From Nipponacmea schrenckii (Eukaryota; Mollusca; Gastropoda; Lottiidae): a DNA stretch of 64,000 nt. The DNA is taken from assembly GCA_030562195.1 (NCBI GenBank), contig JAUJPP010000003.1, positions 372,001 to 436,000 of the forward strand, given 5' to 3'. Each line of letters starts with the position of its first letter. Within the stretch, counting starts at the first letter, position 1. The notes below the pieces were generated by a model, which saw nothing but the letters and a program-made list of their open reading frames with translations, did no database searches and was not told the DNA's origin. Both the position numbers and the translations under genes were made by a program. This document shows positions 1 through 64,000 of this stretch, piece by piece.

Positions 1-1701
1 TTAAACAATTTCAGCGAGTTTTGTCAAAAAGGAATGTTTATAGTGTTCACAAGCTAAAAGTTGAAAGCGTTTTTGAAAACAGGCGAAATAACTGACACTA
101 AATATTTTTCGATTTATCTGATTTTCAATAGGGTTTATCCTTGTGAGAAAACAAATACTAAAACCAAGTTTCATCAAAATCCATTCAAAATTGTTCTTTC
201 TAGATTGTTTACGAGTTAAATTGAATGCGTTTTCAAAAACATGGTCAATTACTTGTACTAAATATTTTTCGATTTTCAATAGGGTTCATCCTTGGGAGAC
301 AACAAATACTCCAGCCAAGTTACATCAAAATTCATTAAAAATTGTTCTTTTTAGAGTGTTAACCCGTTTTCAAACACAAGGGCAATAACTGACTCTAAGT
401 ATATTTCGATTTATTTTATTTTCAATAAGGCTCATCCTTGGGTAAAAACAAATACTCAAGCCAAGTTTTATCAAAATCCATTAAGAATTGTTCTTTCTAG
501 AGTGCTTACAAGCTAAAATTGAACGCGTTTTCAAACACAAGGGCAATAACTGATACTAAATATTTTTCGATTTAACTGAATTTCAATAGGGTTCATCCTT
601 AGGTGATTACAAATACTCATGCCAAGTTATGTCAAAATCGCTCAAGAATTGTGACTTGTAGAGTGTTTACAAGGCAAAAATCCAACACATTTTATAGAAC
701 AAGGGCAATAACTCCTATTAAATATATTTCGATATGTGCTTTTTTCAGAAGGGTTCATTCTTGGGTGATATTAAACAATTTCAGCAAGTTTCGTCAAAAT
801 CGGTCAATAACTGTGCTTTGTAGAGTGTTTACAAGCTAAAAATTGAACGCGTTTTCAAAAACAAGGGCAATAACTGATATTAATTTTTTTTCGATTTGAC
901 TGGTTTTCAATAGGCTTCATCCTTGGGTGATAACAAATACTCAGGCCAAGTTTCATTAAAATCCATTAAAAATTGTGACTTGTAGAGTGTTTACAAGGCA
1001 AAAATCCAACACATTTTATAGAACAAGGGCAATAACTCCTATTAAATATATTTCGATATGTGCTTTTTTCAGAAGGGTTCATTCTTGGGTGATATTAATC
1101 AATTTCAGCAAGTTTCGTCAAAATCAGTCAATAACTGTGCTTTGTAGAGTGTTTACAAGCTAAAAATTGAATGCGTTTTCAAAAACAAGGGCAATAACTG
1201 ATATTAATTTTTTTTCGATTTGACTGGTTTTCAATAGGCTTCATCCTTGGGTGATAACAAATACTCAGGCCAAGTTTCATTAAAATCCATTAAAAATTGT
1301 TCTCTCAAGAGTGTTTACAAGCTAAATTTGAACGCCTTTTCAAGAACAAGGGCAATAACTCATACTAAATGTTTTTTGATTTCGCTGATTTTCGATAGGG
1401 TTTATCCTTGAGTTATAACATACTCTCACACCAAGTTTCATCAAAATCAGTCAAGAATTGCACGATGTAGAGTGTTTACGAACTATTCAAGAACAACGGC
1501 ACGAACTCATAATAATTTTTTTCCGATTTCGCTGATTTTCAATAGGGTTTATCCTTGTGTGATCATTAACACTCATATTAAGTTTCATCTAAATCCGTCA
1601 AGAATTACACCGTGTAGAGTGTTTACGAGCAATTGTGGACGGACCGACGGACGGATGTGGGTGACGACAATATACGCCCCCCATTTCATGTGGGCGTATA
1701 A
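1..1701 (-). mobile_element. HINE-type element, copy a (cut by window start)
   Basis: Minus-strand copy of the dominant repeat. Its 5' terminus (TTATACGCCCAC on the minus strand), hairpin and TCCG microsatellite lie at 1640-1701. The core is a run of degenerate units of about 170 bp, each with a motif like AGTTATTGCCCTTG and GATGAAACTTGG and the phrase GTAAACACTCTA (unit type 2). The 3' terminus lies left of the window. Short reading frames in it are repeats of the unit, not genes. It is nested in copy b: the A-run next to its 5' end continues straight into b's core unit. Confidence 0.85.
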
Positions 1702-2752
1702 AAACTCTTCAAATTTGGGTTGTGTCCACAATAAAGGCTACAGTTTTTATCCAATCTTAATGAAACTTGGTATACGTGTATGTATTGATGATATCTCGGT
1801 CAAGATCGAAAATAGAAATAATCGCATGAGCGGTTTTTGAGTTATTGCCCTTGGCTTAGTAAAAACATGTCAAATTTAGGTTGTATCCAAAATAGAGGCT
1901 ACAGTTTTTATCCGATCTTAATGAAACTTGGTATACATGAATTTATTGATGATATCTCGGTCAAGTTCGAAAATAGTAATAATTGCATGAGCGGTTTTTG
2001 GGTTATTGCCCTTGACTTAGTAAAAACGTGTCAAATTTGGGTTGTATCCACAATAGAGGCTACAGTTTTTATCCAATCTTAATGAAACTTGTAATACATG
2101 AATATATTGATGATATCTCGGTCAAGTTCGAAAATAGAAATAATCGCATGAGCGGTTTTTTAGTTATTGCCCTTGACTTAGAAAAATTTTGTCAAAATTT
2201 TAGTTTCGATGCAATAAATCCTCCAATTTTCAGAGGATGTTGATGAAACATGGTATGAGCATTGGAATTGATTAGGCCTCAGTCAAGTTTGAATTTGACA
2301 GTTTTTCAATGAATTGTTTTAAGTTATTGCCTTTGACTTATTAAAATTGCATTAAAATTCTATTGTGGTTGCAATAAGAAGCTTTAATTTTCAAAGGATT
2401 TTGATGGAACTTGGTGTAAGCATCAGCATTAGTCAAGTTTGAATTTCTGACTTTTTTTAACAAATGGTTTTTGGGTTATTGCCCTTGACTTAGTAAAATT
2501 GCGTCTTGCGTCAAAAATATTTGTAGGTGCAAAATAAGCTACAATTTTTTAATAGATTTGATGAAACTCGGTATGAGTATTGAAATAGATAAGATTGTGG
2601 TCAAGTTCTAATTTGACAATTTTTCATGACTGTTTTTGAGTTTTTGCCCTTAACTTCAATATTCAGTGAATGTTTCTTGAGTTATTGCTCTATTTATTTT
2701 TCAAATTCAATGCTGCCAGTGGACGTATGTTACCTTGCCTGGCAAGCTATCT
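1702..2752 (+). mobile_element. HINE-type element, copy b (3' part)
   Basis: Plus-strand element made of the other core unit (type 1, with TTGACTTAGTAAAA and GTATCCACAATAGAGGCTAC). It ends in the full 3' terminus: CAGTGGACGTATGTTA, hairpin CTTGCCTGGCAAG, then GCTATCT at 2752. Its 5' part lies left of copy a, which inserted into it. Confidence 0.8.
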
Positions 2753-3004
2753 TTAATGATTAATTTTACGGTAGCCTTGATTTTACCAAAAACGAAATTT
2801 TGAAGTCTTCACGATATTATATGATAATCTTCAATTCTATTATATTTATAAATAACATAGACATTGTTTCAAAATTTGTTTTGTACTATCGGTAGATTTT
2901 CAGTGTAAATTTAATATTTTCTCAAACTTCGTTTCGTAAAATCGTTTTATAATTTGAGTGTAGCATGTAAACAATCATTTATTAACAGCATAACAGGCTA
3001 CTTT

Positions 3005-4991
3005 TTATACGCCCACATGAAATGGGGGGCGTATATTGTCGTCACCCACATCCGTCCGTCCGTCCGTCGGTCCGTCCGTCCGTCCACAATTGCTCGTAAA
3101 CACTCTACACGGTGTAATTCTTGACAGATTTAGATGAAACTTAATATGAGTGTTTATGATCATGCAAGGATGAACCCTATTGAAAATCAGCGAAATCGGA
3201 AAAAAAATAGTATGAGTTCGTGCCCTTGTTCTTGAATGGCTCGTAAACACTCTACAACGTGCAATTCTTGACCGATTTTGATGAAACTTTGTGTGAGAGT
3301 ATTTTATAACTCAAGGATAAACCCTATCGAAAATCAGCGAAATCGAAAAACATTTAGTATGAGTTATTGCCCTTGTTCTTGAAAACTCGTTCAATTTTAG
3401 CTTGTAAACACTCTTGAGAGAACAATTTTTAATGGATTTTAATGAAACTTGGCCTGAGTATTTGTTATCACCCAAGGATGAAGCCTATTGAAAACCAGTC
3501 AAATTGAAAAAAAATTAATATCAGTTATTGCCCTTGTTTTTCAAAACGCGTTCAATTTTTAGCTTGTAAACACTCTACAAAGCACAGTTTTTGACTGATT
3601 TTGACGAAACTTGCTGAAATTGTTTAATATCACCCAAGAATGAACCCTTTTGAAAATAGCACATATCGAAATATATTTAATAGGAATTATTGCCCTTGTT
3701 CTATAAAATGTGTTGGATTTTTGCCTTGTAAACACTCTACAAGTCACAATTCTTGAGTGATTTTGACATAACTTGGCATGAGTATTTGTAATCACCTAAG
3801 GATGAACCCTATTGAAATTCAGTTAAATTGAAAAATATTTAGTATCAGTTATTGCCCTTGTGTTTGAAAACGCGTTCAATTTTAGCTTGTAAGCACTCTA
3901 GAAAGAACAATTCTTAATGGATTTTGATAAAACTTGGCTTGAGTATTTGTTTTTACCCAAGGATGAACCTTATTAAAAATCAAATAAATCGAAATATATT
4001 TAGTGTCAGTTATTTCCCTTGTGTTTGAAAACGGGTTTAACTTTTTGGCTAATAAACACTCTAGAAGGTACAATTCATGACCAATGTTGACAAAACTCAC
4101 TGAAATTGTTGGATATCACAAGGGATGAGCCTAATTGAAAATTAAAAATATCAAAATATATCTAATATGAATTATTGCCCTTGTTCTTTTAAACGCGTTC
4201 GATTTTTGTCTCGTAAACACTCTACATTCTTGATGGATTTCGATGAAACTTGGTGTGAGAGTGTGTTATAACTCAAGGATGAACCCTATTGAAAATCAGC
4301 CTAATCAAAAATTTTTAGTATGAGTTACTGCCCTTGTTCTTGAAAACGCATTAAATTTTAGCTTGTAAACACTCTAGAAAGAACTATTCTTAATGGATTT
4401 TGATTAACTTTGGCTTGAGTATTTGTTTTTACCCAAGGATGAACCCTATTATAAATCAAATAAATAGAAATATATAGGTATAGCCCTTGTTCTTGAAAAC
4501 GCGTTCAATTTTAGCTTGTAAACACTCTAGAAAGAACAATTTTTAATGGATTTTGATGTAACTTGGCTGGAGTATTTGTTGTCTCCCAAGGATGAACCCT
4601 ATTGAAAATCGAAAAATATTTAGTAGAAGTTAATGAACCTGTTTTCAAAAACGCTTTCAACTTTTGGCTTGTGAACACTCTATACATTCCTTTTTGACAA
4701 AACTCGCTGAAATTATTTAATATCAACCAAGGATGAGCCTTATTAAGAATTAAAAATATCAAAATATTATTAAGGGTGAACCCTATTGCAAATCATAAAA
4801 ATACCAAAAAATATTTAATGAGTTGTTATTAGGTACAATTCTTGACAGTTTTTAATGAAACTAGAGACCCTAGAAAAAAATAGGTTGGAAGGTTGAATAT
4901 TTCATTCCACTTATTGTTACCTTACTGAAAAGTTTTTATTTGAAATAAATGCTGCCAGTGGGCGTATATTACCTTGCCTGGCAAGCTATCT
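3005..4991 (+). mobile_element. HINE-type element, copy c, complete
   Basis: Complete element of about 2.0 kb. The 5' end TTATACGCCCAC with a hairpin and a TCCGTCCG tract lies at 3005-3090, followed by about ten type 2 core units. The 3' end has GTGGGCGTATATTACC, hairpin CTTGCCTGGCAAG and GCTATCT, ending at 4991. It is very similar over its length to copies at 25478-27844, 46047-48045 and 57197-59353, so this subfamily looks recently active. It encodes no protein. Confidence 0.9.
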
Positions 4992-5706
4992 TGATATCAA
5001 AATGTCAAATTCAGTTCAATATTTCGTGAGCTTGCTTCAGGAAAATTACCTTTCCTTTCATTCTGTGAATTTAATGATACAGAAAATTCATGAATTACAA
5101 TTTTAGAAAAAGGAGCATTTAATTTAGATGGGTGAGAACAACATTATATCCATGTTAACAAAATTTGTGATTTTACACGCTTTGAAAAAAATCTACCGAT
5201 TATTCATCCAATCTCCCGAATTTTTAAGACGTTTTTCTCCCGTTAACAGTAATTCACGTTAATTAATGATTAGCGTGGTCGTTTATTAGGCGATAATTGG
5301 CCAATTTACTTCAATTTCGGTGGTCGCTGATGGCGTTGAAGGAGTGGTCGTTCAATAAGCATAAATTTTATTGAAATATCATCGGGGGGAATTTAAGGCG
5401 GTCACTTACTACTTTTACTGTATATACCAATTTGTAACCAGAAATGTTTTGAATTTTTACTTTAAAAAAAAAGGAATAGGTGGTCAATTAATAAAATATT
5501 TGATGTTTAAAATAGATGAGCCTGAAACCTATATTTCCGGTTTAACTGACGTCCAAAAACAGTTAGTTTCACAATTTAAAATCCGCACATCTATTTTGAC
5601 TTTTTGGCCTGAACAAAACTTATTGTACTGGAGTAGATCTGTTGCGTGAAATTTTCCCGAGTCAAGGGAAACATTATTCATTGTCTTTTATTTTTTTTAT
5701 CCGTTT
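4992..5706. other. unassigned sequence between two HINEs
   Basis: No repeat or gene was recognised here. A reading frame of 92 codons (5371-5649, +) exists but has no ATG at the assigned start, no recognisable domain and low-complexity AT-rich flanks, so I do not call it a gene. It probably belongs to the annexin locus as intron or upstream sequence. Confidence 0.4.
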
Positions 5707-5779
5707 TTATACGCCCACATGAAAATGTGTAAACAGTCAATAAATACAATTTGCTATAGAAAAACTAAATAGTCCTAAA

Positions 5780-5823
5780 GTCCAACATGTTTCAAGAGCA
5801 CAAAGGCCCCCTTCCTCAGGGAC
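5780..5823 (-). ncRNA. hammerhead ribozyme motif 1 (type I)
   Basis: Read on the minus strand: stem I GUCC, core CUGAGGA, stem II AGGGG paired with CUCUU, core GAAAC, AUGUU, then stem I' GGAC. All conserved core positions (CUGANGA, GAAA, UH at the cut) are present. Stem III is the short palindrome ACAUGU, as in minimal hammerheads that work as dimers. The cut would fall between the UU (5784-5785) and GGAC (5780-5783). Confidence 0.7.
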
Positions 5824-6131
5824 AGACACACATGAAATGTCAGTTGAAAATCTGTGATGTCACTTTCCTTGGTAATTGCTAAGTAACTTTCTCCAACATT
5901 CTTCTCATGACAGGAATCCAATATGGCTTCATTTAATGATGATTAATTATGATGCAGTGGGTCCAAAGTTTAGATGAATGTTCAATAAAATAGAAGACTC
6001 AAAAACCATTTCAAAAAGTTTTTACTGGTCCATTTTTTAGTTGATCCGTAGGTGGATACACTATAGCACACAACACATGGGTAAACAGTCAATAAATACA
6101 ATTTGCTATAGAAAAACTAAATAGTCCTAAA

Positions 6132-6175
6132 GTCCAACATGTTTCAAGAGCACAAAGGCCCCCTTCCTCAGGGAC
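6132..6175 (-). ncRNA. hammerhead ribozyme motif 2 (type I)
   Basis: Second copy of the motif at 5780-5823, exactly 352 bp away and identical in core and stems. The two sites in one transcript would release a unit-length RNA. Confidence 0.7.
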
Positions 6176-6452
6176 AGACACACATGAAATGTCAATTGAA
6201 AATCTGTGATGTCACTTTCCTTGGTAGTTGCTAAGTAACTTTCTCCAACATTCTTCTCATGACAATTATATCAATGAATAATGACCGATTAAAATGTGAC
6301 GGCATAACGGATTATCATGTCAACTGATTGTTAAAAGTAAATAGTTTGAAATCTCTTTGAACTGGAAGCTTTTTCCGGGAGCCGATTAATAATTGTCAAT
6401 AAATTCATTTTTAATTAACCTCCTCTTACCATTAATCTCTTAATTAACTAAA

Positions 6453-6617
6453 TTAAATGACCGGTAGTGTTAGGAATCTCATTGACTAAACGTGATAGTT
6501 AGGTAATTTAATTTTTAATTATTTTTTTTTTTAACGTCACTGACGGTGATTGACCTATACTTGATGTCCGGCGGAGCCTATTTGCAAACGGTCATTTTGG
6601 CATGACTGCCGGTCAAG
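6453..6617. repeat. dispersed repeat, inverted copy at 43042-43148
   Basis: The stretch around AAATGACCGGTAGTGTTAGG and GGTCATTTTGGCATGACTGC recurs in reverse orientation near 43042-43148, with about 60 bp of more divergent sequence in the middle. It is a dispersed repeat of unknown class; no coding capacity was seen. Confidence 0.65.
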
Positions 6618-6882
6618 TCCGGCAAATAGAGCCAAATCAACAGCCCTGCTACCGAATGTTGTAGTATGTGTTTCCAGTACTCAGTATAAATTTATTTATC
6701 GACCGATGAATATTAACAGCAGTTAAAAAGGGACACGCACTGACAGTTCTAGTTTTTTTTTTTCCTTTTTTCCATAAGTTGTGTTGATTATAACTGTACT
6801 GTCAAGTTTTTATGTAAAATCAATTCTGCCAGTGGGTGTATATTAGCTTTCCTGACAATTTATCTTTTTTATTATTTATTAG

Positions 6883-6939
6883 GGAGGAAGACTAGAAAAT
6901 CAACATGTTGATGAAAATAAAGCTATGGCTGATGCCCAG
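6883..6939 (+). CDS. annexin, internal exon (end of repeat 2 / linker)
   Basis: This 57-bp exon encodes 19 residues (GGRLENQHVDENKAMADAQ), matching the annexin segment that follows the LLVSLVQ helix and precedes the ELY/LYQAGE start of repeat 3. Annexins bind acidic phospholipid membranes in a calcium-dependent way. The acceptor is AG at 6881-6882 after a T-rich tract and the donor is GTAAGA at 6940; both boundaries are phase 0. Vertebrate annexin genes also have a short exon of this size here. The next exon at 13319 continues in frame with ADAQ then RLYQAGE. A HINE 3' end lies 17 bp upstream of the acceptor. Confidence 0.85.
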
Positions 6940-8102
6940 GTAAGAAATTTCTTTTAAATTAAAATGCCTACTACAATGATCCTGGCAAATGAAAAATTTC
7001 TTTTGATAGTTTGCAAGGAATTCTCAATAAATTGTTCATTATCATCAAAAAATGTTTGACATAACTAATTGCCCTTTTTCTTCAAAAGCATTTTAATTTG
7101 TAGGTTGTGAACAATAATTGACAGATTTAATTTGAGTAAAATTTTCATAAATCAACCCTATCAGAAATATAAATAAACCACAAAATCAAACAGCATTGAT
7201 TTCTAGCTTGTAAACTCTTTTGAAGACAAAGTTCTTGACAGATTTGAACAGCCTTTTTGAAAACCAAAAATTTCAATTTAAATATTTTTTTTTTAAAAAG
7301 AAAGCCTCTAGTTTGAATATATACATATATATTACCTATGCCTGATATCTGTTCATTATTAATGAACACCTTCTACTAAACTAAATAAATTGTATGATAA
7401 ATTTCATTAACAATGTCCTGTCAGTTCCACTAATTTAAGAGTCTCACAAATGTACAGGCCAAGAATGAAACAAATTTCATGCAGAAGAGGGAATAAATTG
7501 TCTTGCACTGATGGAATTTCTCCTGTTCTGATCTGAAATAAGATTAAACTTGAGCAGATTACAGCACTTTGCTTGGCATTCAACACTTTACCCCATAACT
7601 TTAAAGATGGGTTTTCTCATTAATTACAGCCTAAGTAAGCTTACTAATTTATTAATTGGGGTTTCTAATGAATAATCCATGTATTCTCAAGTTCAAAAGA
7701 CCTATGTGGACATAGAAATGCGTGTGGGACCATCTGGTATTTTTCCCCACCTCTACTTTCTATTGATATAAGAATATATGAAATTTTTCAATCTTAAGTT
7801 TTTTACTTGAAGTTTAAAGTATTATCTTACATACAGCATCTAGTTTGATTTCATTGTAATAAACTTTGACTTTATTTAAGTTGTCCACATTTAACAGTCT
7901 AAGGTATGCATAATTGAAAATAAGTGATTTTAGATATTGGTACTGACTATTGTGCGACTTTGAATTTATGTAGGGAAAAATTCAAACAGAACTAGAACTG
8001 TGAACTGCTCCGAGTGTGGCAGATATCCATTATTCCATGGATTTCGGACCTTTTGAAACTTTTAACCTGTCAATTTCAATGTTTTAAAGTTGAAAAAGTT
8101 TT
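6940..8102. other. annexin intron sequence, no gene
   Basis: AT-rich intron after the 57-bp exon. I see no coding or RNA gene. The only recognised item is a 75-bp dispersed repeat near 7985-8060. Confidence 0.5.
7985..8060 (+). repeat. 75-bp dispersed repeat (second copy 19138-19213)
   Basis: The stretch beginning TAGAACTGTGAACTGCTCCG and running through CCATGGATTTCG recurs with about 85% identity at 19138-19213 in the same orientation. Class unknown. Confidence 0.65.
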
Positions 8103-8582
8103 TTATACGCCCACACATAAATGTGGGCGTATATTGTAGTCGCCCCTGTCTGTCCGTCTGTCTGTCTGTCTGTCTGTATGTCAGTCTGCCTGTCCACAAT
8201 TGTTGTGAACACGATAGAGACCACATTTCTTGATGGATTTTAATGAAACTTGGAATGAGTCTTTGTAATGACCCAAGGATGAAGCCTATCGAAAATGAAA
8301 CCAATCGAAAAATATTTACTATGAGTTATTGCCCTTGTCCTAAAATTCCTTGTGAACACGATAGCGAGCCGGGTTCTTGATTGAATTTGATGAAACTTGG
8401 TGTGAGTGTTTGTTATAACTCGAGGATAGACCCTATTGAAAATCAGACTAATCAAAAAATATTATCTGTGCAATATGAAATTGTTACATTTAAAATATTG
8501 CATTTACTGATACCTCTTAGTCCACCGCCTGAATAACTAAGGCTGCCAATGGTGGGCGTATTACGATGGGCCATCGCTATTT
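8103..8582 (+). mobile_element. short HINE-type element, copy e (3' subfamily B)
   Basis: A 480-bp element with a perfect 5' hairpin (ACGCCCACA...TGTGGGCGT), a TCTG microsatellite and two to three core units. Its 3' end differs from the main family: GTGGGCGTATTA, then hairpin CGATGGGCCATCG, then GCTATTTT. The hairpin arms differ in sequence from the main CTTGCCTGGCAAG type but keep the pairing. Confidence 0.75.
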
Positions 8583-8856
8583 TTTGAGTTATTGGCCTTG
8601 ACTAAGACAAATTGCGTCGAAATACAAGTTCGAACTTGACATTTTGATATACTGTTTTTGAGTTATGGCACTTGACTTAGTCAAAACGCGGCTTGTGATT
8701 GCGATAGACAATACAGTTTTCATCTGATTTTAATGAAATTTGGTGAGAACATTTATGTTGACGGGAACTTGGATTAGACCTAAATAAATCTTTTTGCCTG
8801 TGTTAAAACAGAAAATATATTTTAATGTGGGCGTATCTTGCTAGGCAACCACTTGT
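8583..8856 (+). mobile_element. HINE-type element, 3' fragment (subfamily C)
   Basis: Tail of a third subfamily: units with GGCTTGTGATTGCGATAGAC, then GTGGGCGTATCTTGCTAGGCAA and CCACTTGTT. Its 5' part is missing; copy e abuts it. A full-length relative lies at 16141-16990. Confidence 0.65.
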
Positions 8857-9257
8857 TACTGATATAAACATGGTCAATGAATGAGTGCCACCTTTTCAGT
8901 AGTGTAATGCTGAATAAGTTGACTGTAACCAAAAGTTTTAAAACAATCCACTATAGACAATTGACCCTCCAATATGTTTTGATTGAAGCCCCTAATAACA
9001 ACTTAATCTGAACTTGATCCAACTAATAATCTCTCTAACATTTGGAGAAATAAATCTAATGGATAAAAGCGTGGCCTACAGATAACAATGACTATTCCTC
9101 CATGCCATGTTTCTTTGAAAACCTCAACATTTTTACTGTTATCATATCTGATGATTCGAGGATGGTGGTAAAAATGAAAATTAATTCTAGTTTTGCTGGA
9201 GTTATTGAATTATTTAGAGCCATATTTCTGTTAACCAAATAACATTACTTTCTACCA
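8857..9257. other. unassigned intron sequence
   Basis: About 400 bp of AT-rich sequence between a HINE tail and the next element, with no recognisable gene or repeat. Confidence 0.4.
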
Positions 9258-10528
9258 TGTTCCTGTGTTTCTGAATATAGTGCGCAGGCATGTATAATGC
9301 GCACCCCTTCCTTGCCTCCGCTAAATCAGGGAAAATTCATTTACCCATGTATAGTGCGCACCCCTTTTCGCAGCAAAAAAACGACTTTAAGTTGGCATTT
9401 CACAGACACCAATATCGGGAAATAGTTGTAAATACATGTCACCATTCATAGATTTTTTTTTTATAATAAACAATGTTCCACTGCAACTTACGTTTCTACT
9501 ATTCATTTTTATAATAAAATCCATTTTAATCCCATATTTATTGCTTTTAATCTCTTGTAATGGTATTATTGAGTGTTATTTAGAAATCATGTATCATGCT
9601 ATTAAATTACGGTACCGAGTATGATATTCTATTGGAATAAAAATGTGCAATTACCCAGTAAACTTAGACGTATTGAAGAAGATATCATTGACAGGAATTC
9701 GTAGGGCTAACAGTAACTGACTTGGTGTAAGACTAATAGGCCCCATTATACTTGTAATCATAATGCGAATAATAATCATAATATTGCGTCAGTTCCTTTT
9801 GTGTGAATACTTAATTGTGATTTTTTCGTTTGTTTAACGTAAATAAATATCATTGTCTTTCTTAATTAAGTCTTTAATCCTCGCTGGAGTGACACGATTC
9901 TCTCAATAGTTTATTTTTGTCGTCTGCTTTTACCCCCCGCATAGATTTATCGACTAGTATTGCCTCTCAACGGAAATGAAAAAAATTGACGATGTGAACC
10001 TTGTGTATCATATCTGATGAATAAATAGGAAAACAATGGATTATATTAAAACCCAATTATTGTGGTAACCGTGTATTTATATTCAGGCAAGACTCGATTA
10101 CGTATTGAGGCATGTCATCAAGCATGACAATCAATTGTTCCTACTATAAAAGCCATCCAAAATACTTGCACCGTGATCATTATTTTTGGTACCTCTCGTC
10201 TTCACGTAATACTTTCCATACAAATAACACAAAAATTAACTTTAATCCTTTAAGTTTTGTTCAAATTTTTCACAATAAATATTTAATTTATAAGATAATA
10301 ATCATATTGAGCCATTAGTAAAATCATAATTCGATCTTTTACACAAATCAATTTTACCGTGAATGTCGATGAAGGAAGACAAAATGGCGGATCCTTAACA
10401 TCGACTTGCGGCATTTTCGTTGGGAAAAAATACCCCAAATTTATTTAACCGTATATAGTGCGCACCCCCTCTTTGTTGGGCCCATTTTATGGCAAAAACC
10501 TGCGCATTATACACGGAAATATACGGTA
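9258..10528. mobile_element. non-autonomous element with TGCGCA-type terminal inverted repeats
   Basis: The ends are imperfect inverted repeats of about 24 bp that both finish in TGCGCAGG, and each is followed inward by TATAGTGCGCACCCC-like motifs (9292, 9352, 10446). The element is about 1.27 kb and encodes nothing recognisable. A 180-bp internal part (9386-9570) recurs inverted at 26495-26673, and a terminus recurs at 43155-43195, so this is a dispersed DNA-transposon family. The superfamily is not assignable from the ends alone. Confidence 0.55.
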
Positions 10529-10711
10529 CCCTCTTTTAACACCTGTCAATCATGGTAAACAAAAAAATCTCTTATTTTAGCAGAAAATAAGAACTTTTAT
10601 ACGCCCACATGAATATGTGGTAATTCCAAAGAGAAAAAGCAGGCAGCAATTCCCTTGATTTAGTAAAATTAAGTCAAAAGTGTATTGTGGGTTCATTAGA
10701 TGCTGCAATTT

Positions 10712-11458
10712 TCAATGGATTTTGATGAAACTTTGTTTAAGCATTGGAATTTATAAGATGGCAGTCCCAGAGTTATTGTCCTTAACTTAGTAAAATCAGG
10801 TCAAAATTTGATTGTGGATGCATTAGAAGTTACAAATTTCTTTTGCTCTAGCCAAATTTTGATCAAATGAAACCATAGCCACAATAAAAACATCACAAAA
10901 ATAGATCAACAAAAAAACTACTTAGTAATAGAACAAAGCACCATAGATCCAAATGGCAAAACAAAATTCGAAATCCAAAACATTTTGACAAAACATAAGC
11001 AACAGCTTATGATCTTTTCAAATGAGGAATTAAATCAATATTAACTGTTTAAAATCTTTGAAAGACCGCCTTTGTAGAAATTTTCTCCATACAATCTTCA
11101 CCTCTTTCGTTCTTCATCATTTTGATTACTGTGATATTATATGGGATGGGTGCAGAGCAGAATTAACTACAAATTTGGAAAAGAAGTTCGACTTGATCCA
11201 ATCAGGACTACCCACGATGCTGTGAAGGGAACAAACCAGCAACAGCTCTATAAAGAAACTACTGCTCTATTACAATCTTGCTAAAAGGGCGGAGATGGTA
11301 CAAACTAGTAATGAACAAAATTTTGAATATGGCCACGTTTCGTGTCAATATCGCGATTGGAAATAATTTTGAATGCAATGCAGCAAAAGGGGCATAGCGG
11401 GATGATTTAATCGATTGATTTAACATAGTAAGGGGTGTCTGATTGGTCTGAAAATTGC
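10712..11458 (+). repeat. 747-bp direct repeat, copy 1
   Basis: Near-identical (a handful of substitutions) to 11574-12319. The copies run from TCAATGGATTTTGATGAAAC to TTGGTCTGAAAATTGC. The 115 bp between them contain a third, more diverged piece of the same sequence (TTTTGTGTCGATATCGCAATTG). No credible gene within. Confidence 0.85.
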
Positions 11459-11573
11459 TGTTAGTAATCAGCAATCATTAATTAGTTATTGCCATGTTTT
11501 GTGTCGATATCGCAATTGAGATAATTTTGGATGCGATGCAGCAAAAGGGGCATAGCGGAATGACTTTATCGAA

Positions 11574-12319
11574 TCAATGGATTTTGATGAAACTTGGTTT
11601 AAGCATTGGAATTTATAAGATGGCAGTCCAGAGTTATTGTCCTTAACTTAGTAAAATCAGGTCAAAATTTGATTGTGGATGCATTAGAAGTTACAAATTT
11701 CTTTTGCTCTAGCCAAATTTTGATCAAATGAAACCATAGCCACAATAAAAACATCACAAAAATAGATCAACAAAAAAACTACTTAGTAATAGAACAAAGC
11801 ACCATTGATCTGAATGGCAAAACAAAATTCGAAATCCAAAACATTTTGACAAAACATAAGCAACAGCTTATAATCTTTTCAAATGAGGAATTAAATCAAT
11901 ATTATCTGTTTAAAATCTTTGAAAGACCGCCTTTGTAGAAATTTTCTCCATACGATCTTCACCTCTTTCGTTCTTCATCATTTTGATTACTGTGATATTA
12001 TATGGGATGGGTGCAGAGCAGAATTAACTACAAATTTGGAAAAGAAGTTCGAATTGATCCAATCAGGACTAATCACGATGCTGTGAAGGGAACAAACCAG
12101 CAACAGCTCTATAAAGAAACTACTGCTCTATTACAATCTTGCTAAAAGGGCGGAGACGGCACAAACTAGTAATGAACAAAATTTTAAATATGGCCACGTT
12201 TCATGTCAATATCGCGATTGGAAATAATTTTGAATGCAATGCAGCAAAAGGGGCATAGCGGGATGATTTAATCGATTGATTTAACATAGTAAGGGGTGTC
12301 TGATTGGTCTGAAAATTGC
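11574..12319 (+). repeat. 747-bp direct repeat, copy 2
   Basis: Second copy of the repeat at 10712-11458, in the same orientation. The high identity says the duplication is recent compared with the surrounding HINE units. Confidence 0.85.
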
Positions 12320-13318
12320 AGCTTCTATTGCACCCACAATAATATTTGGATGCTATTTTACTAAGTCAAGGGCAATAACTCGCAAACTGTTCATCAAAAC
12401 ATTGTCAAATTTAACTTGACTAACATCATACCAATTTCACTACAATTATTATCAAAGGACTTTGATGAAACTTGTTGTGAGCATTATTGATAAGACTGTG
12501 GTCAAGTTTGAATGTGACGATTTTTCAATGAACATTTATTGAGTTATTGCCCTTGACTTAGTAGAATCACATCAAAAGTTTATTGTGGGTGCAATAGAAG
12601 CTGCAATTTTCAATGGATTTTGATGAAACTTATTGTGAGCATTATTGATAAGACTGTGGTCAAGTTCGAATGTGACAGTTTTTCAATGAACATTTATTGA
12701 GTTATTGCCCTTGACTTAGTAGAATCACATCAAAATTTTATTGTGGGTGCCATAGAAGCTGCAATTTTCAATGGATTTTGATTAAACTTGGTGTGAACAT
12801 TGGAATTGATACGATGGCGGTCAAGACATTTTCAGAAATGGTTAGTAATTGCCCTTGGCTTAGTAAAATTCTGTAAAAAATTTATTGTGGGCAATAGAAG
12901 CTTCAATTTTCAATGGGATTTGATGAAACTTGGTGTGAGCATTGGAATTCATAAGATAGTAGTGAAATATGATTTTGACGATTTTCAATAAATGTTTTTT
13001 GAGTTATCGCCCTTGACTGAGTAAAATAGTGTAAAAAATTTATTGTAGATGCAATAGAAGCTACAATTTTCATTGGACTTTGGTGAAACTTTTGGTGTTA
13101 GCATTGGATTTGATAAGACGATAGTCGGATGATTTGGGAGTCATTGCCCTTAACTATGTAAAATAGCATAAAAATTTTATTTCATTTTCAATGGATTTTA
13201 ATGAAACTTGTTGTGAGCTTTGGAATTGACAGTGGTCCATGATTTAAAACTGCTGATGTGCGGGTGTATTTTTTTTGCCTGGCATGCTATTTTGCAATTG
13301 TCTTTTCTTATATTGTAG

Positions 13319-13508
13319 AGATTGTATCAAGCTGGTGAGAAGAGGTGGGGCACTGATGAAAATACCTTTAATATGGTCTTAGCTTCTCAGAGTTATCCTC
13401 AACTACGTGCAATTTTTGATGCATATAGCAAGATATCTAAAAAAGATATTGAAAAGGCTATAAGCAGCGAAATGTCTGGTGATGTTGCTAAAGGAATGAG
13501 GACTATAG
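13319..13508 (+). CDS. annexin, internal exon (repeat 3)
   Basis: The 190-bp exon gives 63 codons plus one base. It reads RLYQAGEKRWGTDENTF, then AIFDAYSKISKKDIEKAI, then SSEMSGDVAKGMRTI: annexin repeat 3. It has a full type II calcium site: the loop KRWGTD and an acidic residue (E of SSEMSG) with 38 residues between it and the T, as the family pattern GxGT-(38)-D/E requires. The tryptophan in the loop is like annexin A5. The acceptor is TTGTAG at 13313-13318 and the donor is GTAATC at 13509. It ends in phase 1, matching the phase of the exon at 37922. Confidence 0.92.
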
Positions 13509-13930
13509 GTAATCATTTTTCTTGGCAGTTATTGTTTTATGATTTAACCCTATTAAAAAAAAACTTGTCCAATCCTAAAGCAAAAAAAGTCCAACACGTT
13601 TTGAGTGCAGAAAGGCCATCTTTATTAAGGTATACTTGTCTGCAGATCAGGAAAAAAAATTTGAATTTGAAGCCTGTAAATTCATGAATTTTATCATACG
13701 GACATGTTGCTACAGTAATTATGAATATTGTAATAACATTTGAGGGAAAGAAAACAACATCCCTGCGCTATAGATAGAAGCTAATGTAATGTCATAAAAG
13801 AGCAATGCATATCAATGGTACATATATGACAAAAACTTAGCTAAGATTTGCTAATGTTGTTTCTTGATCCATCTGAAGGTAGTGCCAATGATTTTCTGTT
13901 TCAAATTTTAGTCCTTTCTTTTCAGAATTG
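13509..13930. other. annexin intron start, with decayed hammerhead-repeat remnant
   Basis: No gene. At about 13565-13640 a decayed relative of the hammerhead repeat is visible on the minus strand: GTTGGACTTT, AAAACGTG and GGCCTTT keep the order of the copy at 5770-5823, but the ribozyme core is lost. Confidence 0.45.
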
Positions 13931-15091
13931 TTAATTTCGTCTCAAGATAAGTGATTTGAATGAAACTTGCTGTGATTATTTATATTGATGAGATATCGCA
14001 CAAGTTCGAATTTGGCGATTTTTTCAATGAACAGATTTTGGGTTATTGCACTTGACTTAGTCAAAACTCGTCAAAATTGACTTATTTATGCGATAGAGAC
14101 TACAGTTTTGATTGGATTTGAATGAAACTTGTTGTGATCATTTATATTGATGAGATCTTGGACTAATTCGAAATAGGCCATTTTTTTTAAAACCGTTTGT
14201 ATACGCCCACATCGAAATGTGGACGTATATTGTCGTCGCCCCTGTCCATCCGTCGGTCCCTCCACATTTGTTGTATCTGCAATACAGGCTACAGTTTTTA
14301 TCCGATTTTAATTTAAATTTGTATACATGTATATATTGATGATATCTCGGTCAAGTTCGAAATGGAAATTATCGCATGAACGTTTTTTTAGTTATTGCCC
14401 TTGACTTAGTAAAAATGCGTCAAATTTAGGTTTTATCCACAATAGAGGCTATAGTTTTTATCCGATCTTTATGAAACTTGGCATACATGTATGTATTGAT
14501 CAGATCTCAGTCAAGTTTGAAAATGGAAATTATCAAATGAACGGATTTTGAGTTATTGCCCTTGACTTAGTAAAAACGTGTCAAATTTGTCAAGTTTTTA
14601 TCCAATCTTAATGAAACTTGGTATGCATGTATGGAAATTATCAAATGAATGGATTTTGAGTTATTGCCCTTGACTTAGTAAAAGCAATATGGATGTGATG
14701 TATTCTACAGTCTGTTCTTGACAAAAAACAATATGAATGTACATCAGTCCGTCCCTCTATCCGTCCTTGACTTAATAATTACCCATCAATTTCGGCTTGT
14801 TTGGATGTATATTACGGTTGCCCCTATTTCTGTCAGTCTACACTCGACCCACCAAAAACCCATAAATTTCGGCTTGTAGCCATGATAGAAGCTTGACTGA
14901 GATCATTGCTGATTTGCTGTGGAGTTTCAATTCATAGTCTTTTATGAATCTAAAAAATTTACTGGGTTTTTTTCTCTCTATAGGTAAAGTTCACTTTATT
15001 TAGATCTTTATTCTATTTCAAAATGTTTATTGGTCATCCATGTTTATGTTGATATTTCTTTTTAGAAAAGAACCTTAAATATGGTTAGCCT

Positions 15092-15385
15092 CCTTTGCCT
15101 TGCCTAGCTGTGTGGTAGGCAGAAGACAGAATTCCATTGAATGGTCATACAGGGAGTGGCGCCCCTGCCTTGCCAAGCTCTTGGGGTAGGCAGAAGACTG
15201 TATTTCTTTAAATGGTCTTACAGGGAGTAGCGCCCCTGCCTTGCCGAGCTGTGTGGTAGGCAGAAGACATATTATCTTGAAATATTTTAAAATATTTAAA
15301 TATCTTAAATATCTGCAAGATAATATTCCTTTTAGTGGTCTTTGAGGGATTAGGGCCCCTGCCTTGCCAAGCTGTGTGGTAAGCA
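15092..15385 (-). repeat. tandem repeat, unit about 70-75 bp
   Basis: The phrase GCCCCTGCCTTGCCAAGCTG followed by GTGGTAGGCAGAAGAC recurs at about 15092, 15167, 15237 and 15356, with spacing of 70-75 bp and one longer gap. The overlapping reading frames on the minus strand are translations of this array, not genes. Much more GC-rich than its surroundings. Confidence 0.75.
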
Positions 15386-15477
15386 CGTTTTATGACATCA
15401 GCAGAGGAAAATAGCATAGATTTTAGTAGCTCACCTCTAGTTTAACAAGATTTGATGTAACTCGGTATGAGTATTAA

Positions 15478-15640
15478 AGGGATAATAGGTCTTAGAATGA
15501 ACATAAGATTTGAAAATTTTAAATTTGGTCAGTAAGAGCTCCATTCATCAGTAAATATACCAGTTCCCTGATAAATATATACTCATATTGACCTTTCTTG
15601 GGACTTAAATTTTATTTTCATGCTAAGACCTATTATCCCT
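15478..15640. mobile_element. TTAA-flanked MITE (piggyBac-like), 163 bp
   Basis: Perfect 18-bp terminal inverted repeats (AGGGATAATAGGTCTTAG) at 15478-15495 and 15623-15640, with TTAA on both sides (15474-15477 and 15641-15644). The flanks join into an uninterrupted HINE core unit when one TTAA and the element are removed, so the insertion is clean. TTAA duplication is the hallmark of piggyBac. No transposase. Confidence 0.8.
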
Positions 15641-16140
15641 TTAAAAAAGATAAGATGGTGGTCAAGTTTGAATTTGATTATTCGATTTGACAGTGAATGT
15701 TTTTTGAGTTATTGCTAAATATATTATTCAAATTCAACGCTGCCAGTGGGCGTATGTTACCTTGCCTTGCAAGCTATCTTTGAGTTTTTCACTTGACTTA
15801 GCCAAAACACTGAAAAATTGGCTTGTGATTGCGATAGACAATACAGTTTTCATCTTATTTGAATGAAATTTGATGTGATCATTTTTATTGGTGAGATCTT
15901 GAACAAGTTTTTTGATGAATTTTATTTGACTTATTGCCCTTGACTTAGTCCAAACACATGCAAATTAGCTAGTAAATACAATAGAGACTAGGTTTAATCT
16001 GATTTGAATAAAATTTGGTGTGAACATTTATATTGATGAGAACTGGGATTAGACCTAAATAATGTTAGAGTTTCTGCCTGTGTTAACTCTTCAAACGCCA
16101 GATTGTTTGGATTGAAATACTTGTACATGCCAGATTGTTT

Positions 16141-16990
16141 TTATACGCCCACATTATAATATTAACTTGACTTAGCCAAAAGGCTTCAAAATTGACTTGT
16201 GAACGCGATAGAGACTAAAGTTTTCATCAGATTTGAATGAAACTTGCTGTGATCATTTATATTGATGAGATCTTGGACAACTTCGAAATTGGTGATGTTT
16301 CGATGAATGGTTTTTGAGTTATTGCACTTGATTTAGTCAAAACGCCTCAAAATTGGCTTGTGAACGCGATAGAGATTACAGTTTTCATCAGATTTGAATG
16401 AAACTTGCTGTGATCATTTATATTGATGAGATCTTGGACAAGTTTGAAATTGGTAATTTTTCTATGAATGGTTTTTGAGTTATTGCACTTGACTTAGTCA
16501 AAACGCCTCAAAATTGGCTTGTGAACGCAATAGAGATTACAATTTCCATTTGATTTGAATGAAGTTTGGTGTTATCATTTATATTGATGAAATTTTGGAC
16601 AGGTTTGATCGTGATGATTTTTGGGTGAACGTTTTTTGAGTTATTGGCCTTGACTAAGTCAAATTGCGTCGAAATAGACTTGTAAACACGATAGAGACAA
16701 CAGTTTTCATCTGATTGGAATGAAATTTGGTGTGATCATTGAAGTTGATATCATCTTGGTCAAGTTCAAAATTGATATACTGTTTTTGAGTTATTGCACT
16801 TGGCTTAGTCAAAACGCGGCTTGTGATTGCAATAGACAATACAGTTTTCATTTGATTTTAATGAAATTTGTTGTGAACATTTATATTGACGAGAACTTGG
16901 ATTAGACCTAAATAATCTTAGAGTTTTTGCCTGTGTTAAAACAGAAAATATATTTTAAAGTGGGCGTATCTTGCTAGGCAACCACTTGTT
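16141..16990 (+). mobile_element. HINE-type element, copy i (subfamily C, complete)
   Basis: 850 bp. Starts TTATACGCCCACATTATAAT and ends GTGGGCGTATCTTGCTAGGCAA then CCACTTGTT. It contains about five units of about 160 bp with CTTGTGAACGCGATAGAGA and CTTGGACAAGTTTG. The terminal hairpin TTGCTAGGCAA is a variant of the main type. Confidence 0.75.
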
Positions 16991-17388
16991 TGACATTGCA
17001 ACAAAAAATACCTGTTGTTTTTGAATGGCTTTAACTTCAAAACATTTCAAGATAGAATAAATTACCTGATATGAAAATTGTCACAAAATGGATGAATTAA
17101 ATGATTATTGTAAAAAGAAAATTTTAAGAGCATTATTTACCACCAGAATTACCTGGATACCTGACAATACTTACTAAATGCAATATTTGTTTCTGATTCA
17201 GGCTTTAAATTTCCTTCTATTTATTGTAAATGTTGTTTTTAATAAAAAAAAAAACAAAACATAAGCCCATATTTTCCAAACAATTCCAAAAATGAAATGA
17301 CCTAAAGGTATCAAATTCATGTAAACAGGTAGATTGTAATACAAAAAAAAGTAAATTCAAAGTAAAATTTCATTAAAAGGAAGAACAA
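16991..17388. other. unassigned intron sequence
   Basis: AT-rich, A-tract-containing sequence between two HINEs; no gene or repeat recognised. Confidence 0.4.
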
Positions 17389-18821
17389 AGATAGCTTGCC
17401 AGGCAAGGTAACATACGCCCACTGGCAGCATTGAATTTGAAAAATAAATAGAGCAATAACTCAAAAAACATTCACTGAATTAATATTGAAGTTAAGGGCA
17501 AAAACTCAAAAACTGTTCATGGAAAATTGTCAAATTAAAACTTGACCACCATACTTTTCTATTTCAATACTCATACCAAGTTTCATCAAATCTATTAAAA
17601 AATTGTACCTTATTTTGTACCCACAAATATTTTTGACGCAATTTTACTAAGTCAATGGCAATGACCCAAAAAGCATTTGTTAAAAACAGTCAGAAATTCA
17701 AACTTGACTAATGTCTTATCAATTCTGATGAATACACCCAGTTCCATCAAAATCCTTTGAAAATTAAATCTTCTTATTGCAACCACAATAGAATTTTGAC
17801 GCAATTTTACTAAGTCAAGGGCAATAACTTAAAACAATTCATTGAAAAACTGTCAAATTCAAACTTGACTGAGGCCTAATCAATTCCAATGCTCACAACC
17901 AAGTTTCATCAACATCCTCTGAAAATTGGAGGATTAATTGCATCAAAACTAAAATTTTGACAAGAATTTTCTAAGTCAAGGGCAATAACTCAAAAACCGT
18001 TCATGCGATAATTTCCATTTTCGAACTTGACCGAGATATCATCAATATATACATGTATACCAAGTTTCATTAAGATTGGATAAAAACTGTAGCTTCTATT
18101 GTGGATACAACCCAAATTTGACGAGTTTTTACTAAGTCAAGGGCAATAACTCAAAAACCGTTCATGCGATAATTTCCATTTTCGAACTTGACCGAGATAT
18201 CCTTAATATATACATGTATACCAAGTTTCATTAAGATCGGATAAAAACTGTAGCCTCATTTGTGGATACAACCCAAATTTGACACGGTTTTACCAAGTCA
18301 AGGGCAATAACTCAAAAACCGCTCATGCAATTATTTCTATTTTGGAACTTGACCGAGACATCATCAATATATACATGTATACCAATTTCATTAAGATCGG
18401 ATAAAAACTGTAGCCTCTATTGTGGATACAACCCAAATTTGACGCGTTTTTACTAAGTCAAGGGCAATAACTCAAAAAACGCTCATGCGATTATTTCTGT
18501 TTTCGCACTTGACCGAGATATCATCAATATATACATGTATACCAAGTTTCATTAAGATCGGATAAAAACTGTAGCCTCTATTGTGGATACAACCCAAATT
18601 TGACACGTTTTTACTAAGTCAAGGGCGATAACTCAAAAACCACTCATGCGATTATTTCTGTTTTCGAACTTGACCGAGATATCATCAATATATACATGTA
18701 TACCAAGTTTCATTAAGATTGGAAAAAAACTGTAGCCTCTATTGTGGATGCAACAAATGTGGACGGACGGACAGACAGGGGCGACGGCAATATACGTCCA
18801 CATTTCCATGTGGGCGTATAA
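17389..18821 (-). mobile_element. HINE-type element, copy j, complete
   Basis: Minus-strand complete element of 1.43 kb. The 3' terminus (AGATAGCTTGCCAGGCAAGG on the + strand) is at 17389 and the 5' terminus with hairpin and TCCG tract is at 18755-18821. About eight type 1 units become more alike towards the 5' end. Confidence 0.88.
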
Positions 18822-18851
18822 AAAAAAGACAATCTTGTTCATAGCAAACGA

Positions 18852-19130
18852 AACAAGCAGTTGCCTAGCAAGATACACCCACTTAAACATATATTTTCTG
18901 TTTTAACTCCTCAAACACCACGGGCGCATATATGCGACACGAGTTGTGTTCTTCAGTTTTTCATTGAATTGTTTTAAGTTATTGCCCTTGACTTAGTAAA
19001 ATTGCGTCAAAATTCTATTGTGATTGCTATAAGAAGCTTTAATTTTCAAAGGATTTTGATGGAACTTGGTGTAAGCATCAGAATTGATAAGCCATTAGTC
19101 AAGTTTGAATTTCTTTTTGCCTTTAACTTC
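18852..19130. mobile_element. HINE fragments (subfamily C tail on minus strand, type 1 units on plus)
   Basis: AACAAGCAGTTGCCTAGCAAG at 18852 is the 3' end of a subfamily C element on the minus strand, broken by about 18935. From about 18951 to 19130 there is a plus-strand type 1 piece. Neither has its other end. Confidence 0.6.
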
Positions 19131-19137
19131 AATATTA

Positions 19138-20260
19138 ACTAGAACTGTGAACAGCTCCGAGCGTGGCAACTATGCGTTATCCCATGGATTTCGAACATTT
19201 TGAAACTTCTAACCTGCTAGCTTTGAATTCCGGTACTTTTCAGCCTACAATTGTAAGCATAAACCTTTCGCTATAGAGGCAATTTTTTTTACTATAAGTT
19301 TCTACTATCAGTTCCTTATTAGATTTTTGTACATGTTTAAGATTTCGGTAGGATATTTACATAAATTCCAAACCAAAATTTAAGTAGGTAGTAAGATGAC
19401 AATTTGTCATGAAATTTAAACTCTCTTTATTCAAATTTAAACATTATTTTGTAACTTTGGTTGTAATTAACATAGAGAGAAAATTCAAGCTATGTGATAA
19501 TTTGCTTATTCACAGCTTTATAAAGAGATATTTTTTGAATTTGTATGCAAAAATTTTACAAAAAAATAAATTTTATTAGGGTTATCAGATTATATCATTA
19601 GATTAATTTACTCTTTGGCCACCTGTGTGCGTTGAACCGTGACTAAAGTGGTCAATAGTTCATCTGTGTTTTATAAGACTTATATGTCTGCTACTCTTCA
19701 CATGACTGTATTTGACATTTTTTTTATAAAATCATTTCTATTTAAGATACGAACAAAATTCGAACTGATCAATGACAAGCTAATTTACTTCTTTAACTTG
19801 ATGTATGTTTTGAATTTGAATGGAAATATTTTAAGAAATTACATAATCAGATTAATTTGTTCCCCAGCTAAGTGATTTGACAAGTAGGTGTGAAAATTTA
19901 AACCACCAGTTTTACTGACATGTTATATAACAGCCTTTAACACCCTGAGTGATCAATTTGAAACAGATTTTATGAAATAAAAAACCCAAAATTGGTATTT
20001 ATTTTGTTAATTTATCTAAAATTAATGCTTAAATTTTCATGGTAAAACGACCATGTCGCATATCATTTAAGAGACAATTTAATTTGGAGTCCAATGATGT
20101 ATACCACATTGATGTGGGATGAATATATTTTATGTTAGTACTGGAGTTTTTAAAATATGCTTCTGCACTTTTGGCATATATCCTTTATTGAAGAGTTTTG
20201 AGGCTATTATAAAACAGAAAATCTCAAGTCAATGTGTTCGTAAGGAAATGTAATATTGCC
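19138..20260. other. intron sequence with one dispersed repeat, no gene
   Basis: 19138-19213 is the second copy of the 75-bp repeat at 7985-8060. The rest is AT-rich unique-looking sequence. The short reading frame 19639-19875 (+) has no recognisable domain and AT-driven composition, so it is not called. Confidence 0.45.
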
Positions 20261-20267
20261 GTTCAAA

Positions 20268-21480
20268 GTTTCAAAAATGTCAGAATTCGGTTGGCTATAA
20301 AACCCAGAAGTTGATATTTTTCATTCAATATTGTCATATCTATAGACAGCTGAGGTCAAGGCCATTCTATATGGAAAATTTCAAGGTCATTGAAGGTGAA
20401 GGTCACAAGATATAGAATTTCAAATTTTCAAAAAATTCAAACGGGCATGAAATAAATTCATGTTCGAAAATCAAAATTCTGTTTCAAACATCCTTTAGAT
20501 AAGGGAGCAAGGTTTTGATAGATACCAAAATCATACAAATCGGATAATAAATGACGGACTAACTAAATTTTAAAGAAAATTTGCCATTCTCGGAAAAATG
20601 GCGCATGCGCAACTAGCAATTTAAATTTTTTTCTTCTCGAGGGATGCAAATTATTTTGTATAGCTAATATATACTGTTTTTGCTTACATTCTTGAATTAC
20701 ACGGGATGTAGGGTCGTCTGAAATGAGATAAAAAAAAAACGGAAGTCCCCACGCCCAAACCGAAAGTGATCAAAAAATTTTGATGATATATTTTTAATTG
20801 TGTTGCGTATCTATCTATATCCTGTAAATTTCAGATCGATCCGAACATTAGAGCCCGAAAGTGTAACAAAACCGTCCAAAATTGCAAAATAGTCAGATTT
20901 CGGTGGGCTATAAAACCGGAAGTTAATATTTGTCATGCAATATCAGCACATCTATAGACAGCTGAGGTCAAGGACATTCTACATCTCAAATGTCAAGGTC
21001 ATTGAAGGTCAATGTCACGAGATATAGAGTTTTAAATTTTCGAAAAATTCGAACGGGCATAAAAAGAATTCAAATTTGAAAATCAAAATTCTGTTCCCAA
21101 CATTGTTTAGATAAAGTATCAAGGTTTCGATAGACACCAAAATCATAAAAATCGGTTAATAATTGGCGGACTTATTAAATTTTTAAGAAAATTTGCCATT
21201 TTTGAAAACTGCGCATGCGCAACATTCAATTTAATTTTTCTGCATCTCAGGGGATTAAAATCATTTAGTATAGCTAAAATATACTGTTTTTGTTTAGAAT
21301 CTTGAATTACATGGGAAGCAGGGTCGCCCGACATGAGACGAAAAAACCGGAAGTCCCCACGCCCAAACCGGAAGTGATCAAAAAATTTTGATGATGTAGT
21401 TTTAATTGCGCTGCCTATCTTTCTATATCCTGTAAATTTCAGACCGATGCGACTATTAGGGCCCGAGCAAGCTTGAAATC
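20268..21480 (+). repeat. two tandem copies of a unit of about 600 bp
   Basis: Copies start near 20278 and 20893, at GTCAGA-TTCGG-GGGCTATAAAAC. Both run through ATCTATAGACAGCTGAGGTCA, the phrase AAGGTCATTGAAGGT, ACTGCGCATGCGCAAC-like text and CCGGAAGTCCCCACGCCC. Identity is about 80-85%. The 118-codon reading frame on the minus strand (21143-21499) is a frame across the repeat, not a gene. Class unknown; the unit shares the style (CCGGAAGT, AAGGTCA) of the repeat at 56.4-60.9 kb. Confidence 0.75.
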
Positions 21481-22810
21481 TTATTTGCATATTATGCAAT
21501 TAGCCACTTTCGGGTTAGCGAAAATTTCATGTTAGACATTCAATTTTGATTCCAGCCCATATAAAAACCATTGGTGAAAACAGAAATAGTCTATCTCTTT
21601 CCGTTTGGGCTAGCGAGCTTCCCAAAAAAAAAAAAAAAAAAAAAAAAAAAATAATCCGAACGAAAACAAAGCGTGACAAATTTCATTTGCCACGCAATTA
21701 AGTGAATGTTTGCCGCTAGCACCTCTTCTTCATTGTGGTAACTTTGTCGTTTCGCCATTGAACTCAAAATATTGGTTGACTTCAGTAGGAGATTAATAAC
21801 TTTTGATTTTACAGAATAAACCTGCTGCCTTCTAGTGTCAAAATGGAAAGCAGACATGTAAACAAACAAATTTCATTACCTCCCTTAGATATGACTACAC
21901 ACACTACAAAATTGTGGACATAATATTAATGTCGGGAAAAAATTTTCGCTAGCACCTGTTCACCATAACATTAGCCTAATTTAACACGTTTCGCCATTGA
22001 ACTCTTAAAATATATCGATTGACTTCAAAGATCAATTACTATTGATTTAACAGAATAAACTCGTGGTATTTTATAGCTAAAACCGTAGATAGACATGTAA
22101 ACAAACCTTTTGCGACACCTATTTCATTACCTCCCTTAGATATGACTACACACACTACAAACAAGTTGACGTTAAATAAATGTCGAAAAATTTCGACACT
22201 TGGCATTGTAACGTTAAAACCCGTTGTCGAAAACTTTCGACGACTGGCAGCGAAAGGGTTAAATTTCAAATCATGGGTAGAGTATTTAACCAAATTGCAA
22301 AGTTGACAAATACTTTGAAGTTGCAAGACCAAAAAAACCTCAATTTCTGATTGTCACTTCCGGTCGGAGACAGAATTTCCGGTTTTGTTTTATTTGATAA
22401 AAGTAATTATTCTAAGGTCACCTATGAAGTCAAAATATCTGTACCTATTACCAGTTCGTCTGAAAGCCTGTCTGAGAATTGCAAAAAATAATAAAATAAG
22501 ATAATGCAAACTGAATCGTCGAAATACATAATAATCTGAACGATTACAATACATTTTCAACTGAATCGTAAAAAAATACCTAAAAAAACATTTCGAAAAC
22601 AAAGCAGTGTAAAAAAGATGAAACTAGAGCCAATTATAGCACAGAGTTGGATTTTGCAAAATTGCAACAATGAGGCCAAAACATCTGATTTTCTGGCATA
22701 AACTGGCCAAAGCATGTGAATCTAATCACATTTAAAATGTATATTCACAGTACAAATTTAAAGCTTGTACAATCTAATTGATCATAAAATTTACACACAT
22801 ACGTTTTCAA
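21481..22810. other. unassigned sequence with poly-A and a local tandem duplication
   Basis: A run of 28 A lies at 21624-21651. The phrase TTCATTACCTCCCTTAGATA followed by TGACTACACACACTAC occurs at about 21872 and 22121, part of a diverged duplication with a period of about 250 bp. No credible gene was seen. Confidence 0.5.
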
Positions 22811-23729
22811 AGATAGCTTGCCAGGCAAGGTAACATACGCCCACTTCAGCAAACATTTAATCCAGGGCAATAACTCATAAACCGACATCTGGAATCGCCC
22901 CATTTTTTAACTTGTCTGAGATGTTATTAAGATGAATACACATCCCAAGTTTCATTCAAATCGGATAAAAACTACAGCTTCTATTGTGTACACAAGTAAA
23001 TTTTAACATTTTCTCATTTAATCAAGGGCAATAACTCATAAACGGGCATCTGGCGAGACATTATCAAGATGAATACACATACCAAGTTTCATTCATATCG
23101 GATGAAAACTATAGCTTCTATAGCTTCTATTGCATACACAAGTACATTTTAATGTTTTTTCATTTAATCAAGGGCCATAACTCATAAACCGACATCTAGA
23201 ATCGTGCCATTTTCGAATTTGTCTGAGATATTATCAAGATGAATACACATGCCAAGTTTCATTAAAATCGGATGCAAACTATAGCTTCTATGGCATACAC
23301 AAGTAAATTTTAACGTTTTTTCATTTAATCAAGGGCCATAACTCATAAACCGACATCTGGAATCGTGCCATTTATGAACTTGTCCGAGATATTATCAAGA
23401 TGAATACACATACCAAGTTTCATTCGAATCGGATAAAAACTACAGCTTCTATTGCGTACACAAATAAATTTTAACGTTTTTTCATTTAATCAAGGTCCCA
23501 AACTCATAAACTGACATCTGGAATCGTGCCATTTTCGAACTTGTCCGACATATTATCAAGATGAATACACATACCAAGTTTCATTCAAATCGGATAAAAA
23601 CTCTGGCCTGTATCGCATACACAAGTAATTGTTGACGGACGGACGGACGCACCGACGGACGGACCGACTGACGGACGGACGGATGTGGGTGACGACAATA
23701 TACGCCCCCCATTTCATGTGGGCGTATAA
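22811..23729 (-). mobile_element. HINE-type element, copy l, complete
   Basis: Minus-strand, 919 bp. The 3' terminus AGATAGCTTGCCAGGCAAGG is at 22811 and the 5' terminus is at 23729, with a long TCCG/GGAC microsatellite at 23634-23683. About five units carry ACTTGTCCGAGATATTATCAAGATG on the + strand, a variant not shared with most other copies. Its 5' end sits in an A-run of copy m. Confidence 0.88.
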
Positions 23730-23925
23730 AAATACCGAAAAATATTTAATGAGTTGTTATTAGGTACAATTCTTGACAGTTTTTAATGAAACTAGAGACC
23801 CTAGAAAAAAATATATGGTGGAAGGTGAAATATTTCATTCCACTAATTGTTACCTTACTGAAAAGTTTTTTATTTGAAATAAATGCTGCCAGTGGGCGTA
23901 TATTAACTTGCCTGGCAAGCTATCT
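23730..23925 (+). mobile_element. HINE-type element, copy m (3' end only)
   Basis: The last 196 bp of a plus-strand element, ending CAGTGGGCGTATATTAAC, CTTGCCTGGCAAG, GCTATCT at 23925. Copy l inserted in its phrase ATAAAAATACC. Its right junction is again in a T-run, inside the unit phrase TTTTACTAAGTC of copy n. Confidence 0.75.
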
Positions 23926-24341
23926 TACTAAGTCAAGGGCAATAACCCAAAAACCATTTGTTAAAAAAAGTCAGAAATTCAAACTTGACTAATGTCTTAT
24001 CAATTCTGATGCTTACACCAAGTTCCATCAAAATCCTTTGAAAATTAAAGCTTCTTATTGCAACCACAATGGAATTTTGACGCAATTTTACTAAGTCAAG
24101 GGCAATAACTTAAAACAATTGATTGAAAAACTGTCAAATTCAAACTTGATTGAGGCCTAATCAATTTCAATGCTCACACCAAGTTTCATCAACATCCTCT
24201 GAAAATTGGAGGATTTATTGCATTTTGACAAGATTTTTCTTAGTCAAGGGCAATAACTCAAAAACCGTTCATGCGATAATTTCCATTTTCGAACTTGACC
24301 GAGATATCATCAATATATACTTGTAAACCAAGTTTCATTAA

Positions 24342-25409
24342 GGGGGTTGACAACCTTATCGTTCGAAGTGTATTTCAATCAAGAAGCGTATTAAGTTTAT
24401 ATCCATTCTATTTGGCATTAAAAGAAACTCATCTAGTAAAAATTTTAGCTCAATCGCTTCAGTAGTTCGTCTGATATCCGTCCGTGAAGATAATCTATTT
24501 ATAGAACAAAACGGGGTATTTCTCTATGTAGACGTACAAATTACGTTGTCAGTTGACATTTGTGATTACAACATCATCGGCTAAATAAACATTCTCTACG
24601 TTTGCCGGTCAGTTATTGTTAATATCGGCACGCGAAGTAAGAGTTTGTGTATTGGGGGAATCCAGAAGTCACGTGATGTCCCATAAATCATTACGTCACA
24701 TGTAAACAAAGAAAATTTTATGATTGGTGGGTAGGGGTGTTTTGACATGTGCTAATCCATTGTTTTAGCACTCCAATTGTGTGGATATCGGTGCATATCG
24801 ATGCCTAAAAGGTGCTTAAAGATTTCTACAGCATGAAAGACAATCTTTTAACAACATGATCGTTAATTACGTAAGGTTTAAATGTGTTTGCAAAATGTTG
24901 AAAAAAAATGCCATTTTCCCAAAAGCATATCTCGCTTACAATTTATCCGATTTTTACAAACTTTGGCTTCAGCTAAAGCTTACGATGTCCTCTATAACTT
25001 TACGTTGGCTTTTTTTTATAAAATGAATAGTTTTTTAAAAATTCAATTTTTCGTAAATGCACTCGCAAAATTTTGATTTCTATCAATATCTTCAAAACAA
25101 AACAAAATTTTCCAAAAAGCCAACGTAATTTTGTAGAGATACATGTAGACTTGCGTTGTGCAAAATTTCAACCTTCTATATTAAATAGCCTAGTAGATAT
25201 GCTAATTAAAAGGGAATATTTGACGTTTTTTTCGTTCATCTTTCATACCCTATTTCTTAAAGTTGAAATGTCATAAAGAAATAAATTATATATTTTTGGA
25301 TAGCTGAAAGTCCCCTCTTTCCATTGATATTTAAATATTTCAGATAGGTGGAAAAGAAGTGGTTGAAATCGTCTATTTTTTGCACATAGGTTTAGGGTTG
25401 TCAACCCCC
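24342..25409. mobile_element. TTAA-flanked non-autonomous element (piggyBac-like), 1068 bp
   Basis: Terminal inverted repeats GGGGGTTGACAACC at 24342-24355 and 25396-25409, flanked by TTAA at 24338-24341 and 25410-25413. Taking out the element and one TTAA restores the host HINE phrase TTCATTAAGATCGG, which dates it after that HINE. The interior is AT-rich with no transposase; the reading frames at 24882-25276 (+) are short and match nothing recognisable. Confidence 0.85.
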
Positions 25410-25477
25410 TTAAGATCGGATAAAAACTGTAGCTTCTATTGCTTCTATTGTGGATACAACCCAAATTTGACGCGTTT

Positions 25478-27844
25478 TTATACGCCCACATGAAATGGGG
25501 GGCGTATATTGTCGTCACCCACATCCGTCCGTCCGTCCACAATTGCTGGTAAACACTCTACACGGTGTAATTCTTGACGGATTTAGATGAAACTTAATAT
25601 GAGTGCTTATGATCACGCAAGGATGAACCCTATTGAAAATCAGCGAAATCGGAAAAAAATTAGTATGAGTTTGTGCCCTTGTTCTTGAATGGCTCGTGAA
25701 CACTCTACAAAGTGCAATTCTTGACCGATTTTGATGAAACTTGGTGTGAGAGTATGTTATAACTCAAGGATAAACCCTATCGAAAATCAGCCAAATCGAA
25801 AAACATTTAGTATGAGTTATTGCCCTTGTTCTTGAAAACGCGTTCAATTTCAGCTTGTAAACACTCTTGAGAGAACAATTTTTAATGGATTTTAATGAAA
25901 CTTGGCCTGAGTATTTGTTATCACCCAGGGATGAAGCCTATTGAAAACCAGTCAAATCGAAAAAAAATTAATATCAGTTATTGCCCTTGTTTTTGAAAAC
26001 GCGTTCAATTTTTAGCTTGTAAACACTCTACAAAGCACAGTTATTGACCGATTTTGACGAAACTTGCTGAAATTGTTTAATATTACCCAAGAATGAATTA
26101 TTGCCTTTGTTCTATAAAATGTGTTGGATTTTTGCCTTGTAAACACTCTACAAGTCACAATTCTTGAGCGATTTTGACATAACTTGGCATTAGTATTTGT
26201 AATCACCTAAGGATGAACCCTATTGAAATTCAGTTAAATCAAAAAATATTTAGTATCAGTTATTGCCCTTGTGTTTGAAAACGCGTTCAATTTTAGCTTG
26301 TAAGCACTCTAGAAAGAACAATTCTTAATGGATTTTGATAAAACTTGGCTTGAGTATTTGTTTTTACCCAAGGATGAACCTTATTGAAAATCAAATAAAT
26401 TTTTAGGTTTTTTTTTACGTATAGTTAATAAAGATGATGATGAAACATTCAACTTAGTTGCCCTTTATTCTGCTAAGTGGACCCCCTATAACAATACCAT
26501 AACAAGAGATTAGAAGCAATAAATACGGGATTAAAATGGATTTTATCATAAAAATAAATAGTAGAAACGTAAGTTGCAGTGGAAAATTGTTTATTATAAA
26601 AAAAATCTATGAATGGTGACTTACATATTGACAACTATTTCCCGATATTGGTGTCTGTGAAATGCCAACTTTAAGATATATTTAGTGTCAGTTATTGCAC
26701 TTGTGTTTGAAAACAGGTTTAACTTTTTAATAAATACTCTAGAAGGTACAATTCATGACCAATGTTGACAAAACTCACTGAAATTGTTGGATATCGCAAG
26801 GGATGAGCCTTATTGAAAATTAAAATTATCAAAATATATCTAATATGAATTATTGCCCTTGTTCTTTTGAACGCGTTCGATTTTTGTCTCGTAAACACTC
26901 TACATGGCACAATTCTTGATGGATTTCGATGAAACTTGGTGTGAGAGTGTGTTATAACTCAAGGATGAACCCTATTGAAAAGCGAAATCGAAATTTTTTT
27001 TAGTATGAGTTACTGCCCTTGTTCTTGAAAACGCATTCAATTTTAGCTTGTAAACACTATAGAAAGAACTATTCTTAATGGATTTTGATTAACTTTGGCT
27101 TGAGTATTTGTTTTTACCCAAGGATGAACCCTATTATAAATCAAATAAATAGAAATATATTTAGTGTCAGTTATAGCCCTTGTTCTTGAAAACGCGTTCA
27201 ATTTTAGCTTGTAAACACTCTAGAAAGAACAATTTTTAATGGATTTTGATGTAACTTGGCTGGAGTATTTGTTGTCTCCCAAGGATGAACTCTATTGAAA
27301 ATCGAAAAATATTTAGTACAAGTTATTGCCCTTGTTTTTGAAAACGCGTTCAATTTAACTCATAAACACTCTAGAAAGAACAATTTTGAATGGATTTTGA
27401 TGAAGCTTGGCTTTAGTATTTGTTTTCTCACAAGGATAAACCCTATTGAAAATCAGATAAATCGAAAAATATTTAGTGTCAGTTATTGGGCCTGTTTTCA
27501 AAATCGCTTTCAACTTTTGGCTTGTGAACACTCTAAACATTCATTTTTGACAAAACTCGCTGAAATTGTTTAATATCAACCAAGAATGAGCCTTATTAAG
27601 AATTAAAAATATCAAAATATTATTAAGGGTGAACCCTATTGCAAATCATAAAAATACCGAAAAATATTTAATGAGTTGTTATTAGGTACAATTCTTGACA
27701 GTTTTTAATGAAACTAGAGACCCTAGAATAAAATAGGTTGGTTGGTTAAATAATTCATTCCACTTATTGTAACCTTACTGAAAAGTTTTTATTTGAAATA
27801 AATGCTGCCAGTGGGCGTATATTACCTTGCCTGGCAAGCTATCT
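25478..27844 (+). mobile_element. HINE-type element, copy o, complete
   Basis: 2.37 kb, same subfamily and block order as the copy at 3005-4991, with both termini. It carries an extra 270-bp insert at 26401-26673. Inserted in copy n within GCGTTTTTACT. Confidence 0.9.
26401..26673 (-). mobile_element. fragment of the TGCGCA-type element inside copy o
   Basis: 26495-26673 is the reverse complement of 9386-9570 with about 90% identity. The left 90 bp (26405-26494) are not in that copy. The insert replaces a few bases of a HINE unit. No terminal repeats are visible, so it arrived as a fragment. Confidence 0.65.
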
Positions 27845-28814
27845 TTACTAAGTCAAGGGCAATAACTCAAAAACCGCTCATGCGATTATTTCTATTTTCG
27901 AACTTGACCAAGATATCATCAATATATACATGTATACCAAGTTTCATTAAGATCGGATAAAAACTGTAGCCTCTATTGTGGATACAACCCAAATTTGACA
28001 CGTTTTTACCAAGTCAAGGGCAATAAATCAAAAACCGCTCATGCGATTATTTCTTTTTTCGAACTTGACCGAGATATCATCAATATATACATGTATACAA
28101 AGTTTCATTAAGATCGGATAAAAACTGTAGCTTCTATTGTGGATACAACCCACATTTGACGCGTTTTGACTAAGTCAAGGGCAATTACTCAAAAACCGTT
28201 CATGCGATAATTTCCATTTTCGAACTTGACCGAGATATCATCAATGTATACATGTATACCAAGTTTCATTAAGATCGGATAAAAACTGTAGCCTCTATTG
28301 TGGATACAACCCAAATTTGACGCGTTTTTACTAAGTTGAGGGCAATTAACTCAAAAACCATTGAAAAAAAATAAAAAAATGACTTGTCAGTTCTTGTCAC
28401 CCTGCCATACATAGAAAAGATATGTATAATCGCCATCATGGGGCTGGACCGAGATATCAATATATACATGTATACCAAGTTTCATTAAGATCGGATAAAA
28501 ACTGTAGCCTCTATCGTGGATACAACAAATGTGGACGGACCGACGGACAGGGGCGACGGCAATATATGTCCACATTTCCATGTGGGCGTATAAAAAATGA
28601 CGGTATATTTGCGCCAGCATCCCCAATTGTCTATAAATAGTAACTGTTCATATCCTAATAGTAAACAGATAAAACTTATATAATTACGCACATTTTTGGC
28701 AAGGAATGGTACAATTTCAATAGTAAATAGCCTGCTAATTAAACTATGTGTCAACTTTATAATTGTAAAGGGAAGAATTCTCAATGACCGGCAAGCTGTC
28801 GTCGTCAAGAATTT

Positions 28815-30121
28815 TTATACGCCCACATGAAAATGTGGACGTATATTGCCATCACCCCTGTCCGTCTGTCGGTCGGTCCGTCCGTCCGTCAACAATTACT
28901 TGTGTATGCCATACAGGCCAGAGTTTTTATCCGATTTGAATGAAACTTGGTATGTGTATTCATCTTGATAATATCTCGGACAAGTTCAAAAATGTCACGA
29001 TTCTAGATGTTGGTTTATGAGTTATGGCTCTTGATTAAATGAAAAAACATTAATATTTACTTGTGTACACAATAGAAGCTGTAGTTTCTATTATCAAATA
29101 AAACAAAACCGGAAGTTCTATCTCTGACTGGAAGTGAGAACCGGAAGTTGAGGTTTTTTTGCTTTAGCAAGTTTATTTTCAGTTCGATTTTGACCGGATT
29201 TTCAGATTTGAAAACTTCAATGTATTTGTCAACTAACAATTATAGGTTTTATGCAATTAGGTTAAATATTTTACCCACGATTTGCAATTCAATATTCAAG
29301 GGTCATCGGCAAAAATTTCAGACCGTGATTTCTCGTTTAATATAAATGGTAAAATTTTGAAACTTTACCAGTTGATAAGCATATGATTATAATTTTTGAA
29401 AAAATGTGAAAAAAAAATTCCACTTCTGGTTTAGCCTCAAATGACGTAATTACGTAACTTCCGGTCTATAAGTGCTAGGTGAAAAGTGAAAACTGTTTTA
29501 TAAATAACTTGTCAATAGTAATTGATTTGACCTAAATAATTAGGTCAAGCTGCCATATCGGCCGCCATTTTGAATTTTCGTTACAATTCTTAAATCCGAA
29601 ATTCAGACACTACTGATAGACCGATTTTAATGAAATTTAGCACATAGATACAAAGGATCATTATCTACCTTTTCTTGGAGACCGATTTTCAAATTTCGTA
29701 TTTTCTTTCAAATTATTTAAATTTCGATTTTTTCAAACTTAGGTCACTTTAACGGCTACGGAAGGTGTGACCCACTTAATCTATGACCTTGAAAATTAGG
29801 TCAAATAATATTCAATATATTGTCTACGAGTAGATATTTTTTAATTTGGCTTACTTAAAAAATTCATACAGATAAGTGTACTTAAATACAGCAAAAATTG
29901 ATAATTTTCATATTTTCACCATCATTAACCGTTACGGAAGGTGTGACCTAATTATTTTATGACTTTGAAAACTAGGTAAATTGATATTCAATATATTGTC
30001 TAGATGTAGGTCATTGCAAATTTAGCCTACATAATATTTTAAGGCTCTCGAAATACGTTCATAATTGTAAGCAATTCTAGTTATTTTTCAAATTCATGTT
30101 ACCTTGCCTGGCAAGCTATCT
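28815..30121 (+). mobile_element. HINE-type element, copy p, with foreign interior
   Basis: Has a proper 5' end and TCCG tract (28815-28895) and a 3' end (ATGTTACC, CTTGCCTGGCAAG, GCTATCT at 30121), but only one and a half core units. From about 29095 to 30090 the interior is unrelated: CCGGAAGT motifs, and a 176-bp tandem pair around CTACGGAAGGTGTGACC (29757 and 29933). Either the element picked up other sequence or the ends belong to two copies. Confidence 0.65.
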
Positions 30122-30171
30122 TAACAATACAAATATATTCATGGCATTTCTTACTTATTAACATAAGTCTA

Positions 30172-33100
30172 ATCAATATCAGAATCAGATTCATCAACAT
30201 CCTCACCAATGGGAGGTTCAATGTCTGACAGCTCATTTTTACAACTACAGTTAAATCTAACAGTGGTTTTGGAACAGGGTCATTGGTCATCCAAACAATA
30301 TTTAAATTATCATCTTTGATTTGCCACCCAAAGTTGTTCAGAGAAGGCATAATCATCCACTGCGTTAATGATTTTTATACGCCCACATGGAAATGTGGAC
30401 GTATATTGCCGTCGCCCCTGTCCGTCCGTCGGTCCGTCCACATTTGTTGTATCCACGATAGAGGCTACAGTTTTTATCCGATCTTAATGAAACTTGGTAT
30501 ACATGTATATATTGATGATATCTCGGTCAAGTTCGAAAATGGAAATTATCGCATGAACGGTTTTTGAGTTATTGCACTTGACTTAGTAAAAACGCGTCAA
30601 ATTTAGTTTGTATCCACAATAGAGGCTACAGTTTTTATCCGATCTTAATGAAACTTGGTATACATGCATATATTGATGATATCTCGGTCAAGTTCAAAAA
30701 TAGAAAAAGTCGCATGAGCGATTTTTTAGTTATTGCCCTTGACTTTGTAAAACGCGTCAAATTTGGGTTGTATCCACAATAGAGGCTACAGTTTTTATCC
30801 GATCTTAATGAAACTTGGTATACATGTATATATTAAGGATATCTCGATCAAGTTCGAAATGGAAATTATCGCATGAACTGTTTTTGAGTTATTGGCCTTG
30901 ACTTAGTAAAAACGCGTCAAATTCGGGTTGTATTCAGAATAGAAGCTACAGTTTTTATCCGATCTTGATGAAACTTGGTATACATGTATTTATAGATGAT
31001 ATCTCGGTCAAGTTCGAAAATGGAAATTATCGCATGAAAGGTTTTTGAGTTATTGCCCTTGACTTAGTAAAAACGTGTCAAATATGGGTTGTATCCACAA
31101 TAGAGGCTACAGTTTTTATCCGATCTTAATGAAACTTGGTATACATGTATATATTGATGATATCTCGGTCAAGTTTGAAAATAGAAATAATCGCATGAGC
31201 GGTTTTTGAGTTATCGCCCTTGACTTAGTAAAAACGTGTCAAATTTGGGTTGTATCCGCAATAGAGGCTACAGTTTTTATCCGATCTTAATGAAACTTGG
31301 TATACATGTATATATTAAGGATATCTCGATCAAGTTCGAAAATGGAAATTATCGCATGAACTGTTTTTGAGTTATTGCCCTTGACTTAGTAAAAACGCGT
31401 CAAATTCGGGTTGTATTCAGAATAGAAGCTACATTTTTTATCTGATCTTGATGAAACTTGGTATACATGTATTTATTGATGATATCTCGGTCAAGTTCGA
31501 AAATGGAAATTATCGCATGAAAGGTTTTTGAGTTATTGCCCTTGACTTAGTAAAAACGTGTCAAATATGGGTTGTATCCGCAATAGAGGCTACATTTTTT
31601 ATCCGATCTTAATGAAACTTGGTATACATGTATATATTAAGGATATCTCGATCAAGTTCGAAAATGGAAATTATCGCATGAACTGTTTTTGAGTTATTGC
31701 CCTTGACTTAGTAAAAACGCGTCAAATTCTGGTTGTATTCAGAATAGAAGCTACAGTTTTTATCCGATCTTGATGAAACTTGGTATACATGTATTTATTG
31801 ATGATATCTCGGTCAAGTTCGAAAATGGAAATTATCGCATGAAAGGTTTTTGAGTTATTGCCCTTGACTTAAAAAAATCTTGTCAAAATTTTAGTTTCGA
31901 TAAAATAAATCTTCCAATTTTCAGAGGATGTTGATGAAACTTGGTGTGAGCATTGGAATTGATTAGGCCTCAGTCAAGTTTGAATTTGACAGTTTTTCAA
32001 TGAATTGTTTTAATTATTGCCCTTGACTTAGTAAAATTACATCAAAATTCTATTGTGGTTGTGATTTTCAAAGGATTTTGATGGAACTTGGTGTAAGCAT
32101 CAGAATTGATAAGACATTAGTCAAGATTGAATTTCTGACTTTTTTAAACAAATGGTTTTTGGGTTATTGCCCTTGACTACAATTTTTAAATAGATTTGAT
32201 GAAACTTGGTATGAGTATTGAAATAGATAAGATGGTGGTCAAGTTCTAATTTGACAATTTTCCATGAACAGTTTCTTAGTTTTTGCCCTTAACTTCAATA
32301 TTAATTCAGTGAATGTTTTTGAGTTATTGCTCTATTTATTTTTCAAATTCAATGCTGCCAGTGGGCGTATGTTACCTTGCCTGGCAAGCTATCTTTTGTA
32401 TATATAGCAGCTTGATAGCACAATCTCAAGAAATGCTGCATGAGAGCATTGCTTGTAGGCGGCAATCACTGTTGATTTTGTGCAGAACAACTTAAACCTG
32501 GCCTCATTAACACTCTTAACATTAACACCATACAATTCACAAACAAACTGCTCAATATCTAATAAATATGATTGAATTTCTTCAATATCAAAAGAATTAC
32601 CTAGCTTTGACATAAGTGCAATATATTGCTGGTTTTTCATTGTCATTTCAGACACTCACTCTTTTTTTCCCTTTACCATAAAATACACTTGTTGAGTCAC
32701 AGCCAGAAAAACAGTGCAAACCTATTAAAGCCCCACTGCCCTGTGCTCCAAGTGAATTAGAGATAATCTTTACATCTAGGATGTGGCACTTACTTTTAAT
32801 ACCAGTCACAAAATAAATATTGGCACTAATCTGGTTTTGTAAGCCTATTGCTAATATGGCAACGTCAGTGTCTTGACTTTTAATGATTATGGAATCATAT
32901 AGTGAAGGCGCGTGTTTGGCATGTAATAAAAGTCTAGTATCTGCTTCTTCATGGTCGCTTTCTAGCTCATGAATCACTGTCAGAGATGCAATTTTGTTAC
33001 AAAACTTAAGTAAATGGCATTCAGATGCATGAGCTATGAAAATACTGAGGTCTTTATCGGATAATGTTCAATCAATATTTCTCCATTTACAAAATAGAAA

Positions 33101-33970
33101 CTCTATGAGACTTTCCTTGTTCTCACCATTAGATAGAAACTTCTTACACTGCTTAGACGTATGTTGCTCCTTGCTATAGATTTGAATTCTCTGCATTCCA
33201 AGAAATGCCCTCCTCTGCCTCTGGATTTTTTGTACTATTTTCAGGGTAACTAGCCTGTCATCTGTTTTAGATTTTGTCTGTTCTGTCCTAGTATAATCCA
33301 TATAACACTGTGCATGATATCTCACTTCTAGGGCAACACAATCTTGACCCCTGATATGTAGAAGGATGCTCTCATCTTTCTTTGAACTTGCTTCTTTCAA
33401 CAGTGAATCTACAAAATTGTAACAAAATGATCTGAATGAAGCAAAAATAAAACCAAGAAGTGATAAGAATGCCAATTTGAATGTACTCTGAGGCCTTAAC
33501 GCATTTGGCAATCATTTTTGTATGAATTGAAACATTAAACTCAAAATAGAGTCAAAGATTGTCTTTGGTTATGATGAAAGTGACAACCATTGAAAAAATA
33601 AATATTTGTTGAAGCTATGATTTTAGAGTGGGTAATTTTCAGTCCAAAATGGGTGCCATCATCAAGTGAAATTTCTACCTTGGTTCTCTGTATTTTGGTT
33701 TTGTCCTTAAGTCTCTTTGTCTGTAACAAGTTGGATGAAAACCATAATCGTCAAATTCTGCTTAAGAGTTCGTAGATTGTTTACACTAAAAAATTCTGCA
33801 ATAGTTTTATAAATTCCATCCAAATTCACCCATTCACTAGCAGCCTGTCGGCACTTACACCATCTAAGTTGCGTAAATGGATCTGCGCCCTCCTTAGAAA
33901 CACTTTTCAAATGAACAATACACCTACATGCACGTTTTTCTTTTGCTTTAGACATATAAAGTGATTTCAA
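30172..33970 (-). pseudogene. PIN/FEN1-like nuclease-domain protein, broken copy
   Basis: Fragments of one multi-copy animal protein family in correct order. The N-terminal part is 33970-33707 (CIVHLKSVSKEG). Next come 33511-33068 (ALEVRYHAQCYMDYTR) and a domain at 32977-32648 with EEADTR, SQDTDVAIL and SGCDSTSVFYGKGKK. Then 32655-32400 includes a frameshifted LPPTSNALMQHF stretch, and 30356-30172 gives GWQIKDDNLNIVWM and an acidic tail to a stop. The spacing of E-E-A-D, D-T-D and G-C-D-G-K-G-K parallels the acidic residues of XPG/FEN1-type PIN nucleases; that fold is inference. Frameshifts, a gap at about 33000-33068 and the HINE at 30375-32394 make it non-functional. The family name and function are unknown to me. 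Confidence 0.65.
30375..32394 (+). mobile_element. HINE-type element, copy q, complete, with higher-order repeats
   Basis: 2.02 kb with both termini. Nine or more type 1 units with a regular period of about 160 bp (TTTTTGAGTTATTGCCC near 30559, 30720, 30881, 31042, 31202, 31364, 31524, 31686 and 31847). Units of two kinds alternate, giving 322-bp and 483-bp higher-order steps. It splits the PIN-like ORF. Confidence 0.92.
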
Positions 33971-34890
33971 TCGAAAGGCGCCATCTTTATTTACATTTTT
34001 AGTGGGCGGGCTTCATTTTTATACGCCCACATGAAATGGGGGGGCGAATATTGTCGTCAACCACATCCGTCGGTCCGTCCGTCGGTGCGTCCACAATTGT
34101 TTGTAAACAGTCTACAAGGTGTAATTCTTGACGGATTTAGCTGAAACTTGATATGAGTGTTTGTGATCACGCAAGGATGAACCTGGAAATCAGAAAAAAT
34201 TTAGTATGAGTTCCTGCCCTTGTTCTTAAATGGCTCGTAAACACTCTACAATGTGCAATTCTTGACTGATTTTGATGAAACTTGGTGTGAGAGTATGTTA
34301 TAACTCAAGGATAAACCCTATTGAAAATCAGCTAAATCGAAAAACATTTAGTATAAGTTATTGCCCTTGTTCTTGAAAACGTGTTCAATTTTAGCTTGTA
34401 AACACTCTTGAAAGAACAATTTTTAATGGATTTTGATGAAACTTGGCCTGAGTATTTGTTATCACCCAAGGATGAAGCCTATTGAAAACCAGTTAAATCG
34501 AAAAAAATTTGATATCAGTTATTGCCCATCTTTTTGAAAACGCGTTCAATTTTTAGCTTGTAAACACTCTTATAAAGTGTAATTGACCGATTTTGACAAA
34601 ACTTGCTGAAATTGTTTAATGTCACCCAAGGATGAATCCTTTTGAGAACAGAAAATATTGAAATATATTTAATACGAATTATTGCCCTTGTTCTATAAAA
34701 TGTGTTGGATTTTTGCCTTGTAAACACTCTACAAGTCACAATTCTTGAGCGATTTTAACATAACTTATTTTTAAATTAAATTATTTTTATCACCTAAGGA
34801 TGAACCCTATTGAAATTCAGTTTAATCAAAAAATATTTAGTATCAGTTATTGCCCATGTTTTTGAAAATGCATTCAATTTTAGCTTGTAA

Positions 34891-35200
34891 AAAGAAAGAA
34901 AGAAACAACTATATTTTACAAGGATAACAACTTAGGTTCACAAGTCCGCCGTGACAGGGATCCTTTCTACCAGCTGGTCCTTGGCCAAACCTCTTGGCAT
35001 TGATCTTTCCCGGATTATCCGTACCCATTTACAGCTGGGTGGACTGGAATTGTGAGTGAAGATCACTTATTCAAGGTCATCATACTTTCACACACTGATC
35101 GAGATTGGAACTCACGTCCGACACTTTCAACGTATCCAAGCAAATGACGTCATGACGTTAAGAACCAACGCTCTTACCGACTGTGCTATAGAACCCCACA
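34891..35200 (-). mobile_element. tRNA-derived SINE, about 310 bp
   Basis: On the minus strand it begins GGGGTTCTATAGCACAGTCG. The pol III A-box TAGCACAGTCGG is at 35177-35188 and a B-box-like GAGTTCCAATCTC is at 35101-35113, about 65 bp downstream, as in a tRNA head. The body contains CCACCCAGCTGTAAATGGG and the 3' tail is (TTTC)n at 34891-34905. It interrupts the HINE phrase GCTTGTAAACACTGTAG. A second, headless-tail piece of the same SINE is at 35966-36037. Confidence 0.75.
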
Positions 35201-35965
35201 AAACACTGTAGAAAAAACAATTCTTATTGGATTTTGATTAAACTTGGCTTGAGTATTTGGTTTTTACCCAAGGATGAACCCTATTGAAAATCAAATAAAT
35301 CAAAATATATTTAGTGTCAGTTATTGCACTTATTCTTGAAATGCGTTCAATTTTAGCTTGTAAACACTCTAGAAAGAACAATTTTAAATGAATTTTGATG
35401 AAACATGGCTTGAGTATTTGTTTTCTCCCATGGATGAACCCTATTGAAAATCAGATAAATAAAAAATATTGAGTGTCAGTTATTGCCCTTGTTTTTGAAA
35501 ATGCTTTCGGCTTGTAAACACTCTAAACATCCATTTTTGACAAAACTCGCTGAAATTGTTTAATATCACCCGAGGAAGAGCCCTATTAAAAATTAGAAAT
35601 ATCAAAATATTATTAAGGGTGAACCCTATTGCAAATTGTGAAAATACCGAAAAATACTTAATGACGAAAATTCGTCATGTTACATTCATCCACTAACTAC
35701 ACGCATTTGATGTCAGATTATTGTGTTGGATTATTTGTGGCATTTGCAATTTTGACTGTGCACTCTGGCCAGAAGATGAAGAAAAAACGCACTGCAGTAA
35801 TTGTCTATCATCTGTACCTTAGAGCACACGATCAATCCATGCCAGAATTCACAGACCCTTCAGATTTTGCCGAACAATATTATTTATGATCCAGCCATAA
35901 ACACAATCCAAGAGACTTACAGTGTGTTCCAGAGGTCTTGGGCACATTTTAACATTGACTATCTC
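35148..35965 (+). repeat. tandem segmental duplication, copy 1 (internally deleted)
   Basis: Runs from the SINE head through HINE units (to 35662) directly into the flank block 35663-35965. Against copy 2 it lacks one HINE unit and about 520 bp around the HINE 3' end. The flank block encodes a 70-codon frame identical to that at 37262-37474 (MLHSSTNYTHLMSDYC start), with no known domain. Confidence 0.7.
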
Positions 35966-37549
35966 CAAGCAAATGACGTCATGACGTTAAGAACCAACGC
36001 TCTTACCGACTGTGCTATAGAACCCCACAAAACACTGTAGAAAAAACAATTCTTATTGGATTTTGATTAAACTTGGCTTGAGTATTTGCTTTTTACCCAA
36101 GGATGAACCCTATTGAAAATCAAATCAATCAAAATATATTTAGTGTCAGTTATTGCCCTTGTGTTTGAAAACGCGTTTCACTTTTTTGCTTATCAAAATC
36201 GAAAAATATTAAGTATGAGTTACTGCTCTTGTTCTTGAAAACGCGTTCAATTTTAGCTTGTAAACACTATAGAAAGAGCAATTCTTAATGGATTGTGATT
36301 AAACTTGGCTTGAGTATTTGCTTTTACCCAAGGATAAACCCTATTGAAAATCAAATAAATCAAAATATATTTAGTGTCAGTTATTGCACTTATTCTTGAA
36401 ATGCATTCAATTTTAGCTTGTAAACACTCTAGAAAGAACAATTTTAAATGAATTTTGATGAAACATGGCTTGAGTATTTGTTTTCTCCCATGGATGAACC
36501 CTATTGAAAATCAGATAAATAAAAAATATTGAGTGTCAGTTATTGCCCTTGTTTTTGAAAATGCTTTCGGCTTGTAAACACTCTAAACATCCATTTTTGA
36601 CAAAACTCGCTGAAATTGTTTAATATCACCCGAGGAAGAGCCCTATTAAAAATTAGAAATATCAAAATATTATTAAGGGTGAACCCTATTGCAAATCGTG
36701 AAAATACCGAAAAATATTTAATGAGTTGTTATTTATATTAGGTATAATTCTTGACTTTAATGAAACTAGACACCCTAGAAAATAAATATATGGCGGAGGG
36801 TTGAACATTTCATTCATTCATTTCATAATTTTTACTGTACTCAAAATTTTTTATTCAAAATCAATGCTTCCAGTGGGCGTATATTACCTTGCCTGGCAAG
36901 CTATCTTTCAAATATCTGTAAAATTCCCGAAGTTGAAATTTCAAGTTTACACGCAAATAACCACAAGTGATATAAATTTTGAAGGTAGAAATTTGTTCAG
37001 AATCAATCTACATGTAAACTTTAAATTGATCGAAATGAAAGACATTTTGATTCTGAACAAATTTCTACTTTCAAAATTTATATCATTTATCTACATGTAA
37101 ACTCCAAATTGATCGAAATGAAATGGCAAAAGTTGATTAAGCTGTCAAAAATTTGCTTTAAAATATCACGTCAAAATCGGTTCAGAATTAGTCAGGTAGA
37201 GGCAAAAATCCTCCAAAAATTCAGTTAACGAACGTCATTTCTGGTTAGACGAAAATGCGTCATGTTACATTCATCCACTAACTACACGCATTTGATGTCA
37301 GATTATTGTGTTGGATTATTTGTGGCATTTGCAATTTTGACTGTGCACTCTGGCCAGAAGATGAAGAAAAAACGCACTGCAGTAATTGTCTATCATCTGT
37401 ACCTTAGAGCACACGATCAATCCATGCCAGAATTCACAGACCCTTCAGATTTTGCCGAACAATATTATTTATGATCCAGCCATAAACACAATCCAAGAGA
37501 CTTACAGTGTGTTCCAGAGGTCTTGGGCACATTTTAACATTGACTATCT
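35966..37549 (+). repeat. tandem segmental duplication, copy 2 (full unit)
   Basis: Same SINE head, HINE units, complete HINE 3' end (36906), then 340 bp of other sequence and the flank block 37247-37549 that matches 35663-35965 almost base for base. The breakpoints are inside the SINE and inside the MITE that starts at 37505. Within 36960-37110 there is also a short inverted repeat around CAGAATCAATCTACATGTAA. Confidence 0.7.
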
Positions 37550-37754
37550 CGAAAACCATTAAGGATATAACAATGCATCTGACATATTCCGAAAGCTTGC
37601 TGTTTCAAGTTTTTTTGTGGAATGTTCAAAGTGATCAAATGACCAAAAAAGTTATGGATTAAGCTTTAAAATGATAACAGTTTTATCTTAGTACCCTTCA
37701 TAGTTCATCAGATATGTGGACTTGAAATGTGCCCAAGACTTCTGGAACACCCTA
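37505..37754. mobile_element. TA-flanked MITE (mariner-like), about 250 bp
   Basis: Inverted repeats of about 29 bp: the left end reads GTGTTCCAGAGGTCTTGGGC from 37509 and the right end, reverse complemented, GTGTTCCAGAAGTCTTGGGC, both followed by ACATTT. TA lies on both outer sides (37503-37504 and 37755-37756). A left-end fragment (to 35965) is in the upstream duplicate. No transposase. Confidence 0.7.
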
Positions 37755-37921
37755 TAATCCCCTTTTGTTTCTGTGTGCTCGCGCCAATTGCCTGTTATTG
37801 ACACTTTTGAGGCCATATCTTTAGTTATGTCAACTGATCATATGAATGATTATTTCTCGCCGAATGCGCTAAAAGGCGAATTTGAGTAGTATGCTATATT
37901 GATCTCAATTGTTAATTTCAG

Positions 37922-38103
37922 TGAAGGTAGTTCGAGATAAGGCAGGATATTTTGCTGAGCGCTTGTATTATTCAATGAAAGGAGCTGGAACTGATGATAG
38001 AACTTTAATCAGAATTGTTGTTACCAGGTGCGAGATAGATATGGTACAAATCAAACAAGAATTCCAGAGACGTTATGGTAAAACTCTCGAATCATTTGTA
38101 AGA
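37922..38103 (+). CDS. annexin, internal exon (end of repeat 3, most of repeat 4)
   Basis: The 182-bp exon begins with the last two bases of a valine codon and reads VKVVRDKAGYFAERLYYSM, then KGAGTDDRTLIRIVVTRCEI, then DMVQIKQEFQRRYGKTLESF and VR. This is annexin repeat 4 with the type II calcium loop KGAGTDD. The acidic partner, 38 residues beyond the T, would fall in the second codon of the next exon, which is not in the window. The acceptor is TTTCAG at 37916-37921 and the donor GTAAGT at 38104, phase 0. Vertebrate annexins usually have an intron before GAGT; here the two parts are one exon. Confidence 0.92.
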
Positions 38104-38836
38104 GTAAGTACTATTTCTGATTTTCACAGCTTATTTTGCACCATATCTATTTAGACAAAAATTCCATCGTACATCATTATTCATACGCCCGCATAAAATG
38201 TCCAGAAAAATATTTAGTATCAGTTATTGCCCTTGCTTTGGAAAAAGTGTTCAATATTTGCCTTGTAAACACTCTATTAGGCACAATTCCTGACCAATTT
38301 TGACGAAACTCTCTGAAATTGTTTGATATAACCCAAATGTTACAGGGGAGACACAAAACTGATTAATTTTCTTGTGTTTTGTCCAAATTATTCTAAATTT
38401 GAGCATTTTGTGCCTTTTTAACAACCAAATGGGTGTGGGAAGGATGCATTGAGGTCAATCGTATTCAGAATTAGATGTTATGCACTTATGTCTAATACTG
38501 CTTTTGCTTAAAACACAATACCTCTTTTACACTTGTTAAAATACAAAATACCTCTATTACATATTATGATACCCCTAATTCAAATGACAAATGTAAACAA
38601 AGCATGATTGTCTTTGCATCTTCTACATTTCATTATCTGCATTGCATCTTTGTTATAGTAACTTCTACATTGCATTAGCGAAATTGTTTTATCTCCACTG
38701 CATTATCTTTTTATGACATCATGTGGGCGGGGTCTAAAAGAAGCTGTGCAATCATGGACAATAATTTCTCCCAAGGAAAGACAACTCAAATCTAAATTTA
38801 CAGACGATAGATTGATTTACCCAGTTTGATTGATTT
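38104..38836. other. annexin intron start, with a HINE unit fragment
   Basis: 38190-38335 is a stray piece of type 2 HINE units. The rest is AT-rich; 38530-38700 has repeated ACATTGCATTATCT-like text. I see no further annexin exon. Confidence 0.45.
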
Positions 38837-38997
38837 TTACGCCCACACATTAATGTGTAAATTCAAAATAAAAATGAGAGTTGAACAAAACCAATCATGA
38901 AGATAATTAATGGTGATCTCGGTTGTAAAAAACTATGACAGGATGAAAACACGAGGCTTTAAATAATGAAACTTCTGTCAAATTAAACCATTTATTC

Positions 38998-39039
38998 CTC
39001 CAACGTTTCGTGTGTCTAAAAACACACTTCCTCAGGGAG
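38998..39039 (-). ncRNA. hammerhead ribozyme motif 3 (type I)
   Basis: Minus strand: stem I CUCC, CUGAGGA, stem II GUGUGU closed with ACACAC over UUUUAG, GAAAC, GUU, then stem I' GGAG. Compared with the motif at 5780-5823, both stems have changed sequence but keep pairing (GUCC/GGAC to CUCC/GGAG; AGGGG/CUCUU to GUGUGU/ACACAC). Stem III is the palindrome ACGU. The conserved core is complete. Confidence 0.72.
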
Positions 39040-39239
39040 TCCAAAACCAACACAAATCAAAAAACTTAATGACTGTTACAATAATGACGTCTTGGTTACT
39101 CAAACAACTATCTTTATATTGAAGTAATCAGTCAATGAAGTAAACATATAAAACATGATGTCATTAAAAAGATAAAATATGAGGTCATTTAAAAGGTTAA
39201 GTATTAAGGCATTAAAATGGAAATAATATGTAAATAATA

Positions 39240-39954
39240 ATAATAATAATATCTTTATTACAAAAGGGTAAAAAAATTAGGCCATACAATATCAATGAGC
39301 ATCAAGATAAGATCCTGAGTACCCACCGACAGGCCTGTCTTCCATTCTGCCCCTTATAAACAACACAAGTAAAACATACACAAAACAAGAAACAATTACA
39401 TGTATATACAACAATCAAAAGTCATTAACAGATAAAAGGTTAACAATGAGAATGATATTTAAACTCTATGTACATAACGGTAGAGGGTTATATAAGAAAA
39501 AAAAAGGAAAAAAAGAAAGAAAAAAAAAAAAAAAAATCATGATGACAAACATTCAATGCAAATTTGAAAGTGTAAATTTCAGATAGATTTTTAGAATGGA
39601 CAGTTTTAACAATTACACAAGTACAATCCATAATATTGACAATGATATTGTAAAACAAGCAAATAGAGAGGATTTGGAAGCCGAATGAGTCAGTTCATGT
39701 GCTGCGAGCGGGCTACCCAACCCCACTCCATTTCATATTTGTCTATGGAGGGGGAGGTAGGATTTATCCAGGCTCTAGACCAGCTGAAGGATGTTAACTC
39801 ATCCCCTGACAATAGATTTTAGAATTGCCGATCGAGAAGGCATATAAATATATATTACACTTTATGAAAAAATGTGAAATTTCAAGTCGTCAAATCTGTG
39901 TATTACATCAAAAGTCTGTAATAAGGACAATAAATTAACATGAAATAACAATTG
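39240..39954 (-). repeat. LINE 3' UTR
   Basis: Untranslated tail of the truncated LINE: a TTA microsatellite at 39232-39252, AATAAAGATA, and an A-rich/T-rich stretch at 39497-39537. No coding capacity. Confidence 0.6.
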
Positions 39955-40422
39955 TTAAGAATAAGGGAAATTATCTCTCATATGTAAGGCTATCATTTTT
40001 TTGAAACTGGATGCATTTGAGGCATTTTTTAGGTTATCAGGGAGGGAATTCCATAGAACAGCCCCAGAGTATCGAAGGCTTTTTTTAACGATCTCTAGAT
40101 TAGGTCTGTACACGTTTAGTCTTGTATTCAGAGACTCGTAATTGGTGCTGTTAAATAAGAATAAATCATTAAGATACTGTGGACACTGTTTATGTAAAAT
40201 TTTGAAGATAAATAATGATTTGTTTCGAACAAATCTTTCTGAAATAGAAAAAAGATTTAACTGCTGCAATCCAGGGGCAATCTCCTCTGTATGCTGCACA
40301 CCTAAGATAATTTTGAAAGCCATATTTTGCTGCCTTACAAGTCTACTAATAGATTGCTGATCACAAGAATCCCATATTGGCGAACAATAGTCGATATAAC
40401 ATTGAAAATGGGCATTAGTAGG
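39955..40422 (-). pseudogene. non-LTR retrotransposon reverse transcriptase, C-terminal fragment
   Basis: About 155 residues with the typical end of CR1/Rex-type polymerases: CYIDYCSPIWDSC, then LVRQQNMAFKIILG, SERFVRNKSLFIFKILH, CPQYLNDLF and YSGAVLWNSLPDNLK before the stop. The catalytic motifs (YADD region) lie upstream and are absent because of 5' truncation at 40422. The frame continues a few codons further into HINE sequence by chance. The clade assignment is approximate. Confidence 0.75.
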
Positions 40423-41417
40423 CATTAATGTGGGCGTATATAGTTGTTGCCCCCGTCCGTCCGTCTGCAATTGTTGTTGACACGATAGAGAGCTAGTTTC
40501 TTGATGGATTTTGACAAAACTTGGTGTGAGTCTTGGTAATCACCCAAGGATGAAGCCTATTAAAAATTATACCAATCAAAAAAATATTTTCTATGAGTTA
40601 TTGCCCATGTCCTTGAATTGTTTGTGGACACGATAGAGAGCTGGATTCTTGATGGATTTTGATGAAACTTGGTGTGAGTGTTTGTTATAACCTAAGGATG
40701 AACCCTATTGAAAATCAGATTAATCGTAAAATATTAAATATGAGTTATTGCCCTTGTTCTTAAAAATGCGTCTGCCTTTGTTCTTGAATTTTTTGTGTTT
40801 ATGATCAAGAGCTGGTTTCTGGATGGATTTTAATGAAATTTGGTGTGAGTGTTTGTAATCACTCAAGGATCAAACCTATTAAAAATCAGACCAATCGAAA
40901 AATATTTTCTATGAGTTATTGCCCTTGTCTTTGAATTGTTTGTGGACAAACAGCTGGATTCTTGATGGTTTTTTACAAAACTTGGTGTGAGTGTTTGTTG
41001 TAACCCAAGGATGAACCCTTTTAAAAACCAGATTATTCGAAAAGTATTAAATATGAGTTATTGCCCTTGTTCTTAAAAACTTGTCTGCCTTTGTACTTGA
41101 ATTCTTTGTGGACATGATAGAGAGCTGGTTTCTGGATGGATTTTAATGAAATTTGGTGTGAGTGTTTGTATTCACCCAAGGATGAGAGCCTATTAAAAAT
41201 CAGACCAATCGAAAAAATATTACAATGAGTTATTGCCCTTGATCTTTAATTCTTTGTGAACCCAATAGAGAGCTGATTTTCGTGATGGATTTGGATGAAA
41301 ATTATTTTGAGAGTATTTAAAATTCAAGAAAAATCTTTCGCTTACAGTCTTGTCAACCTCCCGGACAAATTGGCTGCCATTAGAAATGTGAGCGTATTAT
41401 GATGGCCTGCGCTATTT

Positions 41418-42160
41418 TATCTGAAAGTTATTGTCCATGGGACAATAATCCAAGAACCTTGTGCTACCTTGTCACCAGGGCTGTTGATTTAGTTTTTTCA
41501 CAGCCGGACATTTTTTTTAACAATGTTTTGCTGATGTCAAAACTACTACACTAAGTACTATTCAACTAGTATCCAACTGTAAAATGTATTTCTTTAATTG
41601 TTTGTTGACACGATAGAGAGCTGGATTCTTGATGGATTTTGATGAAACTTGGTGTGAGTGTTAGTTATAACCCGAGCATGAACCCTATTGAAAATCAGAC
41701 CAATCAAAAAATATTTAATATGAGTTATTGCCCTTGTTCAATGAAATCAGATGAAAACTGTAGTCTTTGTTGCATTCACAAGTCAATTTAGGCGTGTTCC
41801 GACCAAGTCAAGAGAAATAACTCATTGATAAATAGCTAAATTCAAATGTACAAACCAAATTTCAAAACTATTCAAAGAAAAATCATCAAATTTGGGCTTG
41901 TCCGAGATCTCATGATTACAATTGTTCACACTAAATTTTATTCATATCAAGTGATAACTGTAGTCTCTTTTGAGTTCACAAGTCAATATCGGCAATAACT
42001 CAAAATCCGTTCAATGAAAAATCATCAAATTCGAACTTGTCCAGGATCTTATGAATACAAATGTTCACACCAAATTTTATTCCAATCAGGTGAAAAGTGC
42101 ATTCTCTATACAGAATGTACAGACAAACAGGTAACTTCAATATACGCACACATTACTTAT
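41418..42160. mobile_element. HINE fragments in both orientations
   Basis: 41590-41745 is plus-strand type 2-like unit text (GACACGATAGAGAGCTGGAT). 41746-42160 is minus-strand subfamily C text ending at a worn 5' terminus (ATATACGCACACATTA). 41480-41515 (CAGGGCTGTTGATTT) matches the inverse of 6632-6650. A mosaic of old pieces. Confidence 0.5.
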
Positions 42161-43041
42161 CATTTTTTACCTCGTCACCGTTTTTACAAAAAAAATTGTT
42201 ACAGTTTTAACAGGTTACAGTTTTAACAGATCTGTTTATGTTTATTAATGTTTTACCCAAATATGTTACCATTTACAGTGCATGGACATTATTGATTCAT
42301 ATTCAAGGAAATAAATTACAGTCCAATTATAATTACAGACTGCATGAAGCATATGAGTGACTTTATTATTACGTGTTACATTAGGGAGATTTTCAGACTT
42401 TCAAAATTGTGAATCCAGGAACAAATATTATTGTTCTAATACCCATTTTAGGACCCAAGTCAATTTCATGAGTGCAGGTTTAGGGTGAAATTCTTGTGTC
42501 TTTTTATAATAATAATAATAGTTTATTCATATTTGCACATTTTATACACACAAAAAAAATAAAGAATTTTACAAAATTGTTAAATGAAATTGAATTTAAC
42601 ATAATCTCAACTAACAGACTATATTTTGAAATATGATATTTATGACATACATAATTAAGACTATTACACACTTTCGACTGACTACCCCATAACGCCAATT
42701 TTTCACACATATTGGAATATACATTTTTACTTTTGAATATATTGACAACAACAAACTTTAGAAAAGGTTTGTAAATAAATTTGTTTGAATACTCTCCTCC
42801 CCCTATTTCTACCATCCTACAATACAGTGCCTGAAATGGGGGTCAGCCTTTGGCTGGCCAAAAAAATTCTTTTTGGGCAAGTTAAAAATCAGAACTACTG
42901 GCCCAAATGACAAAGTGCAGGCCCAAATATTTTCCATTAATTTTTACCAAATAAGTAAGAAAAAAAAAAAACCACATTATCTATGACTATATGATTTATT
43001 ACTTGATTTCAATCATTCAAGGGTTGTTGATTTGTCTCTAT
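42161..43041. other. unassigned, with a possible LINE tail
   Basis: On the minus strand a 103-codon frame (42815-42504) runs into AATAAACTATTATTATTATT, a microsatellite ending like LINE 3' tails. Its protein matches nothing I recognise. The remainder has no feature. Confidence 0.3.
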
Positions 43042-43195
43042 ATGCCGGCAGTCATGCCAAAATGACCATTTGCAAATTGGCTCCAATTAATTTACCTTAC
43101 TATCACGTTTAGTCAATGAGATTCCTAACACTACCGGTCATTTAATATAGTTACCGTATATTTCCGTGTATAATGCGCAGGTTTTTGCCATGCTG
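43042..43195. repeat. inverted copy of 6453-6617 joined to a TGCGCA-type element end
   Basis: 43042-43148 is the reverse complement of the repeat near 6453-6617. 43155-43195 (CCGTATATTTCCGTGTATAA then TGCGCAGG) matches the right end of the element at 9258-10528. Both are fragments. Confidence 0.6.
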
Positions 43196-43805
43196 CCAAA
43201 TTTATGCGACACTGGCCAAATTACATTAACTCTGTTGTGGTCTGCAAGTCTGATACCAACTTACCCCCCTTTGCCAGAAACAAAAGAAAGCTTTCAAACA
43301 CATTCCCCTCCTTGATGTGTCTATCCCAAATTGGTAAACATCAACATATAATGAATTATAATGGACAATCAAACAAGTAGGCAAATGGTTTAAAACATTC
43401 AAATGTGCAAAATATTAAAAACAAAATAATTTCAAAGCTACCTACAAGTAACGATGTGATGCAAATCTTGTAGATCAAAAACGATTTCAACATTTATACA
43501 GAAATCCTATACTATATTTTATGCGAAGTAACTATATAGAGGAGAAAACGATGTCAAATCTATATCTATGCAAAACGATGTATAACCTAACTCGAAGCAG
43601 AAACAATCAAATTTTGCTCTCACGATGTCGATGTGACCTAAGTATGTGCTTTAAATACTATATAGAACGAAAGACTAGGCGAATATTCAACAATGCAATA
43701 TCATACAATCACTATTCTATACAGTGCAATTTGAAGGCAAAGGGAGTAATCGTAACATATTAACAAATACAATTTCAACAAAACAATTATTGTACATTTT
43801 ACTGG
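43196..43805. other. sequence downstream of BEL/Pao integrase; 3' LTR expected, not found
   Basis: AT-rich. By position this should hold the polypurine tract and 3' LTR of the BEL/Pao element, but no match to 51637-52617 could be found by eye. The 80-codon frame at 43521-43763 (+) has no recognisable domain. Confidence 0.4.
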
Positions 43806-45269
43806 TTAGGCCTCCAAGGGGCAAAGTCTATGGATTGGTCTTTTGAACACAGCATTTCCGACTTTGACTTCGACTACGCGAACCAGTCCGTCACTACTAG
43901 GCAAAGTGGATACAATTCGTCCTAGCGGCCACTTCCCTTGAGGCGTTTGAGGGTCTATAACGATGACCATATCACCAATCTTCAAGTTCTTTGAGGGAAA
44001 GTTCCACTTTGAACGAGTGTTCAGACATGGCAAGAATTCGCGTAGCCATCTCCGCCAAAACTGTCCTAATAAGTCTTGTACATTCCGCCATCTCCTACGG
44101 GGATTATAACGAATGTCACTCAAATCCGGCGCTAGTGACCCGCCTAATTGCCCGCACAGGAAATGACTAGGTGTCAATACAGGATCATCAGAGGCACTGT
44201 CACTGATATAACACAAAGGTCGGTTGTTAAGTAAACCTTCAGCACCGGTTATCGCGGTCAGCAATTCCTCATCAGTAATGTCTGCATGTCCTAATATTGC
44301 ACGAATTGCTCTCTTCGCCGATTTGATCAATGCTTCAAAAACGACTCCGAAGTGAGGTGCTAGGGGAGGGTTAAAGGTCCACTTAATCCCTCTATTAGAC
44401 ATCCGATTTCCGATCTTAATTTGGTCTAGTCCAGCAATTAGTTCTTTCAATTCACGATCAGCGCTAATAAAGTTTGAACTGTTATCCGATACAATTTCGA
44501 TAGGTTTCGATCTTCGGCTCACAAATCTGTCTAAAGCTGAGAGAAAGCTGTCTGTATCAAGGCTCCACGCCATTTCCAAATGAACAGCTCTGGTGCTCAA
44601 ACATGTAAACAAACATAAGTACCGCTTAGTTTGGATTCGTCCACGACCCTGTTTCGTGAGATAAGGGCCTCCGAAATCCCGTCCTGTTCTTGCGACGGCA
44701 CGAATTGGTTCCAATCTGTTCTTTGGCAAGGGAGCCATCATTTGACGGGCTGGTTTTCTTTTGCGACGGACACATTTCAAACTTTTCACACATTCACGAG
44801 CGCGCAATATCCAGAACTTAGATCGCAATTGTGATAAAACGAATGAAACACCAAACTCGTGATTTGACTTTTCGTGATAATGTTCCTCAAGTTATTCTGT
44901 TACACGATGCTTCCTTGGTAATATGATTGGGTGTCGCGCACTATAGGATAAGCAATTGGCCTTATCCAGTCTCCCCCCAACACGTAACACTTGATCACAC
45001 TCCATAAAGGGATTCACATTTGATAATTTCGAACTGGTAGACACATATTTATGATTTTTGATATCACTGATTTCTCTGGAAAACTCATCACATTGAGCTC
45101 GTCGGAACCAGAACATTTCGGATCTATCGATTTCATCACTAGTAAGGAATGGCTCACAAAGCTTAACTTTATTACCACAATTATGAATGAAACGTTTCAC
45201 ACATGCAGTAACCCTCACTAATTTTAGCCACTTCGAAAACCTGTTAGGATCTAACCTACCAAAGTCCAC
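43806..45269 (-). pseudogene. BEL/Pao integrase (one in-frame stop)
   Basis: Two pieces in the same frame, 45269-44892 and 44891-43806, are separated by a TAA codon just after HRVTE. The first contains the pre-integrase region (QVLRVGGRLDKAN, HPIILPRKHRV). The second has the rest of the zinc-binding H-H-C-C region (HYHEKSNHEF; CVKSLKC) and the DDE core. Core landmarks are D in RDFGGPY, TRAVHLEM, D in IVSDNSSNF and E in FEALIKSAKRA. The C-terminal domain (KIGDMVIVID, GRIV, RPIHRLCPLE) ends at 43806. The catalytic triad is still present; the usual GG-W before the glutamate is changed to G-V-V-F. Confidence 0.88.
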
Positions 45270-45277
45270 ATTGGCCG

Positions 45278-46046
45278 TCAGAAAAGTGGTAACGGGACTG
45301 CTTCGTCTAGAAGGGGCTCGTCAGGAGTGAATGTCTGATCGACTGGCCAATCAATAGGTCCATGTAGTAAAAAGTCAGGTCCGTGCCACCATAGAATGCT
45401 ATCTGATAGTTCAAGTGCGGATAGTCCCTGTGTTGCCAAGTCACTACTATTCCATTTAGTTGGGACGTGACGCCACTGTGACTGATTGGACAGTTCATGA
45501 ATTTCCCCTATTCTGTGGGCTACAAAGGGTTTATAACTCCTAGATTCACTGTGAATCCAAAACAAAACATTCCTACTGTCAGACCAAAAGGTAATGCTTT
45601 TCGGATTAAGAGTTCTGTTTAAAGTCTGGGTTAGTTTGAGTCCTAAAACAGCAGCACAAAGCTCTAATTTGGGGATAGAAATCGTCTTTAATGGGGCAAC
45701 ACGAGTCTTAGAGGCGATCAAATTTACAGAAACTGACTTGTCTAGGTATTCACAACGTAAATAACAGGCGGCTGCGTAGGCCTTCTCCGAGGCATCGACG
45801 AATGTATGTAGAGACTCATGTACTATATCTGACTTATCATCGACTAAGCAACGTCGAACCTGGATGTGTTGTTATTCCGGAAGTTCGCGAAACCATTTTG
45901 TCCATGGTTCTATTAAGTCAGTAAGAAGTTTTTGATCCCAGTCTATTCCGCGAAGCCAAGAAGATTGTATTCCAATCTTTGCCCGTATTGTAAGGGGTGC
46001 GAGAAGGTTCAATGGATCGAATAGGGATGCAGTCTTACTTACTACA
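45278..46046 (-). pseudogene. BEL/Pao RT thumb and RNase H region (one in-frame stop)
   Basis: From the HINE junction at 46046 the frame reads on with the BEL/Pao landmarks LFDPLNLLAP and FVDASEKAYAAACYLR, then SIPKLELCAAVLGLKL, FWSDSRNVLFWI and WRHVPTKWNSSDLATQG. A TAA at 45872-45874 interrupts it. The acidic RNase H residues are retained (D of FVDAS, E of KLELCA, D of WSDS). It ends at 45278, about where a one-base shift separates it from the integrase frame. Confidence 0.82.
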
Positions 46047-48045
46047 AGATAGCTTGCCAGGCAAGGTAATATACGCCCACTGGCAGCATTTATTTCAAAT
46101 AAAAACTTTTCAGTAAGGTTACAATAAGTGGAATGAATTATTCAACCTACCAACCTATTTTATTCTAGGGTCTCTAGTTTCATTAAAAACTGTCAAGAAT
46201 TGTAACTAATAACAACTCATTAAATATTTTTCGGTATTTTTATGATTTGCAATAGGGTTCACCCTTAATAATATTTTGATATTTTTAATTCTTAATAAGG
46301 CTCATCCTTGGTTGATATTAAACAATTTCAGCGAGTTTTGTCAAAAAGGAATGTTTAGAGTGTTCACAAGCCAAAAGTTGAAAGTGTTTTTGAAAACAGG
46401 CGCAATAACTGACACTAAATATTTTTCGATTTATCTGATTTTCAATAGGGTTTATCCTTGTGAGAAAACAAATACTAAAGCCAAGTTTCATCAAAATCCA
46501 TTCAAAATTGTTCTTTCTAGAGTGTTTACAAGCTAAAATTGAACGCGTTTTCAAGAACAAGGGCTATAACTTACACTAAATATATTTCTATTTATTTGAT
46601 TTATAATAGGGTTCATCCTTGGGTAAAAACAAATACTCAAGCCAAAGTTAATCAAAATCCATTAAGAATAGTTCCTTCTAGAGTGTTTACAAGCTAAAAT
46701 TGAATGCGTTTTCAAGAACAAGGGCAGTAACTCATTCTAAAAAAAATTTCAATTTAGCTGATTTTCAATAGGGTTCATCCTTGAGTTATAACACACTCTC
46801 ACACCAAGTTTCATCGAAATCCATCAAGAATTGTGCCATGTAGAGTGTTTACGAGACAAAAATCGAACGCGTTGAAAAGAACAAGGGCAATAATTCATAT
46901 TAGATATATTTTGATATTTTTAATTTTCAATTAGGCTCATCCCTTGCGATATCCAACAATTTCAGTGAGTTTTGTCAACATAGGTCATGAATTGTACCTT
47001 CTAGAGTGTTTATTAGCCAAAAAGTTAAACCCGTTTTCAAACACAAGAGCAATAACTGACACTAAATATATTTCGATTTATTTGATTTTCAATAAGGTTC
47101 ATCCTTGGGTAAAAACAAATACTCAAGCCAAGTTTTATCAAAATCCATAAAGAATTGTTCTTTCTAGAGTGCTTACAAGCTAAAATTGAACGTGTTTTCA
47201 AACACAAGGGCAATAACTGATACTAAATATTTTTCGATTTAAATGAATTTCAATAGGGTTCATCCTTAGGTGATTACAAATACTCATGCCAAGTTATGTC
47301 AAAATTGCTCAAGAATTGTGACTTGTAGAGTGTTTCCAAGGCAAAAATCCAACACATTTTATAGAACAAGGGCAATAATTCCTATTAAATATATTTCGAT
47401 ATGTGCTATTTTCAAAAGGGTTCATTCTTTGGTGATATTAAACAATTTCAGCAAGTTTAGTCAAAATCGGTCAATAAGCTTTGTATAGTGTTTACAAGCT
47501 AAAAATTGAAAGTGTTTTCAAAAACAAGGGCAATAACTGATATTAATTTTTTTTTTGATTTGACTGGTTTTCAATAGGCTTCATCCTTGGGTGATAACAA
47601 ATACTCAGGCCAAGTTTCATTAAAATCCATTAAAAATTGTTCTCTCAAGAGTGTTTACAAGCTAAAATTGAACGCGTTTTCAAGAACAAGGGCAATAACT
47701 CATACTAAATGTTTTTCGATTTCGCTGATTTTCGATAGGGTTTATCCTTGAGTTATAACATACTCTCACACCAAGTTTCATCAAAATCGGTCAAGAATTG
47801 CACGTTGTAGAGTGTTTACAAGCCATTCAAGAACAAGGGCACAAACTCATACTAATTTTTTTCCGATTTCGCTGATTTTTAATAGGGTTCATCCTTGCGT
47901 GATCATAAACACTCATATTAAGTTTCATCTAAATCCGTCAAGAATTACACCGTGTAGAGTGTTTACGAGCAATTGTGGACGGACCGACGGACGGACAGAT
48001 GTGGGTGACGACAATATACGCCCCCTATTTCATGTGGGCGTATAA
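46047..48045 (-). mobile_element. HINE-type element, copy t, inserted in the BEL/Pao pol
   Basis: Complete 2.0-kb element on the minus strand (3' terminus at 46047, 5' terminus at 48045), same subfamily as 3005-4991. It cuts the RT just after a TKR motif. The junctions lie in a short T-run (T-rich on both sides in element orientation) and no longer target duplication is visible, which defines the element ends well. Confidence 0.93.
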
Positions 48046-49369
48046 AAACGTTTTGTTAAAACAGTTCTTGGTGGCGATTCCACTTTAAACATGAAATTGT
48101 CAGTGTTGGCGTCCCATAAAATGCCCAAAGTTTTAACCGACGGTAACCCGCCATTTTGAAATGAGAAACTCGACATGCGATCAGTTTCAGGAATGTCCTC
48201 CAAGACTTTAGGATCATTCGAGATCCATTTTCTTATCTGAAAGCCAGCACTGGTCAACGAATCCGTGATCTCATGGCGCAGTTTAATTGTCGCGTTGACA
48301 GAATTAACACTGTCAAGCAAATCGTCTACGTACATGGAATTCAACACAGAGTTCACACCTAAAGGATACTTCACACTATTACTTGTTGCGTGTTGCCGAA
48401 TGACAGCCTGGCTAAGGAATGGAGACGAAGTTTTTCCAAAAACCAACCTTTGGTATTCGAATTCGCGAATTGGTGATCCCATGTCCATGTCACGCCAAAG
48501 GAATCGATGGAAACGCTTATCCGATTCCAACATTTCCACTTGGAGAAAAAACTCCGTCACATCTGCGGCTATGGCAACAATGCCATGTCTGAAGCGTATT
48601 AGAACATCAAGTAATTCTCGTTGAAGCTTAGGGCCAGAAAATGTGCAATCATTGAGCGATTTGTCTTTGTATCGCGCCGCAGCATCCATTACCAAGCGAA
48701 CTTTGGTCGAGGCCTTGTCAAGTTTCACAACGGGGAAATGCGGCAAATACCAAACGTTACTAGCATAAGTTTCCGGTGGAAAAACCTCTCGGACGTAAGA
48801 TTTATCCAGATGATCATTTATAATGTTACAATACATGTCTTTAACTTCAGGTTGTCTTATCAAGGATTTTTCTAAAGTTAATAAACGTGATTTTGCCATG
48901 TGATAATTGTTACTTAGATTAGGTTCACCCTCTTTCCAAGGAATTCCGATGCTATATCTACCATTTTCGAAGGAAATAGTTGAACGTGTGAAATTATTAA
49001 CTTTTTCATCAAGTGGTCTTAAGATTTCGTTTCCAGGTGCAGTCAATCCTGCCGTTTCTAGTTCCCACATTTGACGAATTAACTGGTTTGTATCATGATG
49101 ATCTTGCACAAAGAACGCCCTGGCGAAATGAGAAGTTCCCACCTTATTGCCCTCGGAAGGTTCAAATGGACCAATGCATGTCCAGCCTAATGGTGTCAGT
49201 CTAGCACATGGCTGGCCTGGCCTACCGTAGATTTCAGTTATTGAACGATGTAATTCAGGACAGTTCAAGCCGATTAATAGTCTAATTTTACGGTTTCTAC
49301 CTAGTGCGGGAAATTCAATACCTGACAAATGTGGCCAGTTTTTAGCATATTTGTTCCAATCAATCATTG
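48046..49369 (-). pseudogene. BEL/Pao reverse transcriptase (interrupted)
   Basis: About 440 residues from WPHLSGIEFP to the HINE junction. RT landmarks are VVKLDKASTKVRLVMDAAA, AIAADVTEFFLQVEM, FLWRDMD, FEYQRLVFGKTSSPFLSQA and the catalytic YVDD in NSMYVDDLLDSV. The palm is complete. The frame continues a few codons into the HINE and stops. Its upstream connection to the protease is broken by the MITE at 49374-49854, and its thumb is on the other side of the HINE. Confidence 0.92.
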
Positions 49370-49373
49370 TTAA

Positions 49374-49854
49374 AGGGGCACAATCTTGATTTTTAGGGGT
49401 CGTTTTGGGCCTTTGTTACATTTAAACAGTCCTCAGAAATACTCAAGCTCTAAGAAAATCGCAAAATACCTTGAAATATACCTCAAACAAAAAAATTCAT
49501 TGTTTTTTTCGTGCTGTTCGTGGCTGGTCTCCAGTCAGTCTGAAAATTGTGTGTCCTGTTGACAAAGTCTACAATTGTTATTACTTTCTTTTTGTTTTGT
49601 CAGTGTGGGCCTGCGCAGTAGTCTATCTATAAATCTTTGATTATCAAGACGAACCATTTTCCAATATGGCGGGACGTTCATAATATCTTAAGACATTATG
49701 ATTTTCAAACACTGATAATTATGGATACACATGGATTTGAAGGCTCAAATTTCAAAGGTAAGCTCTGTAGACTATTTCTGATTAGCTAAGCAAAAGATTT
49801 CATGTGTTTGAGGCTGTCGGATGATTGTCCGAAACAAATCAAGACTGTACCCCT
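49374..49854. mobile_element. TTAA-flanked MITE (piggyBac-like), 481 bp, in BEL/Pao pol
   Basis: Terminal inverted repeats begin AGGGGCACAATCTTGATTT at 49374 and, on the other strand from 49854, AGGGGTACAGTCTTGATTT. TTAA flanks both sides (49370-49373 and 49855-49858). The protease and RT frames are in register across it when the element plus one TTAA is ignored, so the insertion is precise. A second, older copy lies inverted at 62366-62856. No transposase. Confidence 0.88.
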
Positions 49855-50119
49855 TTAAGTCACCAGTCACATTGCGAACAGTGAATGCACTGATTTGAAA
49901 TTTGTTATTATTGCTCACACTACGAATATTCAAAGTTACTCGCTGGGTGTTAATTGAGGTTGTTTCTCCACCTAATACCCCAACATCCAATGAACTTAAT
50001 GGTCCATCTAAACCCAATTCGTCAGCTAGGCCTTTGTCCACATAGGTATCCGTCAAACATTCGTCAAGTAGGGCATGCTCAATTTTACTGTTATGCATAA
50101 CCACTGGCACAGTACGCAT
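49855..50119 (-). pseudogene. BEL/Pao aspartic protease region
   Basis: Reads MRTVPVVMHNSKIEHALLDE, then CLTDTYVDKGLADELGL and QISAFTVRNVTGDL, the retropepsin-like part of BEL/Pao pol. The active-site aspartate is in ALLDE, but the expected following G-S is replaced by C-L, so activity is doubtful. The frame runs on into the MITE to 49772. It is shifted relative to the zinc-knuckle frame upstream. Confidence 0.7.
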
Positions 50120-50138
50120 AGCAACAAAGTCACCATTT

Positions 50139-50627
50139 TTACAAGCATGTGTGCTTGCTCTCGGGTTCTATTAAGTCTATTTGAATCACCAGGGCTTTCA
50201 TTGGCAGCGAATTCCCCCCGTGCAACAAGGCATGATGGGTTTTCGAACATTTGTCAACACCACATTGTTGGGTTTCCATACATTTATAACCTAAATGTGG
50301 ACCTTTAAGACAGCGGAAACATAGTCTTTGACTCTTTGCGTATTCCCACCTTTGACTGATAGGGAGAGAACAAAACAACCGGCATTGTGTTAGTACATGG
50401 ACTTGGTGGCACATAGGACATTCGTCGGGTTTAGCGTCAAGACTTGTAGCAAATGTGCGTTGAGAACTGGAATATGGTTTGGGTTTAAAGTTATGGTTGG
50501 ACTTATCGATCTGGGGCTTAAAGTTATGGTTCGATTTATCGCACTGGGCATTCAAACCCTCTACTTCCTCCCTGGCTTCAATGCGGAAGCGTAGCTCTTG
50601 AGAAAGCCACTGGTAAAGATATGTCAA
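50139..50627 (-). pseudogene. BEL/Pao gag, C-terminal zinc-knuckle part
   Basis: In the same frame as the gag part upstream, separated by one TGA. It contains LRFRIEAREEVEGL, a short internal duplication (DKSNHNFKP twice) and nucleic-acid-binding fingers: CPMCHQVHVLTQC, a CCHC knuckle CFRCLKGPHLGYKC and CGVDKCSKTHHALLH. This array is typical for BEL/Pao gag ends and would bind the element RNA. Confidence 0.85.
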
Positions 50628-50654
50628 GTTTTCAGTTTCCCCTACCGTAGAGGC

Positions 50655-51470
50655 TCAACATTTAAAGTTGGCAACGCTTGCTGGTGTTAGTCTTGCCTTG
50701 GTGACAGAATAGAACATAGAGTTTCCATCAAACTCTTCGACCCTTCCAGTATCCTTGAGAGCTATTATTGCTAATTCTAATTTATCACAAAATTTTTCAA
50801 TACTTTTAAATTCTTGGAAATTGACCGGTTTCGAATTTCGGATCGAGTCCAATCTATTTTTGGCAGATTCGTAACCGATTGAGGATGCTGGGAAACCTTC
50901 TATGGACTTAAGGGCGTCACCTTCAAGATATTGTCTTAATTGGAGCATCTTGGGTATTGTCACACGTTTTAACTGATGGAACAAGTCCCGATCTACCTGC
51001 AAGTCACTATTTCTATCCCTGGGAGGGGGTTCACCATTGCTACTATTTGGACTAGGCACATTGTCTATAAGATTGTCCTGCCTAACTTGCTTCAAAAAGG
51101 TGGTGGCCTTGTTAAGGGTTTCAGAGATGGATGGGTCTAACTGAACAAGCTCAAGTTCTGCTTCATATAGATCAGAATCAATGTCACACAAGGTCATAAG
51201 AATATCTATTGCATCCTCCTGGCAACCAAGAACTTGCCGAACATGTGATCTTACCCTGTCTGGTTCGACACGTTCCTCACATAATGTTGCAATCAAAGCT
51301 AATCTTGCCTTAGTTAGTTGGGTTTTAACCACTCTTTTTCGGCGCCGTAATACCTTCAATCTGTCCGCACCCTCCTGTGCAGTTTCTGTCTCCATGGAGC
51401 CATCATCGGCGTTGTTGCCGAAATCTGCTGGGCGATTCGATGCACTGCCAGACTCTTCTACGTCAGACAT
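50655..51470 (-). pseudogene. BEL/Pao gag, N-terminal part
   Basis: 271 residues. It starts MSDVEESGSASNRPADFGNN, has a basic helix (VLRRRKRVVKTQLTKARL) and then LRQYLEGDALKSIEGFP and YESAKNRLDSI, the conserved BEL/Pao gag region. Between KRVTIPKM and LQLRQYLEG the usual segment with F-x-G and W is missing, which suggests an internal deletion of several dozen residues. It ends at a TGA read in frame with the zinc-knuckle part. The ATG at 51470 follows the PBS by about 145 bp. Confidence 0.8.
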
Positions 51471-51616
51471 TTGGGTGCTTTAGTCTACAGATTTGAGTGT
51501 CCTATCAATCGGCCTGCCGAAAAGTTGCTGCTCATCTACGTGGCCATATTGTGAGGCAAAACCGGCATGGTTTTAAAATCAAAATACTCACAATAAACCA
51601 GACGATCATGAACCAA

Positions 51617-51632
51617 CCACGCTCTGCTACCA
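51617..51632 (-). promoter_or_regulatory. primer-binding site, initiator tRNA-Met type
   Basis: Minus strand TGGTAGCAGAGCGTGG, complementary in 14 of 16 positions to the 3' end of metazoan initiator tRNA-Met (known sequence ending CCUCUGCUACCA). It fixes the end of the 5' LTR just upstream (GAGAACA at 51637). Confidence 0.75.
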
Positions 51633-51716
51633 AAAATGTTCTCACGAAGCTATCTGGAACATGGCTATAATACGATGACTCGATAAATCAAACACGTAGA
51701 CAATGTAGACTATTAC

Positions 51717-51722
51717 TTTATT
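51717..51722 (-). terminator. polyadenylation signal AATAAA
   Basis: AATAAA on the minus strand overlaps the TAA stop of the SGNH ORF. It lies about 80 bp upstream of the LTR end. Confidence 0.55.
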
Positions 51723-52392
51723 CGATGTTGACAGGCCGATGATATGTTGAACACTGAACAAAAAAGGCGCCTTGACAAAAAAGCTCTGTTGTGGGGTAGC
51801 CCACTTCCACTGACAGATGGATTCCATCAGGCACATAAATATCCTGCACAGGGTTAGCTAAACCAGCACGATGTTTCCATACACTTACGTGATCAACATG
51901 TTTACAAAGCTTAGCCAAACTTATATTGGTCTGTACAATTCTAGAATTGTATTCAGGATAAGGAACTGTCCCTCTCCGCAAGAGTTGAGACACAATGAAA
52001 CACTTAGGCTGCCAATTCCTGTGCACATGTTGTGCAAAAGACACAATGTCACAAGCCAGTTGACTGGGATCTGGAGATTCCTCACACAAGTCATTTGTGC
52101 ATATCTGTAAGACCACCAAATCCGTTCCTACAAAATGCCTTGAATTATTACGATACAGTCTGTCATGCGGATCGTTGCGCACCTTTAGCCCACCATACCC
52201 AAAGTAGGTCACATGGCAAGAAACCGGGCTTATATCTAAATTCCGATCCAATTCCTCGGAAGCCAGAAATGACGACAGCCTGCGAACATGAGAGCTGCCA
52301 AAAACACTCACCTCCACCTTGCAATTCGATGTACTTTGAATCGTATTCATGTTATTAGCAGAAAACAATGAAGAAAGATCGGCCTCCGCCAT
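51718..52392 (-). CDS. SGNH/GDSL-type hydrolase-like protein, intact ORF
   Basis: 224 residues, uninterrupted, from MAEADLSSLF (ATG in the context AAAATGGCG) to a TAA inside the AATAAA signal. SGNH blocks: VFGSSHVRRL near residue 31 (block I, S in place of the GDS serine), YFGYGGLKV (block II glycine), LQICTNDL (block III N-D) and DGIHLS near residue 190 (block V D-x-x-H with the catalytic histidine). Members hydrolyse ester bonds. SGNH domains occur in some retroelements, for example CR1-type LINE ORF1; I do not know of one in BEL/Pao. It sits on the same strand immediately upstream of the BEL/Pao PBS. It is the least damaged ORF of the window. Confidence 0.75.
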   Translation of the reverse strand: MAEADLSSLFSANNMNTIQSTSNCKVEVSVFGSSHVRRLSSFLASEELDRNLDISPVSCHVTYFGYGGLKVRNDPHDRLYRNNSRHFVGTDLVVLQICTNDLCEESPDPSQLACDIVSFAQHVHRNWQPKCFIVSQLLRRGTVPYPEYNSRIVQTNISLAKLCKHVDHVSVWKHRAGLANPVQDIYVPDGIHLSVEVGYPTTELFCQGAFFVQCSTYHRPVNIE

Positions 52393-52699
52393 TTTGACTT
52401 ATGATAGCCTAGCAGTAGGCCTAGTGACAACAAGGAAGTCAACAAAAAGCTACAATAATCGACCAAATAACGGATTCAAACGTCTGAATTTGAGCCGTTC
52501 AGACCACACACACAGCTACGAGGGTACCGGTAAAAAAAATCCACAAAAAACACACCCGACAAACCTTAATTAATGAAGATATTGTGGATAAAACTTTTGT
52601 AGCACATGTAGTTAACACGGTGCGTAATTGGAAAGGCTAAGCCGGCTACACGCAAATTTCAACTCGCATTCGGATACACACAAAAAACGATTATCTTCA

Positions 52700-52765
52700 A
52701 TAATTTTATTTATTCAAAATCAATGCTGTCAGTGGGCGTATTTTACCATGCCTGGCAAGCTATCT
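52700..52765 (+). mobile_element. HINE-type element, 3' end only (copy u)
   Basis: CAGTGGGCGTATTTTACC, ATGCCTGGCA and GCTATCT ending at 52765; no core or 5' end adjacent. A solitary terminus. Confidence 0.7.
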
Positions 52766-53080
52766 TTTATTATGATTTTAACATATTATCTATCTTAAGA
52801 GGGGAGGGGCAAAGAGGGGGAAAAAGGGGGATATGGGAGCGTTTGTTATGAAATCCAAATCCATTTATAATGCACATTTTTTTATGAACTTTTTCTGTAT
52901 TTTGCTTAACAAGCGAATCCCTGGATGCAACGCACTGCTTCAGTGCTGTTTGGCGTATGGTTCTAGTTGTGGGAATTTGCTTTCAGCAAACTCCCAGTTT
53001 GTTTTCGGTTTGTCAGTTCTTTATTTTTTCGAATTTTACAAAGCTCACTGTGCTTAAACTGCAACTGTTACAATTACTTT
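52766..53080. other. unassigned, with a G-rich tract
   Basis: GGGGAGGGGCAAAGAGGGGG at 52801 is a strongly G-rich run. The reading frames here (52833-53057) have no recognisable domain. Confidence 0.35.
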
Positions 53081-54656
53081 TTATACGCCCTCATGAAATG
53101 GGGAGCGTATATTGTCGTCACCCACATCCGTCCGTCCGTCCGTCCACAATTGCCTGTAAACACTCTACGAGGTGCAATTCTTCAGCGTTTTAACTGAAAC
53201 TTTATATGAGTGTTTATGATCACTCAAGGATGAACCCTATTTAAAATCAGCGAAATCGGAAAAAAATTTAGTATGAGTTTTTGCCCTTGTTCTTGAATGG
53301 CTCGTAAACACTCTACAATGTGCAATTCTTGTCTGATTTTGATGAAACTTGGTGTGAGAGTATGTGATAGCTCAAGGATAAACCCTATTGAAAATCAGCG
53401 AAATCAAAAAACATTTAGTATGAGTTATTGCCCTTGTTCTTGAAAACGCGTTTAATTTTAGCTTGTAAACTCTCTTGAGAGAACAATTCTTTATGGATTT
53501 TGATGAAACTTGGCTTGAGTATTTGTTATCACCCAAGGATGAAGCCAATTGAAAACCAGTAAAATCGAAAAAAATTTAATATCAGTTATTGCCCTTGTTA
53601 TTGAAAACGCGTTCAATTTTTGGCTTTAAAACACTCTACAAAGCACAGTTATTGACTGATTTTGACAAAACTTGTTGAAATTGTTTAATATCACCCAAGG
53701 ATGAACCCTTTTGAAAATAGAAAATATCGAAATATATTTGATACGAATTATTGCCCTTGTTCTATAAAAATGTGTTGGATTTTTGCCTTGTCAACACTCT
53801 ACAGTCACAATTGTTGAGCGATTTTGAAGTAACTTGGCAGTATTAATAATCACCTAAGGATGAACCCTATTGAAATTCAGTTAAATCGAAAAATATTTAG
53901 TATCAGTAATTGCCCTTGTTTTTGAAAACGCGTTCAGTTTTAGCTTGTAAACACTCTAGAAAAAACAATTCTTAATGGATTTTGATAAAACTTTGCTTGA
54001 GTATTTGTTTTTACCCAAGGATGAACCTTATTGAAAATCAAATAAATCGAAATATATTTAGTGTCAGTTTTTGCCCTTGTGTTTGAAAACGGGTTTAACT
54101 TTTTGGCTAATAAACACTCCAGAAGGTACAATTCATGACCAATGTTGACAAAACTAACTGAAATTGTTTGATATCGCAAGGGATGAGCCCTATTGAAAAT
54201 TAAAAATATATCTAATATGAATTATTGCCCTTGTTCTTTTAAACGCGTTCGATTTTTGTCTCGTAAACACTCTACATGGCACAATTCTTGACCGATTTCG
54301 ATGAAACTTGGTGTGAGAGTGTGTTATATATACTCAAATATGAACCCTATTGAAAAACAGCGAAATCGAAAAAAAATTTAGTATGAGTTACTGCTCTTGT
54401 TCTTGAAAACACGTTCAATTTTAGCTTGTAAACACTCTAGAAAGAACAATTCTTAATGGGTTTTGATTAAACTTGGCTTGAGTATTTGTTATTACCCATT
54501 GATGAACCCTATTATAAATCAAATAAATCGAAATATATTAATTGTCAGTTATAGCCCTTGTTCTTGAAACGCGTTCAATTTTAGCTTGTTAACACTCAAG
54601 AAAGAACAATTTTTAATGGATTTTGATGAAACTTGGCTAGAGTATTTGTTTTTTTT
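53081..54656 (+). mobile_element. HINE-type element, copy v (5' part)
   Basis: 5' terminus TTATACGCCCTCATGAAATG with TCCG tract at 53081-53150, then type 2 units to 54650, where a second element's 5' end begins inside a T-run. Its own 3' end is not present. Confidence 0.8.
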
Positions 54657-56400
54657 TACGCCCACATGAAATGGGGGGCAAATATCGTCGTCATCCTTGT
54701 CTTTCCTTCCGTCGGTCCGTCAGTCCGTCCCTCGGTCCGTCAGTCGGTCCGTCATTCGTCCGTCCACAATTGCTCGTAAACACTCTACAAGGTGCAATTC
54801 TTGATGGATTTAGATGAAACTTGATATGAGTGTTTATGATCACGCAAGGCTGAACCCTATTAAAAATCAGCGAAATCGGAAAAAATTTAGTATGAGTTCT
54901 TGCCCTTGTTCTTAAAGGGCTCGTAAACACTCTACAACGTGCAATTCTTTACTGATTTTGATGAAACAGGTGTGAGAGTATGTTATAACTCAAGGATAAC
55001 CCTATTGAAAATCAGCGAAATCGAAAAACATTTAGTATGAGTTATTGCCCTTGTTCTTGAAAACGCGTTCAATTTTATCTTCTAAACACTCTTGAGAGCA
55101 CAATTCTTAATGGATTTTGATGAAACTTGGCTTGAGTATTTTCTATCACCCAAGTATGAGGCCTATTGAAAACCAGTTAAATCGAAAAAAAATTAAGTGC
55201 CATTATTGCCCTTGTTTTTGAAAACGTGTTCAATTTTTGGCTTGTAAACACTCTACAAAGAACAGTTATTGACCAATTTTGATGAAACTTGGTGTGAGAG
55301 TATGTTATAACTCAATTTTAGCTTGCAAACGCTCTTGAGAGAACAACTCTTAATGGATTTTGATGAAACTTGGCTTGAGTATTTGCTATCACACAAGAAT
55401 GAAGCCTTTTGAAAACCAGTTAAATCGAAAAAAAATTATTGTCGAAAAAAATTTAGTGCCAGTTATTGCCCTTGTTTTTGAAAACATGTTCAATTTTTGG
55501 CTGAAGAATGAACCCTTTTAAAAATAGAAAATATCAAAATATGTTTACGAATTATTGCCCTTGTTCTATAAAATGTGTTGGGATTTTTGCCTTGTAAACA
55601 CTCTACAAGTCACAATTCTTGAGTGATTTTGACGTAACTTGGCATGAGTATTTGTAATCACCTAAGGATGAACCCTATTGAAATTCAGTGAAATCGAAAA
55701 ATATTTAGTATCAGTTATTGCCCTTGTTTTTGAAAGCGCATTTAATTTGTGGCTTGTAAACACTCTACAAATCACAATTATTGACGGCTTTTGACAAAAC
55801 TTGTTTAATATCACCAAAGGATGAACCCTATTGAAAATAAAATATATCGAAATATATTTGATACGAATTATTGCCATTGCTTTATAAAATGTGTTTGATT
55901 ATTTCCATGGAAACACTCTACAAGTCACAATTCTTGAGCAATTTTGACGTAACTTGGCATGAGTATTTGTAATCACCTAATGATGAACCCTATTGAAAAA
56001 TGTTTAGTGTTAGTTATTGCCTTTTTTTGGAAAACTCGTCAAAATTTTTAGCTTGTAAACCCTCTAGAAGGTTTACAATGATTAACAGAATTTGACAAAA
56101 TTTGCTGAAATTGTTAATTATCACTCAAGGATGAACCCTATTGAAACCAAGAAATATCACATAATATTTGATTGCCCATTTTCTTTCAAATAATTTCGAT
56201 TTTTTGGCTCATAAACACTCTATTTCTTGACTGATTTAAATGGAACTTGGCATGAGTATGTGGAATCACCTAAGGATGAACCCTATTGAAAATCAGATAA
56301 ATCTTAAAATGTTTAATATCAATTATTGCTCTGTTTTTGGAAAGAAGTATATGTATATTTTATTTTATATTCAAAATCAATGCAGCCAGTGGGGACATGT
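54657..56400 (+). mobile_element. HINE-type element, copy v2
   Basis: Starts TTTTACGCCCACATGAAATG with a long mixed TCCG/TCGG tract (54692-54770), carries diverged type 2 units, and ends in a worn 3' terminus near 56380 (CAGCCAGTGGGGACATGTTG). It lacks the hairpin and GCTATCT, so the true end is uncertain. Confidence 0.7.
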
Positions 56401-57196
56401 TGCTTAAATATAAATTGGAACATTTTTGCAAAACCGTAAGTTCCACAGTACAATATTTGCAAAAAACAGTTTTTCAGCTCTAGAAGGCGCAATTTTTTAC
56501 ATACAATATCCAATAGGATAGCAGTTAAAAAAAATCGAATTTTGAAAATTTATAGCAGACAATTTTTTGCCGTATTTTCGCCTTTTTTAAACATTTTTTA
56601 AATTTCTGTCTGAATGAGTTCCAATTTTTGTTGCAAAGAGAGACTATAAATCTGAACAAAATGGCATTGTCAAATATTTTGCGCAACTTCCGATCTCAAA
56701 CTTCAGATCTCTATTTTCCTTTCCACTTCCGGTCTAACTATCATAGATCATTGAAACTAGTGCTAAACAATATCTTTTTTAAAAAACTGGCTGATTTAAA
56801 AAAAAAAATACAGACCGGAAGTGATACTTTGGCCGCCATATTGAAAATTTATTTTTTATAGAACTCAACATAGGGCCTCAGGGTTAAGTCAAATTTGCAT
56901 GGATTTTTTTCTTGTGGAAAGTTCGTTTGATTGCAAAAATAAGTATGGGAGCCGATTTTTTAATTTCAATTTTGCTTTTTTGCAACATCTGGTTGAATTT
57001 TTTCAACTAATATCCTGTGACCTTGACCTTTGGTAATCTTGACCTTAAGTAGGTCAAAGGTCATTGGCCTTGGCTATCAGTTGATACGTTGACATTTGAC
57101 CTCCTCTAATTCCGGTTTTATAGCTGCCCGTAAACAGCGAAATTCACAACTTTGGACTGCTCTTGAGCGTGACCTTATTAATTGAGAAGGTTATTT
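56401..57196 (+). repeat. AGGTCA-rich tandem repeat, unit 0 (partial)
   Basis: Part of a unit of about 1.3 kb that recurs at 59354-60911. Shared phrases are CTTAAATATAAATTG, GCAAAACCG-AAGT, TTTGGCCGCCAT-TTGAAA, GGTTGAATTTTTTCAA, TGTGACCTTGACCTTTGG and CTTGGCTATCAGTTGATAC. Includes AGGTCAAAGGTCA at about 57052, a perfect direct repeat with one-base spacing. Copy w inserted at its right end. The 77-codon frame at 56628 (+) is not called. Confidence 0.65.
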
Positions 57197-59353
57197 TTAT
57201 ACGCCCACATGAAATGGGGGGCGTATATTGTCGTCACCCACATCCGTCCGTCCGTCCGTCCGTCCGTCCGTCGGTCCGTCCGTCCGTCCGTCCGTCCACA
57301 ATTGCTCGTAAACACTCTACACGGTGTAATTCTTGACGGATTTAGATGAAACTTAATATGAGTGTTTATGATCACGCAAGGATGAACCCTATTGAAAATC
57401 AGCGAAATCGGAAAAAAATTAGTATGAGTTCGTGCCCTTGTTCTAGAATGGCTCGTAAACACTCTACAACGTGCAATTCTTGACCGATTTTGATGAAACT
57501 TGGTGTGAGAGTATGTTATAACTAAAGGATAAACCCTATCGAAAATCAGCGAAATCGAAAAACATTTAGTATGAGTTATTGCCCTTGTTCTTGAAAACGC
57601 GTTCAATTTTAGCTTGTAAACATTCTTGAGAGAACAATTTTTAATGGATTTTAATGAAACTTGGCCTGAGTATTTGTTATCACCCAAGGATGAAGCCTAT
57701 TGAAAACCAGTCAAATCGAAAAAAAATTAATATCAGTTATTGCCCTTGTTTTTGAAAACGCGTTCAATTTTTAGCTTGTAAACACTCTACAAAGCACAGT
57801 TATTGACCGATTTTGACAAAACTTGCTGAAATTGTTTAATATCACCCAAGAATGAACCCTTTTGAAAATAGCACATATCGAAATATATTTAATAGGAATT
57901 ATTGCCTTTGTTCTATAAAATGTGATGGATTTTTGCCTTGTAAACACTCTACCAGTCACAATTCTTGAGCGATTTTGACATAACTTGGCATGAGTATTTG
58001 TAATCACCTAAGGATGAACCCTATTGAAATTCAGTTAAATCGAAAAATATTTAGTATCAGTTATTGCCCTTGTGTTTGAAAACGCGTTCAATTTTAGCTT
58101 GTAAGCACTCTAGAAAGAACAATTCTTAATGGATTTTGATAAAACTTGGCTTGAGTATTTGTTTTTACCCAAGGATGAACCTTATTGAAAATCAAATAAA
58201 TCGAAATATATTTAGTGTCAGTTATTGCCCTTGTGTTTGAAAACGGGTTTAACTTTTTGGCTAATAAACACTCTAGAAGGTACAATTCATGACCAATGTT
58301 GACAAAATTGTTGGATATCGCAAGGGATGAGCCTAATTGAAAATTAAAATTATCAAAATATATCTAATATGAATTATTGCCCTTGTTCCATTTTTGTCTC
58401 GTAAACACTCTACATGGCACAATTCTTGATGGATTTCGATGAAACTTGGTGTGAGAGTGTGTTGTAACTCAAGGATGAACCCTTTTGAAAAGCGAATCGA
58501 AATTTTTTTTAGTATGAGTTACTGCCCTTGTTCTTGAAAACGCATTCAATTTTAGCTTGTAAACACTCTAGAAAGAACTATTCTTAATGGATTTTGATTA
58601 ACTTTGGCTTGAGTATTTTTTTTTACCCAAGGATGAACCCTATTATAAATCAAATAAATAGAAATATATTTAGTGTCAGTTATAGCCCTTGTTCTTGAAA
58701 ACGCGTTCAATTTTAGCTTGTAAACACTCTAGAAAGAACAATTTTTAATGGATTTTGATGTAACTTGGCTGGAGTATTTGTTGTCTCCCAAGGATGAACT
58801 CTATTGAAAATCGAAAAATATTTAGTACAAGTTATTGCCCTTGTTTTTGAAAACGCGTTCAATTTAACTCGTAAACACTCTAGAAAGAACAATTTTGAAT
58901 GGATTTTGATGAAGCTTGGCTTTAGTATTTGTTTTCTCACAAGGATAAACCCTATTGAAAATCAGATAAATCAAAAAATATTTAGTGTCGGTTATTGGGC
59001 CTGTTTTCAAAATCGCTTTCAACTTTTGGCTTGTGAACACTCTAAACATTCATTTTTGACAAAACTCTCTGAAATTGTTTAATATCAACCAAGAATGAGC
59101 CTTATTAAGAATTAAAAATATCAAAATGTTATTAAGGGTGAACCCTATTGCAAATCATAAAAATACCGAAAAATATTTAATGAGTTGAGTTAGATACAAT
59201 TCTTGACAGTTTTTAATGAAACTAGAGACCCTAGAAAAAAATATATGGTGGAAGGTTGAATATTTCATTCCACTTTTGTAACCTTACTGAAAAGTTTTTA
59301 TTTGAAATAAATGCTGCCAGTGGGCGTATATTACCTTGCCTGGCAAGCTATCT
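57197..59353 (+). mobile_element. HINE-type element, copy w, complete
   Basis: 2.16 kb, both termini intact, with a pure TCCG array of about 50 bp at 57244-57297. Type 2 units; near-identical in order to copies at 25478 and 46047. Inserted between tandem copies of the AGGTCA-rich repeat. The 169-codon minus-strand frame at 57178-57687 is a translation of the repeat units. Confidence 0.93.
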
Positions 59354-60911
59354 TTGTTAGATTCTTAAGGTGCTTTTTTTCCTCTTTCCAACGATGTATA
59401 ACAAAAGATTTTTTAATGAAAATATAATGTTTGCACTTTTAAAATTAAAGTACAATTTGCAGTAATTTCGCTTTTTTGAAATGTATGTATGTATATCTCT
59501 TTATCTATTAGATGTACAAGCTTCAAATTTGTACCTTGAATATACATTTTGAATGTGATGAGATTTACGCAAAAAAATATGAGATGGGCGTGGCACATCC
59601 GGCTAAAATTCCAATTTACCACTTATATGGGTCAGCAAATTACGCCTGTAGAAAATAACGTTTTTCAAAAAAGTACCTTGCACACAGATACCTCATTGCT
59701 TTGGCCAGTTTATCCCAGAAAATCAGATGCTTCGGCCTGTTTATTGCAATTTGCGACGTTAGCAAAGACCCACTCTGTGCCACAGGTGGCTCTAGTTTTT
59801 TTGTTTTTTTTTTTCTCGATTTTACACACCTCACTGAGCCTAGGCTACAATAGTTGCAACATTGTATCAATTTTTCGAGACCTTCTGTAGTGGCAACGTG
59901 TTCCTTAAATATAAATTGAAAATTTTTTTGCAAAACCGGAAGTGATACATTGCAACATACCTAAAAAGTAGAAAATTGGCTCTAGAAGTCACAATTATCA
60001 ATCGATTTTCTTCGGGTTTGCTTTTTTTTTGAAACTTGAAATTATTTCCAATTAGATAGCAGTTGAAAAATTTGAAATTCGAAAATTCATAGCACATTTT
60101 TTTGCCGTATTTTGCTCAATTTTGCAACTTAGCTATTTTAAGACAGATTGATCTGAAAATTTGGGTGACACAATATAAAATCATTGGTAGAGTTAAAATG
60201 TTTACTTCACTTCCAGTTTAACGTAAAAAAGGTTTAAACTTCCAGTAGACCTTCTTGTGCTGTAATTGATGTATCGCAACAAAATTTATGTCAATCGTAA
60301 TGAAATTAGAAGACATAAATACGAAGAAGAAAAAATCCGGATAGGAAGTGAAACTTTGGCCGCCATCTTGAAATGTCACGTTTTTGTAAACTTCAAAATG
60401 GGGCCTCTATGGTAAGAGCGATTTGTATGTTATTTGTATATTTATTGCGGAAAAATATATGGCAGCCTATTTTTGAATTTCGATTTTGCTTTATTGCAAC
60501 TTCTGGTTGAATTTTTTCAATTTTTAAAAGCTTATTTCTTGTGACCTTGACCTTTGGCGACCTTGACCTTTAGAAGGCTTAAGGTCATTGACCTTGGCTA
60601 TCAGTTGATACTTTGACCTTTTTTTCATATTCTTAAGGCACCTTTGGTCCTCTTTCCAGCTATATATAACAAGTTTTTAAAATGAAAATTAAATTTTTTG
60701 ATTTTTGAAAACAAATTCAAGTACATTTTGAAGTATTTTCGTATTTTTAAATGTATGTATGTATAGCTCGTGATCTTTTAGATGTACAAGCTTCAAATTT
60801 CTGCCATAAATACATTTCGTATGTAATTAGATTCACGCCTAAAAAAATATGATGGGCGTGGCACATCGGGGTAAAATTCCTATTTACCATTTCCGGCTGT
60901 AGGAAATAAGA
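59354..60911 (+). repeat. AGGTCA-rich tandem repeat, units 1 and 2
   Basis: Unit 1 begins at TTCTTAAGGTGC (59363) and unit 2 at TTCTTAAGGCACC (60632). Both have CTCTTTCCA, AAATGTATGTATGTATA, TTAGATGTACAAGCTTCAAA and ATGGGCGTGGCACATC. Unit 1 contains TGTGACCTTGACCTTTGGCG and AAGGTCATTGACCTTGG. Reading frames inside (59549-59890 and others) overlap on both strands and are not supported as genes. Confidence 0.7.
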
Positions 60912-61800
60912 TAAGTATGGGCGTATATTGTAATCGCCCTGTCGGTCCATCGGTCCGTCTGCCTCGTGCTCACTCTACAGGATACAATTCTTCAAGGATT
61001 CTTTTGATTTTTATGTGCTGGTCAGTGTCATTATGAAGATGATCACTATTGATTTTCATGATGAACGGAAAAATTTTCCACCGAAATATCGCATCTAACT
61101 TAGGTTTTTTTCAACTTTTGGATGAAACTCATGCTCACTCTACACGACAAAATTCTTTATGGATTCTTTTGATTTTTTTTTTTGTGGATCAGTGCCATTA
61201 TGAAGATGATCCCTATTGATTTTTCATGATTGGGAAAAATTTTCACCGGGAAAAATCGCATCTGACTTAGCTTTTTTACTCCATTACCTATTTGGGTGCT
61301 AACTTTATTGCCTAAGGTCTAGTACGGGCAAAACTCCATTCATTTCTTTTTTATTTCATTTTTGGGGGGATCCTGCCATTATGAAGATAATTTCCCCATG
61401 GATTTTGGTGATTTATTTTTAAATTTTTGGGAAAAATCATTTAGATCTTACTTTTTTCACTCCATGACCGATAGGTTTTCTTCTTAGGGTAATGCATAGG
61501 ACTTTAAAATCCATTATTTCATTATGTTTTCAGTTTCCATCGAGTTACCCTTTCTCACTCTACAAGGGTACAATTCTTATGGTTCTTTTTATTTGTTTGG
61601 TTTTAACATTTGGAAAAACCTTTTTTTTATGATCCAAATTTTCTTCTTGAACGCATAAACTTTGATATCGCACATTTTTAAAAATTTTTTGAGTTCCAAC
61701 GGTTTTACTTACAGGCTACAATAGCTTGTGGGTAAACTTGCCTTTTACCGACCTTTGTATGCTCAAACTCATGACCCTATTTAACTTATATTTAATAATC
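60912..61800 (+). mobile_element. HINE-type element, copy x (subfamily D, diverged)
   Basis: A worn 5' end (ATGGGCGTATATTGTAATCG and a TCGGTCC tract) is followed by units of another type: CTCACTCTACAGG-ACAATTC, GGATTCTTTTGATTTTT, GTGTCATTATGAAGATGATC and ATCGCATCTGACTTAG. The unit is related to the copy at 63388. No 3' terminus recognised. Confidence 0.6.
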
Positions 61801-62364
61801 ACTTCCGGTTTAAATGTGCGCATATGTTTAAAAACCCTTTCTAAAACAATATTTAGGAAAAAATTTTTCAAGAATAAATTAAAAAATTGAAAAGGTTACC
61901 TTGGCCTTTTTATGATCAAAGGTCACTGACCTGTTCTATTCATTGGTACTTTAATATTTGAAGTCCGATGCCTACTTCCTGTTTTAAGGCTGTCCAAAAA
62001 AGGAAAATTAAAAATTTTGGACTGCTCTAGAGCTTTTTCTAAATTATTTAGAGGTAAATTTCTTTCGGATTCTTTTAGTACTCTTTGTGCTCTTTTTAAC
62101 GATACATAACAATCGAAATTCAATCAAAATTTTTGCCGCCATTTTGAAATGTTAAGTTTATGTAAAACTCAAAATGGAGCCTCAGAGTAAGTCTGATTTG
62201 CGTATTGTTTGTATTTATGGTAAGCTTAGTCGATTGGGACCCAAAAAATTTAAGTAGAATTGGAATAGTTTCGAAATTAATCATATTTATAAATTAAACA
62301 TTTCACATGACATATAAAAAATAATACATGTATACCTACATGTATTAAAGATATTAACACATTC
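61801..62364. other. diverged piece of the AGGTCA-rich repeat
   Basis: Contains ATGATCAAAGGTCACTGACC, GGACTGCTCTAGAGC and GCCGCCATTTTGAAATG, matching the style of 56401-57196. The order is disturbed. No gene. Confidence 0.5.
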
Positions 62365-62365
62365 A

Positions 62366-62856
62366 ACGGGCTCAGACTTGATTTCTTTCGGACAATCATC
62401 CGACAGCCTCAAACACATGAAATCTTTTGGTTAGCTAATCACAAATAGTCTACAGAGCTTACCTTTGCAATTTGAGCCTTCACATCCATGTGTATCCATA
62501 ATTATCCGTGTTTGAAAAATCATAATGTCTTAAGAAATTACGAACGTCCCGCCATATTGGAAAACGGTTCGTCTTGATAATCAAAGAGTTATCCTTCCCG
62601 TCGTGCAATAGCGGTCATCTATACAAATAGACTACAAAGCATTTTCAATTGTAGACTTTGTCAACAGGACACACAATTTTCAGACTGACTGGAGACCAGC
62701 CGCGTACAGCACGGAAAAAAATGAAAAATGAAATTTTTTGTTTGAGGTATATTTCAAGATATTTTGCGATTTTCTTAGAGCTTGAGTATTTCTGAGGACT
62801 GTTTAAATGTAACAAAGGCCCAAAACGACCCCTCAAAATCAAGCCTGGGCCCCTTT
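62366..62856. mobile_element. second copy of the BEL/Pao-resident TTAA MITE (inverted, older)
   Basis: About 490 bp matching 49374-49854 in reverse with roughly 85-90% identity (for example GGACAATCATCCGACAGCCT and CAACAGGACACACAATTTTC). The ends are worn (ACGGGCTCAGACTTGATTT; AATCAAGCCTGGGCCCCTTT) and the TTAA flanks have decayed to TTCAA/TTGAA. Confidence 0.8.
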
Positions 62857-63387
62857 GAACATTAAAACATTGATAACCGCGTTATCATAAGGTTCCTAAG
62901 GTAAAATCAACCACACCTTATATCTTCTAAGAGCATCATTCGTCATCAGCAACTCTTGAAGTTCCTTATAAGATCTTTATATGATCTTCACTGTCATTCA
63001 TGCTAACCGCATCGATAGATTTTTTTATGAGAATTATCAATTTTGCTTATGACGCATGGCGTCTTTCTGTAATGAAACTTATATTCCATTGATTCACAAA
63101 CTTGAAGGCAAAAATATAGCCATTTGCAAATGATTACATGAAGTGGCAGGCTAGAAATTAATTTCCACTGCTACTTTAATCACGCCTACATGTGTTACTC
63201 TCGGTGGCCGGTTCCGCCAAGGACATTTTTCTTATTGTAGGATAACATTAAGTTTCATTTATTTTTATATTATTACCGGTAACCCCCTTTCCAACAGTCA
63301 AAATTTACCGATCTTCTTATCTGCAACTCACCCTTGGCTGCATTCCCACATTCCCATCAATTATTGCAGTATTTCATTTAATTGTTT
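62857..63387. other. unassigned sequence
   Basis: No gene or repeat recognised. Confidence 0.4.
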
Positions 63388-63975
63388 TTATACGCCCACA
63401 CAAGATGGGCTTATATTGTCCGTCCGTTCCAATTTGGCTCGTGCTCACTCTATAGGCTACAATTCTTTATGGATTCTTTTGATTTTTATTTTGTGGGTCA
63501 ATGTCATTATGAAGATGATCCCTATCGATTTTGGTGATGATCTGATAATTTTTCACCCAAATATTGCATCTGACTTAGTGGTCTTCACTCCATTAGCTAT
63601 AACTCGTGCTCACTCTACAGGCTACAATTCTTTATGGATTCTTTTGATTTTATTTTGTGGGTCAATGTAATTATGAAGATGATCCCTATCGATTTTGGTG
63701 ATGATCGGATAATTTTTCACCGAAATATTGCATCTAAGTGGTTTTCACTCCATTTGCTATAGGGTGCAATTCGTGCTCACTCTTCTAGCTACAATTCTTT
63801 ATGGATTCTTTTGATTTTTATTTTGTGGGTCAGTGTCATTATGAAGATGATCCCTATTGATTTTCATGATGATCAGATAATTTTTCATTGAAATATCGCA
63901 TCTGACTTCATTAACTATAGGGTGCAACTCGTGCACACTCTACACGCTATAATTCTTTATGGATTCTTTTGTTTT
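63388..63975 (+). mobile_element. HINE-type element, copy y (subfamily D)
   Basis: 5' end TTATACGCCCACACAAGATG, hairpin and a short TCCG tract. Three to four close units of about 160-170 bp follow (TACAATTCTTTATGGATTCT near 63457, 63622, 63787 and 63949). A new HINE 5' end follows at 63976, so its 3' end may lie outside or be lost. Confidence 0.75.
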
Positions 63976-64000
63976 TTATACGCCCACATGAAAATGTGGA
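63976..64000 (+). mobile_element. HINE-type element, 5' end cut by window end (copy z)
   Basis: TTATACGCCCACATGAAAAT and the second arm of the hairpin at the last bases of the window. Confidence 0.75.

What the first reader, a model, noticed from the sequence alone, without database searches (positions are those of the whole stretch)
5729..6264. Retrozyme-like hammerhead repeat with a 352-nt monomer
Two 184-bp direct repeats spaced by 168 bp each hold a complete hammerhead core (CUGAGGA, GAAAC, UU at the cut, stems GUCC/GGAC and AGGGG/CUCUU). Two cuts would release exactly 352 nt. Stem III is a palindrome, which favours action as a dimer. This is the layout of animal retrozymes moved by Penelope-like machinery (established). 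It lies in an annexin intron on the strand opposite to the gene.
Basis: partly seen in the sequence, partly recalled or inferred. Interest (0 to 1): 0.85.

Follow-up and report, generated by a model that had tools for sequence, protein, structure and literature searches.

The report
Retrozyme copies targeted to transposon hairpins
A small mobile RNA element carrying a hammerhead self-cutting motif is real and repeated across this animal genome, and most of the copies examined end inside one DNA hairpin of another transposon, which points to a targeted landing mechanism that can be tested.

Summary
Two direct repeats (188 nt, 98% identical, 352 nt apart) each carry a hammerhead-type core on the minus strand, and two cuts would release 352 nt. 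Rfam finds no hammerhead there, even at E<=10, but a pairing descriptor finds 24 cores in 307 kb, all of this family, and 0 in five controls. The genome search lists 57 matches, those on one contig doubled by an assembly artefact. This is a new animal-retrozyme family whose ribozyme can form stem III only as a dimer.

The main result lies outside the coordinates. In 33 distinct copy clusters, 36 of 47 RNA-sense 3' ends fall at two monomer positions (about 58 and 159), and 32 of those 36 join one arm of a palindromic hairpin, the 5' hairpin of HINE/Helentron-like repeats (background 8%). Four of 13 loci read show a 14-bp duplication of the hairpin tip. Fourteen clusters are head-to-head with RNA 3' ends outward. 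Best reading: target-primed reverse transcription at a palindrome nicked on both strands.

The Penelope helper is plausible but unproven. The circular-RNA step got no support from the one test I could make. The annexin-intron claim was not confirmed.

The parts
5730..6264 (-). Retrozyme copy: monomer 224-352, then 1-352 (numbered from the predicted cut), then to about 54-59
6124..6179 (-). Hammerhead copy A (stem I with UUUA bulge, CUGAGGA, weak stem II, GAA, palindromic stem III ACAUGU, predicted cut at 6136/6135)
   Evidence: sequence; descriptor hit; no Rfam hit
5772..5827 (-). Hammerhead copy B (identical core, predicted cut at 5784/5783)
5784..6135 (-). 352-nt RNA that two cuts would release
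5708..5729 (+). Outer arm and tip of the HINE-like 5' hairpin (TATACGCC CACATGAAAATGTG); the RNA-sense 3' end of the copy is joined here
5716..5729 (+). 14-nt hairpin tip CACAT-GAAA-ATGTG, the kind of unit duplicated around four other copies
   Evidence: for this copy; for the other four loci
5672..5683 (+). CATTATTCATTG, left arm of a 12-nt inverted repeat outside the insertion
6272..6283 (+). CAATGAATAATG, right arm of the same inverted repeat

Best explanation
This is a copy of a non-autonomous, non-LTR retrozyme family. Tandem units are transcribed; pairs of hammerhead motifs are expected to cleave the RNA into 352-nt pieces by acting as dimers (inferred). The RNA is copied into DNA by target-primed reverse transcription at a particular landing site: the palindromic 5' subTIR/IR hairpin of HINE/Helentron-like transposons. 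An endonuclease nicks the palindrome after ATGTG (or up to 2 nt later) on both strands, leaving self-complementary 14-nt 3' ends. Either end, or both, primes on the RNA at one of two sites near monomer positions 58 and 159. One priming event gives a 5'-truncated copy; two give a head-to-head copy with both RNA 3' ends outward. Shown: recurrent 3' ends, hairpin target, 14-bp duplications at four loci, inverted copies. Inferred: ribozyme activity, nicking, helper (most likely a Penelope-like element), RNA circle.
For: 36 of 47 outer 3' ends lie in two windows covering 17 of 352 positions (2.3 expected), and 32 of those 36 lie within 45 nt of a hairpin arm against 3,944 of 49,290 random positions. 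28 of 33 clusters have at least one such end. Both host orientations are used: one search classed 18 junctions as inner, 12 as outer and 2 as unclear; I re-read L021 (54) as outer by eye. 14-nt tips on both sides: L016, L030, L032, L038 of 13 loci read; in L032 the asymmetric TTTC loop repeats in the same orientation. 14 of 33 clusters have outward RNA 3' ends on both sides (L021's rests on a 19-nt match). Terminal bases follow the target where it differs from the RNA: A at position 56 in 11 loci, C at 154 in 4. Perfect palindrome CATTATAATG in 10 of 28 occupied against 1 of 32 intact hairpins, Fisher p=0.0017. HHR core varies less than the rest: 16/1067 against 341/11534, p=0.005. PLE RT and GIY-YIG domains are present.
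Against: Rfam does not recognise the hammerhead; fold z-scores are positive. Five of 33 clusters have no 3' end of the two sites in a hairpin arm (L020, L028, L033, L036, L037), and 11 of 47 ends lie elsewhere on the unit. With a stricter arm pattern the count was 36 of 52 3' ends and 5 of 20 5' ends, duplicates included. Complementarity of the nicked end to the RNA is not best at 58 or 159, so base pairing alone does not explain the sites. Sister units within a copy are not closer than units of different copies (median 4.1% both; 149 of 191 concordant against 143.2 expected), though the family is star-like and the test weak. Nine of the 13 loci read lack clean 14-mers on both sides. No helper element using this hairpin was found. 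One genome only.
Confidence: 0.7

Rival explanations
1. Passenger model: a retrozyme landed once or a few times in a HINE, and the copies spread by rolling-circle transposition of the HINE plus later rearrangement.
For: L038, L039 and L040 carry the same retrozyme structure inside a shared block of about 2.4-3.4 kb, so copies do travel within larger units. Host HINE sequences are similar among many loci.
Against: Apart from L038-L040 and the two L036 copies (in a duplicated block of about 3 kb), the clusters differ in 5' end, internal structure, hairpin loop or orientation; 14-bp direct duplications at four loci point to fresh insertion.
Confidence: 0.12
2. Break-capture model: hairpins extrude as cruciforms and break; free ends capture retrozyme RNA or cDNA by microhomology, with no dedicated endonuclease.
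For: Preference for the perfect palindrome, short matches at junctions, target deletions at L027 and L028.
Against: Two RNA positions recur although other sites pair equally well or better with the primer end; clean 14-bp duplications at four loci.
Confidence: 0.2
3. The unit is the pseudo-LTR of an autonomous Penelope-like element, not an independent retrozyme.
For: PLEs have direct and head-to-head inverted pLTRs, TSDs of 8-10 bp and palindromes (PMC3846280 passages), and minimal type I HHRs that may self-cleave as dimers (PMC7761336 passages). PLE-like stretches occur in several of the fetched loci.
Against: In the 33 fetched loci I saw no PLE frame between retrozyme units (frames of 130 aa or more; tblastn); tandem units abut directly. 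The L012 PLE lies in the satellite array, apart from the retrozyme. The whole genome was not searched for PLEs.
Confidence: 0.1

Closest known systems
Animal non-LTR retrozymes (Cervera and de la Pena 2020, PMC7229834)
   Same: Short tandem units (352 nt; mussel about 350-390, axolotl 330/350), type I hammerhead core, low G+C (35%), no long open frame, TSD longer than 4 bp, PLEs in the same genome
   Different: Landing in a HINE hairpin, two recurrent 3' ends and head-to-head copies are not described in the parts I read (abstract, Results parts 1-2 of 3, Discussion); few matches (57 listed, 40 of 74 candidates scored) against thousands in other species
Axolotl/newt satellite hammerhead (HHR_Amex1, PMC7229834 Results part 2)
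   Same: Very weak, palindromic helix III that needs a dimer
   Different: Sequence; and this genome looks invertebrate (my inference, organism not named), while the paper reports efficient cleavage of the HHRs in most invertebrate retrozymes
Penelope-like elements, e.g. bdelloid Penelope (PMC3846280, passages)
   Same: Direct plus head-to-head inverted repeat arrangements, 5' truncation, TSDs
   Different: No RT/EN seen between the units; inversions there are ascribed to self-priming, here better explained by a palindromic target primed on both strands
Cg_HINE / Helentron-associated elements (PMC7492417, passages)
   Same: The host: subTIR plus complementary IR, GTCC-type microsatellite, an array of tandem repeats, right-end palindrome
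   Different: HINE is the target, not the retrozyme; the paper reports no TSD for HINEs

Membership tests
Animal non-LTR retrozyme | Tandem repeat unit of about 150-450 bp with dispersed copies | tested here: met
   352-nt unit; 57 matches; more than one unit length in L009-L014, L019 and L041 among others
Animal non-LTR retrozyme | Type I hammerhead core in each unit | tested here: met
   Descriptor 24 hits, controls 0; but no Rfam hit, and not every unit is intact (38 of 44 blast hits near-complete)
Animal non-LTR retrozyme | Self-cleavage in vitro and in vivo | not testable with these tools
   needs transcripts or RNA-seq
Animal non-LTR retrozyme | Monomeric circular RNA | tested here: inconclusive
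   Sister units not more alike than unrelated units; low power; no RNA data
Animal non-LTR retrozyme | Non-coding, low G+C, no LTR signature | tested here: met
   G+C 35%; longest stop-to-stop 55 aa; PBS and PPT were not scanned for
Animal non-LTR retrozyme | TSD, when present, longer than 4 bp | tested here: met
   14-bp tip on both sides at L016, L030, L032, L038, with one mismatch at L030 and L038
Penelope-like element | RT plus GIY-YIG ORF within the element | tested here: not met
   no such frame between units in the fetched loci; one PLE near the L012 copy as a separate insertion
Plant LTR retrozyme | Type III HHR in LTRs, 4-bp TSD, tRNA-Met PBS, PPT | tested here: not met
   type I topology, 14-bp duplication; PBS/PPT not searched

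The most novel reading that the evidence does not exclude
A site-specific retrozyme: its RNA carries two fixed reverse-transcription start sites about 101 nt apart, and its machinery cuts the palindromic tip of Helentron-type hairpins on both strands with a 14-nt stagger, so that the two identical DNA ends can each prime on the RNA. Head-to-head copies are then a regular product, and the ends pair one 58-site with one 159-site (6 of 6 clusters with both ends at the two sites; 4 of these have both ends in hairpin arms).
Probability: 0.45. Interest if true: 0.8.

Novelty: new variant of a known kind. Interest (0 to 1): 0.66.

Why it matters
How animal retrozymes get back into DNA is open in the 2020 paper: the helper and the priming step are only proposed. 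A family with recurrent RNA 3' ends, target bases retained at junctions and one recurrent DNA landing site makes both questions testable: it predicts where the nick falls, where priming starts on the RNA, and what the helper endonuclease must recognise. It also gives a simple cause for head-to-head copies, which in bdelloid Penelope elements have been ascribed to self-priming, and shows one transposon (Helentron-like) serving as the landing pad of another.

Tried and rejected
Rfam scan: no hammerhead. RNA stability: z positive for the core and the monomer, so not used as support. Primer-RNA complementarity as the cause of sites 58/159: not the best-pairing places. A shared 11-nt stretch (CATTTCATGTG) between monomer and hairpin: not significant, 14 of 300 shuffles reach 11 or more. 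Rolling-circle template by sister-unit similarity: no support, low power. Organism by a BEL/Pao protein search: top hit 44% identity, mixed taxa among named hits, no clear taxon. Annexin intron: no further annexin exon found. Literature: searches listed no paper on retrozyme or PLE insertion into hairpins; listings were complete, and partial (15 of 84; 20 of 103; 15 of 32). I judged from listings, plus sections of PMC7229834 and passages of PMC7761336, PMC3846280 and PMC7492417. PMC5785218 and PMC4209133 are not held. Genome-wide Rfam hammerhead search: not completed.

Full report
Check of the observation. The repeats are real: 5725-5912 and 6077-6264, 188 nt, 98% identical, 352 nt apart. On the minus strand each holds the hammerhead order stem I (GUCUGUCC), CUGAGGA, stem II (AGGGG/CUCUU), GAA, ACAUGU, U, then GGAC-UUUA-GGAC. 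Stem I is two 4-bp helices split by a UUUA bulge, which the fold also shows. Stem II is weak (two G-U pairs of five), and another register is possible: six loci carry G-to-A at monomer position 328, which breaks a pair in the hammerhead register and makes one in the slipped register (my reading). ACAUGU cannot close on itself as a hairpin, so a dimer is needed. Rfam finds nothing at gathering score in 64 kb, nor a hammerhead at E<=10 in 801 bases. A pairing descriptor gives 24 hits in 307,031 bases, all of this family (four with the 328 change, one with a changed stem III), and 0 in five controls. The core varies at half the rate of the rest of the unit (16 of 1,067 cells against 341 of 11,534, p=0.005; gaps count as changes and units are not fully independent).

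Copies. The genome search gives 57 matches, 40 of 74 candidates scored, so a lower bound. Contig C3 (59,252,672 bases) is exactly twice 29,626,336, the offset that separates its paired matches, and 10,000 of 10,000 bases agree in a test, so C3 matches are doubled. I fetched 33 loci of 7-10 kb covering the listed matches, C3 duplicates left out; L041 is the window copy. They hold 36 clusters; dropping L039 and L040 (same structure as L038 in a shared block) and the second L036 copy leaves 33. Copies run from under one unit to about 2.5 units (L012).

Where copies end. Numbering the unit from the cut, outer ends with RNA-sense 3' polarity fall at 54-61 (21 of 47) or 154-162 (15 of 47); the other 11 are scattered. 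By contrast 5' ends vary. In 32 of those 36, one arm of the same palindrome (GTGGnCGTA, mismatches allowed) follows within 45 nt, against 8.0% of 49,290 random positions in the same loci. The four exceptions are L024 left, L028 right, L034 left and L037 right; L037 looks like a decayed hairpin. Of the 11 scattered ends, 3 also have an arm. A stricter pattern gave 36 of 52 3' ends and 5 of 20 5' ends, duplicates included. By cluster, 28 of 33 have at least one 3' end of the two sites in an arm; L020, L028, L033, L036 and L037 do not.

What the target is. The palindrome is TTTTTATACGCCCACATnnnnATGTGGnCGTATATTGTCGTC, followed by a GTCC-type microsatellite and about 161-bp tandem repeats; the other end reads CCAGTGGGCGTATATTACCTTGCCTGGCAAGCTATCTT. 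This is the anatomy given for oyster HINEs: 5' subTIR, complementary IR, microsatellite, tandem repeats, 3' subTIR, palindrome (PMC7492417, passages). So the target is the 5' hairpin of HINE-like elements. In window plus loci, 48 of 88 arm sites are intact hairpins; of 40 without a partner, 18 have retrozyme within 90 nt, and 15 of the other 22 are the right end of the HINE.

How insertion seems to work. Four loci of 13 read (L016, L030, L032, L038) have the 14-nt tip CACATnnnnATGTG on both sides; L030 and L038 have one mismatch. In L032 the asymmetric loop TTTC stands in the same orientation on both sides, which shows a direct duplication and not two halves of one hairpin. L010, L012, L025 and L026 have partial tips; L018, L019, L022, L027 and L028 show changed, extra or deleted target. 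Junction bases follow the target where RNA and target differ: 11 loci read CACAT (A at position 56) where most internal units read CCCAT (one internal exception, L038), and four read GCACATT (C at 154) where the unit reads GAACATT. These are expected footprints of a primer nicked after ATGTG; other ends near 58 read ACCCA-CAT, which would fit a nick 2 nt later. Fourteen of 33 clusters are head-to-head with RNA 3' ends outward on both sides (in L021 the second piece is only a 19-nt match). A palindrome cut on both strands offers two identical primers, which explains this directly. Six of these have both ends at the two sites, and all six pair 58 with 159 (L016, L022, L024, L032, L034, L038); under independent choice this has p about 0.013, but L024 and L034 lack an arm on one side, so only four are clean. 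Both host orientations are used. Perfect palindrome tips are enriched among occupied hairpins (10 of 28 against 1 of 32, p=0.0017); a HINE subfamily active at the same time could also cause that.

Helper. PLE sequences occur: L012 has an RVT_1 match (E 4.6e-7) and a GIY-YIG match (E 6e-8) in neighbouring frames, and tblastn finds PLE-like stretches in several other loci (many weak RT rows there are satellite matches). The L012 PLE lies in the satellite array, not in the hairpin. I found no autonomous element with the hairpin target, but could not search the genome for one. The PLE remains the best candidate by structure and by the published argument (PMC7229834 Discussion), not by test.

Circle. 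If each tandem copy came from one circular monomer, its units should start identical. Eight within-copy pairs have median divergence 4.1%, the same as 918 between-copy pairs, and sisters share variants no more than expected (149 of 191 against 143.2). The family is star-like, so the test has little power, but it gives no support. The window copy itself has close sisters (1.6% over 129 positions; 2 of 34 others closer, 9 equal).

The window copy. Its RNA 3' end joins the outer arm at 5708-5729. The other hairpin half is missing at 6265, where unrelated DNA begins. A 12-nt inverted repeat (5672-5683, 6272-6283) flanks the whole insertion; its meaning is unknown. An annexin exon lies at 13319 on the + strand, so the retrozyme RNA strand is opposite to that gene, but no second exon was found.

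Verdict. A new retrozyme family, ordinary in kind, with a target-site and priming pattern that I did not find described in the papers listed.

Noticed in passing
G000 contig C3 (holds the window): C3 is 59,252,672 bases, exactly 2 x 29,626,336; paired matches lie at that offset and a 10-kb test is 100% identical. Likely an assembly or file artefact that doubles C3 counts.
   Followed up: partly
window 43806-51479, minus strand: BEL/Pao-type retroelement with long open frames (many relatives carry PF05380 and PF00078)
   Followed up: partly
window, e.g. 1691, 3006, 8104, 14200, 18791, 28816, 30376, 57198: Dense HINE/Helentron-like elements with about 161-bp tandem arrays
   Followed up: partly
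window 10598; L024 1637: Other HINE hairpins broken right after ATGTG(G) but followed by non-retrozyme sequence; possible insertions of other elements at the same site
   Followed up: no
L028, L029, L031, L034, L041 (monomer 220-224): Five copies share a 5' end near monomer 222, all crossing the ribozyme cut site; perhaps an RNA 5' end or a stop of reverse transcription
   Followed up: no
L017, L025, L037: Diverged copies (76-91% identity) with shared variants; L017 and L025 also end in the hairpin
   Followed up: partly
window 5672-5683 and 6272-6283: 12-nt inverted repeat CATTATTCATTG just outside the insertion
   Followed up: no
L038, L039, L040: One retrozyme-in-HINE structure at three places within a shared block of 2.4-3.4 kb, so retrozymes can also ride as passengers
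   Followed up: partly
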